From Rubripirellula reticaptiva (GTDB lineage Bacteria > Planctomycetota > Planctomycetia > Pirellulales > Pirellulaceae): a stretch of DNA of 64,000 nucleotides. Shown one piece after another: positions 1 to 64,000 of this stretch; positions within the stretch are counted from its first letter, which is position 1; each line of letters opens with the position of its first letter. The translations under genes and the position numbers were made by a program. The notes under the pieces are model-generated. The model saw nothing but the letters and a program-made list of their open reading frames with translations, searched no databases and had not been told where the DNA came from. Location of the stretch: contig NZ_SJPX01000001.1 of assembly GCF_007860175.1 (NCBI RefSeq), positions 1,550,001-1,614,000 of the forward strand, written 5' to 3'.

Positions 1-2
1 CC

Positions 3-2510
3 GATCCCGCTTACGTCCGAAAAGCCCCTGAACTACTGGCTCCGGCCGGCGACTGGCAGTGTGTGAAGGCCGCGATTGAAAACGGCGCCGATGCGATCTA
101 TTTCGGGCTCGACTGCGGATTCAACGCCCGTTACCGAGCACAGAACTTCGGAATCTCGGATCTGCCGGAACTCAGCAAGACGCTTCGCGGACGCGGAGTC
201 AAAGGCTACGTGACACTGAACACTCTCGTGTTTCCGTCGGAGATGTTGGCGCTGGCGAAAGTGGTCGAGAGCATCGCATTGGCCGGCATTGATGCGGTCC
301 TGGTCCAGGATTTTGGTGTCGCACGTTTGGTTCGCCAAATCTGTCCCGAGCTCGAAATTCACGCTTCGACTCAGATGAGTTTGACCAGTGCCGAAACGAT
401 CGCGGTCGCGGCAGATCTTGGACTGTCCCGAGTTGTCGTAGCGCGTGAGTTGTCGATCGAAGAAATTCGCAAGATCACATCTGCGACGGAAATGCCGATC
501 GAAATTTTCATTCACGGTGCGCTGTGCGTTGCCTATTCAGGACAGTGTTTGACCAGCGAGTCTTTGGGCGGCCGAAGTGCTAACCGTGGTCAGTGTGCCC
601 AGGCTTGTCGATTGCCGTACGAGTTGGTCGTTGACGGCGATGATCACCACTTGGGCGACGTGAAGTATTTGCTTAGCCCGCAAGATTTGGCCGGCTACGC
701 TGCGATCCCGGATGTCATCGACGCAGGTGTCGCTTCGATCAAAATCGAAGGCCGTTTGAAGACGCCCGAGTACGTCGCCAACATCGCTGGCCACTACCGG
801 CGGGCGATTGACGAAGCAATGGTAAGCGGTCGGGTTAGCGTCGACGAAGAAGCGCAGCGAGAAATGGAGTTGTCGTTCTCGCGTGGCTTTTCGCCAGGTT
901 GGTTGTCGGGCAACGATCATAAGCGGCTCGTGCCTGGATTGACGTCGTCAAAGAAGGGCGTGCGAATCGGCGAAGTGCTAAGCACCTCGCAAGGCGAACT
1001 AGAAGTTCGTCTTGAAGCCCCCGTCTCTCTTGGCGACGGACTGGCGATCGCGGGCTCGGGCGGACAAGACCAGCAAGGCAGCCGAATTTACTCGATCGCC
1101 GATCAGTCGGGCGAATCGTTGAAGTCAGCAGACTCCGGTTCGTTGGTTCGTATTGGACTTGGTCATGGCGAAATTGACTGGTCCGAAATCCAGCTCGACG
1201 CGGTCGTTTACAAAAACGATGATCCGAAATTAAACCGCCGGTTGCGCATGACTTTTTCCGGCGAAGATCCCAACGGTCGCCAGACACTAGATATGAAGGT
1301 TGTCGCGGTGGCTGGTCAGCCGTTGGCTGTTGAAGCTCGTTTGGCGGGTGGGCGAACGTTTTCGGCGGTCGGTGACACACCGCTGGACGTTGCCCACAAT
1401 CGCCCGGCCGATAAAACGGTACTGCGAGAAAAGCTGGGGCGACTAGGCGGAACCCCGTTTGTGCTGGGCGACCTTGCCGTCAAAATCGAAGGCCAACCGA
1501 TGGTCCCGATGGCGATGTTAAACCAAATACGGCGAAGCTTGGTCGAGACGATCCAAGCGGGGCTAGCAATACCACCGATTCGAATCACGTCGGTCGATTC
1601 CGCTCGCACTTGGGTGGCGCCGATCGTTTGCGATGTTGATGCACCCGCTTCGCCAAAGTTGTCGGTGCTGTGTCGCACGATGGAACAGTTGGAATCAGCG
1701 TGTCGCGTGGGCGTGGACATGGTTTACGCCGACTTCCATGATGTGCGAATTTATCGCAGCGCGGTCGATTTGGCCAAAGACCTTGGTACACCAATCGGTA
1801 TCGCCACGGTACGAATGCAGAAGCCGGCCGAGATGGGACTGCTTCGAGTATTGACTCGGCTTGCGCCCGATGTGATCTTGGCTCGCAATTTAGCAGCCAT
1901 TGATTTCGCCCGCCAAAACTTTGAACACGTCATTGCAGACTTCTCGTTGAATGTCACCAATCATCGCTCCGCTGAATGGCTTCGCGATCAAGGGGCGGCA
2001 CGTGTCACGGCATCGTACGATTTGAATCGCGAACAACTGATCGATTTGGTCGATTCGCTTCCATCCAATTGGCTAGAAGTGGTGATGCACCAACACATGC
2101 CGATGTTTCATATGGAGCACTGTGTGTTTTGCGCTGTGATTTCGCCAGGGACCAATAAAACGAATTGTGGGCGTCCCTGTGACCGTCATATCGTTCAACT
2201 TCGTGATCGTGTCGGTGCCGAGCATCCGCTGCAAGCCGACGTTGCCTGTCGGAACACGCTTTACAACGCGACGCCGCAAAGCGGTGCCGAGGTTGTCGGT
2301 GACCTGATACACCGCGGCGTCGAGTGGTTCCGAGTCGAGATGCTCGAAGAAGACGCTGCGACGACCAAAACAACGCTGGGGGTCTACAAGAAATTGTTGT
2401 CGGGCCAAGTTACCGGCCGAGAGGTCTGGCAAACGTTGAACGCGTCAAACCGATTGGGTGTGACCCGGGGAACCCTTGAAACTCAACGCAATCCGTTGGC
2501 GATCTTGTAG
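3..2510 (+). CDS. U32-family peptidase-like protein (RlhA/YdcP-like), 5' end outside window
   Basis: Large U32-family protein. The frame is open to the left edge and the conserved beginning of the family (ELLAPAGDW, then ENGADAIYFGL) is readable from base 3, so the GTG at 63 is internal and the true start lies upstream. The U32 signature is present (EIFIHGALC followed by SGQCLTS, about residues 165-185), with further cysteines in GQCAQAC and, near the C-terminus, HCVFC and NCGRPC. A DUF3656-like middle region separates two U32-like parts. Family members such as E. coli RlhA and TrhP are needed for hydroxycytidine or hydroxyuridine in RNA; peptidase activity is doubtful for this branch. RNA hydroxylation is inferred from family only. 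It converges with the next gene 10 bp away. Confidence 0.88.
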   Translation, partial: DPAYVRKAPELLAPAGDWQCVKAAIENGADAIYFGLDCGFNARYRAQNFGISDLPELSKTLRGRGVKGYVTLNTLVFPSEMLALAKVVESIALAGIDAVLVQDFGVARLVRQICPELEIHASTQMSLTSAETIAVAADLGLSRVVVARELSIEEIRKITSATEMPIEIFIHGALCVAYSGQCLTSESLGGRSANRGQCAQACRLPYELVVDGDDHHLGDVKYLLSPQDLAGYAAIPDVIDAGVASIKIEGRLKTPEYVANIAGHYRRAIDEAMVSGRVSVDEEAQREMELSFSRGFSPGWLSGNDHKRLVPGLTSSKKGVRIGEVLSTSQGELEVRLEAPVSLGDGLAIAGSGGQDQQGSRIYSIADQSGESLKSADSGSLVRIGLGHGEIDWSEIQLDAVVYKNDDPKLNRRLRMTFSGEDPNGRQTLDMKVVAVAGQPLAVEARLAGGRTFSAVGDTPLDVAHNRPADKTVLREKLGRLGGTPFVLGDLAVKIEGQPMVPMAMLNQIRRSLVETIQAGLAIPPIRITSVDSARTWVAPIVCDVDAPASPKLSVLCRTMEQLESACRVGVDMVYADFHDVRIYRSAVDLAKDLGTPIGIATVRMQKPAEMGLLRVLTRLAPDVILARNLAAIDFARQNFEHVIADFSLNVTNHRSAEWLRDQGAARVTASYDLNREQLIDLVDSLPSNWLEVVMHQHMPMFHMEHCVFCAVISPGTNKTNCGRPCDRHIVQLRDRVGAEHPLQADVACRNTLYNATPQSGAEVVGDLIHRGVEWFRVEMLEEDAATTKTTLGVYKKLLSGQVTGREVWQTLNASNRLGVTRGTLETQRNPLAIL

Positions 2511-2520
2511 CTGTCGATGG

Positions 2521-4536
2521 TTATACTGACGTTTCGTTGGTCAGCATCCGATTGAATGGTTGGCTGAAAATCACGGGAGCCGCAAGCTGCTGTCGCAGTG
2601 AACGAATTCCTTCGCATTGCATCGGGTTTGCGAGCAGTTCGAACAGTTGAGTTTCAGTTAGCGGCGCTGAGAAATAGTAGCCTTGTACCGCGTCACATCC
2701 CCATTCTCGCAGCGCATCGAGTTGCTGTTTCGATTCGACACCTTCGGCAACAATTTTGGCGCCCAGGTTGTGCGACAGTTGGACAATCGCCTGAGTGATT
2801 GCGGCATGACCACGATCGGTGGCAATCGATGCAGTGAAGCTGCGGTCAATCTTGACCGTTTCAATCGGGTAACTTTGGAAGCATGTCAGCGACGACTGCC
2901 CCTTGCCAAAGTCGTCGATATGGATACCGACACCGGACTGATGAAGGTTCAACAGTGTCTGCAACGCTAGTTCGCGGTGTCGCGGATCGTAGGACTCGTT
3001 GACCTCTAGTTTTAGGCGTTGGCGACAGAATTGCGTTCGTGCCAAAATCTGATTGAGTCGTTCAAGGAAGAATGGATCGTTGAGCTGTCGCCGTGACGTA
3101 TTGACGCTCATGTAAAGGTCGTCATGGGATCCAGCGGGAAGCTGCGAAATCACTTTGGTGAATGCGATCATCGAGTGTTCAAGGACCCACTCGCCAACCT
3201 TGCCGATCAATCCGATTTCTTCGGTCATCGGAATGAAATCGCATGGCGAAATGTAGACGCCTTGTTCATTTTTCCACCGCATCAACACTTCGATACCTTG
3301 GATCCGCGCATCACTCAAGCGAACAATCGGTTGGTAGTTCAGTTCGAATGCTTCTAAGTCGACGGCGCGGCGAAGCTGGTTTTCGAGCTCCATTCGAGCG
3401 ACCACATCGGCGTGCATGGAACGATCGAAGACCGCGATTCGTCCCTTTCCCGAATTCTTGGCCCGATACATCGCGGTGTCTGCGTTGCGAAGGACAATGT
3501 GCGCATCGGTGGTTTGACCGCAGGTGTAGGCAATTCCGACGCTCGTTCCCACAGTAACTAGGCGGCCGCAGAGGTGAAACGGTTCTGAGATCTTTTCGAC
3601 GATCCGATTGGCGATCATGATCGCATCCCGATCATCGGCAAGCTTTTCAAGCAGCACCACAAATTCGTCACCACCAAGTCGAATCGTTTCCTCGTCAGAA
3701 TATCGGCCGGTTGTATCGCAGTCTCGAACGCACTCCTTCAGACGCGTTGCGACTTGGTTGAGTAGGTCGTCGCCCGCGTTGTGGCCGAGGCTATCGTTGA
3801 TGATCTTGAAGTTATCGAGATCCAAGAACAGCACTGCGTTGTCAACGCAATCACCAACCGATCTCTGTTGGATGATTTCGTCAAGCTTTTTCAAAAGGTA
3901 CGGACGGTTGGGAAGCTGCGTTAACGCATCGCGATGCGCCATTGCCCGCATTTCTCGTTCTGCACTGCGGCGTTTGACCACTTCGTGTTCAAGTTTTTCG
4001 AGTTCGCGTCGCTGAATTTTTTCTAGCCGACTCTTCTCGCTCAGTGCCAACGCAAGCTGTCTCGCCTCGTCCGTTTCAAATGGTTTTCGAAGCAGCAAAA
4101 GTCGATCGTTTCGCCCCAATCGATCGAGTACGTGGTCCCACGAATGATCGCTGTAGGCAGTGCATACAACGACTTGCAAATTGGCATCAATCTCCCAGAT
4201 TGCTTCGATTGTTTGTAGTCCATCCATGCCCGCCGGCATGCGCATATCGACAAACGCAACGCTGAACCGATTGTCTTGCGCTATTGATGCGGTGACCAAG
4301 GCGATGCCCTCATCGCCACTATGAGCGTGTGTCAGTTGGTAGCCGACTGGATTTGGACTCTCGGCACAGTTGGGCTTGGCATCGCTGGAATCAATGCTCG
4401 GCTTTAGAAATCTTGATTCAAAATCCGACAGCGCGTCATCCACCTGCTCCTTTGGGGAAAAGAGTCGTTTGAAGGTGTCGTGAATTTGCTGTTGATCATC
4501 GACGATCAGAATGCGACGAGTTTCGTTGTAGGTCAT
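2521..4536 (-). CDS. Response regulator with GGDEF and EAL domains (c-di-GMP turnover)
   Basis: 671-residue cytoplasmic regulator. An N-terminal receiver (ILIVDD; phospho-acceptor in AFVDMRMP; KPF) carries an insertion of about 35 residues between its first helix and second strand. A GGDEF domain follows with intact motif RLGGDEF (about 195-365), then an EAL domain (about 375-630) whose signature reads EVLMRW rather than EALLRW but keeps the catalytic Glu, the DDFGKG loop, KIDRSF and VAEGVES. It could both make and break cyclic di-GMP; which dominates cannot be told from sequence. The start overlaps the stop of the upstream histidine kinase gene by 4 bp (ATGA), so the two are co-translated and probably cognate. 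Confidence 0.93.
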   Translation of the reverse strand: MTYNETRRILIVDDQQQIHDTFKRLFSPKEQVDDALSDFESRFLKPSIDSSDAKPNCAESPNPVGYQLTHAHSGDEGIALVTASIAQDNRFSVAFVDMRMPAGMDGLQTIEAIWEIDANLQVVVCTAYSDHSWDHVLDRLGRNDRLLLLRKPFETDEARQLALALSEKSRLEKIQRRELEKLEHEVVKRRSAEREMRAMAHRDALTQLPNRPYLLKKLDEIIQQRSVGDCVDNAVLFLDLDNFKIINDSLGHNAGDDLLNQVATRLKECVRDCDTTGRYSDEETIRLGGDEFVVLLEKLADDRDAIMIANRIVEKISEPFHLCGRLVTVGTSVGIAYTCGQTTDAHIVLRNADTAMYRAKNSGKGRIAVFDRSMHADVVARMELENQLRRAVDLEAFELNYQPIVRLSDARIQGIEVLMRWKNEQGVYISPCDFIPMTEEIGLIGKVGEWVLEHSMIAFTKVISQLPAGSHDDLYMSVNTSRRQLNDPFFLERLNQILARTQFCRQRLKLEVNESYDPRHRELALQTLLNLHQSGVGIHIDDFGKGQSSLTCFQSYPIETVKIDRSFTASIATDRGHAAITQAIVQLSHNLGAKIVAEGVESKQQLDALREWGCDAVQGYYFSAPLTETQLFELLANPMQCEGIRSLRQQLAAPVIFSQPFNRMLTNETSV

Positions 4537-6530
4537 GATGGCACTCTGTGGTGTGTTGTTGCGGCCGTATCGCTTGGATGGGGCGAGTTGGTCTTTGGCC
4601 GAGCCAGTTGGATGACGAATTTCGAACCTTGATTCATTCCGTCGCTAGTCGCATGGATCGAACCGCCCAATTGCTTGATCGTGTTCGCACAGAAGTGCAG
4701 TCCAAGGCCCGTTCCACCTTCACGCAGGGTGAAGTGTGCATCGAAGACGCGGGCGAGAGTCTCGGGTGTCATGCCGCAACCGGAATCGCTAATCGCGATG
4801 TGAAGATCGTCTGAATTTTGAGTCAACTTGATCGTCAGTGTTCGCGAATCGGGCTGCGAATGGGTCATTGCCTGCGTCGCATTGCTGATAATGTTAATGA
4901 TCGTTTGCAGCAAAAGTGACGCGTCGCCGATAGCGGTCATATTGGGGTCGCCGATGATTGCGACGCGTACTAAGTTTTCGTTTAGTCTTGCTTCGCAGCA
5001 CGCGATTGCGTCACTAAGAACCGAGGCGATGTCGACCGTCCGATATTCGATCTTGTGATCGGCGTATTTTTGCTGATCACGAATGACGTCATGAATGTGT
5101 TTGACGTTGTCATTCAGCGTCGCCAGTATTTCAGCCAACGAGTCTTTGTCGGACTTCCATTTTATCGCGAGCCCTTCAAGGTACTTTGGGGTCGCTTGCA
5201 TCAGTTCAGGCGATCCGTCTGGTTCCTGCAATTGGCACGCGAGCATTTGCAATGGTTCGACACGCAGCGTTCCAACTCGATTGGTTGCCGTGTCAATCAG
5301 GCTGTTCACATTGGTCAGCACGTTGCCGACGTTGTGGATCACGGTTGCGGCAACTTCACTGCGGCCGGACGCTTGGGAGGCATCGGAAAGCTGTTGCTGA
5401 GTCTCATTAAGCCGCTTGATCATCGCATCGAACGCTCGCGAAAGATCGCCGATTTCATCGTCGCAGTCGAGTGCCAATGGTGATGGAGTGGCCCCGTCGA
5501 CGCCCACGCTGTTAAAGTGATCGCGAACGCAATTCAGTGGACTGACCACGAGGAATTGTAGGATCAGCAACAACGATAGAATTGCCGAGACGCTACCAAG
5601 GATGAACAAGTTTCGTGCCAGAGAAAAAGTATGATCGGCACGAGAAACAATTTGGTGAGGCAGACGAATGAAGATGTTTGCCGAACTTGGCTGTGGTGCC
5701 GCTTCTGACGCATCGGATGTGCTAGAAGCAGCCGTCGATATGTCGGCTATTGGCACGCAAGGCAAGGGGAACTCTACCATCAATGCGTCTGCTGTTTCCC
5801 AAAGGACCATCGAGTCGGAAGAGTTTGGTTGTTTGGGTGGTTGTATTGAAAAGTTGACTTGGGTTTGTTCGCGAATCCGGGCCAGGAAGTTAGCTGTGAA
5901 CTTACGTCCGACCATCAATTGACGCGAGGCTGGTGAAGTGGATAGCGAGTCTGGATTTGCGATGGGGATCGGTGATGCGGAAAAGAATGCCAAGCAACTG
6001 TTTTCAGTCCTTAGAATGCCACTTGGATCGTTGCTGTTGTCGTTGCTCTGCTTGTTCGAAGTCGACGTTGCGACGAGTTGCAAAAGCTTGGCAATGGTGG
6101 GGTCTGAATCAAATTCTTGACCGTGCAACCACAGAGTTGTTCCGTCACTGTCCACGATGCAGGCCCAAAGCAGATTGGTGTTATTCCAATCTGCCGAATT
6201 CGCGCTTGCCAGACTCGTCGCCCAGTGTTGGTTGAGATCCTTGAAGTGTTCGAGTTCGCCTTCGATTGCGGCCCGGACTCGGTGGGCATCGCGAATCGCA
6301 GACGACCTTTCGAGCACCATGAATTCGGGACTGATCACAACGTGCCCAACGATTTCGTTCACCGTTAGTATCGCCAAAAACATGGCAGCCAATGCAAGGA
6401 CCAACTTGCTTCGTAGCGAGCCTCGGTTGGTTCGCAGCATTCGAGCCTTCGGTTGGGCCGCGCTGGTACTCAATTCGCGAACCGCGGCTGCGTTGAAGAG
6501 CGACGTCAGTCGTGGAAGGCTCGGAAACAT
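4533..6530 (-). CDS. Membrane sensor histidine kinase with HAMP domain
   Basis: About 665 residues from the ATG at 6530; a TTG at 6572 and an ATG at 6440 are alternatives. Membrane segments lie near residues 37-55 (LVLALAAMFLAILTV) and about 290-315, enclosing a periplasmic sensor region of about 230 residues, followed by a HAMP linker. The phosphorylation box is of the HNVGN type (VIHNVGNVLTNV). The ATPase domain has an N box (NIISNATQAM), G1 (DSGCGM) and G2 (GGTGLGLHFCANTIKQ). It probably phosphorylates the overlapping REC-GGDEF-EAL protein, coupling an external cue to c-di-GMP. The ligand is unknown and the sensor region resembles no domain I recognise. Confidence 0.88.
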   Translation of the reverse strand: MFPSLPRLTSLFNAAAVRELSTSAAQPKARMLRTNRGSLRSKLVLALAAMFLAILTVNEIVGHVVISPEFMVLERSSAIRDAHRVRAAIEGELEHFKDLNQHWATSLASANSADWNNTNLLWACIVDSDGTTLWLHGQEFDSDPTIAKLLQLVATSTSNKQSNDNSNDPSGILRTENSCLAFFSASPIPIANPDSLSTSPASRQLMVGRKFTANFLARIREQTQVNFSIQPPKQPNSSDSMVLWETADALMVEFPLPCVPIADISTAASSTSDASEAAPQPSSANIFIRLPHQIVSRADHTFSLARNLFILGSVSAILSLLLILQFLVVSPLNCVRDHFNSVGVDGATPSPLALDCDDEIGDLSRAFDAMIKRLNETQQQLSDASQASGRSEVAATVIHNVGNVLTNVNSLIDTATNRVGTLRVEPLQMLACQLQEPDGSPELMQATPKYLEGLAIKWKSDKDSLAEILATLNDNVKHIHDVIRDQQKYADHKIEYRTVDIASVLSDAIACCEARLNENLVRVAIIGDPNMTAIGDASLLLQTIINIISNATQAMTHSQPDSRTLTIKLTQNSDDLHIAISDSGCGMTPETLARVFDAHFTLREGGTGLGLHFCANTIKQLGGSIHATSDGMNQGSKFVIQLARPKTNSPHPSDTAATTHHRVPS

Positions 6531-6689
6531 TGCGGCAGGAACGTGTTGAGAGTCAAGAGGGTCGGCTCCCAAACCTAGGTTCGTGCTAGCGAATGTCGCT
6601 CGCGATCTTGAAGTTGACCGGCATCATCTCATCGTGTCATGACGATTAAATCGGACTGTGACGATTGCAACGATCATGTTGGGCAATGG

Positions 6690-8909
6690 CTATTGTGAAA
6701 GGTTGGGAACCGCTTCTCGATAGTACTTTCGCGCGGCCGGGTGGAAAGCGAGTCCCTGCCATTCGGCTGCCCGGCGGCGGGGTATCAGGCCGATGCAAGG
6801 CGCGGGATTTTCATACAAGGCTTCCAGCATCGCGGTAACCAGTTCACCGGGCGTGTCATCGCGAGCGGCCAGGAACGCGGTTGTTCCGACCGTCGGAATT
6901 CCACCAGGTGGCAATTCAATCCCCGGATGATCGGCGGCGTCGATCGACATCGGTCGTAACGTCGGGTGTTGGAGCGCGATTTGGACACCCTCGGTCACGG
7001 GCACCAATCGCCACTTTCCGCCGGCCAGCAAGCCCGTCACGATTGGACTGCCACGACCGATACAGATCATTGCGACATCGGCGCTCGCGTCGGTGTTTTT
7101 CTCAGTCGTGGCAAGGTCATTCCAAGCGAGGACTTCACGTCGAACGGCTTGATCGTCAAGTTCAAGTGAGTCGAAAACCAAGTCTGCGGTTGTTCGGGAT
7201 CCACTGCCTTCGGGTCCCACCGCGATGCGGTGTCCGGCCAAATCGGCCATTGTGGCAACATTCGAGTCTCGCCTCGCCAGCACATAAAGCACTTCGTAAA
7301 AAAGCGGCGCTACCACGCAAAGGTCGTCGCCATTGATGACTGACGCTTGCATCGGAGCGAGGTCGATTTGGTAATTCATCAGCCGGCGCCGATTGTCCAA
7401 AGATCCGTTGCTTGTCACCACTTCGGTGAAAGTGCCGTATTGGCGATCAATACGGGCACCCAGTGCCGATGATAGGGTGCTGTAGATACCGCCTTCGAGA
7501 CCGCCGGCGATGCGTACGTTCTTGGGAATCTTGTCCTTGTGCTGGTACCACATCGTGGCGAATCCCGCAGCCGTAATTGGTGCCAACAAGAGCACCAATA
7601 ACATCGCTGCTTGAAAACGTCGGTGTTGATCGGAGGAATGCAGCACTCGGCGTCCGGTCAGAGCACCAACCAGCGGGACACCTTCGAGCCAATGCCAAGC
7701 CTTGATTGCCGCAGAACGCGGGCGTGCCTGGATGGGACGTCCGTCCAGGTGCGCGTCGAGTTCGTCGGCCAATTCACCAGCGGTTGCGTAGCGTTTTGCT
7801 TGCTGTTTTTCCAAGCATTTGGCGACGATCGTTTCCAAGTCGACCGGCGCATCGGGGCGCAGCGATCGCACCGGCGGAGCGGGGTCGTGGATCACTTTTA
7901 CCAGTGCTTGCATGACTGTGTCGGCGACAATTGGCGGACGTCCGGTCAGGGCTGCAAACAGAATCGCACCAAGCGCATAAACGTCGCTCTGGGGACCAGC
8001 CGTATCGCTTTGCCCGCCGGCCTGTTCGGGCGACATGTAGTGAGGAGTCCCGATCGCGTCGCCACTGCCCGTAATACTGCTTTCGTTATCGATGTGTTTA
8101 GCCAGCCCAAAGTCGGTGACTAGCACTTCGTCGTTTTCGTTGATTAGAACGTTGGCAGGTTTCAGGTCGCGGTGTAGGACGCCTTTTTCATGCGCGTGTT
8201 GGATGGCGCGGGCAACATCGCGAACGTATCGGGCTGCCTCGCGGACGGACAGGGTTTCACCGTTGATCTTTTTTTGCAAGTCGGTGCCGCGGACAAATTC
8301 CATCGAAAAGAAATGGTGACCGGCGCGGCGGCCAAACTGGTGGACTGAGACAATGCCGGGGTGATGCAGTCGCGCCGCGGCTTGAGCTTCGGTATAGAAA
8401 CGTTTTACTTCTGCTTCACCCGCCAACATCCCACTGCGAATCATCTTTACCGCGACCAAACGATCCAGTTCGGTTTGCTTGGCCAAGTAGACGACGCCCA
8501 TGCCGCCTCGGCCGATCACTTCCAACAGCAAATAGTCGCCCAGATCAAAAGGCAGGGTTGGGCCGGGGTCGCCTTCGGCACGATAGGCCATCGGCAACGT
8601 GGCTGCCGGATCTTCGCCGGATTCGCCAGCATTGGGGGCGTGCAACGCAATTGTTTCGGCGCCGCCATCGGTGATGGCGGGCGTTGAATCCGACGGGCCG
8701 AGTTTCGGTGGTCCGGCCGACGTCATGCTTCCGATCATGTCTGCGGCATCGATCAGTTCTTGTAACTGGCTCGAAAGTTCCGGGTACTTTGCTAAGAATT
8801 CTTCACGGCTCTCGATACCGCCCTCGTCGCAACTTCGCAGGTAAGCGGCGAAAGCTTGATCGAGCGGATCGGCGGGTTGCGGTTCAGTCTTTTCCGAATC
8901 GTCCGGCAT
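6690..8909 (-). CDS. Ser/Thr protein kinase fused to a TAXI/NMT1-type solute-binding domain
   Basis: 739 residues. The Hanks-type kinase domain spans about residues 130-400: glycine loop IGRGGMGVVYLAKQ, VAVKMI lysine, catalytic HRDLKPANVL, DFGLAKH, and GTPHYMSPEQ. One transmembrane segment (about 430-450, AAMLLVLLLAPITAAGFA) leads to a C-terminal domain with the pattern of TAXI (TRAP-associated) periplasmic receptors: IAGGLEGGIYSTLSSALG, DLAPMQASV, DLAGHRIAVGPEGSGSRTTA. The topology suggests an outside ligand sensor tethered to a cytoplasmic kinase. The N-terminal 60 residues are typical of planctomycete kinases paired with ECF-like sigma factors, and the upstream co-directional gene is one. 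The ligand is unknown; TAXI proteins of known function bind small carboxylates such as glutamate. Confidence 0.9.
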   Translation of the reverse strand: MPDDSEKTEPQPADPLDQAFAAYLRSCDEGGIESREEFLAKYPELSSQLQELIDAADMIGSMTSAGPPKLGPSDSTPAITDGGAETIALHAPNAGESGEDPAATLPMAYRAEGDPGPTLPFDLGDYLLLEVIGRGGMGVVYLAKQTELDRLVAVKMIRSGMLAGEAEVKRFYTEAQAAARLHHPGIVSVHQFGRRAGHHFFSMEFVRGTDLQKKINGETLSVREAARYVRDVARAIQHAHEKGVLHRDLKPANVLINENDEVLVTDFGLAKHIDNESSITGSGDAIGTPHYMSPEQAGGQSDTAGPQSDVYALGAILFAALTGRPPIVADTVMQALVKVIHDPAPPVRSLRPDAPVDLETIVAKCLEKQQAKRYATAGELADELDAHLDGRPIQARPRSAAIKAWHWLEGVPLVGALTGRRVLHSSDQHRRFQAAMLLVLLLAPITAAGFATMWYQHKDKIPKNVRIAGGLEGGIYSTLSSALGARIDRQYGTFTEVVTSNGSLDNRRRLMNYQIDLAPMQASVINGDDLCVVAPLFYEVLYVLARRDSNVATMADLAGHRIAVGPEGSGSRTTADLVFDSLELDDQAVRREVLAWNDLATTEKNTDASADVAMICIGRGSPIVTGLLAGGKWRLVPVTEGVQIALQHPTLRPMSIDAADHPGIELPPGGIPTVGTTAFLAARDDTPGELVTAMLEALYENPAPCIGLIPRRRAAEWQGLAFHPAARKYYREAVPNLSQ

Positions 8910-8980
8910 TCAAAAGCTTCGCTACAAAGGTGGGGCAGTTCAAATACAGAGGCTGGAAAAATGGTTGGCCGAGGCGCGCG

Positions 8981-9019
8981 GGTTCTGCAAACTAATTTTT
9001 GCAAACCCAGGTTCTGCAA
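8981..9019. repeat. Pair of 10-bp direct repeats upstream of the kinase gene
   Basis: GGTTCTGCAA occurs at 8981-8990 and again at 9010-9019, in the 113-bp gap between the ECF sigma stop and the kinase start. This could be a sigma or regulator contact site, or coincidence. Confidence 0.3.
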
Positions 9020-9022
9020 TGA

Positions 9023-9640
9023 CTAAAACCATGGGCAATCGTCCGCGGATAGGATCGTTCTTAACTTTTGCAGTCCTCTCTTTAGCAGTCCGGCCACGGC
9101 GGTGTCTGACTTTCCCATACGTTCGACAATTTCAGCAAGCGCCAGTCCCTCCATATAACGCAATCGGATGGCTTCGGCTTGCGATTCGGGAAGTTGGTGA
9201 AGGGCCTCGACAAGGGCTAACACGGATTCGCTGCGAATCGCAACGCCGCTCGGGCTAGTGGTGCTGCCGGGAAGTTGCCCCAACCATCCGGCGCCCGAGT
9301 CTTGATTGGGCGAAGCCGGCGCAAGATTGACTTCGCGTTTGACTGACCGTTTCTTGGTCGTGATGTGACGCGTCACAGCAGTCGCGACGTTGTTTTTTAG
9401 CATCCCTCGAAGCCACCCGGCGAATTCTGCCGGAGTTTCGCCGCGGAATGCATGCAGATCCCGTTTGGCTTCCAAAAAAGTTAGCTGAACAATGTCGGCC
9501 GGATCGACGCGGCGACGCAGTTGTTCGGACAAGTAACGGTGTGACAGCATCAACAGGTAACCGCGATACTGTTCCAGCAGGCGACCAAAGGCTTCGTTGT
9601 CACCCTGTTTGGATGCGACGACGAGCTGAGTCGTTGACAT
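9023..9640 (-). CDS. ECF-like RNA polymerase sigma factor (planctomycete type)
   Basis: 205 residues. The sigma region 2 part is DNEAFGRLLEQYRGYLLMLSH and DPADIVQLTFLEA; the sigma region 4 part is LPESQAEAIRLRYMEGLALAE followed by MGKSDTAVAGLLKRGLQKLR. A roughly 45-residue linker between the regions is typical of planctomycete ECF-like factors. These are commonly encoded next to a Ser/Thr kinase that acts as their regulator; here the kinase-TAXI gene follows 113 bp downstream on the same strand. No anti-sigma gene is adjacent, which favours regulation by phosphorylation. Targets are unknown. The gene is transcribed divergently from the thioredoxin-like lipoprotein gene. Confidence 0.9.
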   Translation of the reverse strand: MSTTQLVVASKQGDNEAFGRLLEQYRGYLLMLSHRYLSEQLRRRVDPADIVQLTFLEAKRDLHAFRGETPAEFAGWLRGMLKNNVATAVTRHITTKKRSVKREVNLAPASPNQDSGAGWLGQLPGSTTSPSGVAIRSESVLALVEALHQLPESQAEAIRLRYMEGLALAEIVERMGKSDTAVAGLLKRGLQKLRTILSADDCPWF

Positions 9641-9791
9641 GTCGAGTTCCAGGATGCGAGGAAATTGGCTGACGAAGAGCGTTTTTGGGAGATTGTGGCT
9701 GGCCGTTCGAGTGGAAACTTCTATACGCGACCGCCAGACCTCCTACAATCTAATCGATCCTGCTGCCCACGCTCACCCAAAAGGAAACTCG

Positions 9792-10604
9792 ATGCTGCCC
9801 CGCCGATCGAAAAGATCTGAACCCACTCCACTGACAAGTTGGATTTTCGCCGCAAACGCAGCCTGTGTGTTGGGGCTGGCCGCTGTGTCTGGTTGCGGCA
9901 GTTCGGATTCGGCCACTTCGTCCACCGTTCCACCGGAATCAGAATTAGCTTTGGAAACGGCAGGTGCAGGCCAGGCCAATTCAGCCGCTGCGGCGGCGGT
10001 AGATGCCAGCGTTGACGCACCTGGCGTTATGGAATTGCCAGCGGACTTGGTGCCATCCACGTCTGAACCGGCACCGAAATCGAGCGGCGGTTTCGAAATG
10101 CCCGACAACGCTACGGTGCCTCAAGCGAAAACGAAGTCATCAGATGCTTTTGATGCGGCGGTAAACTACGCCAGTTGGGACGAGATCCGAAGCCAGGCCT
10201 CATCGACTGGAAAAATTACCGTCGTCGACCTCTGGTCGTTGTCGTGCGAACCGTGCCTGAAAGAGTTTCCAGAACTGGTCAAGCTGGCCAAATCCAGTGG
10301 CGGTTCGGTTCAGTGCATTGCTGTGAATCTGGACTTTGACGGTCGCAAGAGCCGCCCGCCAGAGCACTATGCAGACCAAGTGTCCACATTCTTGTCGTCC
10401 GTCGGCGCCGACGGTTTTCCGACGTACATCTGCACTACCCCAAGCGACGATGTTTATGCTGCAGCCGATATCGATTCGATCCCCACGGTCATGATCTTCG
10501 GCGCCGATGGCAATCCGGTCAAGGTTTTCGTTGATGCCGGAGAAACAATCGGTTTCACGTATGAAAAAGATGTGCTGCCACTGCTGGCGAAATTAGCTGG
10601 CTAA
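9792..10604 (+). CDS. Thioredoxin-fold lipoprotein
   Basis: 270 residues from the ATG at 9792, preceded by an AAAGGA ribosome site; an in-frame upstream ATG at 9639 would bury the signal peptide. The lipoprotein signal ends LAAVSGC, followed by a low-complexity Ser/Ala/Pro linker to about residue 110. A thioredoxin-like domain follows with CxxC in WSLSCEPCLKEFP and the cis-proline region SIPTVMIFG. It resembles TlpA/ResA-type membrane-anchored thiol proteins acting on the outer face of the cytoplasmic membrane. Reducing partner and substrate are unknown. It converges on the glycosyltransferase gene. Confidence 0.85.
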   Translation: MLPRRSKRSEPTPLTSWIFAANAACVLGLAAVSGCGSSDSATSSTVPPESELALETAGAGQANSAAAAAVDASVDAPGVMELPADLVPSTSEPAPKSSGGFEMPDNATVPQAKTKSSDAFDAAVNYASWDEIRSQASSTGKITVVDLWSLSCEPCLKEFPELVKLAKSSGGSVQCIAVNLDFDGRKSRPPEHYADQVSTFLSSVGADGFPTYICTTPSDDVYAAADIDSIPTVMIFGADGNPVKVFVDAGETIGFTYEKDVLPLLAKLAG

Positions 10605-10635
10605 ACGTCCTTCGTGGATGGCACCGCTAGCCATT

Positions 10636-11811
10636 TCAATTTGCTTGCACGGCTTGCTGCAACAACGCTTCGATCCGCTGGGCGGTCGTTGCCATGTTGT
10701 GACGCGTTTGAATCATCCGTGATGCCGCGACGACACGCTGCTTGGCTGATGATGGATCCGCCGCAAATTCGAGGATGGCATCTGCCAGCGAGTCTGGCGA
10801 ATGAGGGTCGGCCCACAGAATTGTCGGTTCGTCGTGTTCCAATTCGATGGTGCCGCCGGCGCGAGTCGCAATCACTGGTGTGCCCAATGACATCGCTTCC
10901 AAAACGACGTTGGGCATGCCCTCAAAGAGTGACGGCAGTACCAGTGCATCGGCGGCGGCGATCCACTTGGCTGGTTGATCAATCCGGCCCATGAATTCGA
11001 TGACGTTGGTTCGAGGCGACGCATTCCAGCGCATTTCCAAGTCGTGTCGGAGCGGCCCGTCGCCGATCAGCCGCAGCCAGATCTTGGGAAGTTGGCGGGT
11101 TGTTTTATCCAGCATGATCATCGCGTCGATTAAATCACGGTGACCTTTTTCTGCGGTCATTCGTCCGACGCAAACGAGTGACAAGTTGTCGTTGTGGTCG
11201 TCGATCGCAGGCTCCGCGGAGATCGATTCCTGAAGCGAATAGGGATCGACCGGATTTGGAATCACTTCGATGATTTGCTTGGTAAGTCCATAGTACCGGT
11301 GCGCCGATTCGGCGGCTTGTCGGCTAACCGCGACGACGCGGAACGAGTCTCGGTAGGCTTTGGCGAGTCTACGGCGTTTGAGTTCAACAAAACGTGATTC
11401 GACCAATGGCAAGGCGTGTTCGGGTGGGCTGACAATTGTCGAAACGCGTGGCACCCCGATCGCTTTTGCCGCCGGTCCCGCGATCATGGTCATGTGGAAA
11501 GTGCGATCATAGATCACGTCGATCGACTGTGATTTCAGTATCGATCGAAGATGCCGAACTTGGCGACGAAGTTCGCGGCCGGGGAAGTACATTCCGGTCC
11601 GCGGCGGCGCATCTTCAAAAGAATGGACGTTCACGTCCGCGGGAATTCGCGACATCAGATCACCGTCTCGGTGCAGGACATACAGATGCGGAGTGAATCG
11701 TTTTCGATCCAGGTGACGCAGCAGCAAGAGGGTTTGTTGTTCACTGCCGCCGCCCCGCATCGAGCTGATCATCAACAGCACATGTATCGGTGCACCCTTG
11801 GCGTCATTCAC
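10636..11811 (-). CDS. GT4-family glycosyltransferase
   Basis: 391 residues with a GTG start overlapping the previous gene's stop by 8 bp. It has the GT-B layout: an N-terminal acceptor domain beginning with a glycine-rich loop (MISSMRGGGSEQQTLLLL) and a C-terminal donor domain with SLVCVGRMTAEKGH, GDGPLRHDLE and the E-x7-E element in FEGMPNVVLEAMSLGTPVI. It probably transfers a sugar from a nucleotide donor onto a glycan or lipid at the cytoplasmic face. Donor and acceptor cannot be inferred, and no polysaccharide cluster surrounds it. Tight coupling to the secreted EEP-family enzyme is seen, but no shared pathway is evident. Confidence 0.88.
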   Translation of the reverse strand: MNDAKGAPIHVLLMISSMRGGGSEQQTLLLLRHLDRKRFTPHLYVLHRDGDLMSRIPADVNVHSFEDAPPRTGMYFPGRELRRQVRHLRSILKSQSIDVIYDRTFHMTMIAGPAAKAIGVPRVSTIVSPPEHALPLVESRFVELKRRRLAKAYRDSFRVVAVSRQAAESAHRYYGLTKQIIEVIPNPVDPYSLQESISAEPAIDDHNDNLSLVCVGRMTAEKGHRDLIDAMIMLDKTTRQLPKIWLRLIGDGPLRHDLEMRWNASPRTNVIEFMGRIDQPAKWIAAADALVLPSLFEGMPNVVLEAMSLGTPVIATRAGGTIELEHDEPTILWADPHSPDSLADAILEFAADPSSAKQRVVAASRMIQTRHNMATTAQRIEALLQQAVQAN

Positions 11812-12994
11812 TGGGCAGCTCGACTTCCGCCCAAACCAATCGGTGATCGCTGGCCGAAATCCATTTCGATTCCGGGTTGCCCTTAGCTGGCCAGAAGACT
11901 TCGGCTTGCTTCACGGCTAGCCCAATGCTGGGAAGGACATAGTCGATACGCATGTTTCCACTGCGACCAAATTCAGCCGTGTCGAGTAACGGATCGCCTT
12001 TGAGTTTTTCGCCTTGATAGCCACCACCCGCTTCGGCTCCACCGCGGCTGCTGGGTTTAGGATCGGACAACAATGGATTTCTAAGCAACGTTTCGATGGC
12101 GTCGAAACGACTGTCGCCGTCTTGAGGGTCACTGTTCAAGTCGCCCGCAATGAAGAATAACGCATCGGTTGCAAGTCCACCTGGACGCGATTGATCGTCG
12201 ATCAAAAAGGCCGCGGTTGGGTTCTGCGTGTACTCATTCCAGAAACGTATCTCGTCGTGGTTGCGGCAGCCATTGCGATCTTCGGGGCCATCAAAAACTG
12301 GTGGCGTAGGATGACTTGCCAGCACATGGATCACATGGTCGCCAACGCGGACCGAAACGTCGATGTGGTTTTTGCTGGACAGTCGTAGTGAGTTCCAGGT
12401 CGCCTCGTCGTAATAAGATTCGTTCGATTTCGGATCGGTCGGCCGCAACGCGCCCGGCATACTTTTCCAAAGCAGTTTTTGAAAGGTTCGAATATCATCG
12501 GTGTCGATTGGAAAACGGCTCAGCACAGCCATCGAATATTGGCCTGGATAGATACCGAATCCGAAAGCATCGGCGGGGCCGCCGGTTGATCCATCACTAT
12601 CCAAGTCCATCCCCGTTGGAATGCCTGTGTTGCTGGGTGCGGAATAGATAAACGGGTAGTCGATCGGCTGCAGATTGCCCTGTCCAACTGCCAGATATTT
12701 TTCCGCCAGCAGAGTTACTGTTTCGCCGCCCGCATCGTGATCAATCTCGTTTAGCAACAAAATGTCGGGACGAACCGTTTGAATGATCGATGCGATTTTT
12801 TCGGCTTGGCGAAAAGTGCCGGTGGCTAGTCGGTCGCGAACTTCGCCAGCTTTCTTTCCGTACAGCGAAGTGTTGTAAGTTGCGATGCGAATTGTCTTGG
12901 GAAACTCTTCGGCGGTTGCGCCCAGGGATCCGGCGCCGGACATGATCGTCATGGCTGTAAGTGCGAGAGTCGCGATTGATCGAGTGAGGTTCAT
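11804..12994 (-). CDS. Secreted endonuclease/exonuclease/phosphatase-family protein
   Basis: 396 residues with a Sec signal peptide (MNLTRSIATLALTAM, cleavage near LGATAEE). EEP-fold motifs are clear: ATYNTSLYG, metal-binding Glu in LLLNEIDHD, HVLASHPTPPVF, IAGDLNSDPQDGDSRF and the catalytic SASDHRLVWAEVEL. The family hydrolyses phosphodiester bonds in DNA, RNA, lipids or inositol phosphates. An extracytoplasmic DNase or phosphodiesterase is likely, substrate unknown. It is the first gene of a two-gene unit with the glycosyltransferase. Confidence 0.88.
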   Translation of the reverse strand: MNLTRSIATLALTAMTIMSGAGSLGATAEEFPKTIRIATYNTSLYGKKAGEVRDRLATGTFRQAEKIASIIQTVRPDILLLNEIDHDAGGETVTLLAEKYLAVGQGNLQPIDYPFIYSAPSNTGIPTGMDLDSDGSTGGPADAFGFGIYPGQYSMAVLSRFPIDTDDIRTFQKLLWKSMPGALRPTDPKSNESYYDEATWNSLRLSSKNHIDVSVRVGDHVIHVLASHPTPPVFDGPEDRNGCRNHDEIRFWNEYTQNPTAAFLIDDQSRPGGLATDALFFIAGDLNSDPQDGDSRFDAIETLLRNPLLSDPKPSSRGGAEAGGGYQGEKLKGDPLLDTAEFGRSGNMRIDYVLPSIGLAVKQAEVFWPAKGNPESKWISASDHRLVWAEVELPSE

Positions 12995-13105
12995 CGTGGA
13001 TGTTATGACGTGAGTCGGCGAAATGACGGCTTGCCGAAGTGGGCTCGCCGGTCAAAGTTAGGTGCTTAGCTTAACCCTTTTTCTCCGGCAACGGATCTGC
13101 ACCTG

Positions 13106-14917
13106 ATGAATGCTGTCGACATGGATCCCGCTTCAATCGCGCCAACGGAACTTCACCGAATCTTGGGCGGACGCCCACTGTCCGGCGATCGGGCGAGCTT
13201 TTGTGTTTGGTCGCCGACTTCCGATCGGGTCGACGTTCACTTGGTGGGTTCCAAGCGAACTGTGCCCCTGGCGAAAACCGATGGTGGTTATCACGCCTGT
13301 GTGATCGACGGTGTCAAAGCCGGCGATGGCTATTTTTACCGGTTTGACGGCGGCCCCGATCGGCCCGATCCGGCTTCGCGTTATCAACCCAATGGAGTCC
13401 ATCAGGCCAGTGTTGTCGTTTGCGACTCGTTCGATTGGACAGACAAAGAATGGCGAATCCCGCCTCGTGAAGATTGGGTGATTTACGAACTGCACGTCGG
13501 GGCGTTCACCGGCGCTGGTACATTTGTCAGTGCGATCGATCGATTGGACGAATTGGTCCAGTTGGGTGTGAACGTGATCGAGCTGATGCCGGTGGCGGAT
13601 TCAGCCGGTCGATGGAATTGGGGGTACGACGGAGTCTGCCTATTTGCGCCCAATCGCAACTACGGTTCGCCCGACGATTTTCGCCGGCTAGTGGACGCTG
13701 CGCACATGAAAGGCTTGGCTGTTGTTTTGGATGTGGTTTACAACCACTTGGGGCCCGAAGGAAACTACTTGGGCGAATCGGGACCGTATCTTTCGGCAAA
13801 GCATCACACCGTTTGGGGATCGGCGCCTAACTTTGATGATCCGGTCCATGGCGAGCAATTGCGTCGGTTCTTCATCGCCAACGTAATTTATTGGTTCGAT
13901 GAGTTTCATTTAGACGGGCTTCGCGTCGATGCGATTCACTGTATGACCGATACCAGCGATCGTCACATTGTTCGCGACATGTCCGACGCGGTCGCCGAGT
14001 GGTCATCGCAGACGGGACGCGCGGGCGTGTTGATCGCTGAATCGAACGTTCATGATGACCAGATGTTAGTGCCAACGGCCGATGGCGGATGCGGATTCGA
14101 CGCGCAGTGGAGCGACGATTTTTTGCACAGCCTGTTTGCCGTCGTTCGTCCTGGCGAGCAACTTTCGTCGCGATCTTACGAACCGGGTATGGACCTGGAT
14201 CAAGTGTTACGTATGGGATACGTGTACGCCGGAACGCTGGTCGATCAACGTGGTCGCCGACCGCTTGGTGATCGAGTCGACACGTCGGGTTTAATCTACA
14301 ACATTCAAAACCACGACTTCATCGGCAACCATCCGCTGGGCCAACGGCTGCATCAATTAACGTCATTGGAAACGCAAGCGGCCGCGGCAACGTTGCTCAT
14401 GCTTTCGCCCGGTATTCCTATGATTTTCATGGGCGAGGAATTCGCATGTGAACAGCCATTCGGTTTCTTTGTCGATTTTGGTGACGAAGCGACTCGTCAA
14501 GCTGTGGTTGAAGGTCGCAAACGCGAGTATCCACAGCATGATTGGTCGGGTGGAGCATCGCCGATCGACGCCGCCGCTTTCTTTCAATCCAAGATTGGGC
14601 CTGCCGCAGCGGGAACGGCAACGATGCGACAGTGGTATCAAACGCTAATCGCAACTCGACGAGATTGGTGTGGCCGAGGTTTGATCAGTGGTGACAACGT
14701 CGAAATTCAAACCAATGTCGACGCAGGTCTATTCTTAATGCGTTACCGTTACCAAGGAAACGTCGGAACCGTCGCGGTTCGATTGTCAGACGAGCGATCC
14801 AAAAGCGACAAGATCGAATTTGAATGGGAGGGAAAACTGATTTTGGATTCGCGAGAAGAGTCCGGTGTTAACGAAAACGAACTGTTGCGAAATCACGCGA
14901 AAGTCTTCTGGACTTGA
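13106..14917 (+). CDS. treZ: Malto-oligosyltrehalose trehalohydrolase
   Basis: 603 residues, GH13. An N-terminal carbohydrate-binding-like domain (residues 10-100) precedes the barrel. Conserved GH13 regions: VVYNHLGPEGNYL (I), FHLDGLRVDAIHC with the nucleophile Asp (II), VLIAESNVHDD with the acid Glu (III) and IQNHDFIGNHPLGQR (IV). TreZ releases trehalose from maltooligosyltrehalose made by TreY. No treY or treX is present within the window, so the partner must lie elsewhere. Trehalose as an osmoprotectant would suit the stress genes further along, but TreZ is separated from them by 20 kb. The C-terminal domain after residue 520 is normal. Confidence 0.93.
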   Translation: MNAVDMDPASIAPTELHRILGGRPLSGDRASFCVWSPTSDRVDVHLVGSKRTVPLAKTDGGYHACVIDGVKAGDGYFYRFDGGPDRPDPASRYQPNGVHQASVVVCDSFDWTDKEWRIPPREDWVIYELHVGAFTGAGTFVSAIDRLDELVQLGVNVIELMPVADSAGRWNWGYDGVCLFAPNRNYGSPDDFRRLVDAAHMKGLAVVLDVVYNHLGPEGNYLGESGPYLSAKHHTVWGSAPNFDDPVHGEQLRRFFIANVIYWFDEFHLDGLRVDAIHCMTDTSDRHIVRDMSDAVAEWSSQTGRAGVLIAESNVHDDQMLVPTADGGCGFDAQWSDDFLHSLFAVVRPGEQLSSRSYEPGMDLDQVLRMGYVYAGTLVDQRGRRPLGDRVDTSGLIYNIQNHDFIGNHPLGQRLHQLTSLETQAAAATLLMLSPGIPMIFMGEEFACEQPFGFFVDFGDEATRQAVVEGRKREYPQHDWSGGASPIDAAAFFQSKIGPAAAGTATMRQWYQTLIATRRDWCGRGLISGDNVEIQTNVDAGLFLMRYRYQGNVGTVAVRLSDERSKSDKIEFEWEGKLILDSREESGVNENELLRNHAKVFWT

Positions 14918-15067
14918 TCGAGTCCTCCAGCCGTTCGTAATTGACACAGCGCGCGGCGGTGCTGGTCGCCAATCGAATGTTGGTTGTTCAAATAGGCTTT
15001 TGCGAGTCAAATTTCTAGCGGCCGTCGAAATCGAGCCAGGTTTGGGTTTCTCTAAGAATTTCTGTTT

Positions 15068-16297
15068 ATGCAAATTGTTGTGATCGGCGCTGGTGCCGCT
15101 GGGTTGTTGGCGGCTGCGGAAGCGGCTCGTCGTGGCGCCCAGGTCATCCTGTTAGAAAAGAATACAAAAACGGGTGTCAAAATTTTGATGTCCGGTGGAA
15201 CTCGCTGCAATTTGACTCACAACACCGACGCTCGAGGAATCTGCGAAGCGTTCGGACACGCCAAGCGATTTTTGCAGCCCAGCGTCGGCGCGTTTCCGCC
15301 CGTTGACGTGGTCGCAATGTTTGCCGAGGCCGGTGTGGCTACCAAAGTCGAGTCGACGGGGAAGATTTTTCCGGAAAGTAATCGGGCGATCCAGGTTCGT
15401 GATGCGCTGCACCAAATGGCAGTCGACGCCGGTGTCCAGATCCGGCTGCAATCGGGTGTCCAGGATGTACATCGGACCGAAACAGGCTGGAGCGTAAAGA
15501 CCGAAGCAGAATCGATTGCGGCCGACCGGGTCATTGTCACTGCTGGCGGAAGAAGTTGGCCTGGATGCGGGACAACGGGCGATGCTTACCGATGGCTTAG
15601 TGAACTTGGGCACACGATTGTGACTCCTCGGCCGGCTCTGGTTCCCTTGGTTGGTGGCAACCAGTGGATGCATGATTTATCGGGCGTCACGCTTGAGGAC
15701 TGTGTCGCCACCGTTCGGAATCGCGAAGCGAAACGGAAGCAGGCTGCGATGGTGCGGCGTTCGTCGTGGTTGTTTACACACTTTGGCTTTTCGGGGCCTG
15801 CCGCAATGGATGTCAGCGGCGTGATGACGGCGGCTTCGTCGATGAAAGAAGTTCGTTTGGAGTTAGATCTTGTGCCGGAATGGGATGACGCCAAACTTGA
15901 ATCTACCTTGTCGGATCGGAAAACGGATGGCGGCCGTCGCCGCGTCGCCGCCGTGATGAGTCAGTGGATGCCGAACCGCTTGGCTGATGCGGTGACCCAG
16001 TTTGCTGATGCCGATCACACGATCGCCGAACTTCCAGCGGCAAATCGTCGTCGCTTGATTGACGCGATCAAGCGGCTGCCCATTCCCGTTTCAGGCACGC
16101 GGGGGTTCGACAAGGCGGAAGTCACCGCGGGTGGCGTCACACTCAAGGAAGTCGACTCGCGAACGATGGAAAGCCGTATCTGCAAAGGCTTGTACATTGC
16201 CGGCGAAGTCCTGGACGTCGACGGTTGGATCGGCGGTTATAACTTTCAAGCAGCCTTCGCGACTGGACGAGCCGCAGCGATTGCGGCAGCAACTTGA
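15068..16297 (+). CDS. HI0933-family NAD(P)/FAD-dependent oxidoreductase
   Basis: 409 residues. An N-terminal FAD-binding Rossmann motif (VVIGAGAAGLLAAAEAARRG, then LLEKN) is followed by the family signature MSGGTRCNLTHN, TAGGRSWPGCGTTGDAY and the C-terminal KAEVTAGGV plus YIAGEVLDVDGWIGGYNFQ. This is the YhiN/HI0933 group of predicted flavoproteins, whose substrate is not established. It is cytoplasmic. It appears monocistronic, with 150 bp upstream and 51 bp before the cyclase gene. Confidence 0.92.
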   Translation: MQIVVIGAGAAGLLAAAEAARRGAQVILLEKNTKTGVKILMSGGTRCNLTHNTDARGICEAFGHAKRFLQPSVGAFPPVDVVAMFAEAGVATKVESTGKIFPESNRAIQVRDALHQMAVDAGVQIRLQSGVQDVHRTETGWSVKTEAESIAADRVIVTAGGRSWPGCGTTGDAYRWLSELGHTIVTPRPALVPLVGGNQWMHDLSGVTLEDCVATVRNREAKRKQAAMVRRSSWLFTHFGFSGPAAMDVSGVMTAASSMKEVRLELDLVPEWDDAKLESTLSDRKTDGGRRRVAAVMSQWMPNRLADAVTQFADADHTIAELPAANRRRLIDAIKRLPIPVSGTRGFDKAEVTAGGVTLKEVDSRTMESRICKGLYIAGEVLDVDGWIGGYNFQAAFATGRAAAIAAAT

Positions 16298-16348
16298 ACC
16301 AAGTCTGTTTACCTTCCCTGATATCCGCAGCCCATTATCCCATTCGCC

Positions 16349-18148
16349 ATGCCTGATTTGATTGCTCAAGGGCCAAACGCCAAGGACCGTTGGCGGCGTG
16401 AACTGCCGGCGCCGACATCGCGGGTTGATATCGTTGTCGGACGCGCAGAATCCGATTGGAACGTGCCTTGGGACGGTGCGATTTCACGTAGCCATGTGCG
16501 AATTCGGTCACTGGCCGGTGATCGTATCGAAGTCCACAAGATCAAGGGTTCTCGTAACCCCGTCTATCATCAGGGCCAGCAAAGTGAATCCTTCACCGTT
16601 GTTGCGGGGGACCATTTTGTGATCGGTCAAACGACGTTCACGTTGGTCAATCGCCCCGGCACGGCCGGCGCATCGGCCGCGTCAGGTTCGTCAGGGAAGC
16701 CTGGTGATGTGACCGAGCACGCGTTCGATCATCAAATGCTAAGCCGTCGACACTTTCGCGATTCAGCTTCGCGGATCGAGATGCTAAGCCGATTGCCCGA
16801 TCTGATTTTGGGCAGCCACAGTGACGAGGAATTGTTGGTGCGTGTCACCGGCGTCTTGTTGCAGGCGACGCCGTCCGCGTCGGCCGTTGCGATCGTGGCA
16901 GTCGACGCAGACTCTGACAACGTCAATATTCTGCACTACGACAATCGTTCGCTCGGTCGCGTCGAAACGCCGGTGAGCGAGCGGTTGGTGCATTCGGCGA
17001 CCCACAAACGTGAAAGCGTTTTGCATTTGTGGTCCGCGGGCGCCGCCGAGATGGCTGCATTCACGGCTGCCGACGAAGTCGATTGGGCGTTCTGTGTTCC
17101 CCTGCGTAGTGAAGCGTGTCCAGGTTGGGCGATTTATGTGACCGGCCAATTGGTGTCTGAATCAGGATTGGACATTGGTCAATCCATGCAAGAGGCGCCG
17201 GATGACTTGGAAGACGACGTCAAGTTTGCTGAGCTCGTCGGTACCACGATTGCAAACCTGCGACAAAGTCGACGACTGCAACGTCGCCAAACCGAACTGC
17301 GTCACTTCTTTGCACCGGTCGTCATGGAAGCGATGGCGGGACGCGATCCGGACGAGGTGCTGAAGCCTCGCGAGGCCGATTTGTCGGTGATGTTTTGCGA
17401 CTTGCGAGGTTTCTCGCGAGCGAGTGAACGCGACTCGAGTGATCTGTTGGATTTGTTGGCGAGAGTCAGCGATGCGTTGGGCGTGATGACTCGGCGGATC
17501 CTGGATTCTGGTGGAGTCATTGGTGACTTTCACGGTGATGCGGCGATGGGGTTTTGGGGTTGGCCTCTAAACCAAGATGACAGCGCCATTCGCGCGGCCA
17601 CGGCGGCATCGTTGATTCGATCAGACTATCGACGCCAAGCGGACGCCGGTGGATTCCGCTGTGGAATCGGCATCGCGACAGGCCGCGCCGTCGCTGGACG
17701 TATCGGCACCGTAGATCAAGTCAAAGTCACTGCATTCGGACCGGTCGTGAATTTGTCTTCAAGATTAGAAGGTATCACCAAAGCATTCGGCGCCGAAATT
17801 GTGATCGACCAAGCGACCGCAGACGCTATCGCTGCCTCGAGTGAAAAACGATTTCGCGTTCGCAGGTTGGCAACCGTACGTCCGGCTGGATTTCAAAACT
17901 CAGTCCAAGTTTGCGAACTCTTGAACGTGGACGAAGCCAACTCGCCATTGTTGTCGGACGAACAAATCGCAATTTACGAGTCAAGCTTGGATGCACTGAT
18001 TGAAGGCAACTGGGATCAGGCGTACGAGATGCTGCATGGTTTGCCGGTTTGGGATCGTCCCAAAGATGCGTTATTGTCGACGATTTTGAAACATAACCGT
18101 ACGGCGCCACAGGGTTGGGACGGTATCATCGACATGCCCAAGCTTTGA
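16349..18148 (+). CDS. FHA-GAF class III nucleotide cyclase
   Basis: 599 residues. Order: FHA domain (about 25-100; DGAISRSHVRIR is the phosphothreonine-binding core), GAF domain (about 145-310), then a class III cyclase catalytic domain (about 335-500). Both metal Asp residues are visible (MFCDLRGFSRAS; GDFHGDAAMGFW), as are the transition-state Asn and Arg (VVNLSSRLE). The usual adenine-selecting Lys before the FxGD loop is Asp here, and the usual Asp/Thr before the VN dipeptide is Pro (FGPVVN), so nucleotide specificity cannot be assumed to be ATP. FHA suggests recruitment by Ser/Thr kinase targets. A C-terminal helical tail of about 70 residues follows. An unknown membrane protein gene starts 8 bp downstream. 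Confidence 0.9.
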   Translation: MPDLIAQGPNAKDRWRRELPAPTSRVDIVVGRAESDWNVPWDGAISRSHVRIRSLAGDRIEVHKIKGSRNPVYHQGQQSESFTVVAGDHFVIGQTTFTLVNRPGTAGASAASGSSGKPGDVTEHAFDHQMLSRRHFRDSASRIEMLSRLPDLILGSHSDEELLVRVTGVLLQATPSASAVAIVAVDADSDNVNILHYDNRSLGRVETPVSERLVHSATHKRESVLHLWSAGAAEMAAFTAADEVDWAFCVPLRSEACPGWAIYVTGQLVSESGLDIGQSMQEAPDDLEDDVKFAELVGTTIANLRQSRRLQRRQTELRHFFAPVVMEAMAGRDPDEVLKPREADLSVMFCDLRGFSRASERDSSDLLDLLARVSDALGVMTRRILDSGGVIGDFHGDAAMGFWGWPLNQDDSAIRAATAASLIRSDYRRQADAGGFRCGIGIATGRAVAGRIGTVDQVKVTAFGPVVNLSSRLEGITKAFGAEIVIDQATADAIAASSEKRFRVRRLATVRPAGFQNSVQVCELLNVDEANSPLLSDEQIAIYESSLDALIEGNWDQAYEMLHGLPVWDRPKDALLSTILKHNRTAPQGWDGIIDMPKL

Positions 18149-18156
18149 ATGGAACG

Positions 18157-18930
18157 ATGAACCGACCACCTGTAAGCGAACCGATGCCCGATGAACCTGC
18201 GATTGCTGGACGTGATCGATTGGATCTGTCGCCCGCTGTTTGGGTCGCAATCGCAGTGGTGGCTTTCTTGGGATTGCGTTCGGCGTTGGTGAACTCTTCG
18301 TCCAACGCGGTTTTGAATTATCGAGGTCGCGGCGAGTGGATCCCGATTCGTAGTAGTGATTCACCGCAGGTGTTTACGTCGCTGGGTGTTCAAGTCAATT
18401 TGCCGATCGGGTGGACGTATTTGGCTCAAACAGATAACGACCGGGCCGTCCGACCTACGTTCGTCAACGAATCACGCCGCTGCATCGTGAAGCTGTTTCC
18501 GGCTCCCGGGCGTGACCTGTTTGAATCGGTCGCGGTAGTCCCGGACTTGCGAGCAGACCAGGCGAACGCTGAAAAAATGTTGGAGTCGAAGAATAAAGGA
18601 GCGAACCAATCGGCCACGATCTCCGATCCGCGATTTGCCGTATCAAGTGCTCGAGTTCGTTGGGCACAAGTTCGGCAAACGATTCGGATCGAAGTCTCCG
18701 ACGGCAACGGTGGTAAATTGCCGTTGGCCTGGAATCAGATTGATCCGCGAAAGATCGGCCAATGGAGTGACGGGATCAGCCAAATCGGTTTGGTCGCGAT
18801 CGCCGACCCCACGGATAATCGGTCATCTCAAGCGATCGATGAATTTTGTGCCAGAATCGAGGTTTTATTGCAAAATAGCGGTTCGAATATTCCGCTGGCG
18901 CCCACTCTGCGAATTCAGCAAGAAGACTAG
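18157..18930 (+). CDS. Unknown single-pass membrane protein
   Basis: 257 residues from the ATG at 18157, 8 bp after the cyclase stop, so probably co-transcribed. One transmembrane segment near residues 25-42 (AVWVAIAVVAFLGLRSAL) is followed by an exported domain of about 210 residues with no motif I recognise. The pattern, membrane anchor plus a soluble domain containing PIGWTYLAQTDNDRAV, resembles anonymous planctomycete proteins. Placement between a cyclase and a secreted protein is the only context. Function unknown. Confidence 0.75.
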   Translation: MNRPPVSEPMPDEPAIAGRDRLDLSPAVWVAIAVVAFLGLRSALVNSSSNAVLNYRGRGEWIPIRSSDSPQVFTSLGVQVNLPIGWTYLAQTDNDRAVRPTFVNESRRCIVKLFPAPGRDLFESVAVVPDLRADQANAEKMLESKNKGANQSATISDPRFAVSSARVRWAQVRQTIRIEVSDGNGGKLPLAWNQIDPRKIGQWSDGISQIGLVAIADPTDNRSSQAIDEFCARIEVLLQNSGSNIPLAPTLRIQQED

Positions 18931-19000
18931 AATGGCGTCGAGCTTGCCTATTCGCTCTGACCCGGTTCTTTTGTCCTGTTTACGCATTTCTTGGATCTCC

Positions 19001-20929
19001 ATGTATCGCGTTCGCCCGCTTTTCGCCCGATTGCTGTTCGCATCAATGGCGTTTATCACAGTTTTCTCAAGCACCACTCGGGCCCAGTGGTCCAGTGGTG
19101 ACCGCCAGCGGCTGGCGTCTGAGTTGGAATTGGCGGCTAAAAATCTGGATCCGAGCCAATTTCCGGCTGTCGCTGAATCGTCAGCCGCGGTGGTTTCGTC
19201 GATCAACGCGGCGGAGCTGTTTTTTGCTCAGCAAACCGACCCGGCGAACGGTGCAGCGTGGTTGGAGTATTTGGATTTGAACCCGTTGCGCGAGTTGATT
19301 GCGTCAGAGGCTTCGGCAACGGACATCGCTCGCGAAGCGATCAGTTTGCGTTTTCGACTCGTCGGCACGACGCCAGGATTGGAACTGTCAAAGTTGATGT
19401 TGCTTCGCCGCGACCTAGAACGACTGATTGAAGCAGTTCGTTTGCGCGACGCCGACCGAGCCGAAAAAGCGGTCGCCAAGCAAATGGAATCGCTCGCCGA
19501 AAAAATCCGCGAAATGGATGACAGCCCTTCCGCAGACGATGTCTCTACGATTGGCGCGGTGATCGGATTGTTGCATTCGTCGGGTCAAGCGTCTGGTTTA
19601 GTTGAGTCGTTTCGAAATCAATTCAGTCGTCCCAACATGGCCATCTTGATCGATGAATCGATGGTTCAGTCGGCGATCAATCGCGGCGTCAACCAATCGC
19701 GTCCGGTACGCGACTGCATTTTGGGAACTCGCATTGTTGGCAATGCTTCGCTCAATGGTGTGATCACCGCCGACCTGTTGCCGTCGATCGGCGAAGTCCG
19801 TGTCCAAGTGGCGCTAGCGGGATGTGTGTCGAGTCAGAACACGGGCTACAACGGGCCGGTACGGTTGCAAACTTCGGGAACTGGGACGGTCAACGTGTCT
19901 CGTTTGTTGCACATCAGTGAAGCAGGAATTTCGGCAGACAACGCGTTTGTTCAAGCAACGCTGAACACAAACATCGACGCGATCGAGCATCGTTTGCGAT
20001 TGGTCCGCCGGATCGCTCGCAAGAAAGCCGCCGAACAGAAACCGAACGCCGATCGAATCGCGGTCGAGAAATTGCGCAGCCAAGTTGGTGCCCAGTTTGT
20101 CGAGCAGACCGATTCTGCAACCGCAGTTTCGCCACCGGATGTGCTGGGCAACGTTCGCCCTGTCTTGAAGCGTTTGTCGCTTGACGAACCGGCCCGTTTG
20201 TGGGGATCAACCGACCAAGAAATCTTCATCGACTCGACTTTCCGCCGGCATGACCAACTCGGATCCGTCGTCACCCGTCCGGCAATCTTCGCTGCCTACG
20301 ACGCCGCGGTTCAGCTTCACGAGTCAGTGGTTGATAACGCCATGACACCGCTGTTGGCTGGCCGAACGATGCGAGAAGGCGACTTCGAAGGATTGATCGC
20401 CGAAACCGGTCTGCCAATCGAGACGCAGGCAGGTGTAGCCGAGAGTGGTTCGTCGGTTCTGGCCGACGAGAACACGGATAGCGAAGATGGCGACGAAGAC
20501 CAGGATCCATTCGAGATTGACTTCGCAAATCTGCGGCCGATCATCTTCGAAGCCCGCGATCAAACGGTTCGTGTCGGCGTACGGGGAACTCGTTTCGCGC
20601 AAGGCAAACGCGAGCTCAAACAAGCGATGGAAATCACCGCGGTTTACGAGTCAGCGCGTGCCGAAGACGGACGCGTGTTGTTGCTGAGAAAGGGTGACGT
20701 GGACGTGTCGTTCCCCGGACCGGGAAAACGGCTGAGCGTGAGCCAAGCCGGTTTGAAACGCACGATCCAAAAGAAGTTTGACGACGTCTTTCCAGCGGTC
20801 CTGTTGGACAAGTCGATGACTGTTCCGATGACGTCAAAGTTGGAATCGCTTCGCGGCCGTGTCTTCCGTCCCGAGCTGGTTGAGGCCAATGACGGTTGGT
20901 TGACCGTCGGCGTCGGCCAAATCGACTAA
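19001..20929 (+). CDS. Unknown secreted protein
   Basis: 642 residues from the ATG at 19001. The frame is open further upstream, but only this start places a signal peptide at the N-terminus (RPLFARLLFASMAFITVFSS, cleavage near TRAQ). The first 200 residues are helical and charged (repeated RLRDADRAEKAVAKQ-type stretches). The middle is rich in short hydrophobic beta segments (ILGTRIVGNASLNGVI), and an acidic linker (ENTDSEDGDEDQDPFEID) precedes a C-terminal domain. No catalytic motif is visible. It lies 70 bp after the membrane protein gene on the same strand. Likely periplasmic; no function can be assigned. Confidence 0.8.
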   Translation: MYRVRPLFARLLFASMAFITVFSSTTRAQWSSGDRQRLASELELAAKNLDPSQFPAVAESSAAVVSSINAAELFFAQQTDPANGAAWLEYLDLNPLRELIASEASATDIAREAISLRFRLVGTTPGLELSKLMLLRRDLERLIEAVRLRDADRAEKAVAKQMESLAEKIREMDDSPSADDVSTIGAVIGLLHSSGQASGLVESFRNQFSRPNMAILIDESMVQSAINRGVNQSRPVRDCILGTRIVGNASLNGVITADLLPSIGEVRVQVALAGCVSSQNTGYNGPVRLQTSGTGTVNVSRLLHISEAGISADNAFVQATLNTNIDAIEHRLRLVRRIARKKAAEQKPNADRIAVEKLRSQVGAQFVEQTDSATAVSPPDVLGNVRPVLKRLSLDEPARLWGSTDQEIFIDSTFRRHDQLGSVVTRPAIFAAYDAAVQLHESVVDNAMTPLLAGRTMREGDFEGLIAETGLPIETQAGVAESGSSVLADENTDSEDGDEDQDPFEIDFANLRPIIFEARDQTVRVGVRGTRFAQGKRELKQAMEITAVYESARAEDGRVLLLRKGDVDVSFPGPGKRLSVSQAGLKRTIQKKFDDVFPAVLLDKSMTVPMTSKLESLRGRVFRPELVEANDGWLTVGVGQID

Positions 20930-21102
20930 AGCTCTGTTGGATAGGACGCCGTCGATCTGCTTCGATCGGTATCCGATTTCGCCACAAACTCTCGCCCTCG
21001 CCCACGTTTTGTGGCCTAGGTTTTGATCAGGCGGTCGCTGCGCGGCCACTTTGGTAACCCAGAGTTTGTTTGTATCGATAATCCGGATTGCGTCGGCGTC
21101 TG

Positions 21103-22221
21103 ATGAGTTCAACTTCCACTTTGCCCGATTACTTGATGCGTTGGGATCATCACCAAACGCCGGAATTGATGCGCGATGTGGTTCAAACTTCGCACCGCCT
21201 GACCGAAATTTCGCTATTTACAGATGAAGGTTTGGCGGCGCTGATCGATTGCTATCCGCATTCGATGGTCGAAGTCACGACGATGGGAAACAATCCCGTC
21301 TACCCCAGCCAACTGCGTCGCGGTGAATTAGGACCCATCGGTGGGCAATCACTGCTGGACTTGGTCCGTGGTGGACGCTTTCGTATCGTCCTGAAGAACA
21401 CAAATCAAATGAGTTCGTTTTTGCAGTTGATTACAGATCGATTGATTGGCGAATTGGCCGAGAGTCAGAACATCGATCAGACCCATTCGCATCAAAGCGA
21501 CCTCGTGATCGAGTCACCCGGCGCGATGACCTATTTGGATTGCGACGGAATCCCAACGGTCCGTTGGCAGATCCGCGGTTCTCATCGCATTCTGAAATAT
21601 CCTGTGTCGCCGTCGGACACGCCAGGATCCGGCGCTCCGTTATCTGGCGTGTCGGCCGCCGCGATCGAGGATCGCGTGTGTGGCAGTTTTCGGCATCGCA
21701 CGTCGCTCTACTACGAACCATTGTTGGAAGATCAAGCGACCGAAATCGAAGTCGTCGCCGGAACCATGGTTTGCATGCCTGCTTTCGCACCGCATCGCGG
21801 AATCGCTAATGGTGCCGAAGGAATGGGCCCGTTAAGCGTCTCGTTGCTGACTCGGTTTTTTGACGACCGATCACGCGGCCGATATGAAACGGTCGTCGGC
21901 AATCAAACTTTCCGCAGACTCGGTGGTTCTTCGTTGGTGTTTGACGCCAACGGATTGCTGGCAGGATTCGACGCTTTGGGATCATTGAAACGATTCGTAG
22001 CTCGCCGATTTCACCAATCAACACTTGGCAGATCCGCTTTGCCAACCGCTGCCGATCTGCTTGATCCGACGTTTCAAGTGAATCCCGCCGCTGATCCGTT
22101 CGACCGAGAACTCACGCAATCCTCATCCGACATGCCGGCGAGTTCTGTCGCGCAGGCAAACACTTCGACGGCTCTTTTTCCGAGCTTGTCCTTTCCAAAC
22201 GCTACCTCCCTGTTCACTTAA
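21103..22221 (+). CDS. Cupin-like (JmjC-type fold) protein
   Basis: 372 residues from the ATG at 21103. The central region follows the cupin/JmjC pattern: PGAMTYLDCDGIPTVRWQ, then IRGSHRILKYP, and later GTMVCMPAFAPHRGIANG. In active Fe(II)/2-oxoglutarate oxygenases the first strand reads H-x-D; here the His position is not His while the Asp and the distal His remain, so metal binding is doubtful. It may be a structural or hydroxylase-derived protein. A tetrahaem cytochrome gene begins 15 bp after its stop, implying one transcript. Product assignment rests on fold pattern only. Confidence 0.6.
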   Translation: MSSTSTLPDYLMRWDHHQTPELMRDVVQTSHRLTEISLFTDEGLAALIDCYPHSMVEVTTMGNNPVYPSQLRRGELGPIGGQSLLDLVRGGRFRIVLKNTNQMSSFLQLITDRLIGELAESQNIDQTHSHQSDLVIESPGAMTYLDCDGIPTVRWQIRGSHRILKYPVSPSDTPGSGAPLSGVSAAAIEDRVCGSFRHRTSLYYEPLLEDQATEIEVVAGTMVCMPAFAPHRGIANGAEGMGPLSVSLLTRFFDDRSRGRYETVVGNQTFRRLGGSSLVFDANGLLAGFDALGSLKRFVARRFHQSTLGRSALPTAADLLDPTFQVNPAADPFDRELTQSSSDMPASSVAQANTSTALFPSLSFPNATSLFT

Positions 22222-22236
22222 TACGAGACATAAGCG

Positions 22237-23286
22237 ATGTCGAACCGAAATATCACAACTGTTTCCGCCGTCACCTTTACATTGGCGTCATTGGTTCTCA
22301 ATTGCCCAGTGACGCTGGCGGTAACGACGCTTGATTCATCGCATCCTGTGTCGAGTGCTGCTGCGCCACTTGATCCCATCACCGTGATGGGCAACGAAAG
22401 TTGTGTGAAGTGCCACGCGGCCGAGATTCAGGTTTGGAAAACCACGCCACACAATCGGACGTTCGAAGAATTGCATCGCCGACCCGAAGCGAAAGCGATT
22501 GCCACAAAACTGGGACTGCAATCGATCAAGAACGAAGGACGCTGCGTCGCATGTCACTATACCGAGCAATCCCAAGCCGGCGGTGATCCTCATGTGATCG
22601 CTGGCGTGTCGTGCGAGTCATGCCACGGCGGCGCAAAGAATTGGCTTGACCTGCACCAGGACTATGGCGGCGAAGGGATCACTCGACTGAGCGAATCACC
22701 GGAACACCGCCAAGCTCGAATCTTGAAAAGCGTTGCTGCTGGAATGCGAAATCCTGCCAACGTGTACTCGGTCGCACAAAGTTGCTTGCGTTGTCATACG
22801 ACGGCCGACGAGCAACTGGTCAATGTCGGCGGGCATTCTGCGGGCAGCTTGGAATTCGAATTCGTCTCGTGGAGTCAGGGAACGATTCGTCACAACTTCG
22901 TCCGCTCGGATGGAAAAACGAATGACGTTAGCGATACCGATCGCCTCCGCGTGATGTTTGTTGCTGGCATGATCGCGGAACTCGAATCAAGTCTGCGGGC
23001 AACGGCGGTTGCCACTGAAAAGGCGACGTACGGAGTCACGGTTGCCAAGCGAGGTGCTCGGGCTGGCGCTCGACTGAAGAGCGTCGCCGCGAAGGTCGAA
23101 TCGCCGAAGCTCGATGAAATTCTCGCCGTGTTTGGTTCGGTCACATTGAAACTGAACAATCGTGACGATCTGATCCAGGCAGCCGACAAGATTTCCGTTC
23201 TTGGTTATCAGTTTGCTGAGACCGTCGATGGATCCACGTTTGGATCGCTCGATTCATTCATCCCATCAAGTGACCGCTACAAGTAA
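22237..23286 (+). CDS. Secreted tetrahaem c-type cytochrome (cytochrome c554-like)
   Basis: 349 residues. A signal peptide (TFTLASLVLNCPVTLAV) precedes four haem c motifs: CVKCH, CVACH, CESCH and CLRCH, spread over residues 53-190. The spacing, with HNRTFEELH after the first haem and SCESCHGGAKNWLDLH, matches the cytochrome c554-like multihaem family. The C-terminal 120 residues are helical and haem-free. It should carry electrons in the periplasm. No partner oxidoreductase is encoded beside it apart from the cupin-like gene 15 bp upstream. The usual family role (hydroxylamine/nitrogen respiration) cannot be inferred here. Confidence 0.88.
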   Translation: MSNRNITTVSAVTFTLASLVLNCPVTLAVTTLDSSHPVSSAAAPLDPITVMGNESCVKCHAAEIQVWKTTPHNRTFEELHRRPEAKAIATKLGLQSIKNEGRCVACHYTEQSQAGGDPHVIAGVSCESCHGGAKNWLDLHQDYGGEGITRLSESPEHRQARILKSVAAGMRNPANVYSVAQSCLRCHTTADEQLVNVGGHSAGSLEFEFVSWSQGTIRHNFVRSDGKTNDVSDTDRLRVMFVAGMIAELESSLRATAVATEKATYGVTVAKRGARAGARLKSVAAKVESPKLDEILAVFGSVTLKLNNRDDLIQAADKISVLGYQFAETVDGSTFGSLDSFIPSSDRYK

Positions 23287-23459
23287 CCGCGGTACGCGAA
23301 GGGGCGTTCAAAATCACCCAAAGGGCGGGAACTTGGTCTGCCCAAGTTCTCCAAGGGTACTTTGGCTGCCGAAACACGTGAAAATCGCGTAGTTTGTGTT
23401 TGGGGCCGCGGCAATTCATACTTAGTGTCTGATTTGTCTCGCCGCCCCTCTGCAGCCGA

Positions 23460-26400
23460 GTGTTTCCATTGATCTTGCCCATTCCAATTCGCATTCTTTT
23501 CCCGGTCGTCGCGATCTTTGTCGCGGTCTCGGGATCGACCTTTTCGCGATTGTTCGGCGACGAAGTCACCGTGACCGGACCGGACGGAACGACAAGAACG
23601 ATCCAGGTTCCTGCTGGCGTGAAGGTGCCGGGTGGGCGGCCTAGTAGCAAGCCAAGCAAACCCAGCGAATCGGGTGATGAAGGCGACGACAAATCAGGCG
23701 ATGACAAGTCAGACGACGAAAAGAAGAAAGACGATAAGGACGCCGGTCCCAAAGTCATTCGCCGTGACGCCACGCTCGACGAGAAGGCCGACGCCAGCGA
23801 ATTTGGTGTGATGGTCGGCGACGATGGCAAAGTCGCCTTTGAGTTTCGCAATCAACCGTGGGTCGACTTGGTCGAATGGTTGGCCGACATTTCTGAATTG
23901 CCATTGGATTGGTTGGAACTGCCAGGCGATCGAGTCAACATGCGGTCGCCAGGACGTTATACCGTGATCGAGACACGGGATCTGTTCAATCGGTATCTGC
24001 TGGCGCGAGGTTACACACTGCTTGAAATCGACGGAGGGCTAACCGTCGCCAAAACGGAAAGCATCAATCCAGCGATCGTGCCACGCGTTGAACCCGATTC
24101 GCTGGGCACGCTTCCGATGCATTCATTTGTTCGCACGTCTTTGGACGTCGGTTGGTTGTCCGCCGAGAAGTTGACCGAAGAACTGAAGCCGATGATCAGC
24201 AGCAACGGTCGATTGACGGCGCTGACAACAACCAATCGCATCGAAGCGATGGACGCGGCGGTGAACTTGCGTCAAGTCGCCGAACTGCTTGCTCGCGAAC
24301 TCAACAGTGATTCACGCGAGTCGCTTGCGCCTGAGTTCAAGCTGCGGTACCTGCCGGCCGAAGAGGCCAAGGAAATGCTGGAGCAGTTCTTGGGGGTTGA
24401 AAAGAAGAAGGCAACACCGCTGACGCCACAGCAAATCCAAATGATGCAGCAGCAACGCGGCCAAAACCAGGGAGCGCCGCCAGCAGAGAAGAAAGAGGAA
24501 ATCTCGATCGTCGCCAATACGCGACAGAACTCGGTCATCATCCGTGCGCCGGCCGACCGCATCGCGATCGCGACGGAGTTCCTGCGGCGAATCGACGTGC
24601 AACGCGAGGACATGATGTCGCTAGCCGATGTGCAGACGCGGGTTCAGGTGTTTCGGTTGTCGTCGCTTGACCCCGAAAAATTGATCGAGATCGTTAGCGA
24701 GATGAATGTCTTGGAACCAACCACGCGAGTTCGTGTGGACGATGACAACAATGCGTTGATCGTATCCGGTTCGGCGGCTGATCGATTCATCATCTCGTCG
24801 CTATTAGAGCGACTGGACGGAACCGGACGTAAATTCGAAGTCTTGCCTTTGCGGCGTCTTGATCCCGCCGAAGTCGCCGAGTCGATCGCGTTCTTGATGG
24901 GCCAAAAAGACGAGGACGAAAAACAGAGTAGCCGTCGCTCGTCGTACTACTACGGTTACTATGGCGGCGGCAACGATGAGGAAAAAAAGGAGAAAGACGA
25001 GTTCCGCGTGTCGGCAAACATCCGTTACCGCCAGATTTTGCTTTGGGCCAACGAACGCGAAATGGAAGAAGTGCGATCGCTGTTGGTCAAGCTTGGCGAG
25101 TTGCCGCCGCCGGGCGGAAATTCGCAGACTGTACGGATCATGGAAGCGTCGGCCACGCCGGAAACGTATGAGTACTTGCAGCGTTTGCGGCAACAGTGGA
25201 GTCGCATTTCATCGAACCCGCTTGAACTACCCGATGAAGACAGTTTCGTTGATCCGAATGAACGAGCCGATGTTCAGGACGACGAAGAAAGTGAATTGGA
25301 ATCCGGCGTGTCGGATTCTGAAGACGACGACGAGATGGATGCCGATAAAACGGATAACAAAAAACAGTTTGACGAAGATGATTCGGTCGCGTGGGATGAC
25401 GTAGAGGCTCGACAGGGTTTGTCTGGGCAACAACAGTTGGCTGTTTTTCATCAAGAAGGTGACGATGAAGCAACTGCCGAGCCGACGGAACAACAGTCGG
25501 ATGTGATTCGATCATCGAAGGACTTTGATCGTTTGTTTGGTGAAAAGAAGTCGGCACCGACTGCGGCCAAAAAGAAGCCGGCATCGGAACTGGCAGCCAT
25601 TCGTATCGAGCTGGACGCAAACGGAAATTTGGTGTTGGTCAGCCCCGATACCGAAGCGCTCGACAAGCTCGAAAACTTGATGTTGCAGGTCGCGCCACCG
25701 AAACGCCCGTACCGCGTCTTCCATATCGTTCACGCTTCGGCGTACTGGATGCGGTTGAATCTGGAAGACTATTTCAAGGACCTGGAAGAGGAAGATGATT
25801 CGGACGCCGACCAGTTCTATCGATACTTTTGGGGCAGCAATGACGATAAGAAAGACAAAGGTCCGTCTGGTTTAGGGAAAGGCAACAAGCTTCGTTTTAT
25901 CGACGACATTGATACCAACACGCTCGTTGTCAGTAGCGCCAGCAGCGAGCAACTGCAAACGATCACCGAACTGATTGAATTGTGGGACATTGCCGAGCCG
26001 GTCAGTAAAAAGAAGGCTCGCTTCACAAGTTTGGTTCAGATCCAGTTTGGCAAAGCGGACAAGATCGCTGAAACCGTCAAAGAGGCGTACCGCGATTTGC
26101 TTAGCAGTAATGACAAGACGTTCGCGGGTGGCAAGGGCGGAAACGCGGGTGGTGGTGGCGGTGGCGGAAAAGAAGAAGTCACGAAAAGCCGCGAAGGTTC
26201 CGGCAGCGAACTGCAGAACTCCGAGAGCGGCCGTGATGGCGGCGGTGCTGATTTTTCGTTCAAGGGAAAGTTGTCGCTGGGTGTCGACACGATCGGAAAT
26301 ACGATCTTGGTTAGCGCCGAAGGTGAGCCGTTGTTAGAGTTGGTGACCGAAATGATTGATCAGCTTGATGAAGCCGCGAAACCGCAGGGGGAGGTCCAAA

Positions 26401-26543
26401 TCGTCGAACTCTCGGGTGGTATCAACGGTGAACGATTGCAGGCTGCGTTGAAAGCGCTTGGTGCCGAAACTACCCAAACTGCGGGACAAGGCCGGAATCG
26501 CAATCGTGAGTCAGCGAAAGGCGATGGCGAACCGTCTCGATGA
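23460..26543 (+). CDS. Secretin N-domain (NolW) repeat protein without a secretin barrel
   Basis: 1027 residues from a GTG; an in-frame stop lies 28 bp upstream so little extension is possible. A signal/anchor segment (PIRILFPVVAIFVAVSG) is followed by a charged Ser/Asp/Lys linker, an N0-like domain (about 118-200) and at least five NolW-like modules, each ending in a variant of NALIVSGSAADRFIISSLLERLD. They are split by acidic linkers and a glycine run (GGGGGGG near residue 900). Type II secretins end in a membrane beta-barrel with its conserved C-terminal signature; this one stops after the last NolW-like module with a charged tail. It probably forms a periplasmic scaffold or interacts with a secretin encoded elsewhere. 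The MMPL transporter gene follows 90 bp downstream. Confidence 0.82.
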   Translation: MFPLILPIPIRILFPVVAIFVAVSGSTFSRLFGDEVTVTGPDGTTRTIQVPAGVKVPGGRPSSKPSKPSESGDEGDDKSGDDKSDDEKKKDDKDAGPKVIRRDATLDEKADASEFGVMVGDDGKVAFEFRNQPWVDLVEWLADISELPLDWLELPGDRVNMRSPGRYTVIETRDLFNRYLLARGYTLLEIDGGLTVAKTESINPAIVPRVEPDSLGTLPMHSFVRTSLDVGWLSAEKLTEELKPMISSNGRLTALTTTNRIEAMDAAVNLRQVAELLARELNSDSRESLAPEFKLRYLPAEEAKEMLEQFLGVEKKKATPLTPQQIQMMQQQRGQNQGAPPAEKKEEISIVANTRQNSVIIRAPADRIAIATEFLRRIDVQREDMMSLADVQTRVQVFRLSSLDPEKLIEIVSEMNVLEPTTRVRVDDDNNALIVSGSAADRFIISSLLERLDGTGRKFEVLPLRRLDPAEVAESIAFLMGQKDEDEKQSSRRSSYYYGYYGGGNDEEKKEKDEFRVSANIRYRQILLWANEREMEEVRSLLVKLGELPPPGGNSQTVRIMEASATPETYEYLQRLRQQWSRISSNPLELPDEDSFVDPNERADVQDDEESELESGVSDSEDDDEMDADKTDNKKQFDEDDSVAWDDVEARQGLSGQQQLAVFHQEGDDEATAEPTEQQSDVIRSSKDFDRLFGEKKSAPTAAKKKPASELAAIRIELDANGNLVLVSPDTEALDKLENLMLQVAPPKRPYRVFHIVHASAYWMRLNLEDYFKDLEEEDDSDADQFYRYFWGSNDDKKDKGPSGLGKGNKLRFIDDIDTNTLVVSSASSEQLQTITELIELWDIAEPVSKKKARFTSLVQIQFGKADKIAETVKEAYRDLLSSNDKTFAGGKGGNAGGGGGGGKEEVTKSREGSGSELQNSESGRDGGGADFSFKGKLSLGVDTIGNTILVSAEGEPLLELVTEMIDQLDEAAKPQGEVQIVELSGGINGERLQAALKALGAETTQTAGQGRNRNRESAKGDGEPSR

Positions 26544-26633
26544 TCAATCGCCGTTGCCGAACACACTCGCTAGTGTGCTAAACTGGAGACTCACCTGCCT
26601 TTCCTTTCCAACCCTTCGTGACACCCACCTTCG

Positions 26634-29363
26634 ATGCATCGCTCACTTTCGCATCGTTGGGCCGACAGCGTTACCAAACACTGGTGGTTAATTTTGATCG
26701 TGTGGGTGGTGGTAGCAGTCTCGCTGCGGATGGTTGCGCCACGTTGGAACGACGTTGCCTACGACGGCGACTTTGAATACTTGCCGCCCACGATGAGCAG
26801 CGTTGCGGGTGGCCGGTTGCTGGACCGTGCATTCCCTGGCGAACGGGCGCGAAGCGAGGTCGTATTGGTGATGGGACGCCGTGATCAACCGCTGATCAAA
26901 AGTGACGAGATCGTCGGTCTGGATCTACTGCGGCGGCTCTATCACCGGCTTGGCGAAGTCAGTTGGCAACGTGCGGTCCAGTATGGATACACCGGCGGGA
27001 TGCCATCAGAAGACGATCCGGCAGCGGTCTGGATTCAATTGGCCGAAGAGGCCTTTGGTAAATCGATCGATGCCGACAAAAAATTCTACGAGCTGATCGC
27101 CGACTCGGTCCCCGACGATGCTCCGACGCTGACTCAGCCCCGGATGGCCATCTCTTATTGGGATCGCGGCAAACTTCTAGAACTGATCGGTGGATCCGAA
27201 GAAGCGGTTGGCAAGGATTTCGAAGCTGCGTTGATCTTGATGCCCGACCTGCCAACGGTCGCGGTTGCGATTGGTGATCGGGACTTGGTGGGTTGGAAGC
27301 CGATGTTGGACATTCTGTCATGGGATGACCGCGTTTTGGGATCGCGTTTGCGAAAAGAAAGTGCGCGGCTAGTCGTACTGCATCTTTCTAGCGAACTTGC
27401 GGCGACGGGAAACATCGCCACGGTCGAAGCGATCGAGACGTTGATCGGCAACGTGCTGCGGTACAGCCGAGGTTACACCGATCCAGGGCTCGAACTGTTG
27501 ATGACGGGATCGGCGGCGATTGGTGGCGAAACTTTGATGGCAGCGCGGGACGCGATTCGCTATACCGAATGGATCACCGTTGTGATGATTTTGGTGATCT
27601 TGGCGTTGGTGTATCGAGCTCCCTTGTTGGTCGCCATTCCGATGGTGTCGATCGGTTTTGCGGTGCTGGTGTCGACGTCGCTTGTGGCGTTGCTGACGGG
27701 ATTATCGATTGATCGAGTCATTCCGCGATTGGACATGCGGATATTTACAACCAGCCGAATCTTTGTTGTTGTCATTTTGTTTGGCGCGGGAACGGACTAC
27801 TGCCTGTTTTTGATTTCGCGCCTGCGCGAAGAAGCGTCCAAGGCGCCATGGCCAGTTGCCTGTCGAAATGCATTGTCCGGCGTGATGGGAGCCTTGTTTG
27901 GCAGCGCGATGACGACTGTGGTTGGGCTGGGGATGTTGTGGATCGCAAGCTTTGGCAAGTTCCATTACACCGGTCCGATTATCGCGATCTGTCTGTTGGT
28001 CGGCTTGTTGGTGTGTACGACATTGACTCCGTCGTTGTTGCGCGCGATTGGCCCCGTCGCGTTTTGGCCTTCTCGCGTCACAACGGAAACGCCTAAAAAC
28101 TTGTCATTATTTGGTGATCCCAGAGGTGAGGCATCGTCGGGCGGAATCTGGAGTCTGATTGCGTTGTGGTTGACGCGTCGTCCGATGACCACCTTGATCG
28201 TCGGTTTGGTCGTGTTGATGATTCCGGCGGTCTACGGTTTTAAGCACGAAGACGCAGTAACGTACGACTACAGCAGCCAACTGAACCATTCGGCTAACAG
28301 TCGCCAAGGATTGCGACTGTTATCCGAGTCCTTTGATATCGGCGAGATCAATCCGGTCACGGTCTTGATCGTTAACAAAGAAGACACGCCGCGGAAAGAA
28401 TTCGAAAAGCAAATTCGTGCGATCGCAAAGGATTTGTACTCGCTAGACGGTGTTCTCGCAGTCCGGACTGCGGATGATCCGTTGGGTGACTTTCCGCCCG
28501 ATCGCGACATGGGGTTATTGACCAGTGCAGCCTGGAAGCGTCGTGCGCTTCGCAATCACCAAGTTGCTAAGCGGCATTTTTTCTCATCGCTTCCCGAGCT
28601 TGAAAACCGCCTGGCGCGGTTCGATATCGTTGTGGATGGCGACCCATTTTCAATCGAGACCGCTAAACGCGTCAGTGGTCTCGGCAAGTCGCTGCAGGCA
28701 CTGTCAAAGCAGCCTGATTCGGTCATCAAGGACTCGCACATCCTATTGGCCGGAACCACACCATCGATCATCGACTTGCGAAGCGTGACGTTAAAAGACA
28801 ATCGGCGAATCAAGATCGCCGTCGTCATCGCTGTATTTTTAGTTTTGGTGTTGGTGATCCGGAGATTGGGTTTGTGTGTGTACTTGATCGCAACGGTATT
28901 GATCAGTTACTACGCGACGCTCGGGCTGACGCTGGTGTTCTTTAAGATCGCGTACGGCAACGACTTTGTTGGGCTCGATTGGAAGTTGCCGTTGTTTCTG
29001 TTTGTCATTTTGGTTGCCGTGGGGCAGGACTACAACGTTTACTTGGTTACCCGGATTGTCGAAGAACAGCGAAAGCTCGGTTGGCTTGCTGCACTACGCC
29101 GAGCGGTGTCACGCACCGGTGGCATCATTACCGCGTGCGGGTTAGTAATGGCGGCGACATTCTTCAGCATGACAGCATCGGCATGGTTTCCGGCCGTCGT
29201 CAATGCACTTGGATTTCAAACGTCGACTAGCGGTACGTCGCTGCGAGGGATCGTCGAACTTGGCTTTGCGTTGGGACTAGGCGTATTGATCGATACGTTT
29301 TACGTCCGCACGATCTTAGTACCAAGTTTCGTTGCCGCGATTGGTAAACGCGGTAACACCTAG
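26634..29363 (+). CDS. MMPL/RND-family transporter
   Basis: 909 residues with the RND duplication: a transmembrane helix at about 20-38, an exported loop to about 300, five to six helices to about 480, then helix, loop (about 560-710) and helix bundle again. Both halves carry the proton-relay-type motif: GAGTDYCLFLISRLREE and AVGQDYNVYLVTRIVEEQ. MMPL proteins export lipids or hydrophobic compounds using the proton gradient; hopanoid transporters are related. Substrate unknown. It follows the NolW-repeat gene on the same strand and converges with the hemerythrin gene. Confidence 0.92.
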   Translation: MHRSLSHRWADSVTKHWWLILIVWVVVAVSLRMVAPRWNDVAYDGDFEYLPPTMSSVAGGRLLDRAFPGERARSEVVLVMGRRDQPLIKSDEIVGLDLLRRLYHRLGEVSWQRAVQYGYTGGMPSEDDPAAVWIQLAEEAFGKSIDADKKFYELIADSVPDDAPTLTQPRMAISYWDRGKLLELIGGSEEAVGKDFEAALILMPDLPTVAVAIGDRDLVGWKPMLDILSWDDRVLGSRLRKESARLVVLHLSSELAATGNIATVEAIETLIGNVLRYSRGYTDPGLELLMTGSAAIGGETLMAARDAIRYTEWITVVMILVILALVYRAPLLVAIPMVSIGFAVLVSTSLVALLTGLSIDRVIPRLDMRIFTTSRIFVVVILFGAGTDYCLFLISRLREEASKAPWPVACRNALSGVMGALFGSAMTTVVGLGMLWIASFGKFHYTGPIIAICLLVGLLVCTTLTPSLLRAIGPVAFWPSRVTTETPKNLSLFGDPRGEASSGGIWSLIALWLTRRPMTTLIVGLVVLMIPAVYGFKHEDAVTYDYSSQLNHSANSRQGLRLLSESFDIGEINPVTVLIVNKEDTPRKEFEKQIRAIAKDLYSLDGVLAVRTADDPLGDFPPDRDMGLLTSAAWKRRALRNHQVAKRHFFSSLPELENRLARFDIVVDGDPFSIETAKRVSGLGKSLQALSKQPDSVIKDSHILLAGTTPSIIDLRSVTLKDNRRIKIAVVIAVFLVLVLVIRRLGLCVYLIATVLISYYATLGLTLVFFKIAYGNDFVGLDWKLPLFLFVILVAVGQDYNVYLVTRIVEEQRKLGWLAALRRAVSRTGGIITACGLVMAATFFSMTASAWFPAVVNALGFQTSTSGTSLRGIVELGFALGLGVLIDTFYVRTILVPSFVAAIGKRGNT

Positions 29364-29453
29364 CAGTTGTTGAATTGGAACATGCCGTTTTTCGGCCGAA
29401 GCGACGATTGGACACATCAATGAACCGATGGTTGATCAGATTTGCCGTGGCGA

Positions 29454-29960
29454 TCAATCACCGTTGCCAAGGTCGTCGCCAAACGATTCTAGGATCAGAT
29501 TGACCTCCGCTTCTTCGTGCTGTTCCAAGGTGTGACGAAACTGCTTGAGTCTGGTTAGAAACGTCGAGACTTTTTCAATTTGGTCCGGCGAGATTTCTGA
29601 CGCTTTGTCGGCCAGTTCGCGAATGCTCTCGAAAAGGCCTGTGTGTTCGCCACGCAGTTGCTCGGCCGTAATACTCATCTGCGGTGCAACCTCGATAGCC
29701 TCTTCGAAATATCCGAATGCTTCTTCGAGCGAAAAATGGAGCGCCAGTTGGTCGCGAAAGTCACCCAACAGAGCAGTGATCTCGGGCCAATGATTGGCCG
29801 CTGTTTGAGCGTGTTCTGCGAGCGGATCAAGTTTGTCGATTAAACATTTCAACTCTCGGTTGTCGTCTTTGATGTCCTTCAAAAACGCTGCGTTAACAGA
29901 TAGCCGTCGCTTCGTATCCGAAATCGTTCGGCCAACGATCGGGCTGATGGAACGTTCCAT
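29454..29960 (-). CDS. Hemerythrin-domain protein
   Basis: 168 residues from the ATG at 29960, with an AAGGA ribosome site 8 bp upstream; longer in-frame starts lack one. A four-helix hemerythrin HHE pattern of ligands is visible: LALHFSLEEAFGYFEEA, RGEHTGLFESI and FRHTLEQHEEAEVNLI. It binds a di-iron centre that senses or carries O2 or NO in the family. Cytoplasmic. It lies 72 bp downstream of epmA on the same strand and could share its transcript. Confidence 0.85.
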   Translation of the reverse strand: MERSISPIVGRTISDTKRRLSVNAAFLKDIKDDNRELKCLIDKLDPLAEHAQTAANHWPEITALLGDFRDQLALHFSLEEAFGYFEEAIEVAPQMSITAEQLRGEHTGLFESIRELADKASEISPDQIEKVSTFLTRLKQFRHTLEQHEEAEVNLILESFGDDLGNGD

Positions 29961-30032
29961 AATTCGGTCCTTGATAAGAGTAGATGCCGCATTGTATCCA
30001 ATCCGGCGGACCAAAGCCAAACCCACCTCGAA

Positions 30033-31007
30033 TCAGGCTCGATCGATCGGTAATGGAATCACAGGGTCTAAGGAGGAAACGCCTGAACGAATCATCAGCA
30101 GTCGGTCAACCCCCATGGCCACACCTGCGCAGGCGGGCAGGCCCGATCGCATGGCCTCGACCAGGGAGGATTCGACAGTCAATGGACGGCGGCCACTTGA
30201 AACGCGAATTTGGTTGCTCTGTTGGGCGCGATTGACCAAAACATTTGCGTCAAGCAATTCGTCATATCCATTGGCTAGTTCAACGCCACGCACGATCAAT
30301 TCGAACCTCGCAGCACACTTCGGATCGTCCGCCGCCGGCCGAGCTAGCGCAGCTTGGGTGATCGGATAGTTCTTGATGATCACAGGGTGTTCCATGCCCA
30401 GGGTTGGCTGGATGTGATGCGACAAAATCACATCCAGCATCAAGTCGCGATCGTCGGCGATCGATTGGGCAAGCTGCACGTCCACTTTCTGGGCCATCGA
30501 CACGAGCGTCTCGATCGGTTCGTCGATCGGATCGAATCCAAGTGTCGAGCGAAAGACGTCGCGATAGTTGACGACTTCGTAGCTGTCGAAGTTCAGAATC
30601 GTGGTTGCGAGATCACCCAGCAGCGAGATTTCGGAGTTGATATCAGCATCGACTTCGTACCATTCTAACATCGTAAATTCAATGTTGTGATGGTCGCCCG
30701 ACTCGCCGCTGCGAAATACAGGGCCGATGCTATAGATCGACGGCGCGCCCGCCGCCAACATTCGTTTCATCGCCAATTCGGGGGAAGTTTGTAGGTATAG
30801 AAACTCGGGCAGGTCACTGGCAATTTTTAATTGTCTTGATTCGACGCAAATCGGGTCGATGTATGCGTCGATGACGCAGTCTCGCGATAAACAGGGTGGC
30901 TGGACCTCAAGGAAGTTTCGCTGATCAAAGAACGAACGCAATTCTCGCAGCAACTCTGCTCGCTGGCGGATCAGTTCGATGTTGGGAAGCTGTGAGAATT
31001 TATTCAT
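30033..31007 (-). CDS. epmA: EF-P--(R)-beta-lysine ligase (GenX/PoxA)
   Basis: 324 residues: a class II lysyl-tRNA-synthetase-like catalytic core without the anticodon-binding domain, the hallmark of EpmA. Motif 2 is FRSGESGDHHNIEFTMLEWYE and its neighbours; motif 3 is GVAMGVDRLLM. The LQTSPELAMKRMLAAG segment is typical. EpmA attaches beta-lysine to a conserved Lys of elongation factor P, easing translation of polyproline stretches. EpmB (lysine 2,3-aminomutase) and EF-P genes are not in the window. Divergent from the ThiF-family gene across 157 bp. Confidence 0.92.
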   Translation of the reverse strand: MNKFSQLPNIELIRQRAELLRELRSFFDQRNFLEVQPPCLSRDCVIDAYIDPICVESRQLKIASDLPEFLYLQTSPELAMKRMLAAGAPSIYSIGPVFRSGESGDHHNIEFTMLEWYEVDADINSEISLLGDLATTILNFDSYEVVNYRDVFRSTLGFDPIDEPIETLVSMAQKVDVQLAQSIADDRDLMLDVILSHHIQPTLGMEHPVIIKNYPITQAALARPAADDPKCAARFELIVRGVELANGYDELLDANVLVNRAQQSNQIRVSSGRRPLTVESSLVEAMRSGLPACAGVAMGVDRLLMIRSGVSSLDPVIPLPIDRA

Positions 31008-31092
31008 CGATGTGGGAAAATCATTGGTTGTAAACTACAGTTGGCTCGTTCAATGAGCATCGCTAGGCGCGTTTGTTGACTTGGGTATTCTT

Positions 31093-31110
31093 GCCCATGA
31101 CAACATGGGC
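31093..31110. promoter_or_regulatory. Inverted repeat between epmA and the ThiF-family gene
   Basis: GCCCATG and CATGGGC flank the loop ACAA, a perfect 7-bp stem in the divergent promoter region, 55 bp before the ThiF-family ATG. It could be an operator or a leader hairpin; there is no T-run, so it is not a terminator. Confidence 0.35.
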
Positions 31111-31164
31111 TTCATTTCGCGTTTTGCCCATCCCCTTTGCCATCTCGATTGATTGTCGCCTGGA

Positions 31165-32211
31165 ATGTCGGATTCTGCTGAAGATCGCTACGCCCGTCAA
31201 ATACAGTTTGCCCCGATTGGCAGCGATGGAAATCGTCTGATCGCAGCGTCATCCGTTGCTGTGCTGGGCTGTGGCGCATTGGGCACCGTCGCAGCGGAAG
31301 TTCTGGCGCGAGCCGGCGTTGGCAAGTTGACGTTGATCGATCGCGACGTGGTTGAATGGACCAACTTGCAGCGACAATCTCTGTTCGACGAAGCAGATGC
31401 TCGCGAAGGTCGTTCGAAGGCCGCCGCCGCTTGCGAGCGAATTTCACAAATCAACAGTAGCATCAGGGTCGTGCCAATTGTCGCTGATGTCGGTGCCGGG
31501 AACATTCGCGACTTACTGGGCGAGGTCGATTTGGTGATCGACGCTGCAGATAATTTCTCGTTGCGTTTCTTGTTGAACGACTGGTCTTTGGCAACCAAGA
31601 CCGCTTGGGTCCATGGTGGATGCGTCGGTGCGTCGGGGCAGGTTCGATTGTTCACCGGCCAAGGTCGACCATGTTTTCGATGTGTCGTTCCCGAACCACC
31701 GCCGGCGTCGGCGGTCCAGACTTGCGATACGGCGGGCGTTGTTGGCTCGGTCACTCATGTGATCGCCAGCCTGCAGGCGACCGAAGCGATCAAGTGGTTG
31801 TCGGGCAATCAAGCGGCCGTTCATCAAACCATGTTGTCGATTGATCTGTGGAATAATCGCTTTCGCGAAATCGAGATTCCTTCGACACTATCGGCGGGCT
31901 GCGTCGCCTGTGACAACGGCGAACTGCAGTTCTTGGACGGGGCCCGCGGAATCGTGGATCAGTCGGCCGCCGTGCTGTGTGGTCGAAACGCAGTTCAAAT
32001 CAATCGCAGTCAAAACGGCGCGGTCGATTTAACGATGATGGCCGATCGGTGGAAAGGGATTGGGCGAGTGCAAGCTAACGCGTTCTTTATTCGACTGCAT
32101 CCCAGTGATACTCACACGGTCACCCTGTTTCGGGATGGCCGCGTGGTGGTTACCGGTACCGATCAAGTTAGCGAGGCTCGCAGTTTGTTTGATCGGTACG
32201 TGGGCGGCTGA
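31165..32211 (+). CDS. ThiF/MoeB/HesA-family adenylyltransferase
   Basis: 348 residues from the ATG at 31165; an in-frame TTG at 31153 is possible. ATP-binding glycine motif VLGCGALGTVAAEVLARAGVG, DRDVVEWTNLQRQ with the arginine finger, a zinc-binding pair CFRC and CVAC, and a cysteine-containing crossover TCDTAGVVGSVTHVIASLQA. These enzymes adenylate the C-terminal Gly-Gly of ubiquitin-like sulfur carriers (MoaD, ThiS) for cofactor synthesis. No carrier gene is adjacent, so molybdopterin versus thiamine cannot be decided. The C-terminal 100 residues form a small extra domain typical of planctomycete members. It converges with the sulfatase gene, stops 2 bp apart. Confidence 0.9.
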   Translation: MSDSAEDRYARQIQFAPIGSDGNRLIAASSVAVLGCGALGTVAAEVLARAGVGKLTLIDRDVVEWTNLQRQSLFDEADAREGRSKAAAACERISQINSSIRVVPIVADVGAGNIRDLLGEVDLVIDAADNFSLRFLLNDWSLATKTAWVHGGCVGASGQVRLFTGQGRPCFRCVVPEPPPASAVQTCDTAGVVGSVTHVIASLQATEAIKWLSGNQAAVHQTMLSIDLWNNRFREIEIPSTLSAGCVACDNGELQFLDGARGIVDQSAAVLCGRNAVQINRSQNGAVDLTMMADRWKGIGRVQANAFFIRLHPSDTHTVTLFRDGRVVVTGTDQVSEARSLFDRYVGG

Positions 32212-32213
32212 GG

Positions 32214-33791
32214 TCACTTTTTCTTTACAGGGCTATCCAGTGGAATCAACGGAAATTCGGTGGACGGCGCTCGAACATCGGCCATCATTTTTTCCAGTTC
32301 TTTGACGATCATTGGGTGATCGCTAGCGACATTCTTCGTTTCGCCAATGTCAGTCGCGATGTTGTACAGTTCGGTTTCAAGCTTGCCTTTCTGCATGTTT
32401 TGGCGGACGGCTTTCCAGTCACCCACGCGGATGGTTTGCTGGCCTCCATAACCTGTAAATTCGCGGTACAAGTAAGGTCGTTCGGGCTGCGCGTTGCCAA
32501 GCAGTGTCGGCAGTAGTGAAATGCCGTCGATATTCTTGGGCACATTTTCCGCTTGCCCAATCGCATCTAGTAGCGTTGGCATCCAATCTTCGAATCCGCT
32601 GATACGGTCGCTCGTCGAACCGGGCGCTACATGCCCTGGCCAACGAACAATCGTTGGCACGCGGACACCGCCCTCGTAGAGAGAACCTTTCAAGCCTCGC
32701 AGTTCGCCGACACTTGAAAAGAAAGTGTAGTCAACTTCCTCGCCCAGGTGAGTCGTCCCGTTGTCGCTGGTGAAGACGACGATGGTGTTTTCGGCCAAGC
32801 CGAGTTCATCGAGCAACGACAACAGATTGCCGACGTAACGATCCAGTCGTGAAATCATCGCTGCATAAGCGGCACGCGGTGTGAAGTGGGGCGTGTACCC
32901 ATTGCGCTCGCGAGTGAAGGGTGGGTCGTTCCAACCAAGATCGGTGTACGGTTTTAGTTCCTCGTCGGGTACATGCAGAGCAACGTGCGGGATCATGCTG
33001 GGATAGTACAGAAAGAATGGCTGCTGGCGGTTTGTCTTAACGAACTCCATCGCTGCCGCATTGATTCGATCCGGTGCATAGTCTTGTCCTTTAAAGACGT
33101 CATAGCTGTGTGGATCGGCGGGATCCGCACCGTCGGCAAGTCCAGCGTGTCCAGGTACAGCGGGCGAATTGTTTAAGTCGATACGTTTCCCATCATTCCA
33201 CAGATAGGGCGGGTAATAGCTGTGCGCGTGCGCTTGACACAAGTAGCCCGTGAAATGATCCAGTCCTTGGCGAAGTGGTTCACCGGTTGAGTCCGGTCCT
33301 CCCAGCCCCCACTTTCCGAAAGCTCCAGTCGCATATCCGTGACGCTTCATCAACTCGGGCAATGTTACCTCGTCATCGGGAATCGGTAGCTGTCCTTCCG
33401 GCGGAGTCGAGCGATTGTCACGGACGAAGGCGTGCCCTGGATGCTTGCCCGTCAGCAGTACGCAACGCGACGGTGCGCAGACCGCGTTGCCGCTGTAATG
33501 CTGGGTCAGACGCATTCCTTCAGCAGCCAATTTGTCCAAGTTTGGCGTCTTGATCTTGGTTTGCCCGAATGACCCGAGTTCTCGAAAGCCTAAGTCATCC
33601 GCCAGGATGAAGACAACGTTGGGAGGTCCGTTCGAATCGGCGCTGACCGGCGTTGTGAGTAGGGTCAGTACAAAAAGTGCTGCAGATGTCGCGACGATAA
33701 ACGTAGCTGTTTTGCGTCGGAATTGATGTGGGAATGACCGGTGGAAAGCGGCCCGGATCTTGGCACGAATTTGACTCATATTGATTCCCAT
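32214..33791 (-). CDS. Secreted formylglycine-dependent sulfatase
   Basis: 525 residues from the ATG at 33791; the ATG at 33779 has a better ribosome site (GGGA). A long basic n-region and hydrophobic core (FIVATSAALFVLTLLTTPVSA) form the signal peptide. The sulfatase signature NAVCAPSRCVLLTGKHPG contains the Cys that is oxidised to formylglycine. Metal ligands are visible in FILADDLGF and VFTSDNGTTH. It hydrolyses sulfate esters outside the cytoplasm, most likely on algal polysaccharides, as is common in marine planctomycetes. The maturase that makes formylglycine is not in the window. Substrate class cannot be fixed without family alignment. Confidence 0.93.
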   Translation of the reverse strand: MGINMSQIRAKIRAAFHRSFPHQFRRKTATFIVATSAALFVLTLLTTPVSADSNGPPNVVFILADDLGFRELGSFGQTKIKTPNLDKLAAEGMRLTQHYSGNAVCAPSRCVLLTGKHPGHAFVRDNRSTPPEGQLPIPDDEVTLPELMKRHGYATGAFGKWGLGGPDSTGEPLRQGLDHFTGYLCQAHAHSYYPPYLWNDGKRIDLNNSPAVPGHAGLADGADPADPHSYDVFKGQDYAPDRINAAAMEFVKTNRQQPFFLYYPSMIPHVALHVPDEELKPYTDLGWNDPPFTRERNGYTPHFTPRAAYAAMISRLDRYVGNLLSLLDELGLAENTIVVFTSDNGTTHLGEEVDYTFFSSVGELRGLKGSLYEGGVRVPTIVRWPGHVAPGSTSDRISGFEDWMPTLLDAIGQAENVPKNIDGISLLPTLLGNAQPERPYLYREFTGYGGQQTIRVGDWKAVRQNMQKGKLETELYNIATDIGETKNVASDHPMIVKELEKMMADVRAPSTEFPLIPLDSPVKKK

Positions 33792-34057
33792 TCGAAGGAC
33801 TGAGGGTGTGATGCGTTCGTTTTGGTCGGGTATCGGGCCGCTTGGTCACTTGAATCTACGATCAAGAAACAAGGGTGAACAACTAGGAACCACGGACGAT
33901 GATTCCTGAGTTGATCACCCGGGCAGCGAGAAACCGACCTCGGCAGCATGCACAGCATCTTCGTTCCCGCATCACAAGTCAAATCTTTGGCTCGTGGCTG
34001 CCTGGCGATTCAAGAAATGGAACGTTTGCCGCTTCATTTCTCTCGAAAACATGAAAT

Positions 34058-35371
34058 TTGCCTGTGATCGTTAAGAACCTTTTGGACGACGAATCGACGA
34101 TAGGACTGTCGGTCGATCTTGCTCTCGCAATTATACTGCTGGCGATCATCGTGACGCTGGTAAGCGAGTTTGTGCCACGCACTCTTCATTACTGCAACTA
34201 TAGTTGGCTCATGGCTTCATCCGACGAGATAACGACGTTTAATCCGCTGGGCAACTACGAGTGGCCGGTACGTCCGGCCGAAGAGAGTCTGCGGCGGATG
34301 GCAGGGGATTTGTGGCGAACGTTCAGACGCAAGAATGAGCCCGATCCGTTCATTTCGGATGAGTCGTTGCGGTGGACGAATCGTTCCCGGCTGAATGAAA
34401 TTGCTGCTCCGCCAGCGTGCGGGCCGGTGCTGTCAGAGTTGCAAGCGACGTTCGCCGAATGGATCGCAGATCAAGAACCGTCGCACTGGTTGCAATTGGT
34501 GGTTCTTCCGCCTTGCGACCAGAATGACATCGTGCGGTCATGGGCCTTGGTCAACGACCATGTGATCCTCGAGCCACCCGCAAGGGATTCGATTTTAGAT
34601 CCCGAATCGGAATTTGAGTTGCCAGAAATTCGTGGCGATGGCGTGATCGTCGTACCTCGTCTCGAGCACTGGTTCTTGCGGCATCACAACGGTTTGCGGG
34701 AAGTTCGGACTTTGTTGCATCAGTTGTCACGGCTGCAGAGGCACTGCGTGATCGGTTGCAATAGTTGGGCGTGGGGATTTCTCTCGAAGGTCGCAAACGC
34801 TGATTCGGTCTTTCCGTGCGGACTGACATTCGAAGCATTTCATGCGGCGCGTTTGCGTCGTTGGTTTAGCGAACTCGCGTCGGAGGGCGAAGACCGTGGG
34901 AGGACCTTTCGTTCGTCAATCGATGGCAAGGATGTGTTCGCCGCGTCGGATCAAAAGGAAACGCCGAGCGACTTCTTTTTTCAATTGGCGGCGCGCAGTT
35001 TCGGGATTCCATGGGTCGCTTGGCATTTGTGGCGGCGAAGTATTCGCTTGGGGCCTGATCAAGACCAAGGTGCCGAGCCAATGTTCGCCGATGAGGAAAC
35101 TCTTTGGATTGCCGCACTAGAAGATTTCAAAATGCCTAAGCAGGACGTTGATTCGGCGTTGTTGCTTCTGCAGGCGTTGCTGATTCACGATACGCTCACC
35201 GCTGAACAGATTGATTTGGTCGTGCCGCTCGGTGGCGTCGGCGTGCTAGCGTCGCTTGTGCGTGCGGGCTTTGTATTGCGTCAGGATCAGCAATACGCCT
35301 GCGCTCCGGCCGCCTATCACGTCATCCGCACTCAGTTAGATGCCGCCGGTTTCCCTATGGACCAACTCTGA
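34058..35371 (+). CDS. Membrane-anchored protein with ATPase-like core, coupled to MscS
   Basis: 437 residues from a TTG; a GTG at 34064 and an ATG at 34213 are alternatives, but the last would remove the membrane segment (residues 18-38, LALAIILLAIIVTLVSEF). The soluble part contains a strand-acid stretch (GVIVVPRLEHWFLRHHNG) and later RHCVIGCNSWAWGFLS, which look like the Walker B and sensor regions of a P-loop ATPase. No Walker A is present where one would be expected (VVLPPCDQNDIVRSW). The last 70 residues resemble a winged helix. Its stop overlaps the MscS start by 1 bp (TGATG), so the two proteins are made together. Function unknown; a degenerate ATPase controlling the channel is speculative. 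Confidence 0.7.
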   Translation: MPVIVKNLLDDESTIGLSVDLALAIILLAIIVTLVSEFVPRTLHYCNYSWLMASSDEITTFNPLGNYEWPVRPAEESLRRMAGDLWRTFRRKNEPDPFISDESLRWTNRSRLNEIAAPPACGPVLSELQATFAEWIADQEPSHWLQLVVLPPCDQNDIVRSWALVNDHVILEPPARDSILDPESEFELPEIRGDGVIVVPRLEHWFLRHHNGLREVRTLLHQLSRLQRHCVIGCNSWAWGFLSKVANADSVFPCGLTFEAFHAARLRRWFSELASEGEDRGRTFRSSIDGKDVFAASDQKETPSDFFFQLAARSFGIPWVAWHLWRRSIRLGPDQDQGAEPMFADEETLWIAALEDFKMPKQDVDSALLLLQALLIHDTLTAEQIDLVVPLGGVGVLASLVRAGFVLRQDQQYACAPAAYHVIRTQLDAAGFPMDQL

Positions 35372-36246
35372 TGCCGCAAGAAATCAATGTCAAACCGACG
35401 GAAGCAGCCGAGTCTGTGCAGGGTTCAGTCGCAGCAAAAGACAATGCAGTCCAGTTGATCAACGATCTGCAAGACATCAGCTTTGGTGAAATTGCGGTGG
35501 TGATTGTAGCAACGTGGGTTGCAATCGTTTTGGCAAGACGTGTGCTACCGTTCCTGGCTGAACGCGGTCCAAATCAAGTGAGACTGTATCTCTTGGGTGC
35601 GGTGCCGATTATTCGGTTGCTGTTGATGACAGTAGCAATCTTGTGGATATTTCCGATCATCTTCAACGTCACGTTTCAGAACTTCTTGGTGATTGCTGGT
35701 GGTGCCAGCGTCGCAATCGGCTTTGCATTTAAGGATTATGTCAGCAGTTTGATTGCTGGCATCGTTGCGATTTTCGAGCGACCATATCGGCCAGGCGATT
35801 GGGTCGAAATTGATGACGACTACGGAGAAGTACAAACGGTGGGGCTGAGAGCAATTCGTTTGCGGACCGCTTCGGATGACATTGTCACGGTTCCCCACGT
35901 GCGAATGTGGGACAGTAATATCAGCAATTCCAATGACGGAGCGCGAACGTTGATGTGCGTCGCGGACTTCTACGTTGCGCCGGACCATGACGCGGCAAAC
36001 CTGCGAGAAAAACTGCGTGACGTGGCACTAACGAGCGCTTACTTAGAGTTTGACAAGCCGGTGCTGGTCATGTTGTCAGAGAAGCCGTGGGGAACGCATT
36101 ACAAAGTAAAAGCCTATCCGTTTGACATGCGGGATCAGTTCGCGTTCGTCAGTGACCTAACCATTCGAGGCAAGCAAGCGATCAACGAGTGCAGTGCCAG
36201 AGAAGTCACAGCACACTACGCAGTCTCAAGCGATGATTCGGGGTAA
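35371..36246 (+). CDS. MscS-family mechanosensitive channel
   Basis: 291 residues, translationally coupled to the upstream ATPase-like gene. An N-terminal stretch of about 35 residues is followed by three transmembrane helices (about 35-135), the pore-lining TM3 (ASVAIGFAFKDYVSSLIAGI) and the beta domain (IFERPYRPGDWVEIDDDYGE, with VPHVRMWDSNISN). MscS channels open under membrane tension and release solutes on osmotic downshift. It is one of two MscS-type channels here; unlike the other it lacks a BON domain and signal peptide. It marks the left side of the stress and envelope island. Confidence 0.92.
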   Translation: MPQEINVKPTEAAESVQGSVAAKDNAVQLINDLQDISFGEIAVVIVATWVAIVLARRVLPFLAERGPNQVRLYLLGAVPIIRLLLMTVAILWIFPIIFNVTFQNFLVIAGGASVAIGFAFKDYVSSLIAGIVAIFERPYRPGDWVEIDDDYGEVQTVGLRAIRLRTASDDIVTVPHVRMWDSNISNSNDGARTLMCVADFYVAPDHDAANLREKLRDVALTSAYLEFDKPVLVMLSEKPWGTHYKVKAYPFDMRDQFAFVSDLTIRGKQAINECSAREVTAHYAVSSDDSG

Positions 36247-36290
36247 GCAACGGTTTTGTGGCTAGAAATCCGCCAGAGACATGGCCGTAG

Positions 36291-37004
36291 CTAGCCGATT
36301 CTCTTCAATGCCTCATCAAAACGTCGATCGAATTCTGCGAACAGATCCAGTGTTTCGGGACGGTCGAGCACTTGCTGGATGTTGGCAGCCCCCGCGTCAA
36401 TTTTCGGTTCTGGTTCGATCGCTTCGTCGGCGCCTGTGCCCGAGTCGGCGAGTCCTCGTGCCGTCGCGATGGCGGCAGATTTCCAACCTTTGACACTTGT
36501 AAGTGCGTCGGTCATTGCAGCACGTACGACGCGAAAATCGATCCTTGCAAACGACTCTTCGAAAGCTAGTCGCATTCGAGCAGACTGGGTTGGATCGATC
36601 GTTGCTGACTCATCACGAAGGTGCCGATCGAGAGTCCGCCCGAGCAGCACCATTCGCATGATCTCAAGGGGAACCCCTCGGATCGAAGTCACGATTGCGA
36701 CGAATTTGCGAACCGGGAACAGCAATAACTTCAGCGGTGCCTTCACGGCGGTCGCGACGCAGCCGTTTAGGCAACCGCCGCTCGAATCGAAAAACGGTTT
36801 CAAATCGTCCAGAAGGTCAGTGCGTTGATGAGCCGCAAGTGTCCTTGAGACAACGAACTGTCGGCATCGACTGCGGATGACGTCATCGACGAACGGAATC
36901 GGGATGAACCGTGCAGCCGAGGATACAATTCCCGCAACGACCCATTGATGAGTCAGCCAGGTTGATCCGTCTGGATTCAATTTGTCTGGAGTCGTTTCAG
37001 GCAT
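36291..37004 (-). CDS. Unknown conserved-looking protein
   Basis: 237 residues. Moderately hydrophobic in the first half (VVAGIVSSAARFIPIPFVDD; NGCVATAVKAPLKLLLFPVR) with amphipathic rather than clear transmembrane helices, then a charged helical C-terminal half ending DLFAEFDRRFDEALKRIG. The basic stretch RSRCRQFVVSRTLAAHQR and the GVPLEIMRMVLLGRTLDRHL segment suggest a membrane-associated helical protein. I recognise no family. It converges with the MscS gene and precedes no obvious partner. Confidence 0.65.
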   Translation of the reverse strand: MPETTPDKLNPDGSTWLTHQWVVAGIVSSAARFIPIPFVDDVIRSRCRQFVVSRTLAAHQRTDLLDDLKPFFDSSGGCLNGCVATAVKAPLKLLLFPVRKFVAIVTSIRGVPLEIMRMVLLGRTLDRHLRDESATIDPTQSARMRLAFEESFARIDFRVVRAAMTDALTSVKGWKSAAIATARGLADSGTGADEAIEPEPKIDAGAANIQQVLDRPETLDLFAEFDRRFDEALKRIG

Positions 37005-37147
37005 CGCGATTGCTTCTATCCACGCTTCGTCGGTTTTCTATGGTTGATCGGCATCACGACAGTGAAACCAAATTAATTCGCCTTGTCGAATCGGCTCCAC
37101 CAGAGCGCCGTAGAAATTGACGTCTCGGCGATGGCTCATTGGCTAGC

Positions 37148-37514
37148 TCAGTCAGCGGCAATCGCGGCGACCAACTCGTCGAGTTCTGCTCTGTGTTGAT
37201 TGAACTTCCTCTCTGCCTCGGCGACGTCTGGATGCCGAGCCATGCTGAGAATGTCTTGCAGTTCGACTGTTGCTCCATCGGTTTGGAACGTACTGAGCAA
37301 GCTTTTCAGTTTCATGCTGCGCCGAGTCAGCAGCAGCGCCGTTGCCGTCCTCGAGAGCATGTAGCGATTTTTGGTTGGCGCCGGGGAGGTCGGTTGAGGT
37401 GATGGCTGCCACCTCACGCAGAAGAATCTCGTCTCCTCCAAGTCGTCGGATTGCTTCTGCGAAGTGATACGCGTGTTCGACTGAAACGGTCACTGGCCTC
37501 TCTCTATAGGGCAT
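37148..37514 (-). pseudogene. Hpt phosphotransfer protein gene, frameshifted at the phospho-histidine
   Basis: Two overlapping minus-strand frames together encode one Hpt domain of about 121 residues. The first frame, from the ATG at 37514, reads VEHAYHFAEAIRRLGGDE through SLHALEDGNGAAADSAQH. After that His codon (37316-37314) one extra G (37313) shifts the frame, and the other frame continues KLKSLLSTFQTDGATVELQ to ELDELVAAIAAD, ending at 37148. Removing that base gives the Hpt core AQHKLKSLLSTF. Hpt proteins relay phosphate from a hybrid kinase's receiver to a response regulator, and both are encoded in this island. As it stands the product would be a 120-residue protein with a nonsense second half. 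A sequencing error, a real mutation or slippage cannot be told apart here. Confidence 0.75.
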
Positions 37515-37544
37515 CTACGTTTCGATCAACAACGCGCTGGGCGG

Positions 37545-37781
37545 TTACCAAGGTTTGATTTTCCAACCTACGATCAAGCCCAGACCGAATGCCCAAACCG
37601 CCGCGACTTCCGGTTTGTCTTTTGCATAAGCTTTCGCGAGACTCAGCAAATCTTTCGCTGGCTCCGCCATATAATGATCTTTAAACTCGCGTGCGCCGAC
37701 CGCGAGACTGTCGGTCGCGTCATTAACAAATTCACGGGCAACACCTTTGACGTGTTCGGTGGATCGGGTTGTTTCTGACAT
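37545..37781 (-). CDS. Small DUF883/YqjD-like membrane-anchored protein
   Basis: 78 residues: an amphipathic helical stretch (residues 5-45, VKGVAREFVNDATDSLAVGA) and one C-terminal transmembrane helix (PEVAAVWAFGLGLIVGWKI) ending in KPW. This is the layout of the YqjD/ElaB/DUF883 family, which in E. coli includes stationary-phase inner-membrane proteins that bind ribosomes. It lies 30 bp upstream of the Hpt gene and 85 bp downstream of the Holin-X-like gene, all on one strand, so it probably belongs to the same operon. Confidence 0.7.
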   Translation of the reverse strand: MSETTRSTEHVKGVAREFVNDATDSLAVGAREFKDHYMAEPAKDLLSLAKAYAKDKPEVAAVWAFGLGLIVGWKIKPW

Positions 37782-37866
37782 TAGAGATTCCTAAGTTAGT
37801 GATGGAGTTAGTTGTGTCGACCTTAAATTGACGACATGCCTTGGTCGCTTTATCGCTGCATCGTCT

Positions 37867-38313
37867 CTATCGCGGAGTTGGTGGAAACGTCTCGCGTCGA
37901 AATTGGTTGCGGGCTGATTGACGGGGCTTCACAACCACTGCTTTGATCCAACGCATGTTTTCGGCAAACTCCCGTTTCACCTCGATCAGTGAATCGTTCG
38001 CTTTTCCGATCATTTTGGCTCCCGTTAACGCTGCAATCATGGCGACAAACATGGCGATACTGCTGACGATCAGCAACGCTTCGCCCGCGGTAAGATCAAA
38101 CTGTTCGTGTAGAACGAATCCGAGCCCGATCATCGCGGTCATCGCCGCAGTCAGCGTGATGATCGCCGCTAAAGCTAAAAAAATGACCGCCTTGATGCCG
38201 CGGCGCTTGGCTTCCCGAGAATCTACCGATAGCAATTGGAATTGCAATTCGCAGAGGTCAACGATGTCGCCGATCACGCGCCCGAATCCGCCCTGGTTTC
38301 GTTCTTCGCTCAT
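37867..38313 (-). CDS. YqjE/Holin-X-like membrane protein
   Basis: 148 residues from the ATG at 38313, which overlaps the preceding stop by 4 bp (ATGA); an ATG 27 bp further upstream is less likely. Two adjacent transmembrane helices (AVIFLALAAIITLTAAMTAM and EALLIVSSIAMFVAMIAAL) are flanked by amphipathic helices, the layout of the YqjE/Actinobacterial Holin-X family. In E. coli, YqjE is encoded with YqjD, and here too it sits among YqjD-like genes. Despite the name no lytic role is implied. Likely a stress-responsive inner-membrane protein. Confidence 0.78.
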   Translation of the reverse strand: MSEERNQGGFGRVIGDIVDLCELQFQLLSVDSREAKRRGIKAVIFLALAAIITLTAAMTAMIGLGFVLHEQFDLTAGEALLIVSSIAMFVAMIAALTGAKMIGKANDSLIEVKREFAENMRWIKAVVVKPRQSARNQFRRETFPPTPR

Positions 38314-38531
38314 GAGCGGACTCCACGCTTGATAATCCAAGCAGCGGCAGCACCTACTGCTGTCGCTATCGCTAACGCAGCAACCGGGTGGTTGCCAATT
38401 GTATCACGGACGATTTGTAGGGTTTGATCGCCAACGCCGTTGCCTTGCTCTTCATCTGCGGATTGTCGCCTCGCTGTTCGGTCTCGATCGTAGTATCGAC
38501 CGACTCGGTTCTGCTCAATTGGTGCAATCAT
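38310..38531 (-). CDS. Short YqjD-like tail-anchored protein
   Basis: 73 residues. A polar, charged first half (RYYDRDRTARRQSADEEQG) is followed by VRDTIGNHPVAALAIATAVG and AAAWIIKRG, the C-terminal glycine-zipper-like membrane helix typical of DUF883/YqjD proteins. Start and stop overlap the neighbouring genes by 4 bp each (ATGA at both junctions), so it is translated as part of the csbD-like operon. Function inferred only from family: inner-membrane anchoring, perhaps of ribosomes or complexes during stress. Confidence 0.75.
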   Translation of the reverse strand: MIAPIEQNRVGRYYDRDRTARRQSADEEQGNGVGDQTLQIVRDTIGNHPVAALAIATAVGAAAAWIIKRGVRS

Positions 38532-38935
38532 GATGTGATGTCCTCATTGTGGTTGCGGCGCGGCGCACCGACCCCGTGCGAGTCCAAAAAGACACTACTT
38601 GCTTTGCGAATTGCAATGTTGGTGCCGGTGCGGAAAGCCATGGATGCAATTGCGCCGACGACACCACCTAACAAGCTCGACTTCGCGGCGATCGTCTCGC
38701 CTTCCGTGTCCAGACGTGTTTGCCTAACCGATGGTTTTGGCGACGGAACGGCCAGAAAACCAACGGCGGCAGCACACGCTACCGAAGCGATCGGCATTCT
38801 GCGGACATAGAATTTCCAGTCCGATAACTGCTGAATCTGCTCGCGTGCATCTTCCATGTCGTAGGGAAGTTCGCTTCGGATGGATCGCATCCGCGCACGA
38901 ATTTCTTCGGAACGCATTTCTGCAGCAGTGCTCAT
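38528..38935 (-). CDS. Small helical membrane protein of the csbD-like operon
   Basis: 135 residues. The N-terminal 45 residues are charged and helical (EMRSEEIRARMRSIRSELPY; DAREQIQQLSDWKFYVRR), then a hydrophobic segment (MPIASVACAAAVGFLAVPSP) and a second moderately hydrophobic glycine-rich segment (LLGGVVGAIASMAFRTG). This resembles the YqjK/YqjD type of stress membrane proteins without clear family membership. It lies 51 bp after the csbD-like stop and overlaps the next gene by ATGA. Confidence 0.65.
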   Translation of the reverse strand: MSTAAEMRSEEIRARMRSIRSELPYDMEDAREQIQQLSDWKFYVRRMPIASVACAAAVGFLAVPSPKPSVRQTRLDTEGETIAAKSSLLGGVVGAIASMAFRTGTNIAIRKASSVFLDSHGVGAPRRNHNEDITS

Positions 38936-38986
38936 CAGTGTTTCTCGGCTTTTGGGTTGCGTTGATTGTTGTCGTCTACGCTGTTC

Positions 38987-39403
38987 TTAGCGACGACGTC
39001 CGAGGAAAAGCAACGCTCCGGCCGCGACACCGACGCCGAACGCAATCGCAAGCGATTCCATCGGCCGTGAACGCACCGAGTGAACTACCTGACGCGACAT
39101 TTGCTCTGATGCCGCACTTGCCCGTGCATACTGTTCGCGTGCCATCGCGGTGGCTTCGTCGACATACCGCGACGCCGACTCAGTCGCTTGATTCAAGGTC
39201 GAACGTCCATTTGCCATAGCTTGGTCCAGGAACTCTTCGACTTCGCGTTTCGTCGCACCCGTCTTTTGTTGCACGACCCCGACCAGTCGGTCGGCCGAGC
39301 CCTCGACCCGAAGCAAGTCATCGTCGGTCAATTGGCCCCAGTGTTCTTGCAGGCGTCCCTTTACTTCATTCCACTGCCCACGCAGTTCTTCTCGCGTAAT
39401 CAT
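38987..39403 (-). CDS. CsbD-like stress protein with membrane tail
   Basis: 138 residues from the ATG at 39403, chosen because AGGAGAG lies just upstream; longer in-frame starts run through the promoter. Residues 1-60 are a CsbD domain (ITREELRGQWNEVKGRLQEH, DDDLLRVEGSADRLVGVVQQ). A helical linker of about 45 residues leads to a C-terminal membrane helix (SRPMESLAIAFGVGVAAG). CsbD proteins are general-stress proteins of unknown mechanism, normally about 60 residues; the fused YqjD-like tail would anchor this one to the inner membrane. First gene of an operon running to about 37148. A sigma54-type promoter lies 61 bp upstream. A paralogue is encoded divergently. Confidence 0.88.
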   Translation of the reverse strand: MITREELRGQWNEVKGRLQEHWGQLTDDDLLRVEGSADRLVGVVQQKTGATKREVEEFLDQAMANGRSTLNQATESASRYVDEATAMAREQYARASAASEQMSRQVVHSVRSRPMESLAIAFGVGVAAGALLFLGRRR

Positions 39404-39463
39404 TGAATCTCTCCTCATTATCAAGTGGGTGGTAGTCGATGTTTTGGTCAGACTCAACAAGGT

Positions 39464-39478
39464 GCAAAGTCCATGCCA
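39464..39478 (-). promoter_or_regulatory. Sigma54-type promoter of the csbD-like operon
   Basis: Reads TGGCATGGACTTTGC on the minus strand: -24 TGGCATG, -12 TTTGC, GG-N10-GC spacing exact. It differs from TGGCACG-N4-TTGC at one position. Predicted transcription start near 39452, about 50 bp before the ATG at 39403. Confidence 0.75.
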
Positions 39479-39488
39479 AATCCTGAAA

Positions 39489-39502
39489 TGCGACTTGTCG
39501 CA
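39489..39502. promoter_or_regulatory. Palindrome, candidate activator (enhancer) site
   Basis: TGCGAC-TT-GTCGCA, a perfect 6-bp inverted repeat 10 bp upstream of the minus-strand -24 element and about 165 bp upstream of the plus-strand promoter. Distance suits the plus promoter as an enhancer; for the minus promoter it is unusually close. I did not find the same palindrome at the other sigma54 promoters, so this is tentative. Confidence 0.3.
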
Positions 39503-39666
39503 CGGATTTCGCGGCAGCAAGTTCAACTGGCTGGTTGGTTTCCAGTCATCGTGATCGGGCAGCGTTCGGTTCGTTGTCGTAATGACGAAGTTTGACGGCG
39601 TGAATGTGGTCATTTGCAAGCTAGAAGACAACGCGGTGTTAGCTTTCGATGTGGAAGTAGATTCGC

Positions 39667-39681
39667 TGGTACGATCTTTGC
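39667..39681 (+). promoter_or_regulatory. Sigma54-type promoter of the second csbD-like gene
   Basis: TGGTACGATCTTTGC: -24 TGGTACG and -12 TTTGC with exact GG-N10-GC spacing, one mismatch to consensus. Predicted transcription start near 39693, about 36 bp before the ATG at 39729. Confidence 0.78.
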
Positions 39682-39728
39682 GTAACTGCATCCGCGACGA
39701 ACATTTCGCAACACGAAAGGATCTGAAA

Positions 39729-40169
39729 ATGGTTACGAAGCAAGAGCTGAGCGGTAAATGGGAATCGATCGTTGGATCGGTCAAGAAGAAGTACGGTCAA
39801 ATTTCAGATAACGAACTGAAGCAGGTCGAAGGTGACTTGAACAAGTTGTCTGGATTGATTCAGCAGAAGGCGGGTCAGAGTCGTGAGCAGGTTGAAGCAT
39901 TCTTGGATGAGTGCTGTGGTGGCTCGTTCTTGGATCAAGTGAACAGCATGGCTGAGAACGCAGGCGAAACGCTGCGCGAGGGTTATGAGCATGTCGCAGA
40001 CGCCGCCCGAGAGGGTTACGACTACTCCGTCAAAACGGTGTCTCGGCGCCCGCTCGAGTCCCTCGTGGCCGCGGCCGGCGTTGGGATGATGCTGGGCGTC
40101 ATGATTGGCGTTTCAATCGGAGCCCGCCGCGAACGCGAGCTTTCATGGCGTGATCGCTGGAGCCGCTAG
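39729..40169 (+). CDS. CsbD-like stress protein with membrane tail (paralogue)
   Basis: 146 residues from the ATG at 39729 (AAAGGA 7 bp upstream). The CsbD domain is KQELSGKWESIVGSVKKKYG and DNELKQVEGDLNKLSGLIQQ, followed by a helical linker and a C-terminal glycine-rich membrane helix (SRRPLESLVAAAGVGMMLG). It mirrors the divergent csbD-like gene in domain order and in the RRPLES/SRPMES junction, so the two are paralogues from an old duplication. Preceded by its own sigma54-type promoter and followed 85 bp later by the BON-MscS gene, probably one transcript. Two adjacent cysteines (ECCGG) interrupt the linker in this copy only. Confidence 0.88.
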   Translation: MVTKQELSGKWESIVGSVKKKYGQISDNELKQVEGDLNKLSGLIQQKAGQSREQVEAFLDECCGGSFLDQVNSMAENAGETLREGYEHVADAAREGYDYSVKTVSRRPLESLVAAAGVGMMLGVMIGVSIGARRERELSWRDRWSR

Positions 40170-40254
40170 AGAGAATCCACCGGACGTGACGCGAGATTTT
40201 AGATCCCCGCACGTTGCCACCATCACTTCCGCTACCGCGTTCCCGTTGTCTATC

Positions 40255-41499
40255 GTGAAAAGCCCCATTCTTTTTCGTCTGCTGGTTCTGCTGCTGTTAT
40301 TTGCATCAGTCTCGAGTCTTGCCTATTCGCAAGACACTCCTCCAGCTGAAGTTGAGATCGCCAATGAACCGGCGGCGACGGTGGCGGTGGATGACGTGGC
40401 TGACGATTCGGCGATCGCGGGCCGGTTGCGGCGAATTTTTGAGTCGTCCGGTTGGTATGGCGATCTGAACGTTTCGTCCGACAACGGCATCGTGACCTTG
40501 GAAGGCATCGCCACTTCAGCTGACCACCGCGAATGGGCAGGCAACACGGCGCGAAAAACGAAGGACGTAATCGCCGTCATCAACAAACTCGATGTTGACG
40601 CGATTGTCGATCTGACTTCCAGCAAGGAAGTGGTCACCCAAAGTCTCGATACGCTTTGGCAGGATTTTCTTGTTAGGTCACCTCTGCTGTTTGCTGCACT
40701 AGTTGCCTTGATGCTCACAGCGGTTTTGGCAAGGTTGGCCAGTTGGTTGCTGTTCAAGATTCTCGGCAACCGTGGAATGCGCTCGAGCCTAAAAGATTTG
40801 ATCTATCAACTCGGGTCGTTGACCGTCTGGATCGCAGGTTTTTTGACAGCAACGATCGTCGCATTTCCTGGCATGACACCAGCGAAAGCACTAACGGTTC
40901 TGGGGCTCGGGTCTGTCGCAATCGGCTTTGCGTTCAAGGACATTTTCGAGAACTTTTTTGCCGGCGTTTTGATTCTTTGGGGTTATCCGTTCGATCGAGG
41001 GGACTTCATCACTTGTGATGGAATCACTGGAAAGGTTGAACAGATTACGATTCGCAACACGTTGATTCGGCAGCTTGACGGTGAACTTACTGTGATGCCT
41101 AACGCAACTCTGTTTAAAAATAATGTCGATGTGTTGACCAGTCAGCCACAACGCCGAGTCAGACTGATCTGCGGCGTCGCCTATGATGAAGATGTCGATC
41201 AATCCCGCGATGTCATTCGCCAGGCCGTCCAGAGCTGTGATTCGATTGAGGGAATTCGTACGGTTGAGGTTTTTGCGCAGGAGTTTGCAAGTTCAAGTGT
41301 TAATTTTGAAGTCGCCTGGTGGACTGGGTCGAAGCCAACCGAAATTCGACGCAGTCGAGATCAAGTCGTCGGTGCGATCAAACGGGCCCTTGACGAGGCG
41401 GGAATCGAAATTCCATTTCCCTACCGAACGCTGACGTTCAAAGATTCTGCTGTCGAGTCAGCAATGAAGAACTTAGTCGATGGTGATGTTCCGGCGTAA
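40255..41499 (+). CDS. BON-domain MscS-family channel
   Basis: 414 residues from a GTG at 40255, chosen because it places a signal peptide first (ILFRLLVLLLLFASVSSLA); TTG starts further up are possible. A BON domain (about 45-115, IAGRLRRIFESSGWYGDLNV, DNGIVTLEGIATS) is exported, then come the MscS helices (about 145-250) with pore helix SVAIGFAFKDIFENFFAGVL and the beta domain (PFDRGDFITCDGITGKVEQI). BON domains bind membranes, so this channel may sense envelope attachment as well as tension. Probably in one transcript with the csbD-like gene, hence under sigma54. Its last 27 bp overlap the convergent metallopeptidase gene. Confidence 0.9.
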   Translation: MKSPILFRLLVLLLLFASVSSLAYSQDTPPAEVEIANEPAATVAVDDVADDSAIAGRLRRIFESSGWYGDLNVSSDNGIVTLEGIATSADHREWAGNTARKTKDVIAVINKLDVDAIVDLTSSKEVVTQSLDTLWQDFLVRSPLLFAALVALMLTAVLARLASWLLFKILGNRGMRSSLKDLIYQLGSLTVWIAGFLTATIVAFPGMTPAKALTVLGLGSVAIGFAFKDIFENFFAGVLILWGYPFDRGDFITCDGITGKVEQITIRNTLIRQLDGELTVMPNATLFKNNVDVLTSQPQRRVRLICGVAYDEDVDQSRDVIRQAVQSCDSIEGIRTVEVFAQEFASSSVNFEVAWWTGSKPTEIRRSRDQVVGAIKRALDEAGIEIPFPYRTLTFKDSAVESAMKNLVDGDVPA

Positions 41500-42486
41500 G
41501 CAATGCACGTACGCAAGCTTTTCTAGAACGGCTGTGTGCAGCTTTTCGGGTAGTAATGGAGCTAGACCAAGGTCAAAGTTGTATTCACTCACTTCGACCA
41601 CGATCTCCAGGACGCCTGCAACCAGTTGGCTCGGATCGGCAGTGGGCGACAAGTCGAGAGAACGCCCGCCGATTTCATTCGCGGTGGTGGCGATTGCCAT
41701 GATGTCAAGATACACATTGACGGTCTCTGCAAAGTCTTCCCACGGATGCATGGTCGCGTAAGCACTGACGTGGCGGGTGGACCAGTCTGCCGGCGGGCCT
41801 TGTTCGTAGTGGCGGCACATCGCTTGACCATAGTCAACTGAATTTGGCTCGCCGAACAACCGTTGGTATTCATCCCTAGCAATCCGACTGGCCCAAGCCC
41901 AGTCGATGTAATGGCCCACTTCGTGCCGCATGTGACCGATCAGCGTTCGCTGTGGTTCACCCAATTGGACTCGCAAACGCTCGCGATGCACGCTGTCGGC
42001 TTCGGCCAGATTAATTGTGACGAGACCGCTTTCGTGACCGGTAGTGACCTTCTGTTGTTGACCGTTCATGTCCACCGAATCCTCGCGAAACTCGAACGCC
42101 AGCGGATGCGTTTCGATCAACTTGTCGATAAACGGAGGTAAACCGAGTTGGTCCAGCTGGACGAGAAGTCGGCGTTTCGCGGACTCCATTGCTGCCCATC
42201 GAGCGACACTGTTCGGTCGGTTTAGTGACGGAATGACCTTGGTGAACTTGCACCACCGGCAAAGTTCATTGGGCGCTGTAATGAATGAATGGCAAACACG
42301 ATAACGTTGGTTTCGACAGGGGAACGCGGCGGTGCCGCATGCATCGCAAGCCGAGGAATCGTTTCGGGCAGTAAAACTTGTCAACGCTCCGCAGGGAACG
42401 CATCGGCCGACCGTTGCTCTGCACGAAAGGCAGAGGGTGTTGTTGAAGAAGATGCGATTGCCACAACGGCAGCTTCCGGTTTTCAT
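41473..42486 (-). CDS. Zinc-ribbon putative metallopeptidase
   Basis: 337 residues. An N-terminal zinc-ribbon region has CxC/CxxC pairs (CRCGN, CLSC, CVPCG, CDACG, CRWC). The peptidase part contains the zincin motif RHEVGHYIDWAW and a downstream HPWEDFAETVNVYLDI that could supply the third ligand. This matches the family annotated as putative zinc-binding metallopeptidase (zinc_ribbon plus peptidase_Mx), whose substrate is unknown. No signal peptide, so cytoplasmic. Its 3' end overlaps the BON-MscS gene by 27 bp on the opposite strand. The transglutaminase gene ends 9 bp upstream on the same strand, indicating one operon. Confidence 0.85.
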   Translation of the reverse strand: MKTGSCRCGNRIFFNNTLCLSCRATVGRCVPCGALTSFTARNDSSACDACGTAAFPCRNQRYRVCHSFITAPNELCRWCKFTKVIPSLNRPNSVARWAAMESAKRRLLVQLDQLGLPPFIDKLIETHPLAFEFREDSVDMNGQQQKVTTGHESGLVTINLAEADSVHRERLRVQLGEPQRTLIGHMRHEVGHYIDWAWASRIARDEYQRLFGEPNSVDYGQAMCRHYEQGPPADWSTRHVSAYATMHPWEDFAETVNVYLDIMAIATTANEIGGRSLDLSPTADPSQLVAGVLEIVVEVSEYNFDLGLAPLLPEKLHTAVLEKLAYVHCLRRNITID

Positions 42487-42495
42487 TCTGGCGAC

Positions 42496-43338
42496 CTACG
42501 CAGAGCTAACGGCGGTTTGAACGTTCTCGGGGTCGAGCAAGTGGTCACCACTTTGCTGCTCATTCGCCCAAACTTTCATCCCCGTGCATTCCGCGTCGCC
42601 TCGCATGGTTGCAAATGCAACATCCGCGGCATCGCGGCCCGTTCCGATACGAACGAATCCGCCAACCGGCGCCAATCGTGTGGCGTCAAACAAAAACCAT
42701 CGGCCATCAAAGTACGCTTCAAAGAAACCGTGAAAGTCTGGTGGCTGAAGATTAACGGCGTAGCCTGAAACATATCTTGCTGGGATCCCCATCGCTCGAC
42801 AAAGGCTGATTGAGACGTGAGCATAGTCTCGGCAGACACCGGTTCGCTGCAGCAGGACGTCGCAGGCCGTTGTTGTCGGTCCCGTACTGCCTGGTGTGTA
42901 GGTCAACTGGTCGAAGGTCCAATTGCAAATTGCCGTCGCTCTTGAATAGCCCGGCACAAGATGACCAAATTCTTCGCTCGCGAACCGAAACAACTTATCT
43001 GATTCGCAGTATCGGCTCGGGTTCAAGTAGGTCAGTACGTCTGCGGGAAGTTTTTCGTAGCTTACTTCGCCTAAGTTTGTTGAATCGACTTCCTCAGCAT
43101 GAAGCTCAACTGTCGCTTGGTAAGCGATCGTCAGTTCACCTGGCAGGGCATTGAGACGCAACAAGCGGTTACCTGATTGCCCGACGGCACATTCATCGAC
43201 GGTCTGGAACGGTGATATTTCGATCGACTCGTTGCTAGTCGCTTGATGCTCGTTCTGTGCGACAGATAAGTTCAGCAGGAAGACAGTGGGTTCTTTGACA
43301 AGATAGTGCAGTCGGCTACCGACGAGAATTTGGTTCAT
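42496..43338 (-). CDS. Transglutaminase-family protein
   Basis: 280 residues. An N-terminal beta domain (residues 1-130) precedes the transglutaminase core with the catalytic Cys in RTGVCRDYAHVSISLCRAM, His in PDFHGFFEAYFDG and Asp in RWFLFDATRLAP. This is the bacterial cysteine-protease-like branch, often peptidases or amidotransferases rather than true cross-linkers. No signal peptide. It lies between the response regulator (26 bp) and the metallopeptidase (9 bp) on one strand; pairing with a peptidase suggests a protein-processing step, but no substrate is evident. Confidence 0.88.
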   Translation of the reverse strand: MNQILVGSRLHYLVKEPTVFLLNLSVAQNEHQATSNESIEISPFQTVDECAVGQSGNRLLRLNALPGELTIAYQATVELHAEEVDSTNLGEVSYEKLPADVLTYLNPSRYCESDKLFRFASEEFGHLVPGYSRATAICNWTFDQLTYTPGSTGPTTTACDVLLQRTGVCRDYAHVSISLCRAMGIPARYVSGYAVNLQPPDFHGFFEAYFDGRWFLFDATRLAPVGGFVRIGTGRDAADVAFATMRGDAECTGMKVWANEQQSGDHLLDPENVQTAVSSA

Positions 43339-43364
43339 TTGATTTGTTCGTTTTGTGTGAAGAA

Positions 43365-43754
43365 CTAAGAGGAAATTTGCACATCGCCGCTATCACCAAT
43401 TAGGTCGTTGATCTGTCGAAATAGCTTTTCAAAATCAACGGGCTTCGGGTGAAGTGCGTCACAGCCGGCGGCGATTGCGCGGGTCTCGTCATCAGGTAAA
43501 GCGTAAGCGGTCAATGCGATCACCGGAATGCGTTTCTCGGCATCGGCGGCTCGGATTTGCATGGTTGCTTCTAAACCATCCAGTTCCGGCATGTTAATGT
43601 CCATCAGAATTAGCGAAGGCACGGACTGCGCGGTGGCTAAGACGGCCTCGAGTCCGTTGACCGCCGTGACCACTGCGAAGCCGCGCTGCTGCAGTTTTAG
43701 CGTCATCATTTCGCGAATGTCTTCGTGATCGTCAACAATAAGTATGGTGGTCAT
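43365..43754 (-). CDS. Single-domain response regulator (CheY/DivK-like)
   Basis: 129 residues, a stand-alone receiver: ILIVDDHED (acidic pocket), LILMDINMPELDG (phospho-acceptor Asp), VIALTAYALPDDE (switch Thr) and HPKPVDFEKL (Lys). The pattern is closest to receivers of hybrid kinases and DivK. With no output domain it would act by protein contact or as a phosphate sink in a phosphorelay. The hybrid kinase and Hpt encoded in the same island are natural partners (inference). It is followed 26 bp later by the transglutaminase gene. Confidence 0.92.
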   Translation of the reverse strand: MTTILIVDDHEDIREMMTLKLQQRGFAVVTAVNGLEAVLATAQSVPSLILMDINMPELDGLEATMQIRAADAEKRIPVIALTAYALPDDETRAIAAGCDALHPKPVDFEKLFRQINDLIGDSGDVQISS

Positions 43755-43828
43755 GGTTCGTGCCTTTACAAAACGGTCGGGACGCAGGCTTGCAGACGCT
43801 TCGGCGAGATTAGCCGAAGGCTGGAAGT

Positions 43829-45736
43829 CTACGCTGCGGCAACAGGATCGCGTCGTTTAAGGATGGATTCGATTTTGGACCGTGTTTGCGAGTGAGACGT
43901 TGTCATGCTTGTTGCTCCCACTTTGCGAAACTTAACAAATAGTTTGTCAAAGTTCTTAAACTTGCCGAGACATGAAATGATGACCGGTCCCGTATAGCCT
44001 TCCCCACGAATAGATCTGCACAGGTACCGAGCTTGAGCAAATCCGCCTCTCGGCAATACGACAATCACGACAGCTGCCGGGTTGCGTCGCAGTATCTCTC
44101 GGCCGACTTCTTCCGGCAGGGTGTCGTCGTCAACCGTGTCAAGCTGAAAGTGGTCCGCACCGCTCAGCCGCAACAGGTTCAGAACGAGCGACTCGCTAAA
44201 GTGGTGCGATACACAGCCAATGACGGTCGCAGTGTCTTTGCTCTCGCATAGTAGTTCCGATTCTGCGCCGGCTTGCTCGTTGGTTGGATCGGTGTGTTCC
44301 TTGAGCTTCGAAATCAAACCACCAACCAACGCGAATAGGCGATTTGTGTCGGCGTCCGTTAAATGTTCTTCGTCATGATCGAGCCGAATTCGCTTGAGTG
44401 ACGGGATCAAGATTTCGTCGCAAGCAGAGTCCAGGTCGTTTTCGTCAACGTGTTCCAACAGCATCTCCCTGGCACGATGCTCGTCATTGGCAAGCAGGCG
44501 TTGATAAAATCGCATCGATGCCTTGATCTCGACCTGTTCGCCAAGCAGCGTCGACAGTACTTTGAACCGAGGCACGTAGCGACCCAGCACGACCAAGCAA
44601 ACGGTAAGTGGTGTCGAGAGCAACAAACCGACTGGGCCCCATAGCCAACCCCAGAAAACTGCTGCCAAAATTACCGCGACGGCCGAAATTCCTGTGCTTG
44701 CGCCATACAACCACGGTTCAAGCACGTTGTTGCTGACAAGTTCCATCGTGATGATGAGGGCGAAAACAGCGACCGCGATGCTGTAGCCGGGAAAGACCGA
44801 CAAGGCGATTGCTAATGGGAATATTGCTGCAGCGGTTGGTCCAATGTAGGGAACAAAACGCAAACACGTCGCCAGCACTCCCCAAAGAATTGCGTTAGGA
44901 AAACTGCCACTTTCGGTCATGGTACCACCGATGACGGTTAGCCCGACGGTAAGTACGAATCCGTACGATGTGTTGACGATTGTTTGGGCGATTAGGTAAC
45001 GACTGATCCGGCCTGCCGCTTCGTCGAGTGCCTCGGTCGTCGTGACGTAGTTGCCATTGCTCACCACCGCGATAATTCGGTCTCGCAGATCTTCGCGGTG
45101 AATCAGCATGAACAACGCAAACACGCTGACCAAACCGGCCGTTGCTAGCGGACTCAGAACTGTACCAGCGGTGGTGGCCCACGATGCGAGCGGAAGATCG
45201 TCCTGCACCTGTTGTACGTACAGCGGTGATTTGGCCGAAGTGCCATCGTGTGGGACCTCTTTCCCTTCGCTTCCCATTTTGGGCAGCATCTTATTCCAAA
45301 ACGTAGGCTCGACGGTTGCCTCTTTCTGCGGCTCCGCGCTCTCCTCGATTGCTTCAGAAACTTCGTCAGCGAGTTCCCCAAGCGAACCGCCCACGCCCGT
45401 CGTCATCCCACCAAGGCTTCGCGCCTTGGCAACCAGTTCGCCTTTGTGTTTTGGCAGATCTCCAACCAAGGTAGTTAGCTCACGACCGATCAGCGTGAAG
45501 CCGCCCGCAAGCAGTACGAACGCTAATGCCGCAGTGGCAACAACCGCCATCACGTTCGGCACGCCGAGGCGTTGCAGGCGATTGACAATCGGGCTGAGTA
45601 AAAACGACAACAACAGCCCTAACGACAGCGGAATGAACACATCGCGCGCGAAATACATTGCCGTGACGGCCAAAATAACGGCCAGCAATTGCGCGACCGC
45701 TGCGATGGTCGCCAGATCAGATTTGGGCTGTTTCAT
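43829..45736 (-). CDS. AI-2E-family permease with C-terminal regulatory-looking extension
   Basis: 635 residues. Residues 1-375 are an AI-2E/PerM-type membrane domain (helices at about 10-30, 60-85, then 190-375 with GYSIAVAVFALIITMELVSN). The rest, about 250 residues, is unlike ordinary PerM proteins. A helical stretch leads to a domain with GCVSHHFSESLVLNLLRLSG, NPAAVVIVVLPRGGFAQARY and YTGPVIISCLGKFKNFDKLF, which reads like a Rossmann or B12-binding-type fold without its cobalamin-ligating DxHxxG. Members transport small molecules or ions; AI-2 itself is unproven for most. Head of an operon with the regulator, transglutaminase and peptidase. A likely sigma54 promoter is 95 bp upstream. Confidence 0.87.
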   Translation of the reverse strand: MKQPKSDLATIAAVAQLLAVILAVTAMYFARDVFIPLSLGLLLSFLLSPIVNRLQRLGVPNVMAVVATAALAFVLLAGGFTLIGRELTTLVGDLPKHKGELVAKARSLGGMTTGVGGSLGELADEVSEAIEESAEPQKEATVEPTFWNKMLPKMGSEGKEVPHDGTSAKSPLYVQQVQDDLPLASWATTAGTVLSPLATAGLVSVFALFMLIHREDLRDRIIAVVSNGNYVTTTEALDEAAGRISRYLIAQTIVNTSYGFVLTVGLTVIGGTMTESGSFPNAILWGVLATCLRFVPYIGPTAAAIFPLAIALSVFPGYSIAVAVFALIITMELVSNNVLEPWLYGASTGISAVAVILAAVFWGWLWGPVGLLLSTPLTVCLVVLGRYVPRFKVLSTLLGEQVEIKASMRFYQRLLANDEHRAREMLLEHVDENDLDSACDEILIPSLKRIRLDHDEEHLTDADTNRLFALVGGLISKLKEHTDPTNEQAGAESELLCESKDTATVIGCVSHHFSESLVLNLLRLSGADHFQLDTVDDDTLPEEVGREILRRNPAAVVIVVLPRGGFAQARYLCRSIRGEGYTGPVIISCLGKFKNFDKLFVKFRKVGATSMTTSHSQTRSKIESILKRRDPVAAA

Positions 45737-45830
45737 TCAACGGTAGGGTTTGCTTGTGACAGGGATCGGGAAGTCGTGCCAGCACACTGTTCACTCTTGC
45801 AGTTTTGTGCGATGCAAGCATTGCAGTGAT

Positions 45831-45845
45831 GCAAACGTTGTACCG
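45831..45845 (-). promoter_or_regulatory. Possible sigma54-type promoter upstream of the AI-2E-family gene
   Basis: Minus strand CGGTACAACGTTTGC: perfect TTGC at -12 and GG-N10-GC spacing, but two or three mismatches in the -24 half. Predicted start near 45819, about 83 bp before the ATG at 45736. Weakest of the set listed as features. Confidence 0.5.
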
Positions 45846-45850
45846 TCATG

Positions 45851-46030
45851 CTATTCACCCACGGTGACGGTAACCTCACCTGTCTCAGTTGACCGTTCGA
45901 CCTCTACGCCGCCGTTGGGCGTGTTGACATCGACGATTTTTTCTTTCCGGTCACAACCGGTCAGTAGCAAGGAAGCCACCAACAGGGTTGCGAGCAATAA
46001 AAGTTGCGTGGTGCGCTGAACTGATTTCAT
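45851..46030 (-). CDS. Small lipoprotein
   Basis: 59 residues from the ATG at 46030; an in-frame upstream ATG at 46117 would place 29 polar residues before the signal. A basic start (KSVQRT) is followed by a hydrophobic core and lipobox (LVASLLLTGC), so mature lipoprotein of about 35 residues: DRKEKIVDVNTPNGGVEVER and a valine-rich end. The mature part is too short for a fold assignment; the NTPNGGVEVER segment resembles short planctomycete lipoproteins. It lies 90 bp after the PA2169-type gene on the same strand. Confidence 0.7.
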   Translation of the reverse strand: MKSVQRTTQLLLLATLLVASLLLTGCDRKEKIVDVNTPNGGVEVERSTETGEVTVTVGE

Positions 46031-46120
46031 GGTTTGCCGGATTGTTGGGCACACAACCCCCAGCCTGCGATCAATTAAGGACAGGCTGATGGTGGGCGAT
46101 AAGTTGAAAGACGCCATTCC

Positions 46121-46591
46121 TTAGTTGTTTTTGTACGCGTCGCGCAGATCACGAACCTTGTCGTGGCCGGCTTTTACTTTAACGTACTGCGCGGTTAACA
46201 CATCGTTCATAGCACTGCCCGCGGTTTCCTTCAGGACCTCCTCATAAGCTTCCTTGATGTGATCCTCACCACGTTCGGCTTCGATCAAGATCACATAGGG
46301 ATCGCCTCCGTTAATTTTCGCGCGAATGTTGATCCAAATTCGATGCGTTTTCGCCGCAACACTTCCGTCATCCTCGGCCTCTTTGCCGTTGAACTCGACG
46401 AATTTCTGCAGTTCCGAGGCCATCGCTGAACGCTCGTCTCCGAGTTGCTTGAATAAAGCGGTCAGCTTTGAATCGTCAATTTCTTCGGCCGACTCATGGA
46501 AGCCATTGTATGAATCAATATTGGCTCGAATTAGCTCTTGCAGTTTATTGACGGTAGTTTCGTTGAGATTGGTTTTGGTTTCCAAAGACAT
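46121..46591 (-). CDS. PA2169/DUF2383 four-helix-bundle protein
   Basis: 156 residues, almost wholly helical: LNETTVNKLQELIRANIDSY, GFHESAEEIDDSKLTALFKQ, AERGEDHIKEAYEEVL and QYVKVKAGHDKVRDLRDA. This is the DUF2383/PA2169 ferritin-like four-helix family, stress-associated in proteobacteria and often encoded near CsbD, DUF1328 and CheB-CheR kinase genes. The Glu/His positions could bind metal but a complete di-iron E-ExxH set is not evident. A sigma54-type promoter lies 69 bp upstream, facing it. Confidence 0.87.
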   Translation of the reverse strand: MSLETKTNLNETTVNKLQELIRANIDSYNGFHESAEEIDDSKLTALFKQLGDERSAMASELQKFVEFNGKEAEDDGSVAAKTHRIWINIRAKINGGDPYVILIEAERGEDHIKEAYEEVLKETAGSAMNDVLTAQYVKVKAGHDKVRDLRDAYKNN

Positions 46592-46659
46592 GGCTATTTC
46601 CTACTTTCTAATTTTCGTTTACTGCACACGCGACGTCGCAGTGCTGCAAAGCTGAAGAC

Positions 46660-46674
46660 GCAAACACCATGCCG
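46660..46674 (-). promoter_or_regulatory. Sigma54-type promoter of the PA2169-type gene
   Basis: Minus strand CGGCATGGTGTTTGC, nearly identical in the -24 element to the csbD-like operon promoter (GGCATGG shared). GG-N10-GC spacing exact and perfect TTGC. Predicted start near 46648, about 57 bp before the ATG at 46591. Confidence 0.68.
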
Positions 46675-46856
46675 TATGCCAGTTCCAGATCTGGAGTTCG
46701 CGAAACGCCGGTCTTTCGAGCAAGTGCTGGTCGTTCGTCGACCACCCTGGTCTTGCCGCGATCACTTTCGGGTGGGCTGATCTGCATTCCGTTGGTGACT
46801 GAAATACCTTCGCGATTACGGCCTCTTCGCTTAGAATCCCTAGGAGACTCACTCAT

Positions 46857-46871
46857 CGTTCACCGTGAACG
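46857..46871. promoter_or_regulatory. Palindrome upstream of the hybrid kinase gene
   Basis: CGTTCAC-C-GTGAACG, 7-bp arms around one base, 57 bp before the ATG at 46929. Candidate operator; the cognate regulator is unknown. Confidence 0.35.
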
Positions 46872-46928
46872 CGGCACAGCAAGTCATTGCGGCGACCCTG
46901 GTCGTTTGTTTCAACCGAAAAGACATCT

Positions 46929-49900
46929 ATGAGCAAAGAATTTCCTTCGTCGTCGCCACTGATTGTCGGCGTGGGAGCTTCCGCTGGTGGGTTGGAACCA
47001 TTTACGGATCTCATAAGCTGTTTGGGGGATACGCCTGGCATGGCGGTGGTTTTTGTTCAGCATCTCGACGCAAGGACGACATCGTCGCTTTCCGAATTGC
47101 TGTTAGGCAGTACGGCAATGGCTGTTGTCGAAGTTACTGGGCGAACGAGAGTCGAAGCAAACACCGTTTACTTCTGCCCACCAAAGAAGTTGCTGGCCCT
47201 TCGCAACGGATCGCTGATCGCAACGGATGATCCCAGCACGCAACTGCAACCAACGTCGATTGATCACTTCTTTCATTCAGTAGCCGAAGATCAGGGCGAA
47301 CACGGGTTGGGCGTGGTGCTGTCTGGTGCCGGCAGTGATGGAACATTGGGTTTGAAGGCGATCAGCGACTGCGGTGGTATGACGTTCGCGCAAGAAGCCA
47401 ATTCGGCGAAATATGATTCGATGCCCCGCAATGCGGCAACCACGGGCGTTGCCGATCATGTGCTGCCCCCGGCCGAAATCGCAGCTGAGCTGTTGAAGTA
47501 TCGAGACTACTTGTCAAAAAACGCTGTGGCTCTAAAGGGTGAATCACTCGTCGAAAACATCGAAAAAGTGATCCCCGATATTGCCGAGCAATTGTTGCAG
47601 GCGACCGGACATAATTTTCGACATTATAAAACCAGTACGCTGGGGCGTCGAATTCAACGCCGCATGCAAGTCTTGAAAGTCCTTCACGTCGCTGACTACT
47701 TAGCAGTACTTCAGAAAGAGAAGGATGAAACTCAGAACCTGTTTCGTGAGTTGTTGATCGGAGTCACGGCCTACTTTCGTGATCTGGAATCATTTGAGCG
47801 ATTAGCTAAGGTCGTCATCCCGAAACTGTTTCATAATCGACAATCCGATGATCCGGTACGCATTTGGATACCGGGCTGTGCTACGGGCGAAGAGGCCTAC
47901 ACGATTGCGATTCTATGTCGCGAGCACATGGAATCTCTCGACAGGCCGACGAGTGTTCAGATCTTTGCCAGCGATATTGACGAACGAGCGCTCTCGATTG
48001 CTCGTCAAGGTGCGTATCCCGTTGGAATTACCGAGAACGTCAGCGAGGAGCGACTGCAAAAGTTCTTCGTCAAGAAAGGCAAACGCTATCACGTCCGAAA
48101 AGACATTCGCGAGACCGTGCTGTTTTCGCCGCACAACTTGATTAGCGATCCGCCATTTTCTCGCCAGGACTTGATTTCGTGCCGTAACTTGTTGATCTAT
48201 CTCGGTCCGCACTTGCAAAAGAAACTCATTCCGCTGTTTCACTACGCGCTTCGGCCCAATGGATTCCTCTTTCTTGGACCAAGCGAAACCATTTCGTCAC
48301 ACGGCGAACTGTTTCGCAGTGTTGATGGAAAGCACCGCATCAGTCAACGCAAGGGCACCGCGATCGGCCGCAGCGCGCCCTTAGCGATGCGAACCGATAA
48401 CGGTGGTCTGGTACGTCCACCGGGAAGTTCGCCGCTGGACGATGACAAAACAGACGTCGTTCAAATCATGCAGCGAATCATTCTTGATGAGTTCGCACCG
48501 AAGTCAGTAGTGGTCGACGAAAACGGCCAAGTGATTTGTTCATCCGGCGAAACCAACAAGTACTTGTCGACGGGTGAAGGGGCTTACCAAAACAACATTG
48601 TCAAAATGGCTCGGCGTGGATTGCGAATTGGTCTGCGCGCCGCGCTGATGGAAGCAAAATCGAAACGCCGACGAGTGACCCATGAAAACGTGTCGGTTCA
48701 AACCGAAGATGGGAAGCAACGAGTCATGTTGACGGTTCAGCCCATGATGCGACTGGGCGAAGAAACGGGCCTGTTCATTGTTGTGTTTCATGACGTGGGA
48801 TTGCCATTGGGCCTAAGTGTCAATGCGCCTGGTGTGGAAGATGAATTGATTGCTCGCGGCACGATCGACCGTCAAGCGGACGTGATGATCGAGCAACTCG
48901 AACGTGAGCTGACAACGACGCGGGACGATCTTGACCAGACTTTGCAGGAGATGGAAACGGCAAACGAGGAGTTGAAATCGTCCAACGAAGAACTGCTGTC
49001 GATGAACGAGGAACTGCAATCCGCCAACGAAGAGTTGGAAACATCGAAGGAAGAAATTCGTGCCGGCAGCGATGCGATTTCGCGAGCCAATAACGATCTC
49101 AAGAATCTCTTGCGCAGCACACGCATTGCGACGATTTTTCTTGATGATGATTTGACCATTCGTAGCTACACACCTGCTGCAACAGAAATTTATGGTCTGA
49201 TCTCAACCGATGTGGGACGACCGTTGACCCAGATTGTGCCTGACGTCAAAGAAATGCCGCCGCTACCAAAGCCAGAGTCGCTTAGCCGTGACGCGCCGAT
49301 GGAACACACTATCGCCGCCAATAACGGCAAATCGTACATCCGACGCGTGTTGCCTTACCAGTCGCGGCGGGGCGTTCAGGAAGGAATGGTTGTCACGTTC
49401 AGCGACGTCACGGAACTGAAGCGATCCGAAGAAGAACTCTTTGATGCAAAGACTCGTCTTGATCTTTCGCTTAGCGTTGCTGATGTGGCCCCGTGGAACT
49501 GGGATATGCAAGAGAACGGACCGATTTCAAGCCCGATGCTCAATCGTGTCTTTGGTTTTCCTGAGGACGCGACGCCGACATTGTCGGAATTCATCGAACG
49601 AATGGACGAGCCGGATCGCGATCGGGTGGCGGCGGCAATCGAGCATTCCATCGAAACGGGTGAGACCTATGACATGGAATATCCCATTCGCCGGCCCAAC
49701 GGCGAGCAACGGTACGTTCGTGCTCGTGGTGATGTTCGGATGTCGGAATCCGGTCAAGCGAAAGACTTCTTCGGTGTTGTGGCAGATGTAACGGATCGAA
49801 AACTTCGTGAACTCGAGCTTGTCGAACGAGAAGCCGACTTGCGCCGGGTGATTGACCATCAGCTTGGACTTGTCAGCGTACTCGATTTAGATGGAACGCT

Positions 49901-52526
49901 GTTGGAAGCCAACGCAACTGCGCTTGATGCCGCAGGAGTTGGTCGTGATGACGTGATAGGAAAGAAGTTCTGGGAGTGTTATTGGTGGAGCTATGACGAA
50001 GTTGTCGCCGCGAATTTGAAAGAGGCTTTTCAACGAACGATGGCAGGCGAAGACGTTCGGTACGACGCTGTCATTCGCGTCGCCAACGACGAACGAATCA
50101 CGGTCGACTTTATGATTCGTCCGGTCCGGGATCGCAACGGCAACATCACTCACGTGATTCCGTCGGCTGTTGACATTAGCGAACGAAAACGAGCCGAGGA
50201 AGCCGTTTATCAGCGTGAACAGCGTCTGCAACTTGCGCTAGATTCCGGCGGAATGGGGTTGTGGGAATGGGACATTCCGTCGGATCGCATCACTTGGTCC
50301 GATCAAATGTACGCGATGTTTGGGTACATGCCTGATGAATTTCGTCCGAGTAAGGCGGGCTTTCTGGAGGTCGTTCATCCCGACGATCGACCCATGTTAC
50401 AGAAAATGATCAAATCCGCTTTTGCAGGAAACTGTCAATCACATGAGGTCGAGTTTCGTGTCATCCGCGGCTCCGACAAGTCGACGGTGTGGACGCTCAG
50501 TCGCGGTACCATCCATCGTGATTCCGACGGCAACCCGTTGTCCATTGTTAGCGTCGCAGTCGACGTGACGGATCGGAAGATGCGGGAAACAGAATTGGCG
50601 GATCGCGAGGCGCATCTTCGCCGAGTCATCAACAACCAACTGGGACTTGTCGGTGTCATCGACCTCAACGGTAACCTGTTGGAGGTTGATGAACGTTCGC
50701 TCGCGATTGCACAAACCCGCCGCGATGAAGTCATCGGTAAGCACTTTGCCGATGCGCCATGGTGGAATTATGACTCAGCGGTGTCGCAGCAGATGCGAGA
50801 CGCAATGCAACGTGCGTTTGAGGGGGAAGTGATGCGATTCGATGTGTCACTGTTTGCTCATGGAAGTCGTGGTGTGATGATCGATTTCATGATGGCACCG
50901 GTCTTTGATGCAGACGGGAAAGTCGAATACCTGATCCCCTCAGGCGTCGACATTCGCGAGCGGGTTAGGATCGAGAAAGAACAACGGTCGGTGACCCGCC
51001 GCATGCGAATGGCATTACGAGCTGGTGGGATGGCTGCTTGGGAATGGATGCCGACCAAGAGTATCTGGACACCGGAACTGTATGCGTTGCTAGGTATTGA
51101 TGCAGGTCGAGAGGCGAGTCCGGACCTGTTCTTTTCGTTAGTTCATCCTGACGATCTCGAGTCGATGAAAAAATCATGGCAAAAAGCGGTCGACGGTTCT
51201 GATTCTTACGACAGTGAATTCCGAATCATTCGGCCCGATGGCCAAGTTCGCTGGTTGAATGGGCTCGGTGAAGTGGTCCGTGACAAAGCCGGCCATGTGG
51301 TTCGCATGTACGGCGTCAATTGGGATTCGACTTTCGACCACTTGCAGTCCGAGGCGCTGAAAGAAAGTGAACGCCGTGCGCACGAAGCAAGTGCCTCGAA
51401 AAGCGAATTCCTGGCAAACATGTCTCACGAGATTCGCACGCCAATGACTGCGATTCTTGGATACACGGATTTGGTTGCCGACATGATTGATCATCCCGAG
51501 GCCGCATCGCACCTGCATACGATCCGTCGTAACGGTGACTTTCTTCTCGACATCATCAATGACATCTTGGACCTGTCGAAAATTGAAGCTGGCAAGTTAG
51601 ATGTCAGTGAAGAGCGTTTTTCACCGCAGCGATTGGTCGAAGATGTGCGCAGCATCATGGAGGTCCGTGCGTCGGAAGAGAATTTGAACCTCAGTGTCGA
51701 GTACCACGGTGCAATTCCAACAGTCATTCAAAGCGACGCGAAAAGATTAAAACAAATCCTGATCAACTTGGTGGGCAATGCAATCAAGTTTACCAAACAG
51801 GGCAGCGTTAAAATCATCGTTCAGTGTAAAACTGCGCAGCGAAAGATGCGATTCTCGATCGTTGATACCGGAATTGGCATCAGTGACGAGCAGCAAGCAA
51901 AGTTGTTTTTACCCTTTGCCCAGGGCGATGGGAACGTCAACCGCGAGTTCGGCGGAACGGGGCTTGGGCTGGCAATCAGTAAGCGATTGACTGAGATGCT
52001 TGGCGGTGAAATTGAACTCGATAGCAAGCTTGGCGTTGGTAGCACATTCGTGGTTACGGTTGCAACTGGCGATCTGGCTCACGTCGACATGATCGAACCA
52101 TTAGCGGTCGCCGGTAACGAAACCATTGGTGTAGCGACAGAAGAGATTCGCTTAGACTGCCACGTTCTGATTGTTGACGATCGACGCGATATTCGTTTTC
52201 TCAGTAAGCGATTTCTGACGAAAGCTGGCGCGACCGTTCACGAAGCCGAAGACGGTGAGGTTGCAGTTGCAACTGTAACTCAAGCGATCGACTCTGGCGT
52301 TGTCTACGACCTGATCTTGCTCGACATGCAAATGCCGAAGCTTGATGGCTACGCCACCGCACAGGCGCTTAGGCGTCTTGGTTTCGCCGGTCCAATCATC
52401 GCACTGACCGCCGATGCGATGCAGGGCGACATGAACCGATGCATTGAATCTGGTTGCAACGACTATCTCAGCAAGCCAATTGACAAAGCAATCTTGCTGA
52501 GGAAAGTTAAGAGCTACGTGAAGTGA
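46929..52526 (+). CDS. CheB-CheR-multi-PAS hybrid histidine kinase
   Basis: 1865 residues from the ATG at 46929, where the normal family N-terminus begins. Domain order: CheB methylesterase (about 9-190; Ser in VGVGASAGGLEPF, His in FVQHLDA, Asp in GAGSDGTLG), CheR methyltransferase (211-468; PGCATGEEAYTIAIL), a PAS-like region (508-625), a coiled coil of repeated NEEL units (650-715), six PAS domains (720-1468), HisKA (SHEIRTPMTAILGYTDL), HATPase (NLVGNAIKFT, GGTGLGLAI) and a C-terminal receiver (LILLDMQMPKLDG). PAS 3-4 and 5-6 are a duplicated pair. CheB and CheR normally modify chemoreceptors, but none is encoded nearby; here they may act within the kinase. The terminal receiver needs an Hpt partner to pass phosphate on. 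Confidence 0.94.
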   Translation: MSKEFPSSSPLIVGVGASAGGLEPFTDLISCLGDTPGMAVVFVQHLDARTTSSLSELLLGSTAMAVVEVTGRTRVEANTVYFCPPKKLLALRNGSLIATDDPSTQLQPTSIDHFFHSVAEDQGEHGLGVVLSGAGSDGTLGLKAISDCGGMTFAQEANSAKYDSMPRNAATTGVADHVLPPAEIAAELLKYRDYLSKNAVALKGESLVENIEKVIPDIAEQLLQATGHNFRHYKTSTLGRRIQRRMQVLKVLHVADYLAVLQKEKDETQNLFRELLIGVTAYFRDLESFERLAKVVIPKLFHNRQSDDPVRIWIPGCATGEEAYTIAILCREHMESLDRPTSVQIFASDIDERALSIARQGAYPVGITENVSEERLQKFFVKKGKRYHVRKDIRETVLFSPHNLISDPPFSRQDLISCRNLLIYLGPHLQKKLIPLFHYALRPNGFLFLGPSETISSHGELFRSVDGKHRISQRKGTAIGRSAPLAMRTDNGGLVRPPGSSPLDDDKTDVVQIMQRIILDEFAPKSVVVDENGQVICSSGETNKYLSTGEGAYQNNIVKMARRGLRIGLRAALMEAKSKRRRVTHENVSVQTEDGKQRVMLTVQPMMRLGEETGLFIVVFHDVGLPLGLSVNAPGVEDELIARGTIDRQADVMIEQLERELTTTRDDLDQTLQEMETANEELKSSNEELLSMNEELQSANEELETSKEEIRAGSDAISRANNDLKNLLRSTRIATIFLDDDLTIRSYTPAATEIYGLISTDVGRPLTQIVPDVKEMPPLPKPESLSRDAPMEHTIAANNGKSYIRRVLPYQSRRGVQEGMVVTFSDVTELKRSEEELFDAKTRLDLSLSVADVAPWNWDMQENGPISSPMLNRVFGFPEDATPTLSEFIERMDEPDRDRVAAAIEHSIETGETYDMEYPIRRPNGEQRYVRARGDVRMSESGQAKDFFGVVADVTDRKLRELELVEREADLRRVIDHQLGLVSVLDLDGTLLEANATALDAAGVGRDDVIGKKFWECYWWSYDEVVAANLKEAFQRTMAGEDVRYDAVIRVANDERITVDFMIRPVRDRNGNITHVIPSAVDISERKRAEEAVYQREQRLQLALDSGGMGLWEWDIPSDRITWSDQMYAMFGYMPDEFRPSKAGFLEVVHPDDRPMLQKMIKSAFAGNCQSHEVEFRVIRGSDKSTVWTLSRGTIHRDSDGNPLSIVSVAVDVTDRKMRETELADREAHLRRVINNQLGLVGVIDLNGNLLEVDERSLAIAQTRRDEVIGKHFADAPWWNYDSAVSQQMRDAMQRAFEGEVMRFDVSLFAHGSRGVMIDFMMAPVFDADGKVEYLIPSGVDIRERVRIEKEQRSVTRRMRMALRAGGMAAWEWMPTKSIWTPELYALLGIDAGREASPDLFFSLVHPDDLESMKKSWQKAVDGSDSYDSEFRIIRPDGQVRWLNGLGEVVRDKAGHVVRMYGVNWDSTFDHLQSEALKESERRAHEASASKSEFLANMSHEIRTPMTAILGYTDLVADMIDHPEAASHLHTIRRNGDFLLDIINDILDLSKIEAGKLDVSEERFSPQRLVEDVRSIMEVRASEENLNLSVEYHGAIPTVIQSDAKRLKQILINLVGNAIKFTKQGSVKIIVQCKTAQRKMRFSIVDTGIGISDEQQAKLFLPFAQGDGNVNREFGGTGLGLAISKRLTEMLGGEIELDSKLGVGSTFVVTVATGDLAHVDMIEPLAVAGNETIGVATEEIRLDCHVLIVDDRRDIRFLSKRFLTKAGATVHEAEDGEVAVATVTQAIDSGVVYDLILLDMQMPKLDGYATAQALRRLGFAGPIIALTADAMQGDMNRCIESGCNDYLSKPIDKAILLRKVKSYVK

Positions 52527-52647
52527 GCGTTGAGAAGCCGCAGCGTACACGCCTCGCCGCTGAATTACGAAAGACCGGCGAAGTCCGGCGGCATTCCTTC
52601 GAGCGGCCACCGGCTTCGTGCCCAACACACGCTGTCACGGATCGCAG

Positions 52648-52815
52648 TTATGCAATGGGGCCGCGACGGCCCATTACCAACCCGATGATGAACAACACAA
52701 TGAAGACAACGAACAGCACTTTTGCGATCCAGGCTGCGGTGCCAGCGACGACGCCGAAGCCGAGCACACCAGCGATCAAAGCAAAAATTAAGAAAGTCAT
52801 AGCCCAGCCTAACAT
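52648..52815 (-). CDS. DUF1328 (YtjA-type) small membrane protein
   Basis: 55 residues from the ATG at 52815, with GGAG 10 bp upstream. Two hydrophobic helices ([19 protein letters not shown] and [20 protein letters not shown]) and the short basic end GRRGPIA are the DUF1328 pattern, usually 50-60 residues. DUF1328 peptides are stress-associated membrane proteins of unknown action, frequently found beside CsbD and CheB-CheR kinase genes. A sigma54-type promoter lies 75 bp upstream. It converges with the hybrid kinase gene. Confidence 0.88.
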
Positions 52816-52889
52816 GGCATTCTCCAAAAGTTGAGTAGTTTTTATCGCTGCGGTGAACATCACCGCTAAGCGATTGCAACCTAAACAAT

Positions 52890-52904
52890 GCGATTGCTGT
52901 GCCA
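52890..52904 (-). promoter_or_regulatory. Sigma54-type promoter of the DUF1328 gene
   Basis: Minus strand TGGCACAGCAATCGC: perfect TGGCAC, exact GG-N10-GC spacing, one mismatch in the -12 (TCGC for TTGC). Predicted start near 52878, 63 bp before the ATG at 52815. Confidence 0.68.
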
Positions 52905-53051
52905 AAGCCTGTGATCGCACTGTGCAGGCGAAGACGTTTATTGCTTAGCGAGGATTCAGGCCTTTCGTTCGCCACGGTTCTTGGGCGATCATCTAAACGT
53001 TGGCTTGTTTTGGGTCACCTTGGTTTCGGACCGCTCATGCCGCCGGTGCAT

Positions 53052-53555
53052 CTAGCCAAGCTGATCACGTTTTCGATTGTTTAGCAGGAATGAAACGCAT
53101 TCATTGCCAAGAACTGGACCTTGAAGTATCAAGTCCGTGGTGAGTTGTTTAGCGAACTCGCGGCCGGTCAATCCGAGATCACCGTAGCCAGCTTCCTTCA
53201 CAACCGCTTGCGTCGCACCGAACGCAATGAAGCGGATTCCCGCAAGTGCCGCAGTCGAAAGGCACATCGGACATGGTTCGGCGGTTGCAAGTAGCCAGCA
53301 GTCTGAGAGCTTCGTTTTACCCAAAGACTGGCATGCCTGTGTGATCGCATTCACCTCTGCGTGCGCCGCCGGATTGTTGGTCGAGAAAACTGTATTGCAA
53401 GTCACCGCGACTTCTTCTCCGGTCAATCGGTAGATTGCTGCTCCGAACGGACGTTCGCCGCGTTGCACACCTTGCTTGCCCTTCTGCAAAGCCACCTTCA
53501 TCCAGTGCGATAAAGTGGAACTGCGGACCGAGGCAAGATTGGTAGAAGTGTGCAT
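53052..53555 (-). CDS. Nucleoside/nucleobase deaminase of the CDA fold
   Basis: 167 residues. Zinc site in PAAHAEVNAITQ (His ligand and proton-shuttle Glu) and TAEPCPMCLSTAALAG (two Cys ligands). The order and spacing match the guanine deaminase/TadA-like group. The C-terminal part (NECVSFLLNNRKRDQ) lacks the tRNA-binding features of TadA as far as I can see, so a base or nucleoside deaminase is more likely; guanine or cytosine cannot be separated by reading alone. Cytoplasmic. It precedes the LEA-like lipoprotein gene's end by 55 bp, both on the minus strand. Confidence 0.85.
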   Translation of the reverse strand: MHTSTNLASVRSSTLSHWMKVALQKGKQGVQRGERPFGAAIYRLTGEEVAVTCNTVFSTNNPAAHAEVNAITQACQSLGKTKLSDCWLLATAEPCPMCLSTAALAGIRFIAFGATQAVVKEAGYGDLGLTGREFAKQLTTDLILQGPVLGNECVSFLLNNRKRDQLG

Positions 53556-53610
53556 GTTGCTCTACAGTTTTTCGTTTTGGTCGAAATTGCGTCGAGGTAG
53601 ATCAGATCGA

Positions 53611-53988
53611 CTATTGATTGTCGACTTCTTCCAACGCGTCGGCTTTTGCCTCGCCAGCGTCCTCGATTGCGTCCGCCTTTTTCTCGCCGACCACTTCCTT
53701 TTTGTCTGCTTTCATTTCGCCAATGTCTTCGATGGAATCAGCTTTTGCTTCAGCAGCGTCCTGAACAGCGTCGGATGCGTCGTCCGTTCGTTCACGTAGA
53801 TTCTCAGCAGCGTTCTGTGATGCATCGCGAGTTGCTTCGGCAGACGACTGAGAAGCATCGCGGACGTCGTCTGCTTGTTGTTGGGTGGTGTCGCGAATGG
53901 CGTCCGCTTCTTGATCGAGTGCTGACTCATCACAGCCAACCATCGCGAACGTACAAAGGGTCAATACACAGGTAGCTAGCATCTTCAT
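53611..53988 (-). CDS. Lipoprotein built of tandem 11-residue LEA-like repeats
   Basis: 125 residues from the ATG at 53988 (AGGA 11 bp upstream); a longer in-frame start to 54108 would cross the promoter. A lipoprotein signal (CVLTLCTFAMVGC) is followed by eight units of exactly 11 residues: RDTTQQQADDV, RDASQSSAEAT, RDASQNAAENL, RERTDDASDAV, QDAAEAKADSI, EDIGEMKADKK, EVVGEKKADAI, EDAGEAKADAL. The 11-mer period with Ala at fixed sites and alternating charges is that of group 3 LEA proteins, which fold into amphipathic helices on drying and protect membranes. As a lipoprotein it would line the envelope. A perfect sigma54 consensus promoter lies 67 bp upstream. LEA identity is my inference from periodicity. 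Confidence 0.83.
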   Translation of the reverse strand: MKMLATCVLTLCTFAMVGCDESALDQEADAIRDTTQQQADDVRDASQSSAEATRDASQNAAENLRERTDDASDAVQDAAEAKADSIEDIGEMKADKKEVVGEKKADAIEDAGEAKADALEEVDNQ

Positions 53989-54054
53989 CGTCTTATTCCT
54001 TGAATGGGAGAAGTTTGCCCGCTTGAAACCACGAGCGTCGCGGTCCAAGTGGAT

Positions 54055-54069
54055 GCAATCGATGTGCCA
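54055..54069 (-). promoter_or_regulatory. Sigma54 promoter of the LEA-like lipoprotein gene
   Basis: Minus strand TGGCACATCGATTGC: perfect TGGCAC-N5-TTGC with GG-N10-GC. Predicted start near 54043, 55 bp before the ATG at 53988. Confidence 0.85.
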
Positions 54070-54220
54070 ATATCCATTCCGTTGCTGAGTCCAGCACGGC
54101 GTCGGCATAGTTGCGGAGTACTAGAAGCCGGCCTGGGACGGCAGAAAACTGTTGGTGGGAGGCTGTGATGGTGAACATCAGGTCAGGTCAAAGGCGTCGC
54201 GAAATCAACGCCGGGTCGGG

Positions 54221-54235
54221 TGGCACGGCAGTTGC
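54221..54235 (+). promoter_or_regulatory. Sigma54 promoter of the NtrC-type activator gene
   Basis: TGGCACGGCAGTTGC, a full match to TGGCACG-N4-TTGC. Predicted start near 54247, about 52 bp before the ATG at 54299. It implies that the activator switches on its own gene. Confidence 0.85.
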
Positions 54236-54298
54236 GACACCAGGCTGATCGACAATCGACCTTGCTTGCCCGTAAACTTGACTTGCTCAAATAACCTC

Positions 54299-55813
54299 AT
54301 GAATTCCAACGCTGCAGCCGACGCCACTTCCGCCGTCCCTCATGCCACACCAAAATCGAAATGGTCTAAGCCAATGCCGAGTGTCCTGGTTATCGACGAC
54401 GACCGATCCATCCTTGCCCTTGCCCAAAAAACGCTATCTGCGATTGCCGATGTAGAGACCGCTGCGACAGCCGCGGAAGGACTTGACAAGCTTCGTGGTG
54501 GCGATTTTGACACGGTTCTATTGGACATTCAGCTTCCTGACCAAAATGGGCTGGCTGTCTACTGTGAGATCCGTGAGTTTGATCGACGCATCCCAGTTGT
54601 TTTTATGACCATCGAAGCAGCCAGCAGCACGGCGATCGAAGCGATGCAGCTTGGCGCGTTCGACTACATCGGAAAACCGCTTTCGGTCGAGCCGCTACGC
54701 GACTTGATCGAGAAGGCGATCGAACAGAGGCAAATCAGCAGCGTTCCGGTCGCGATTAGCGCCGACGACCAGTCTGCGGATACGGCGGGTGAGCTGTTCA
54801 TTGGTCGCGCACCTGCCATGCTGGACGTTTTTAAGGCAATTGGAAAAGTCAGCAAACAGGACGTTCCGATTTTGATCCGTGGCGAAAGCGGCACAGGCAA
54901 AGAACTTGTTGCTCGCGCACTTTATCAGTACAGCCATCGCGGTGACGAAACCTTCCTGGCCGTCAACTGTGCTGCGTTGCCGGACAGCTTGTTGGAAAGT
55001 GAACTGTTTGGCCATGAGAAGGGATCATTTACAGGAGCCGAGTCTCGACGCATCGGTAAGTTCGAGCAGTGCAACGGAGGGACATTGTTCTTGGATGAAA
55101 TCGGCGATATGGCCGCGACGGTTCAAGCCAAGGTACTGCGGGTCTTGCAAGAGCAGCGATTCGAGCGAGTCGGTGGCAACAAGGAACTGACGACAGATTG
55201 CCGAATCATCGCGGCAACGAATCGGCCGCTCGAACAAATGGTCGAGGACGGTGAATATCGAGAAGACCTTTTGTATCGGCTCAACGGAGTCACAATCGAA
55301 TTGCCGCCGTTGCGCGAACGGCTCAGCGATGTGCCAGCGCTAATTCAGTTTTTTATGTCGCAAGCCAAAAAGGAATTCAACAAGCCAGACTTAGAAGGAT
55401 TGTCGCCCGAGGCAGTCGAACTATTCAAAGCATATGACTGGCCCGGTAACGTACGACAACTTCGAGCCGTCATTCGGCGATGTGTTCTCGATACGGTGAT
55501 GCCCGTCATCACGCCCGATGGTCTGCCAGTCGAAGTAACCAAGGGCAGGTCTAGTGCCGTCCCGGTGGTCCGAGAAAATTCCGCAGGCGCTGGACTACCC
55601 GAACTCGTCAAACGTTTGCTCGAAGAAAACTCAACCGACGTCTACGCACAAGCGAACGAGTATATGGAGAAGTACGTGATCACCGAGGTGTTGAAGTCTA
55701 CCGATGGTAACCAGAGTCAAGCCGCCGAAATCTTGGGCATCACCCGAGGGAAGCTGCGCGATCGTATCTCGACGTACAGCATTTCGCTGACCAGCAACGT
55801 GCAAGTCGGTTAA
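54299..55813 (+). CDS. NtrC-family sigma54-dependent response regulator
   Basis: 504 residues from the ATG at 54299; an ATG at 54374 (starting PSVLVIDDD) is an alternative. Receiver (about 28-140: VLVIDDDRSIL, LLDIQLPDQNG phospho-acceptor, IGKPLSVEPL), AAA+ domain (about 166-400) with Walker A GESGTGKELVARA, sigma54-contact loop GSFTGAESRR (the GSFTGA variant of GAFTGA), Walker B GGTLFLDEIGDM, and R-finger region RLNGVTIELPPLRERL, then a Fis-type helix-turn-helix (QSQAAEILGITRGKLRDRI). It hydrolyses ATP to open sigma54 promoters and should act on those found in this island, including its own. Cognate kinase is likely the hybrid kinase through an Hpt (inference). Confidence 0.94.
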   Translation: MNSNAAADATSAVPHATPKSKWSKPMPSVLVIDDDRSILALAQKTLSAIADVETAATAAEGLDKLRGGDFDTVLLDIQLPDQNGLAVYCEIREFDRRIPVVFMTIEAASSTAIEAMQLGAFDYIGKPLSVEPLRDLIEKAIEQRQISSVPVAISADDQSADTAGELFIGRAPAMLDVFKAIGKVSKQDVPILIRGESGTGKELVARALYQYSHRGDETFLAVNCAALPDSLLESELFGHEKGSFTGAESRRIGKFEQCNGGTLFLDEIGDMAATVQAKVLRVLQEQRFERVGGNKELTTDCRIIAATNRPLEQMVEDGEYREDLLYRLNGVTIELPPLRERLSDVPALIQFFMSQAKKEFNKPDLEGLSPEAVELFKAYDWPGNVRQLRAVIRRCVLDTVMPVITPDGLPVEVTKGRSSAVPVVRENSAGAGLPELVKRLLEENSTDVYAQANEYMEKYVITEVLKSTDGNQSQAAEILGITRGKLRDRISTYSISLTSNVQVG

Positions 55814-56070
55814 CCCAGTCGAAGACCACGGCGTTGAAATTGTGAACGCCGATACGACCTCGCTAGGCGGCAACGAGTTCTTTTGTGCAAGCCTTGGACC
55901 CGGTTGACAGTATTTTCTACGACCAGGGACATCAACAGTGTTGGTGTGATCACTGCGTCCGACGCTCTGCGGTCGACCAAGGGCCGGCGGACGACTCGTT
56001 CTTGTCCGGCATTCTGTGAGCGAGCGTGCGGACGGGTTGGCGTTTTTATCTTCACTGGCCCAACAAACGA

Positions 56071-57057
56071 CTACGATCCAGCCTGGACCACAGGCTGGGT
56101 GTGTCGATCGCTGCAAAGGACGACTAGCAGATTCGAAACCAGCGTTGCCCGTTGGTCGTCGGTGAGTTCGACAATGTTGTCGCGTTTGAGGTGGGCAAGG
56201 GCCATATCAACCATGCCGACCGCACCATCAACGATCTTTGTCCGAGCTGCAACGACGGCACCGGCTTGTTGGCGCTGCAACATCGCGGATGCGATTTCGG
56301 CAGCGTAGGCAAGGTGGCTGATTCGGGCTTCGATGACCTGGACACCAGCCGTTTCAAGCCGTTCTTGGATGTCGTCACGGAGCATCGTGCAGATCGCGTC
56401 GGTGCTGCCGCGAAGCGACTCTTCGTGGTCTTCGCTGTCGTAGGGGTAGCGAGTTGCCAAGTTCCGCAGTGCTGCTTCGCTTTGAACTTCGACGAAGTGA
56501 ACGTAGTCGTCAACTTCGAACAGAGCTTCGGCTGTGTCGGTGACTCGCCACACGACGACCGCCGAAATTTCAATAGGATTGCCGTCTTTGTCATTCACTT
56601 TTGACGGCCGGCTGGCTGATCGTGACTTCGCTTGCACGACGGTTCCTGCAGCGTCTTTTGTTTCAGGCGTCGAGGTCGTTCCCGTTTCAAAATTGCGAAT
56701 CCGCAGGCTGACACGTTTTTTAGAAAGGAATGGGTTGACCCAGAAGAAACCGGACTCTTTTACAGTGCCGCGGTACTCGCCGAACAGCAGTAGGACGCGA
56801 GAATCATTCGGAGCGATCGCCATCAACCCGAATAGGCTGACGAAACCGATTGGGATCATCGCGATGCCCAAGACCGCAATGAATCCGTTTTCCAAAACGA
56901 CTCCAGAAATCAACAACAACAAGCCTAGCAACATCAGACCGAGAGCAACCACCAGTCCAGGCCAACCCGAACTCGGAACGACCAAACGTTCCGGGTGAAC
57001 CAAGGCGGCGTTTTTTGTGTTCGACGGAGAAGATTGAGGAGAGGATTGATTGGACAT
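56071..57057 (-). CDS. SPFH/Band 7-domain membrane protein
   Basis: 328 residues from the ATG at 57057. Two adjacent transmembrane segments ([19 protein letters not shown] and [19 protein letters not shown]) precede an SPFH domain: [20 protein letters not shown], then [29 protein letters not shown] and the alanine-rich coiled tail [19 protein letters not shown]. It belongs to the stomatin/HflK-like group that forms membrane rings and microdomains. About 60 residues of tail follow. It could organise envelope stress functions; no NfeD or protease partner is adjacent. A weak sigma54-like match lies at 57151-57165. Confidence 0.9.
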
Positions 57058-58042
57058 CGCAGGAGACCTTGAGAGAGAGAGTTCTGGAGCAGGCGGTCGG
57101 TGTTCGACCGCATAGCAGTTAGCTGGGCTCAATAGGGGTGCGTTCGGGGCGCAGATGATTTTCCAATAAAGACGTTTTAGCGAAAGCCTTCGTCGCTAGA
57201 GGGTCCGTCGGTGCACAACTCAAACCTAGGATGGCAAGAGGTTCCTGCGCCAATGCGTCAAGCGATCGAATTCGACAACGAATCCAAATTTTTTTCGGAT
57301 GAATTCGTTCTTCACGCGGAAAGCCTGCTCGTAAATCAAGGTTGCCGTTTTGTGCGTCGCCAGGTGACCAAGTGTGGTCATCGGAAGTTCGTGGCAACTT
57401 TGCAAAGTACGGTGGTTGAGGGGCCATTTCTCCAGCAGCGAATGTTGTCTTGGCGACGACACATGCGGTCGGATTGACTCGGTGCTCGTCCGAGTAGCGG
57501 GTGCGCTCGTTTCGGCTGGTAAAAATTCATCAGCGAATCGCGCAAACGATCGGTCTGAACGCTTTAGTATCGGAAAACTCGTGTCCGAAGACTTTGAACG
57601 GATTCGCACGACTGAACGGTTGTTTCGTTTTTCGGTTTCACGTGTTGAAATTCGCTGCTTGCGATCATCAATTGAATGAACGTCCGATCACTGATTCGAA
57701 CGGGATAGAGTTCCCAACATCCTTTTAGGTCGGCGGGTTGAATCACTTTGGTGATCAGTATGATTCGCTGGTCTCGGCGGACTTCTGCGTTTGCGAAGCC
57801 TTGTCGTTTGCACGGTGTTGATGTGTTGACGATGGGGATGTTGGCGACGACCAATCGCGTCACTGTGGCGCTCGATCCTGGTTGCGATAGAAGGATTGGA
57901 TCACGACGGACGCCAGTAAATTTGATTGACTTGCTGTTTAGGAGTCGATAGCTTCAAAGCAACATGTGGATTCAGTGGCAGCGAGTAATCCAACAAGTTT
58001 TTACGACTAGCGAATGTCGTTGGGCAAGAGGCGGGGTAATTC
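57058..58042. other. 985-bp region without a supportable gene
   Basis: Several open frames of 80-127 codons exist on both strands, but none has a recognisable motif, a good ribosome site together with a coherent composition, or continuity with neighbours. It may hold the SPFH promoter on its left (weak sigma54-like match at 57151-57165), and the promoter of the unknown secreted protein on its right. A remnant of a decayed gene is possible. Confidence 0.4.
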
Positions 58043-59356
58043 ATGCGTTGCATCTTTTCTTTCATTTTGGTTCTCTCGTTGTTCGCCGTGACATCGGCGA
58101 AATTTGTCGTCGGGCAAGACCCGGACGCTCCCAGCCCTGATGCTGAAAATGTTGAATCCGGGGAGTGGCGAGATCCGTTCCAGCCGATTTCAGTTGTCGA
58201 AGCTGACAATGTGTTGGTTCTGTTGTTGGTCACCAATGATGAACCACGTGCGTCGAGTGACGCAGGCAATCACGACGCCAATAATGACGCCGGCCACAAA
58301 ACGAAACGTGACCAACGCGGTCAAGTCGCGGGGATTGGCGGTTGGTGCACGGACGTCTTCGCCGATGCGTACCGTGATGTTCGCCGCAATCGTCCCGATT
58401 TGAAAAATCAAATCTTGTTGCAATGGTTGCCGGCGGGACTACCGCGCGAGCTGACCGGCGGACAGCCCGCCAATGTGCCCGCACGCGCAATGTTGTTGGT
58501 CTGTGATGGCAACTATCGACTGCTCAGTTTTTTAGTAGGCGTACCTGATGCCGCCGACCTGCAGACGCTGATCGAAGACGCGCAAGAGTTTCAGTTGTTG
58601 AGCGGATTAGAAAACGAATCGTCTGGATCCTTGGTGATCAAGCTTGCCCAGCGATCGAGTCAGCGTGTGCCGCGGACGTGGCGTGCTGTTTTGGAAGAGA
58701 CCGTTCTGATGATGGACGAAGAACTTACCAAGGATCCTGTCGATCAAATCCGCTGGCTGAGTGATCGGTTCACTGATTTTTACTTGGCTGACGTTCGATT
58801 GAGGTTTGGTTTGAGCGATGCAGCAGACAAGGATCGATTGACTGTACTGGAACAGCACATTCAGACTCGTAAGCCGTGGAGTGAAACGCTGATCCCGTTT
58901 CTAGCGGGAATTGACGTAGAAAAAACGTGGCCAGCCTTGGTCGAATCCGTCTGGGGACACCAACCGGTCCGAGCAGACATTGCCGTCAGCGATTTGGCCG
59001 ACGAGATCAAAACAAATCCGAACGAGGAAACGTTTGTGCTGTCCATTCAGCCACCACTGTCGATCAGTCGCGTGCCATGGCCACCGGAATCCGATTCAAC
59101 GGTGCCTTCGATCGAAGTTTGGCAAGAGGTCCACGCGATGGCTAAGCAGTTGAGCTTTCACGATGCCGATTTGCAGCAACTTTCATCTGTCATGAGGTCG
59201 GCCGAGATGATGCCGATTGATATCCGCGGTACGTCTTTGGTTCGCTACGTTGTCTTTCCACCCAACAAAAAAAAGCCGTTGCTTGTTTTCCAAGGTGACC
59301 CGCCCGGTCGTGTGCTCGGATTGATGAAACGTTTTACGAACAAGTTGTCTAGGTAG
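58043..59356 (+). CDS. Unknown secreted protein
   Basis: 437 residues. Signal peptide MRCIFSFILVLSLFAVTSA. The mature protein opens with WRDPFQPISVVEADNVLVLL and contains GIGGWCTDVFADAYRDVRRN and NVPARAMLLVCDGNYRLLSF, an alternating strand-helix pattern that reads like a thioredoxin-like or Rossmann fold without CxxC. A helical second half and a basic end (KKKPLLVFQGDPPGRVLG) follow. No catalytic motif is evident. It lies 26 bp before the DUF1111 gene, so probably co-transcribed; a role in export or redox chemistry with that protein is conjecture. Confidence 0.75.
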   Translation: MRCIFSFILVLSLFAVTSAKFVVGQDPDAPSPDAENVESGEWRDPFQPISVVEADNVLVLLLVTNDEPRASSDAGNHDANNDAGHKTKRDQRGQVAGIGGWCTDVFADAYRDVRRNRPDLKNQILLQWLPAGLPRELTGGQPANVPARAMLLVCDGNYRLLSFLVGVPDAADLQTLIEDAQEFQLLSGLENESSGSLVIKLAQRSSQRVPRTWRAVLEETVLMMDEELTKDPVDQIRWLSDRFTDFYLADVRLRFGLSDAADKDRLTVLEQHIQTRKPWSETLIPFLAGIDVEKTWPALVESVWGHQPVRADIAVSDLADEIKTNPNEETFVLSIQPPLSISRVPWPPESDSTVPSIEVWQEVHAMAKQLSFHDADLQQLSSVMRSAEMMPIDIRGTSLVRYVVFPPNKKKPLLVFQGDPPGRVLGLMKRFTNKLSR

Positions 59357-59382
59357 CTTCTCTTCTCTCTACAGGTCGTATC

Positions 59383-61125
59383 ATGAAATCGTCTTATTGT
59401 CGCTCCTTTCAAAGTAGAACCTTGCAACGTCGCTATTCGATACTAGCGGGGACGGTCTGGACGCTCTCGATGGCGTTATTACCCGTCTGCGATGCGGCTT
59501 CGCCGATCAGTATCGAGCAAGGACGCCAGTTGTTTCAGAAGAGTTGGTCGCCGGGCAATCCCGCGATCAGCAGTGATGGACTGGGCCCCTTGTTCAATGG
59601 GCAATCATGCGTGGCCTGTCACAATCAAGGCGGTGTGGGTGGCGGTGGCGAGGCTGAATTCAACGCTCACACAATCGGTATCGAAGAATTGAGCATTGTT
59701 GGTGGGCCGGTTGATGATGATGTTGTCAAAAGGATGGTCAGCACGTTTCATCCTGGATTCGTGCTTGGTGACGGCACAGTCATCAATACTCTAGCGATGT
59801 CGCACCACGGTGGTTCGTCAGCATTTTCTCAAGGTCGTGCTGATTTTCTGAAACAGTTGCCAGCGGAGTTTAGTAGTCACGGTGGTCCGGTCAGTGCATC
59901 CGAAACTCGTTTTGCAACGGCGACGCCTGTGTTGTTCCACAAGGAAGTCGGCAACTATCAGATGTCCCTTCGCGCTCGCCTTTATCAACGCAACACGACG
60001 GCGCTGTATGGAGCCGGTTTGATCAATCAGGTTCCCGAATCGGCGATCCGACTGGCCGCAAAGAAACAGGAGGGCCATCCAGAAATCAGTGGTCGGCCGG
60101 CGACGCTTCGCAGTGGAAAGATCGGGCGTTTTGGTTGGCGTGCCAATGTGGCGTCGCTGGTCGAGTTCACGGATCAAGCATGTGCAAACGAAGTTGGACT
60201 TGAAACCAAACGCAAGCCACAACCGGCTGACCCGATGATGCCGGGTTATCGAAACTCGGGAATCGATATTTCTGACGAACAGATCGAGGCAATGAGAGAT
60301 TTTATGGCAGCGCTGCCGGCGCCGACGCGAGCCATCCCGAGCGAATCGAAAAAGCGGATCGAAGCTGAGCGAGGCGAGCAACTATTTGCATCGGTGGGCT
60401 GTGCGGTGTGTCACTTGCCATCGATTGGGCCGGCCAACCAGATCTACAGCGACTTGTTGCTGCATGACATGGGCTATGAACTGATCGACTTGAATCACGC
60501 CGAACCCTATATCGTTCGAACGACTCCCCAATCACGTATCTCGCTTTCTAGCAATGAGCGAGTTACTGGCACACAAATGGTGGGTGGCTATTATGGACCG
60601 GCAAGCCAGATCAGTGTCGACGATGTCTTTTCGACTTCGAAAACCGGAGATTTCTCGAGAAGCAATCGAATCCGAATCGGGCGGCCCTTAAAGAGGGGAT
60701 TTAATTTTGTCGCGCCGAACGTGCCCGAAGCTCGAATGCAGTTGGTTGATCTCGATTCTAAGGACACTCTTACTAGCAATACGTTCAAGCAGGAAGCTTA
60801 TGACTCGAATCGAGGGCGCGTGGACAACGCCACGGTCACGCGAGAGCAATTGATCCGTGAAACGCTGTACGTGCGAGTCCATTTCGAGCCGACGAATTTT
60901 AACCAAGAATGGCGTACCCCACCGCTTTGGGGTGTTCGCGATTCGGCGCCTTACATGCACGATGGTCGGGCCGAAACGTTGCTCGAGTCGATCTCCATGC
61001 ACGGTGGCGAATCGGCTGGCACTCGAGACCGTTTCTTGCAGCTTTCTCTGTCCGATCGGCATGCGATCATTGCGTTTCTCAACACGCTGGTTGCTCCGCC
61101 GAACGCGCCTCAGATGGCGATGTAG
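59383..61125 (+). CDS. Di-haem oxidoreductase-like protein (DUF1111)
   Basis: 580 residues. Signal peptide ending VCDAA. Two haem c sites: CVACHNQGGVGGGGEAEF near residue 85 and CAVCHLPSIG near residue 345. The end holds the family hallmarks WRTPPLWGVRDSAPYMHDGR and TLLESISMHGGE. DUF1111 proteins are related to bacterial di-haem peroxidases (MauG-like C-terminal domain). It acts outside the cytoplasmic membrane; substrate unknown, peroxidase or other oxidase is inferred. Common in planctomycetes. Lies between the unknown secreted protein and the TIGR03032 gene, all on the plus strand. Confidence 0.9.
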   Translation: MKSSYCRSFQSRTLQRRYSILAGTVWTLSMALLPVCDAASPISIEQGRQLFQKSWSPGNPAISSDGLGPLFNGQSCVACHNQGGVGGGGEAEFNAHTIGIEELSIVGGPVDDDVVKRMVSTFHPGFVLGDGTVINTLAMSHHGGSSAFSQGRADFLKQLPAEFSSHGGPVSASETRFATATPVLFHKEVGNYQMSLRARLYQRNTTALYGAGLINQVPESAIRLAAKKQEGHPEISGRPATLRSGKIGRFGWRANVASLVEFTDQACANEVGLETKRKPQPADPMMPGYRNSGIDISDEQIEAMRDFMAALPAPTRAIPSESKKRIEAERGEQLFASVGCAVCHLPSIGPANQIYSDLLLHDMGYELIDLNHAEPYIVRTTPQSRISLSSNERVTGTQMVGGYYGPASQISVDDVFSTSKTGDFSRSNRIRIGRPLKRGFNFVAPNVPEARMQLVDLDSKDTLTSNTFKQEAYDSNRGRVDNATVTREQLIRETLYVRVHFEPTNFNQEWRTPPLWGVRDSAPYMHDGRAETLLESISMHGGESAGTRDRFLQLSLSDRHAIIAFLNTLVAPPNAPQMAM

Positions 61126-61186
61126 TTCCCCGGTCTCAGCCAAGGATGGGGCCACCGCAAGGTTGGATCGACGGTAAGTCCCGTTG

Positions 61187-61202
61187 CCCCAGCCTTGTGG
61201 GG
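61187..61202. other. Hairpin CCCCA-GCCTTG-TGGGG upstream of the TIGR03032 gene
   Basis: A 5-bp GC-rich inverted repeat in the 168-bp gap after the DUF1111 gene. It has no T-run, so at most a factor-dependent terminator or leader structure. The rest of the gap shows nothing clear. Confidence 0.25.
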
Positions 61203-61293
61203 AAGCGCATGATGAGTTGCCATGGCTATTGCCGGATGTCTTCGGGACTGGTTCGGCAGGCCGTTGTTTCTCGCCAAGCGTTGCTGAAAACTT

Positions 61294-62406
61294 ATGCCGG
61301 ATTTGGAAACTTTGCCGCCACTTCGCAGTGTTCATACGTCGAATGTGCCGGAGATCCTTGATCATTTTGGGATCTCGGTAATGGTCACGACCTATCAGGC
61401 TGGTCGGCTTGTGATGTTGAGATCTCAAAACGGTTTGTTGAACACGCACTTTCGATCGTTTGATAAGCCGATGGGGCTGGCGGTCGGCGAACACCGACTG
61501 GCAGTTGGTGCGGCAACCAGTATTTGGGAATTCCATGACCTGCCGGCCGTCAGTGAAAAGCTGGATGCAAAGGCAAACGCGGGTGCCGAGCATCCCGTAC
61601 AGCATGATGCGTGCTTTTTGCCTCGGGCTACACACTGGACCGGCGATATCCAGATCCACGAAATGGCTTGGGTTGGACATGGAGCCGATGCTGACCTTTG
61701 GGCCGTCAATACTCGGTTCAGTTGCCTGTGCCGGCGAAGTGATCGATATAGTTTCGAACCGATTTGGCGACCTCGTTTTATCGACCAGTACATCCCAGCG
61801 GACTGTTGCCATTTGAATGGCTTGGCGATGCGAGATGGCGAGGTTCGCTACGTCACCGCGCTTGGCGAAACCAGTGATGCCGGTGGTTGGCGCACCAACA
61901 AACGCGATGGGGGCATTTTGATCGATATGCGTGCCGACGAAGTGATCGCGCGAGGGCTCTCGATGCCGCATTCGCCGCGATGGTATCGCGATCGATTGTG
62001 GGTGCTGCAGTCGGGACTGGGCGAGATCGGGTACGTTGATGCGGCATCTGGTGGATACGAATCGGTTGCGTCGCTTCCGGGGTTCACCCGGGGCTTATCG
62101 TTTGTCGGGCCGTTGGCGTTCATCGGGTTGTCGCAAATCCGAGAGTCGGCTGTGTTTGGCGGCATCCCGATTGCCGATCGCGAGCTTGCCGACCGAGTCT
62201 GCGGCGTTTGGGTCGTCAATATTGAAAGCGGCGAGACGGTGGGCTTTGTGAAATTCGAAGACGCGGTGCAGGAGATCTTTGCGGTCGAAGTTTTGCCGGC
62301 GCGTTACCCCGAACTAGTTAACGATGACAAAGATCTGATTGCGGGTTCATTCGAGTTGCCCGACGCAATGCTTGCCGACGTACCACCGGATCTTCACAGC
62401 GAATGA
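61294..62406 (+). CDS. TIGR03032-family protein
   Basis: 370 residues. The family pattern is plain: VTTYQAGRLVMLRSQNG, FDKPMGLAVGEHRLAVGA, ARVHD-like blocks replaced here by HDACFLPRATHWTGDIQIHE, CHLNGLAMRDGEVRYVTALG and MPHSPRWYRDRLWVLQSGLG. It is a beta-propeller-like protein of about 350 residues with unknown function, often encoded near calcium-binding, autotransporter or sulfatase genes. No signal peptide. Here it follows the DUF1111 gene by 168 bp and converges on the ThuA gene. Confidence 0.9.
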   Translation: MPDLETLPPLRSVHTSNVPEILDHFGISVMVTTYQAGRLVMLRSQNGLLNTHFRSFDKPMGLAVGEHRLAVGAATSIWEFHDLPAVSEKLDAKANAGAEHPVQHDACFLPRATHWTGDIQIHEMAWVGHGADADLWAVNTRFSCLCRRSDRYSFEPIWRPRFIDQYIPADCCHLNGLAMRDGEVRYVTALGETSDAGGWRTNKRDGGILIDMRADEVIARGLSMPHSPRWYRDRLWVLQSGLGEIGYVDAASGGYESVASLPGFTRGLSFVGPLAFIGLSQIRESAVFGGIPIADRELADRVCGVWVVNIESGETVGFVKFEDAVQEIFAVEVLPARYPELVNDDKDLIAGSFELPDAMLADVPPDLHSE

Positions 62407-62440
62407 AGCTCGATTGAACGATTCGCTCTTGAGTCATTTC

Positions 62441-62481
62441 AAAAAAATCCTCGCTCTCGGACACTGGGCCCGAGAGCGAGG
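62441..62481 (-). terminator. Rho-independent terminator of the ThuA gene
   Basis: Perfect 12-bp inverted repeat (62449-62460 CCTCGCTCTCGG and 62470-62481 CCGAGAGCGAGG) with a 9-base loop. On the minus strand it is followed at once by a run of seven T (complement of 62441-62447). It ends the minus-strand gene stopping at 62533 and also shields the plus-strand TIGR03032 gene. Confidence 0.85.
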
Positions 62482-62532
62482 CAGGTTCGATTCAATCAAT
62501 CGTGGCAAACAGCTTTGCGGAAACGCACCGGA

Positions 62533-63999
62533 CTACTTTGCACTGGCGGTTTTCTTCAATTCATAGTCGATCGGTTTCTTGCCCGGGATGAATTTGCTGA
62601 AACCGAAGGGCGTTGGTTTGTAATCGCCAACGATCGAGACATCAAAGTCTGGCTTGATTGCGTCTTCCATGCCCAGGCACCAGAAGGCCGCGTTGACCAA
62701 CATGCGGCGAACGCCTTCGCTTGGCAAATCGTCGGCTGATCCCATGGTCGTGGCGAACACTCGTCCGCCTTTGTAGGTGCGAGTCCATGCAACTGGCATC
62801 ATGGGATCGTTTCGCTTGTCAGCAACCGCATCGTCGTTTGCGTTCATGCCCTTTAAAATCTGTCCTTTGATGATCACGTGCCCATCGCCCGATAGCGGCA
62901 ACGTGACTGCGTAAACGTCCGTCGGTCCCCAGATGTCGCCCGCAGCGATACCACGTGCGATTGGGTGTTTGGCGTCCGCGACGATTCCTCGCGTCGATTC
63001 GACACCGTGATTGCCATGGTGTGCGACCCAAGTTTCACCGAAGACTTGTTTGCCAAAACCGCCTGTGAAGTTGTCGGTCTTGTTGTTCCACGAATGCTTG
63101 GCGTACTTGCGATCCGCCGGTACATCGAACGCATGAGTCGATGTTCGCATTCCGATCAGCGGTCGGCCGGCTTCGACATAGTCGTCGATCATCTTCATCT
63201 GGTCATCGGGCAGGTTGCGAAATCGCAATCCCATGATCACGAGGTCCGCCGATGCGAGTGATTCAAGTCCAGGAATGTTGGAAACATGGTCCGGGTTGAT
63301 CTCGCCCGTCGCCGGGTCGATCGCAAACAGAACCGTGCACTTGAATCCCAAGTGTTGGGACAAGATTTTCCCCAGCTGAGGTAACGCTTCTTCGCTTCGA
63401 TACTCATGATCGCCCGACACCAAAACAATGTGCTTTCCGGCACCGGGGCCTTCACCGCCAGCAAACGTTAGCCATTGCTTGTCAGGGTTCTTTTTGCCGC
63501 CATTGGCTGCAGCGACCGACTGATAGACGGGATGGTCCGCCCGTCCGCCGGCACGCAGGTAGGCAATCAGGTCAACAATTTCTTCTTCGGTGAATGTGTC
63601 CAGCAATCCGGATGGCATCATACTGGTGGTTGCCGGTCGAGTTTCCTCGACCGAATCACGCATAACCTTGGTTTGTGCGGATGGATCCAGCATGTTGGTC
63701 ATCACGGCTAATTCCTTGCCTCGCATGTTGACGACCCGGCCAACGATCACTCGACCATCATCAGTCAAGAACTGAGTCGCTCCGTATTGGTCGCTAATCA
63801 CCTTGCTGGGTTCGATCATTGAAACCAGCAAGTCACGAGTGTTGAAACGTCCACCGGCCGCTGTCAGGTCAGGCCCCAGGATTCCGCCTTGAACGCCCAT
63901 TCGGTGACATTTGTAGCACTGTGCTTCGCCAAAAATCTCTTTGCCTCGCTCGAAATTTGGAATGTGTGATTCGTCGCTTGCTGCGGCAAGCAGGTCGTC
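62533..63999 (-). CDS. Cytochrome c domain fused to ThuA domain, 5' end outside window
   Basis: At least 488 residues; the frame is open to the right edge, so the ATG at 63900 is not the start. Left of that ATG the sequence reads FERGKEIFGEAQCYKCHRMG, a CxxCH haem c site, then GPDLTAAG and a domain with DGRVIVGRVVNMRGKEL and an EEIVDLIAYLRAGG end: the planctomycete cytochrome c type (TIGR02603-like). From about residue 195 of the visible part (HIVLVSGDHEYRSEEALPQL) follows a ThuA-like domain with MIDDYVEAGRPLIGMRTSTH, HGNHG and WTRTYKGGRVFATTMGS. ThuA domains are linked to sugar use and are often haem-fused in planctomycetes; the reaction is unknown. It ends at an intrinsic terminator. Confidence 0.88.
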   Translation of the reverse strand, partial: DDLLAAASDESHIPNFERGKEIFGEAQCYKCHRMGVQGGILGPDLTAAGGRFNTRDLLVSMIEPSKVISDQYGATQFLTDDGRVIVGRVVNMRGKELAVMTNMLDPSAQTKVMRDSVEETRPATTSMMPSGLLDTFTEEEIVDLIAYLRAGGRADHPVYQSVAAANGGKKNPDKQWLTFAGGEGPGAGKHIVLVSGDHEYRSEEALPQLGKILSQHLGFKCTVLFAIDPATGEINPDHVSNIPGLESLASADLVIMGLRFRNLPDDQMKMIDDYVEAGRPLIGMRTSTHAFDVPADRKYAKHSWNNKTDNFTGGFGKQVFGETWVAHHGNHGVESTRGIVADAKHPIARGIAAGDIWGPTDVYAVTLPLSGDGHVIIKGQILKGMNANDDAVADKRNDPMMPVAWTRTYKGGRVFATTMGSADDLPSEGVRRMLVNAAFWCLGMEDAIKPDFDVSIVGDYKPTPFGFSKFIPGKKPIDYELKKTASAK

Positions 64000-64000
64000 C

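Follow-up and report, generated by a model that had tools for sequence, protein, structure and literature searches.

A predicted lipid-anchored protein of 11-residue repeats with a probable sigma54 stress promoter in Rubripirellula reticaptiva

Results

The window (the whole 64,000-nucleotide stretch of R. reticaptiva DNA analyzed here) carries on its minus strand a small lipoprotein-type gene, with a divergent response regulator gene on one side and deaminase, small membrane protein and hybrid kinase genes on the other (Table 1). The ORF product begins with MKMLATCVLTLCTFAMVGC, which has the basic N-terminus, hydrophobic stretch and lipobox Cys of a lipoprotein signal (the signal peptide ends FAMVGC), and continues with 106 residues built of 11-mers. 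The lipobox Cys19 of this minus-strand ORF agrees with the initial annotation, which had proposed a lipid-anchored product.

Table 1. Coordinates of the lipoprotein gene, its parts and neighboring features in the window.
Feature	Position	Strand	Basis
CheB-CheR-PAS hybrid histidine kinase, candidate sensor	46887-52526	+	
DUF1328 (YtjA-like) small membrane protein; sigma54-like site at 52904-52889, 1 mismatch	52648-52815	-	
Deaminase, cytidine/deoxycytidylate type	53052-53555	-	
Lipoprotein gene, 125 aa	53611-53988	-	ORF; orthologues; alignment
Repeats 6-9, aa 83-125, Glu at 5, mostly Gly at 8, mostly Lys at 11	53614-53742	-	
Repeat 5, aa 72-82, divergent middle repeat, lower pLDDT nearby in the window protein's model	53743-53775	-	
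Repeats 1-4, aa 28-71, Arg at position 5	53776-53907	-	
Lipobox Cys19, then D-E	53932-53934	-	sequence, alignment
Signal peptide, aa 1-18, MKMLATCVLTLCTFAMVG	53935-53988	-	sequence; G18-C19 invariant, 11 orthologues
Likely ribosome-binding site AAGGAA	53996-54001	-	sequence
Putative sigma54 promoter TTGGCAC-ATCGA-TTGCA of lipoprotein gene, TTGGCACATCGATTGCA	54054-54070	-	exact match
Second sigma54-type site TGGCAC-GGCAG-TTGCG, ~63 bp before response-regulator gene	54221-54236	+	
NtrC-type response regulator (receiver, sigma54 activator, Fis HTH), divergent from lipoprotein; probable activator	54299-55813	+	

Eight full 11-mers (aa 28-115) are followed by a ninth (aa 116-125) that is short by one residue, and self-identity at a lag of 11 residues covers 36 of 95 positions (z = 9.7; reached in 0 of 2000 shuffles), with lags of 22 and 33 also prominent. 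The eight repeats announced initially are therefore present, with a period far above chance, but they are not exact: copies have on average 3.5 of 11 residues in common (maximum 8). Tandem Repeats Finder detected no DNA array at the lipoprotein locus. The conserved D first placed near the start of the repeat, and the A or AD near positions 8-9, are better described by a register that begins with 'AD' and gives the unit A1-D/E2-x3-I/V/L4-R or E5-D/E6-x7-G/S/T/A8-E/Q9-x10-K or A11. Ala occupies position 1 in 58 of 66 cases, position 4 is mostly I/V/L, and position 8 is free of charged residues and nearly always G, S, T or A. The composition is hydrophilic and highly charged (GRAVY −1.1; 33 acidic and 12 basic among 107 residues; no aromatics), with few large hydrophobics in the core (ILVM 12 percent).

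Matches to the protein were found in 13 of 60 genomes in a set made up of the window's own genome and relatives, one of which is strain K23_9, presumably Stieleria marina of the Pirellulaceae. Only 6 of 294 genomes in a phylum-wide sample had a match, so the family is patchy; it is retained by some members of a planctomycete family. The lipobox and the repeats are kept in 11 aligned orthologues, with G18 and C19 invariant, and in two short orthologues the missing stretches, of 11 and 33 residues, preserve the 11-residue register. The orthologues thus share the period, the absence of which had been named at the outset as grounds for abandoning the initial reading. Similar lipoproteins with weaker matches come from L020, an alphaproteobacterium, and L019, a MAG that carries a Klebsiella label. 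An apparent second genomic copy (C3:201487-201672) is a weak match with two stops and no family-like ORF, and was taken as chance.

Hydrophobic periodicity summed over the 11 orthologues peaks at 98.25 degrees per residue, the value of an 11/3 helix. For the window protein the power is 15.3 at 98.2 degrees vs 0.3 at 102.9 degrees, the heptad value, and this near-zero heptad power rules out an Lpp-like coiled coil of 3.5-residue periodicity, the other outcome that would have counted against the initial reading. AlphaFold, given 11 sequences, predicted one continuous helix over residues 21-123 with pLDDT of 91-97 over most of its length, dipping to 83-87 around residues 61-80. A helical hairpin folded at repeat 5 was dropped in favor of a dimer, since the orthologue L026, which has Lys-Pro in repeat 5, was also predicted as a single continuous helix. 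AlphaFold can give high confidence to conditionally folding proteins, so the model does not prove a stable helix in water, nor does the high-pLDDT helix distinguish it from the LEA behavior of disorder in water and folding on drying. We conclude that the product is a small lipid-anchored protein whose 11-residue repeats are modelled as one long helix.

The initial annotation also described a perfect sigma54 promoter, and the exact match that lies upstream of the gene recurs across the orthologues. A sigma54 site with at most one mismatch precedes 9 of the 10 orthologues that have enough upstream DNA, 81-141 bp from the start codon, and the tenth has a site with two mismatches. The upstream regions are otherwise unalignable (identity 0.733 vs 0.717 for shuffled DNA), and 0 of 2000 shuffled upstream sets contained at least three sigma54 sites. 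Genome-wide, exact sites are weakly enriched (28 vs 20 for the control pattern), a mild excess that means single sites prove little. With a conserved −24/−12 element, rpoN present in the genome and a candidate activator next to it, the promoter of the lipoprotein gene looks real. In the relative G018 an exact sigma54-type site lies at the same distance before the orthologous response regulator. Inverted repeats that could serve as activator sites were sought between the two divergent promoters, and none were found. In G027, sigma54-like sequences (TTGGCACGGTATTTGC, TTGGCACTGAATTTGC) recur many times, probably in mobile elements, and inflate the site counts there.

Gene neighborhoods are partly shared. 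Relatives of the hybrid kinase lie within ~10 kb of the orthologue in L018, L023 and L027, and relatives of the deaminase lie near it in G018 and G021. The window's kinase gene itself contains an imperfect 21-bp tandem repeat (48963-49030) in a NEEL-rich linker.

Similar sites, ~20-150 bp before the start codon, precede genes for HSP70, Cpn10, HSP20, CsrA, Pmp3, PRC, SpoIIAA-like and nitroreductase proteins in the same genome; in relatives they precede genes for Clp ATPase, Usp, thioredoxin, CsbD, sucrose-synthase-like and DUF2383 proteins, along with further HSP70, Cpn10 and HSP20 genes recognised by eye. The genes named dnaK, groES, hsp20, clp, usp, csrA, pmp3 and csbD behind sigma54-type sites probably form a stress regulon, and a sigma54 stress promoter probably drives the lipoprotein gene, in line with the inducible expression suggested initially. 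In a 2025 survey, the chaperones, Usp and MscS channels of Planctomycetia were already predicted to be under sigma54 control (PMC12316311), so the regulon itself is known by prediction.

Several other groupings of stress-type genes and sites were observed. Positions 34000-57000 of the window hold a cluster with two MscS channels (one with BON), CsbD, DUF2383, an AI-2E-type transporter, DUF1328 and the CheB-CheR-PAS hybrid kinase. An apparent stress island in G018 (contig C1, 1860480-1928721) has six exact sigma54-type sites in 68 kb and includes CsbD-like, cysteine-synthase-like, 11-mer lipoprotein and response regulator genes. Of the 11 sites on that main contig, 6 fall within the 68 kb around the orthologue, a concentration seen in 1 of 20000 random placements, for a stretch picked after seeing the data. 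A second small lipoprotein (GCDVEQ / GCDVDQ), with PDVDVD-type repeated stretches and no Pfam match, is encoded in the window's own genome (L049:1607-1879, contig C3) and in G032 (L093). It too is preceded by an exact sigma54-type site, and in G032 ~5 kb separate this promoter from the gene for the 11-mer lipoprotein.

The shift in charge from R/Q-rich to K/E-rich repeats, pointed out in the initial annotation, was confirmed and holds in each of the eight full-length orthologues. At position 5, all eight have Arg in repeats 1-3 and seven have it in repeat 4; Glu takes this place in repeats 6-9 of every one. Repeat 5 is variable and begins with S, P, K-P or L. This conserved charge switch around a variable middle repeat is apparently new, and it points to pairing of helices as another option besides the coating of a surface. 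A crude electrostatic model gave the antiparallel pair a lower energy than the parallel pair in 8/8 orthologues. The position-5 order of the window protein beat 287 of 300 shuffles in this coarse model, with the parallel form beating shuffles equally often, and we treat the modelled antiparallel preference as a lead only.

Comparison with known families separated the period from the family name. The LEA_4 profile (PF02987) had no match at the lipoprotein locus even at E≤10 and, at E≤1, was not one of the 25 Pfam families listed across the 11 orthologues. Membership in group 3 LEA, as first proposed, was accordingly rejected, although the 11-residue periodicity that had motivated it is present. 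The Apolipoprotein profile (PF01442), the other family put forward for comparison, matched 11 of 11 orthologues weakly (best E 9e-8, all below the curated cut-off), and the window protein scored 18.5 bits against a cut-off of 90, which does not place it in the family; all family matches fall below curated cut-offs. Searched against the PDB, the orthologue profile gave weak matches to ApoA-IV (3.9e-5), Hsp12 (0.014) and SHERP (0.041). ApoA-IV and Hsp12 were still found with a like-for-like set of eight sequences, and a column-shuffled control profile lost all three and found nothing, so that residue order, and not composition alone, makes the resemblance. The resemblance to ApoA-IV, Hsp12 and SHERP indicates a shared design and does not establish common descent.

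The helix also differs from typical lipid-binding helices. In repeats 6-9 the apolar face is bordered by E5 on one side and by K11 on the opposite side, whereas a class A lipid-binding helix has basic residues at both borders and an adequate hydrophobic moment. The net charge is −21, and a narrow, weakly hydrophobic face gives a HeliQuest-like score of at most 0.14 (the usual threshold is 0.68); direct lipid binding is therefore not predicted.

The initial annotation had placed the protection at the outer envelope, a location that stands unproven. In E. coli, residues such as D-E, D-D and N-D after the Cys tend to hold lipoproteins at the inner membrane, and D-E, D-D and N-D are the residues that follow the Cys in this family. 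The LolA profile (PF03548) had no match in the window's own genome, however, which makes the sorting rule of E. coli an uncertain guide here.

Discussion

The lipoprotein signal, the repeats with their 11/3 period, the conserved promoter and the stress-type genes behind similar promoters are computed features and the helix is a prediction; the membrane, the activator and the protective action are inferred. Our best reading, in which we have roughly even confidence, is a protective helix that is induced by stress and tethered to a membrane. The gene would be activated within a general stress regulon by a response regulator of the sigma54 enhancer-binding type, probably the divergent neighbor. 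The product would then be exported and tethered to a membrane by its lipidated Cys, facing the periplasm, where the 106-residue repeat region would form, permanently or on stress, a single ~16 nm helix of 11/3 periodicity with a narrow stripe of Ala, Ile/Val/Leu and Gly/Ser/Thr/Ala along one face. Such a helix may shield the membrane and neighboring periplasmic proteins in the manner of LEA-3, Hsp12 or apolipoprotein helices.

Helix-helix packing accounts at least as well as coating for the conserved charge switch and for the small residues conserved at positions 1 and 8. It is conceivable, though we think it unlikely, that the helices instead form a right-handed 11/3 (hendecad) coiled coil around an A-I-G core, which would be made under envelope stress and would serve, in an Lpp-like job, to space or stiffen the periplasm. 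Ala at 1, mostly I/V/L at 4 and small uncharged residues at 8 would supply that core, and with R5 in repeats 1-4 opposed to E5 in repeats 6-9, the two chains of an antiparallel dimer with repeat 5 at its center would complement each other in charge, as the conservation of the switch and the antiparallel preference in all eight orthologues suggest. Register-keeping gaps of 11 and 33 residues and a predicted helix that runs on through Lys-Pro in repeat 5 are likewise consistent with a rod. However, large hydrophobics are scarce in the core, no Lys that could be attached to peptidoglycan is conserved at the C-terminus, and in the coarse electrostatic model shuffles are beaten just as often by the parallel form. 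A specific version, an antiparallel 11/3 coiled-coil dimer in Arg-half/Glu-half register whose anchors at opposite ends of a ~16 nm rod would staple two facing membranes under stress, strikes us as quite improbable. We favor the tethered protective helix over a structural rod on two grounds, the stress regulon and the likeness to stress proteins that fold on membranes.

The highly charged, aromatic-free composition would also suit a disordered periplasmic filler that acts osmotically or by excluded volume and becomes helical only when dried, with no specific contact to membrane or partner, and NMR shows the nearest published analogue, BilRI, to be disordered (PMC8096337). The charge switch and the strict conservation of particular repeat positions exceed what such a composition needs, however, and the helix is predicted with high confidence, so we consider a filler improbable. 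Finally, adjacent divergent genes that each have a sigma54-type site, and related kinases nearby in L018, L023 and L027, could point to a lipoprotein that senses envelope state and feeds back on the CheB-CheR-PAS kinase and the sigma54 regulator, but the kinase domains found are all of cytoplasmic types and L024, L025 and L028 have no kinase relative within the stretch read, making this role very improbable.

These results place an 11-residue-repeat lipoprotein in a probable sigma54 stress programme of planctomycetes, bacteria with unusual envelopes whose stress control is poorly known. The family offers a test case for whether the 11/3 helix design of LEA proteins, Hsp12 and apolipoproteins has an independent origin in protection of the envelope, and with the charge switch, point mutants could test coating and pairing separately.

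Among known systems, Braun's lipoprotein Lpp is likewise a lipid-anchored periplasmic helix (here a predicted one). Lpp is a heptad-based trimer with a C-terminal Lys linked to peptidoglycan, whereas the planctomycete protein has an 11/3 period and no conserved terminal Lys. Apolipoproteins A1/A4/E (PF01442) share helix repeats of 11/22 residues, but repeats 6-9 here have Glu and Lys flanks in place of the class A charge pattern. SHERP of Leishmania is a small protein that forms amphipathic helices on membranes. Yeast Hsp12 is also small and folds on membranes, into four separate amphipathic helices (PMC6164224). Both match the lipoprotein family profile only weakly (E 0.01-0.04), and both are without a lipoprotein anchor. 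With group 3 LEA proteins the lipoprotein shares an 11-residue repeat, Ala-rich and hydrophilic character and a stress context, and it differs in being strongly acidic, in having Gly or Ser/Thr at position 8 and in its lipid anchor. The closest parallel is BilRI of Aggregatibacter actinomycetemcomitans and its Pasteurellaceae relatives, a lipid-anchored LEA_4-type protein of eleven 11-mers, ten of which end in KD[A/T], that resides in the outer membrane and whose expression is raised by temperature change (PMC8096337). Since BilRI is published, the general kind, a lipid-anchored 11-mer protein, is already known; both are hydrophilic bacterial lipoproteins of 11-mers, and the planctomycete protein is set apart by its lack of a LEA_4 match, a different motif with a charge switch, and its putative sigma54 promoter.
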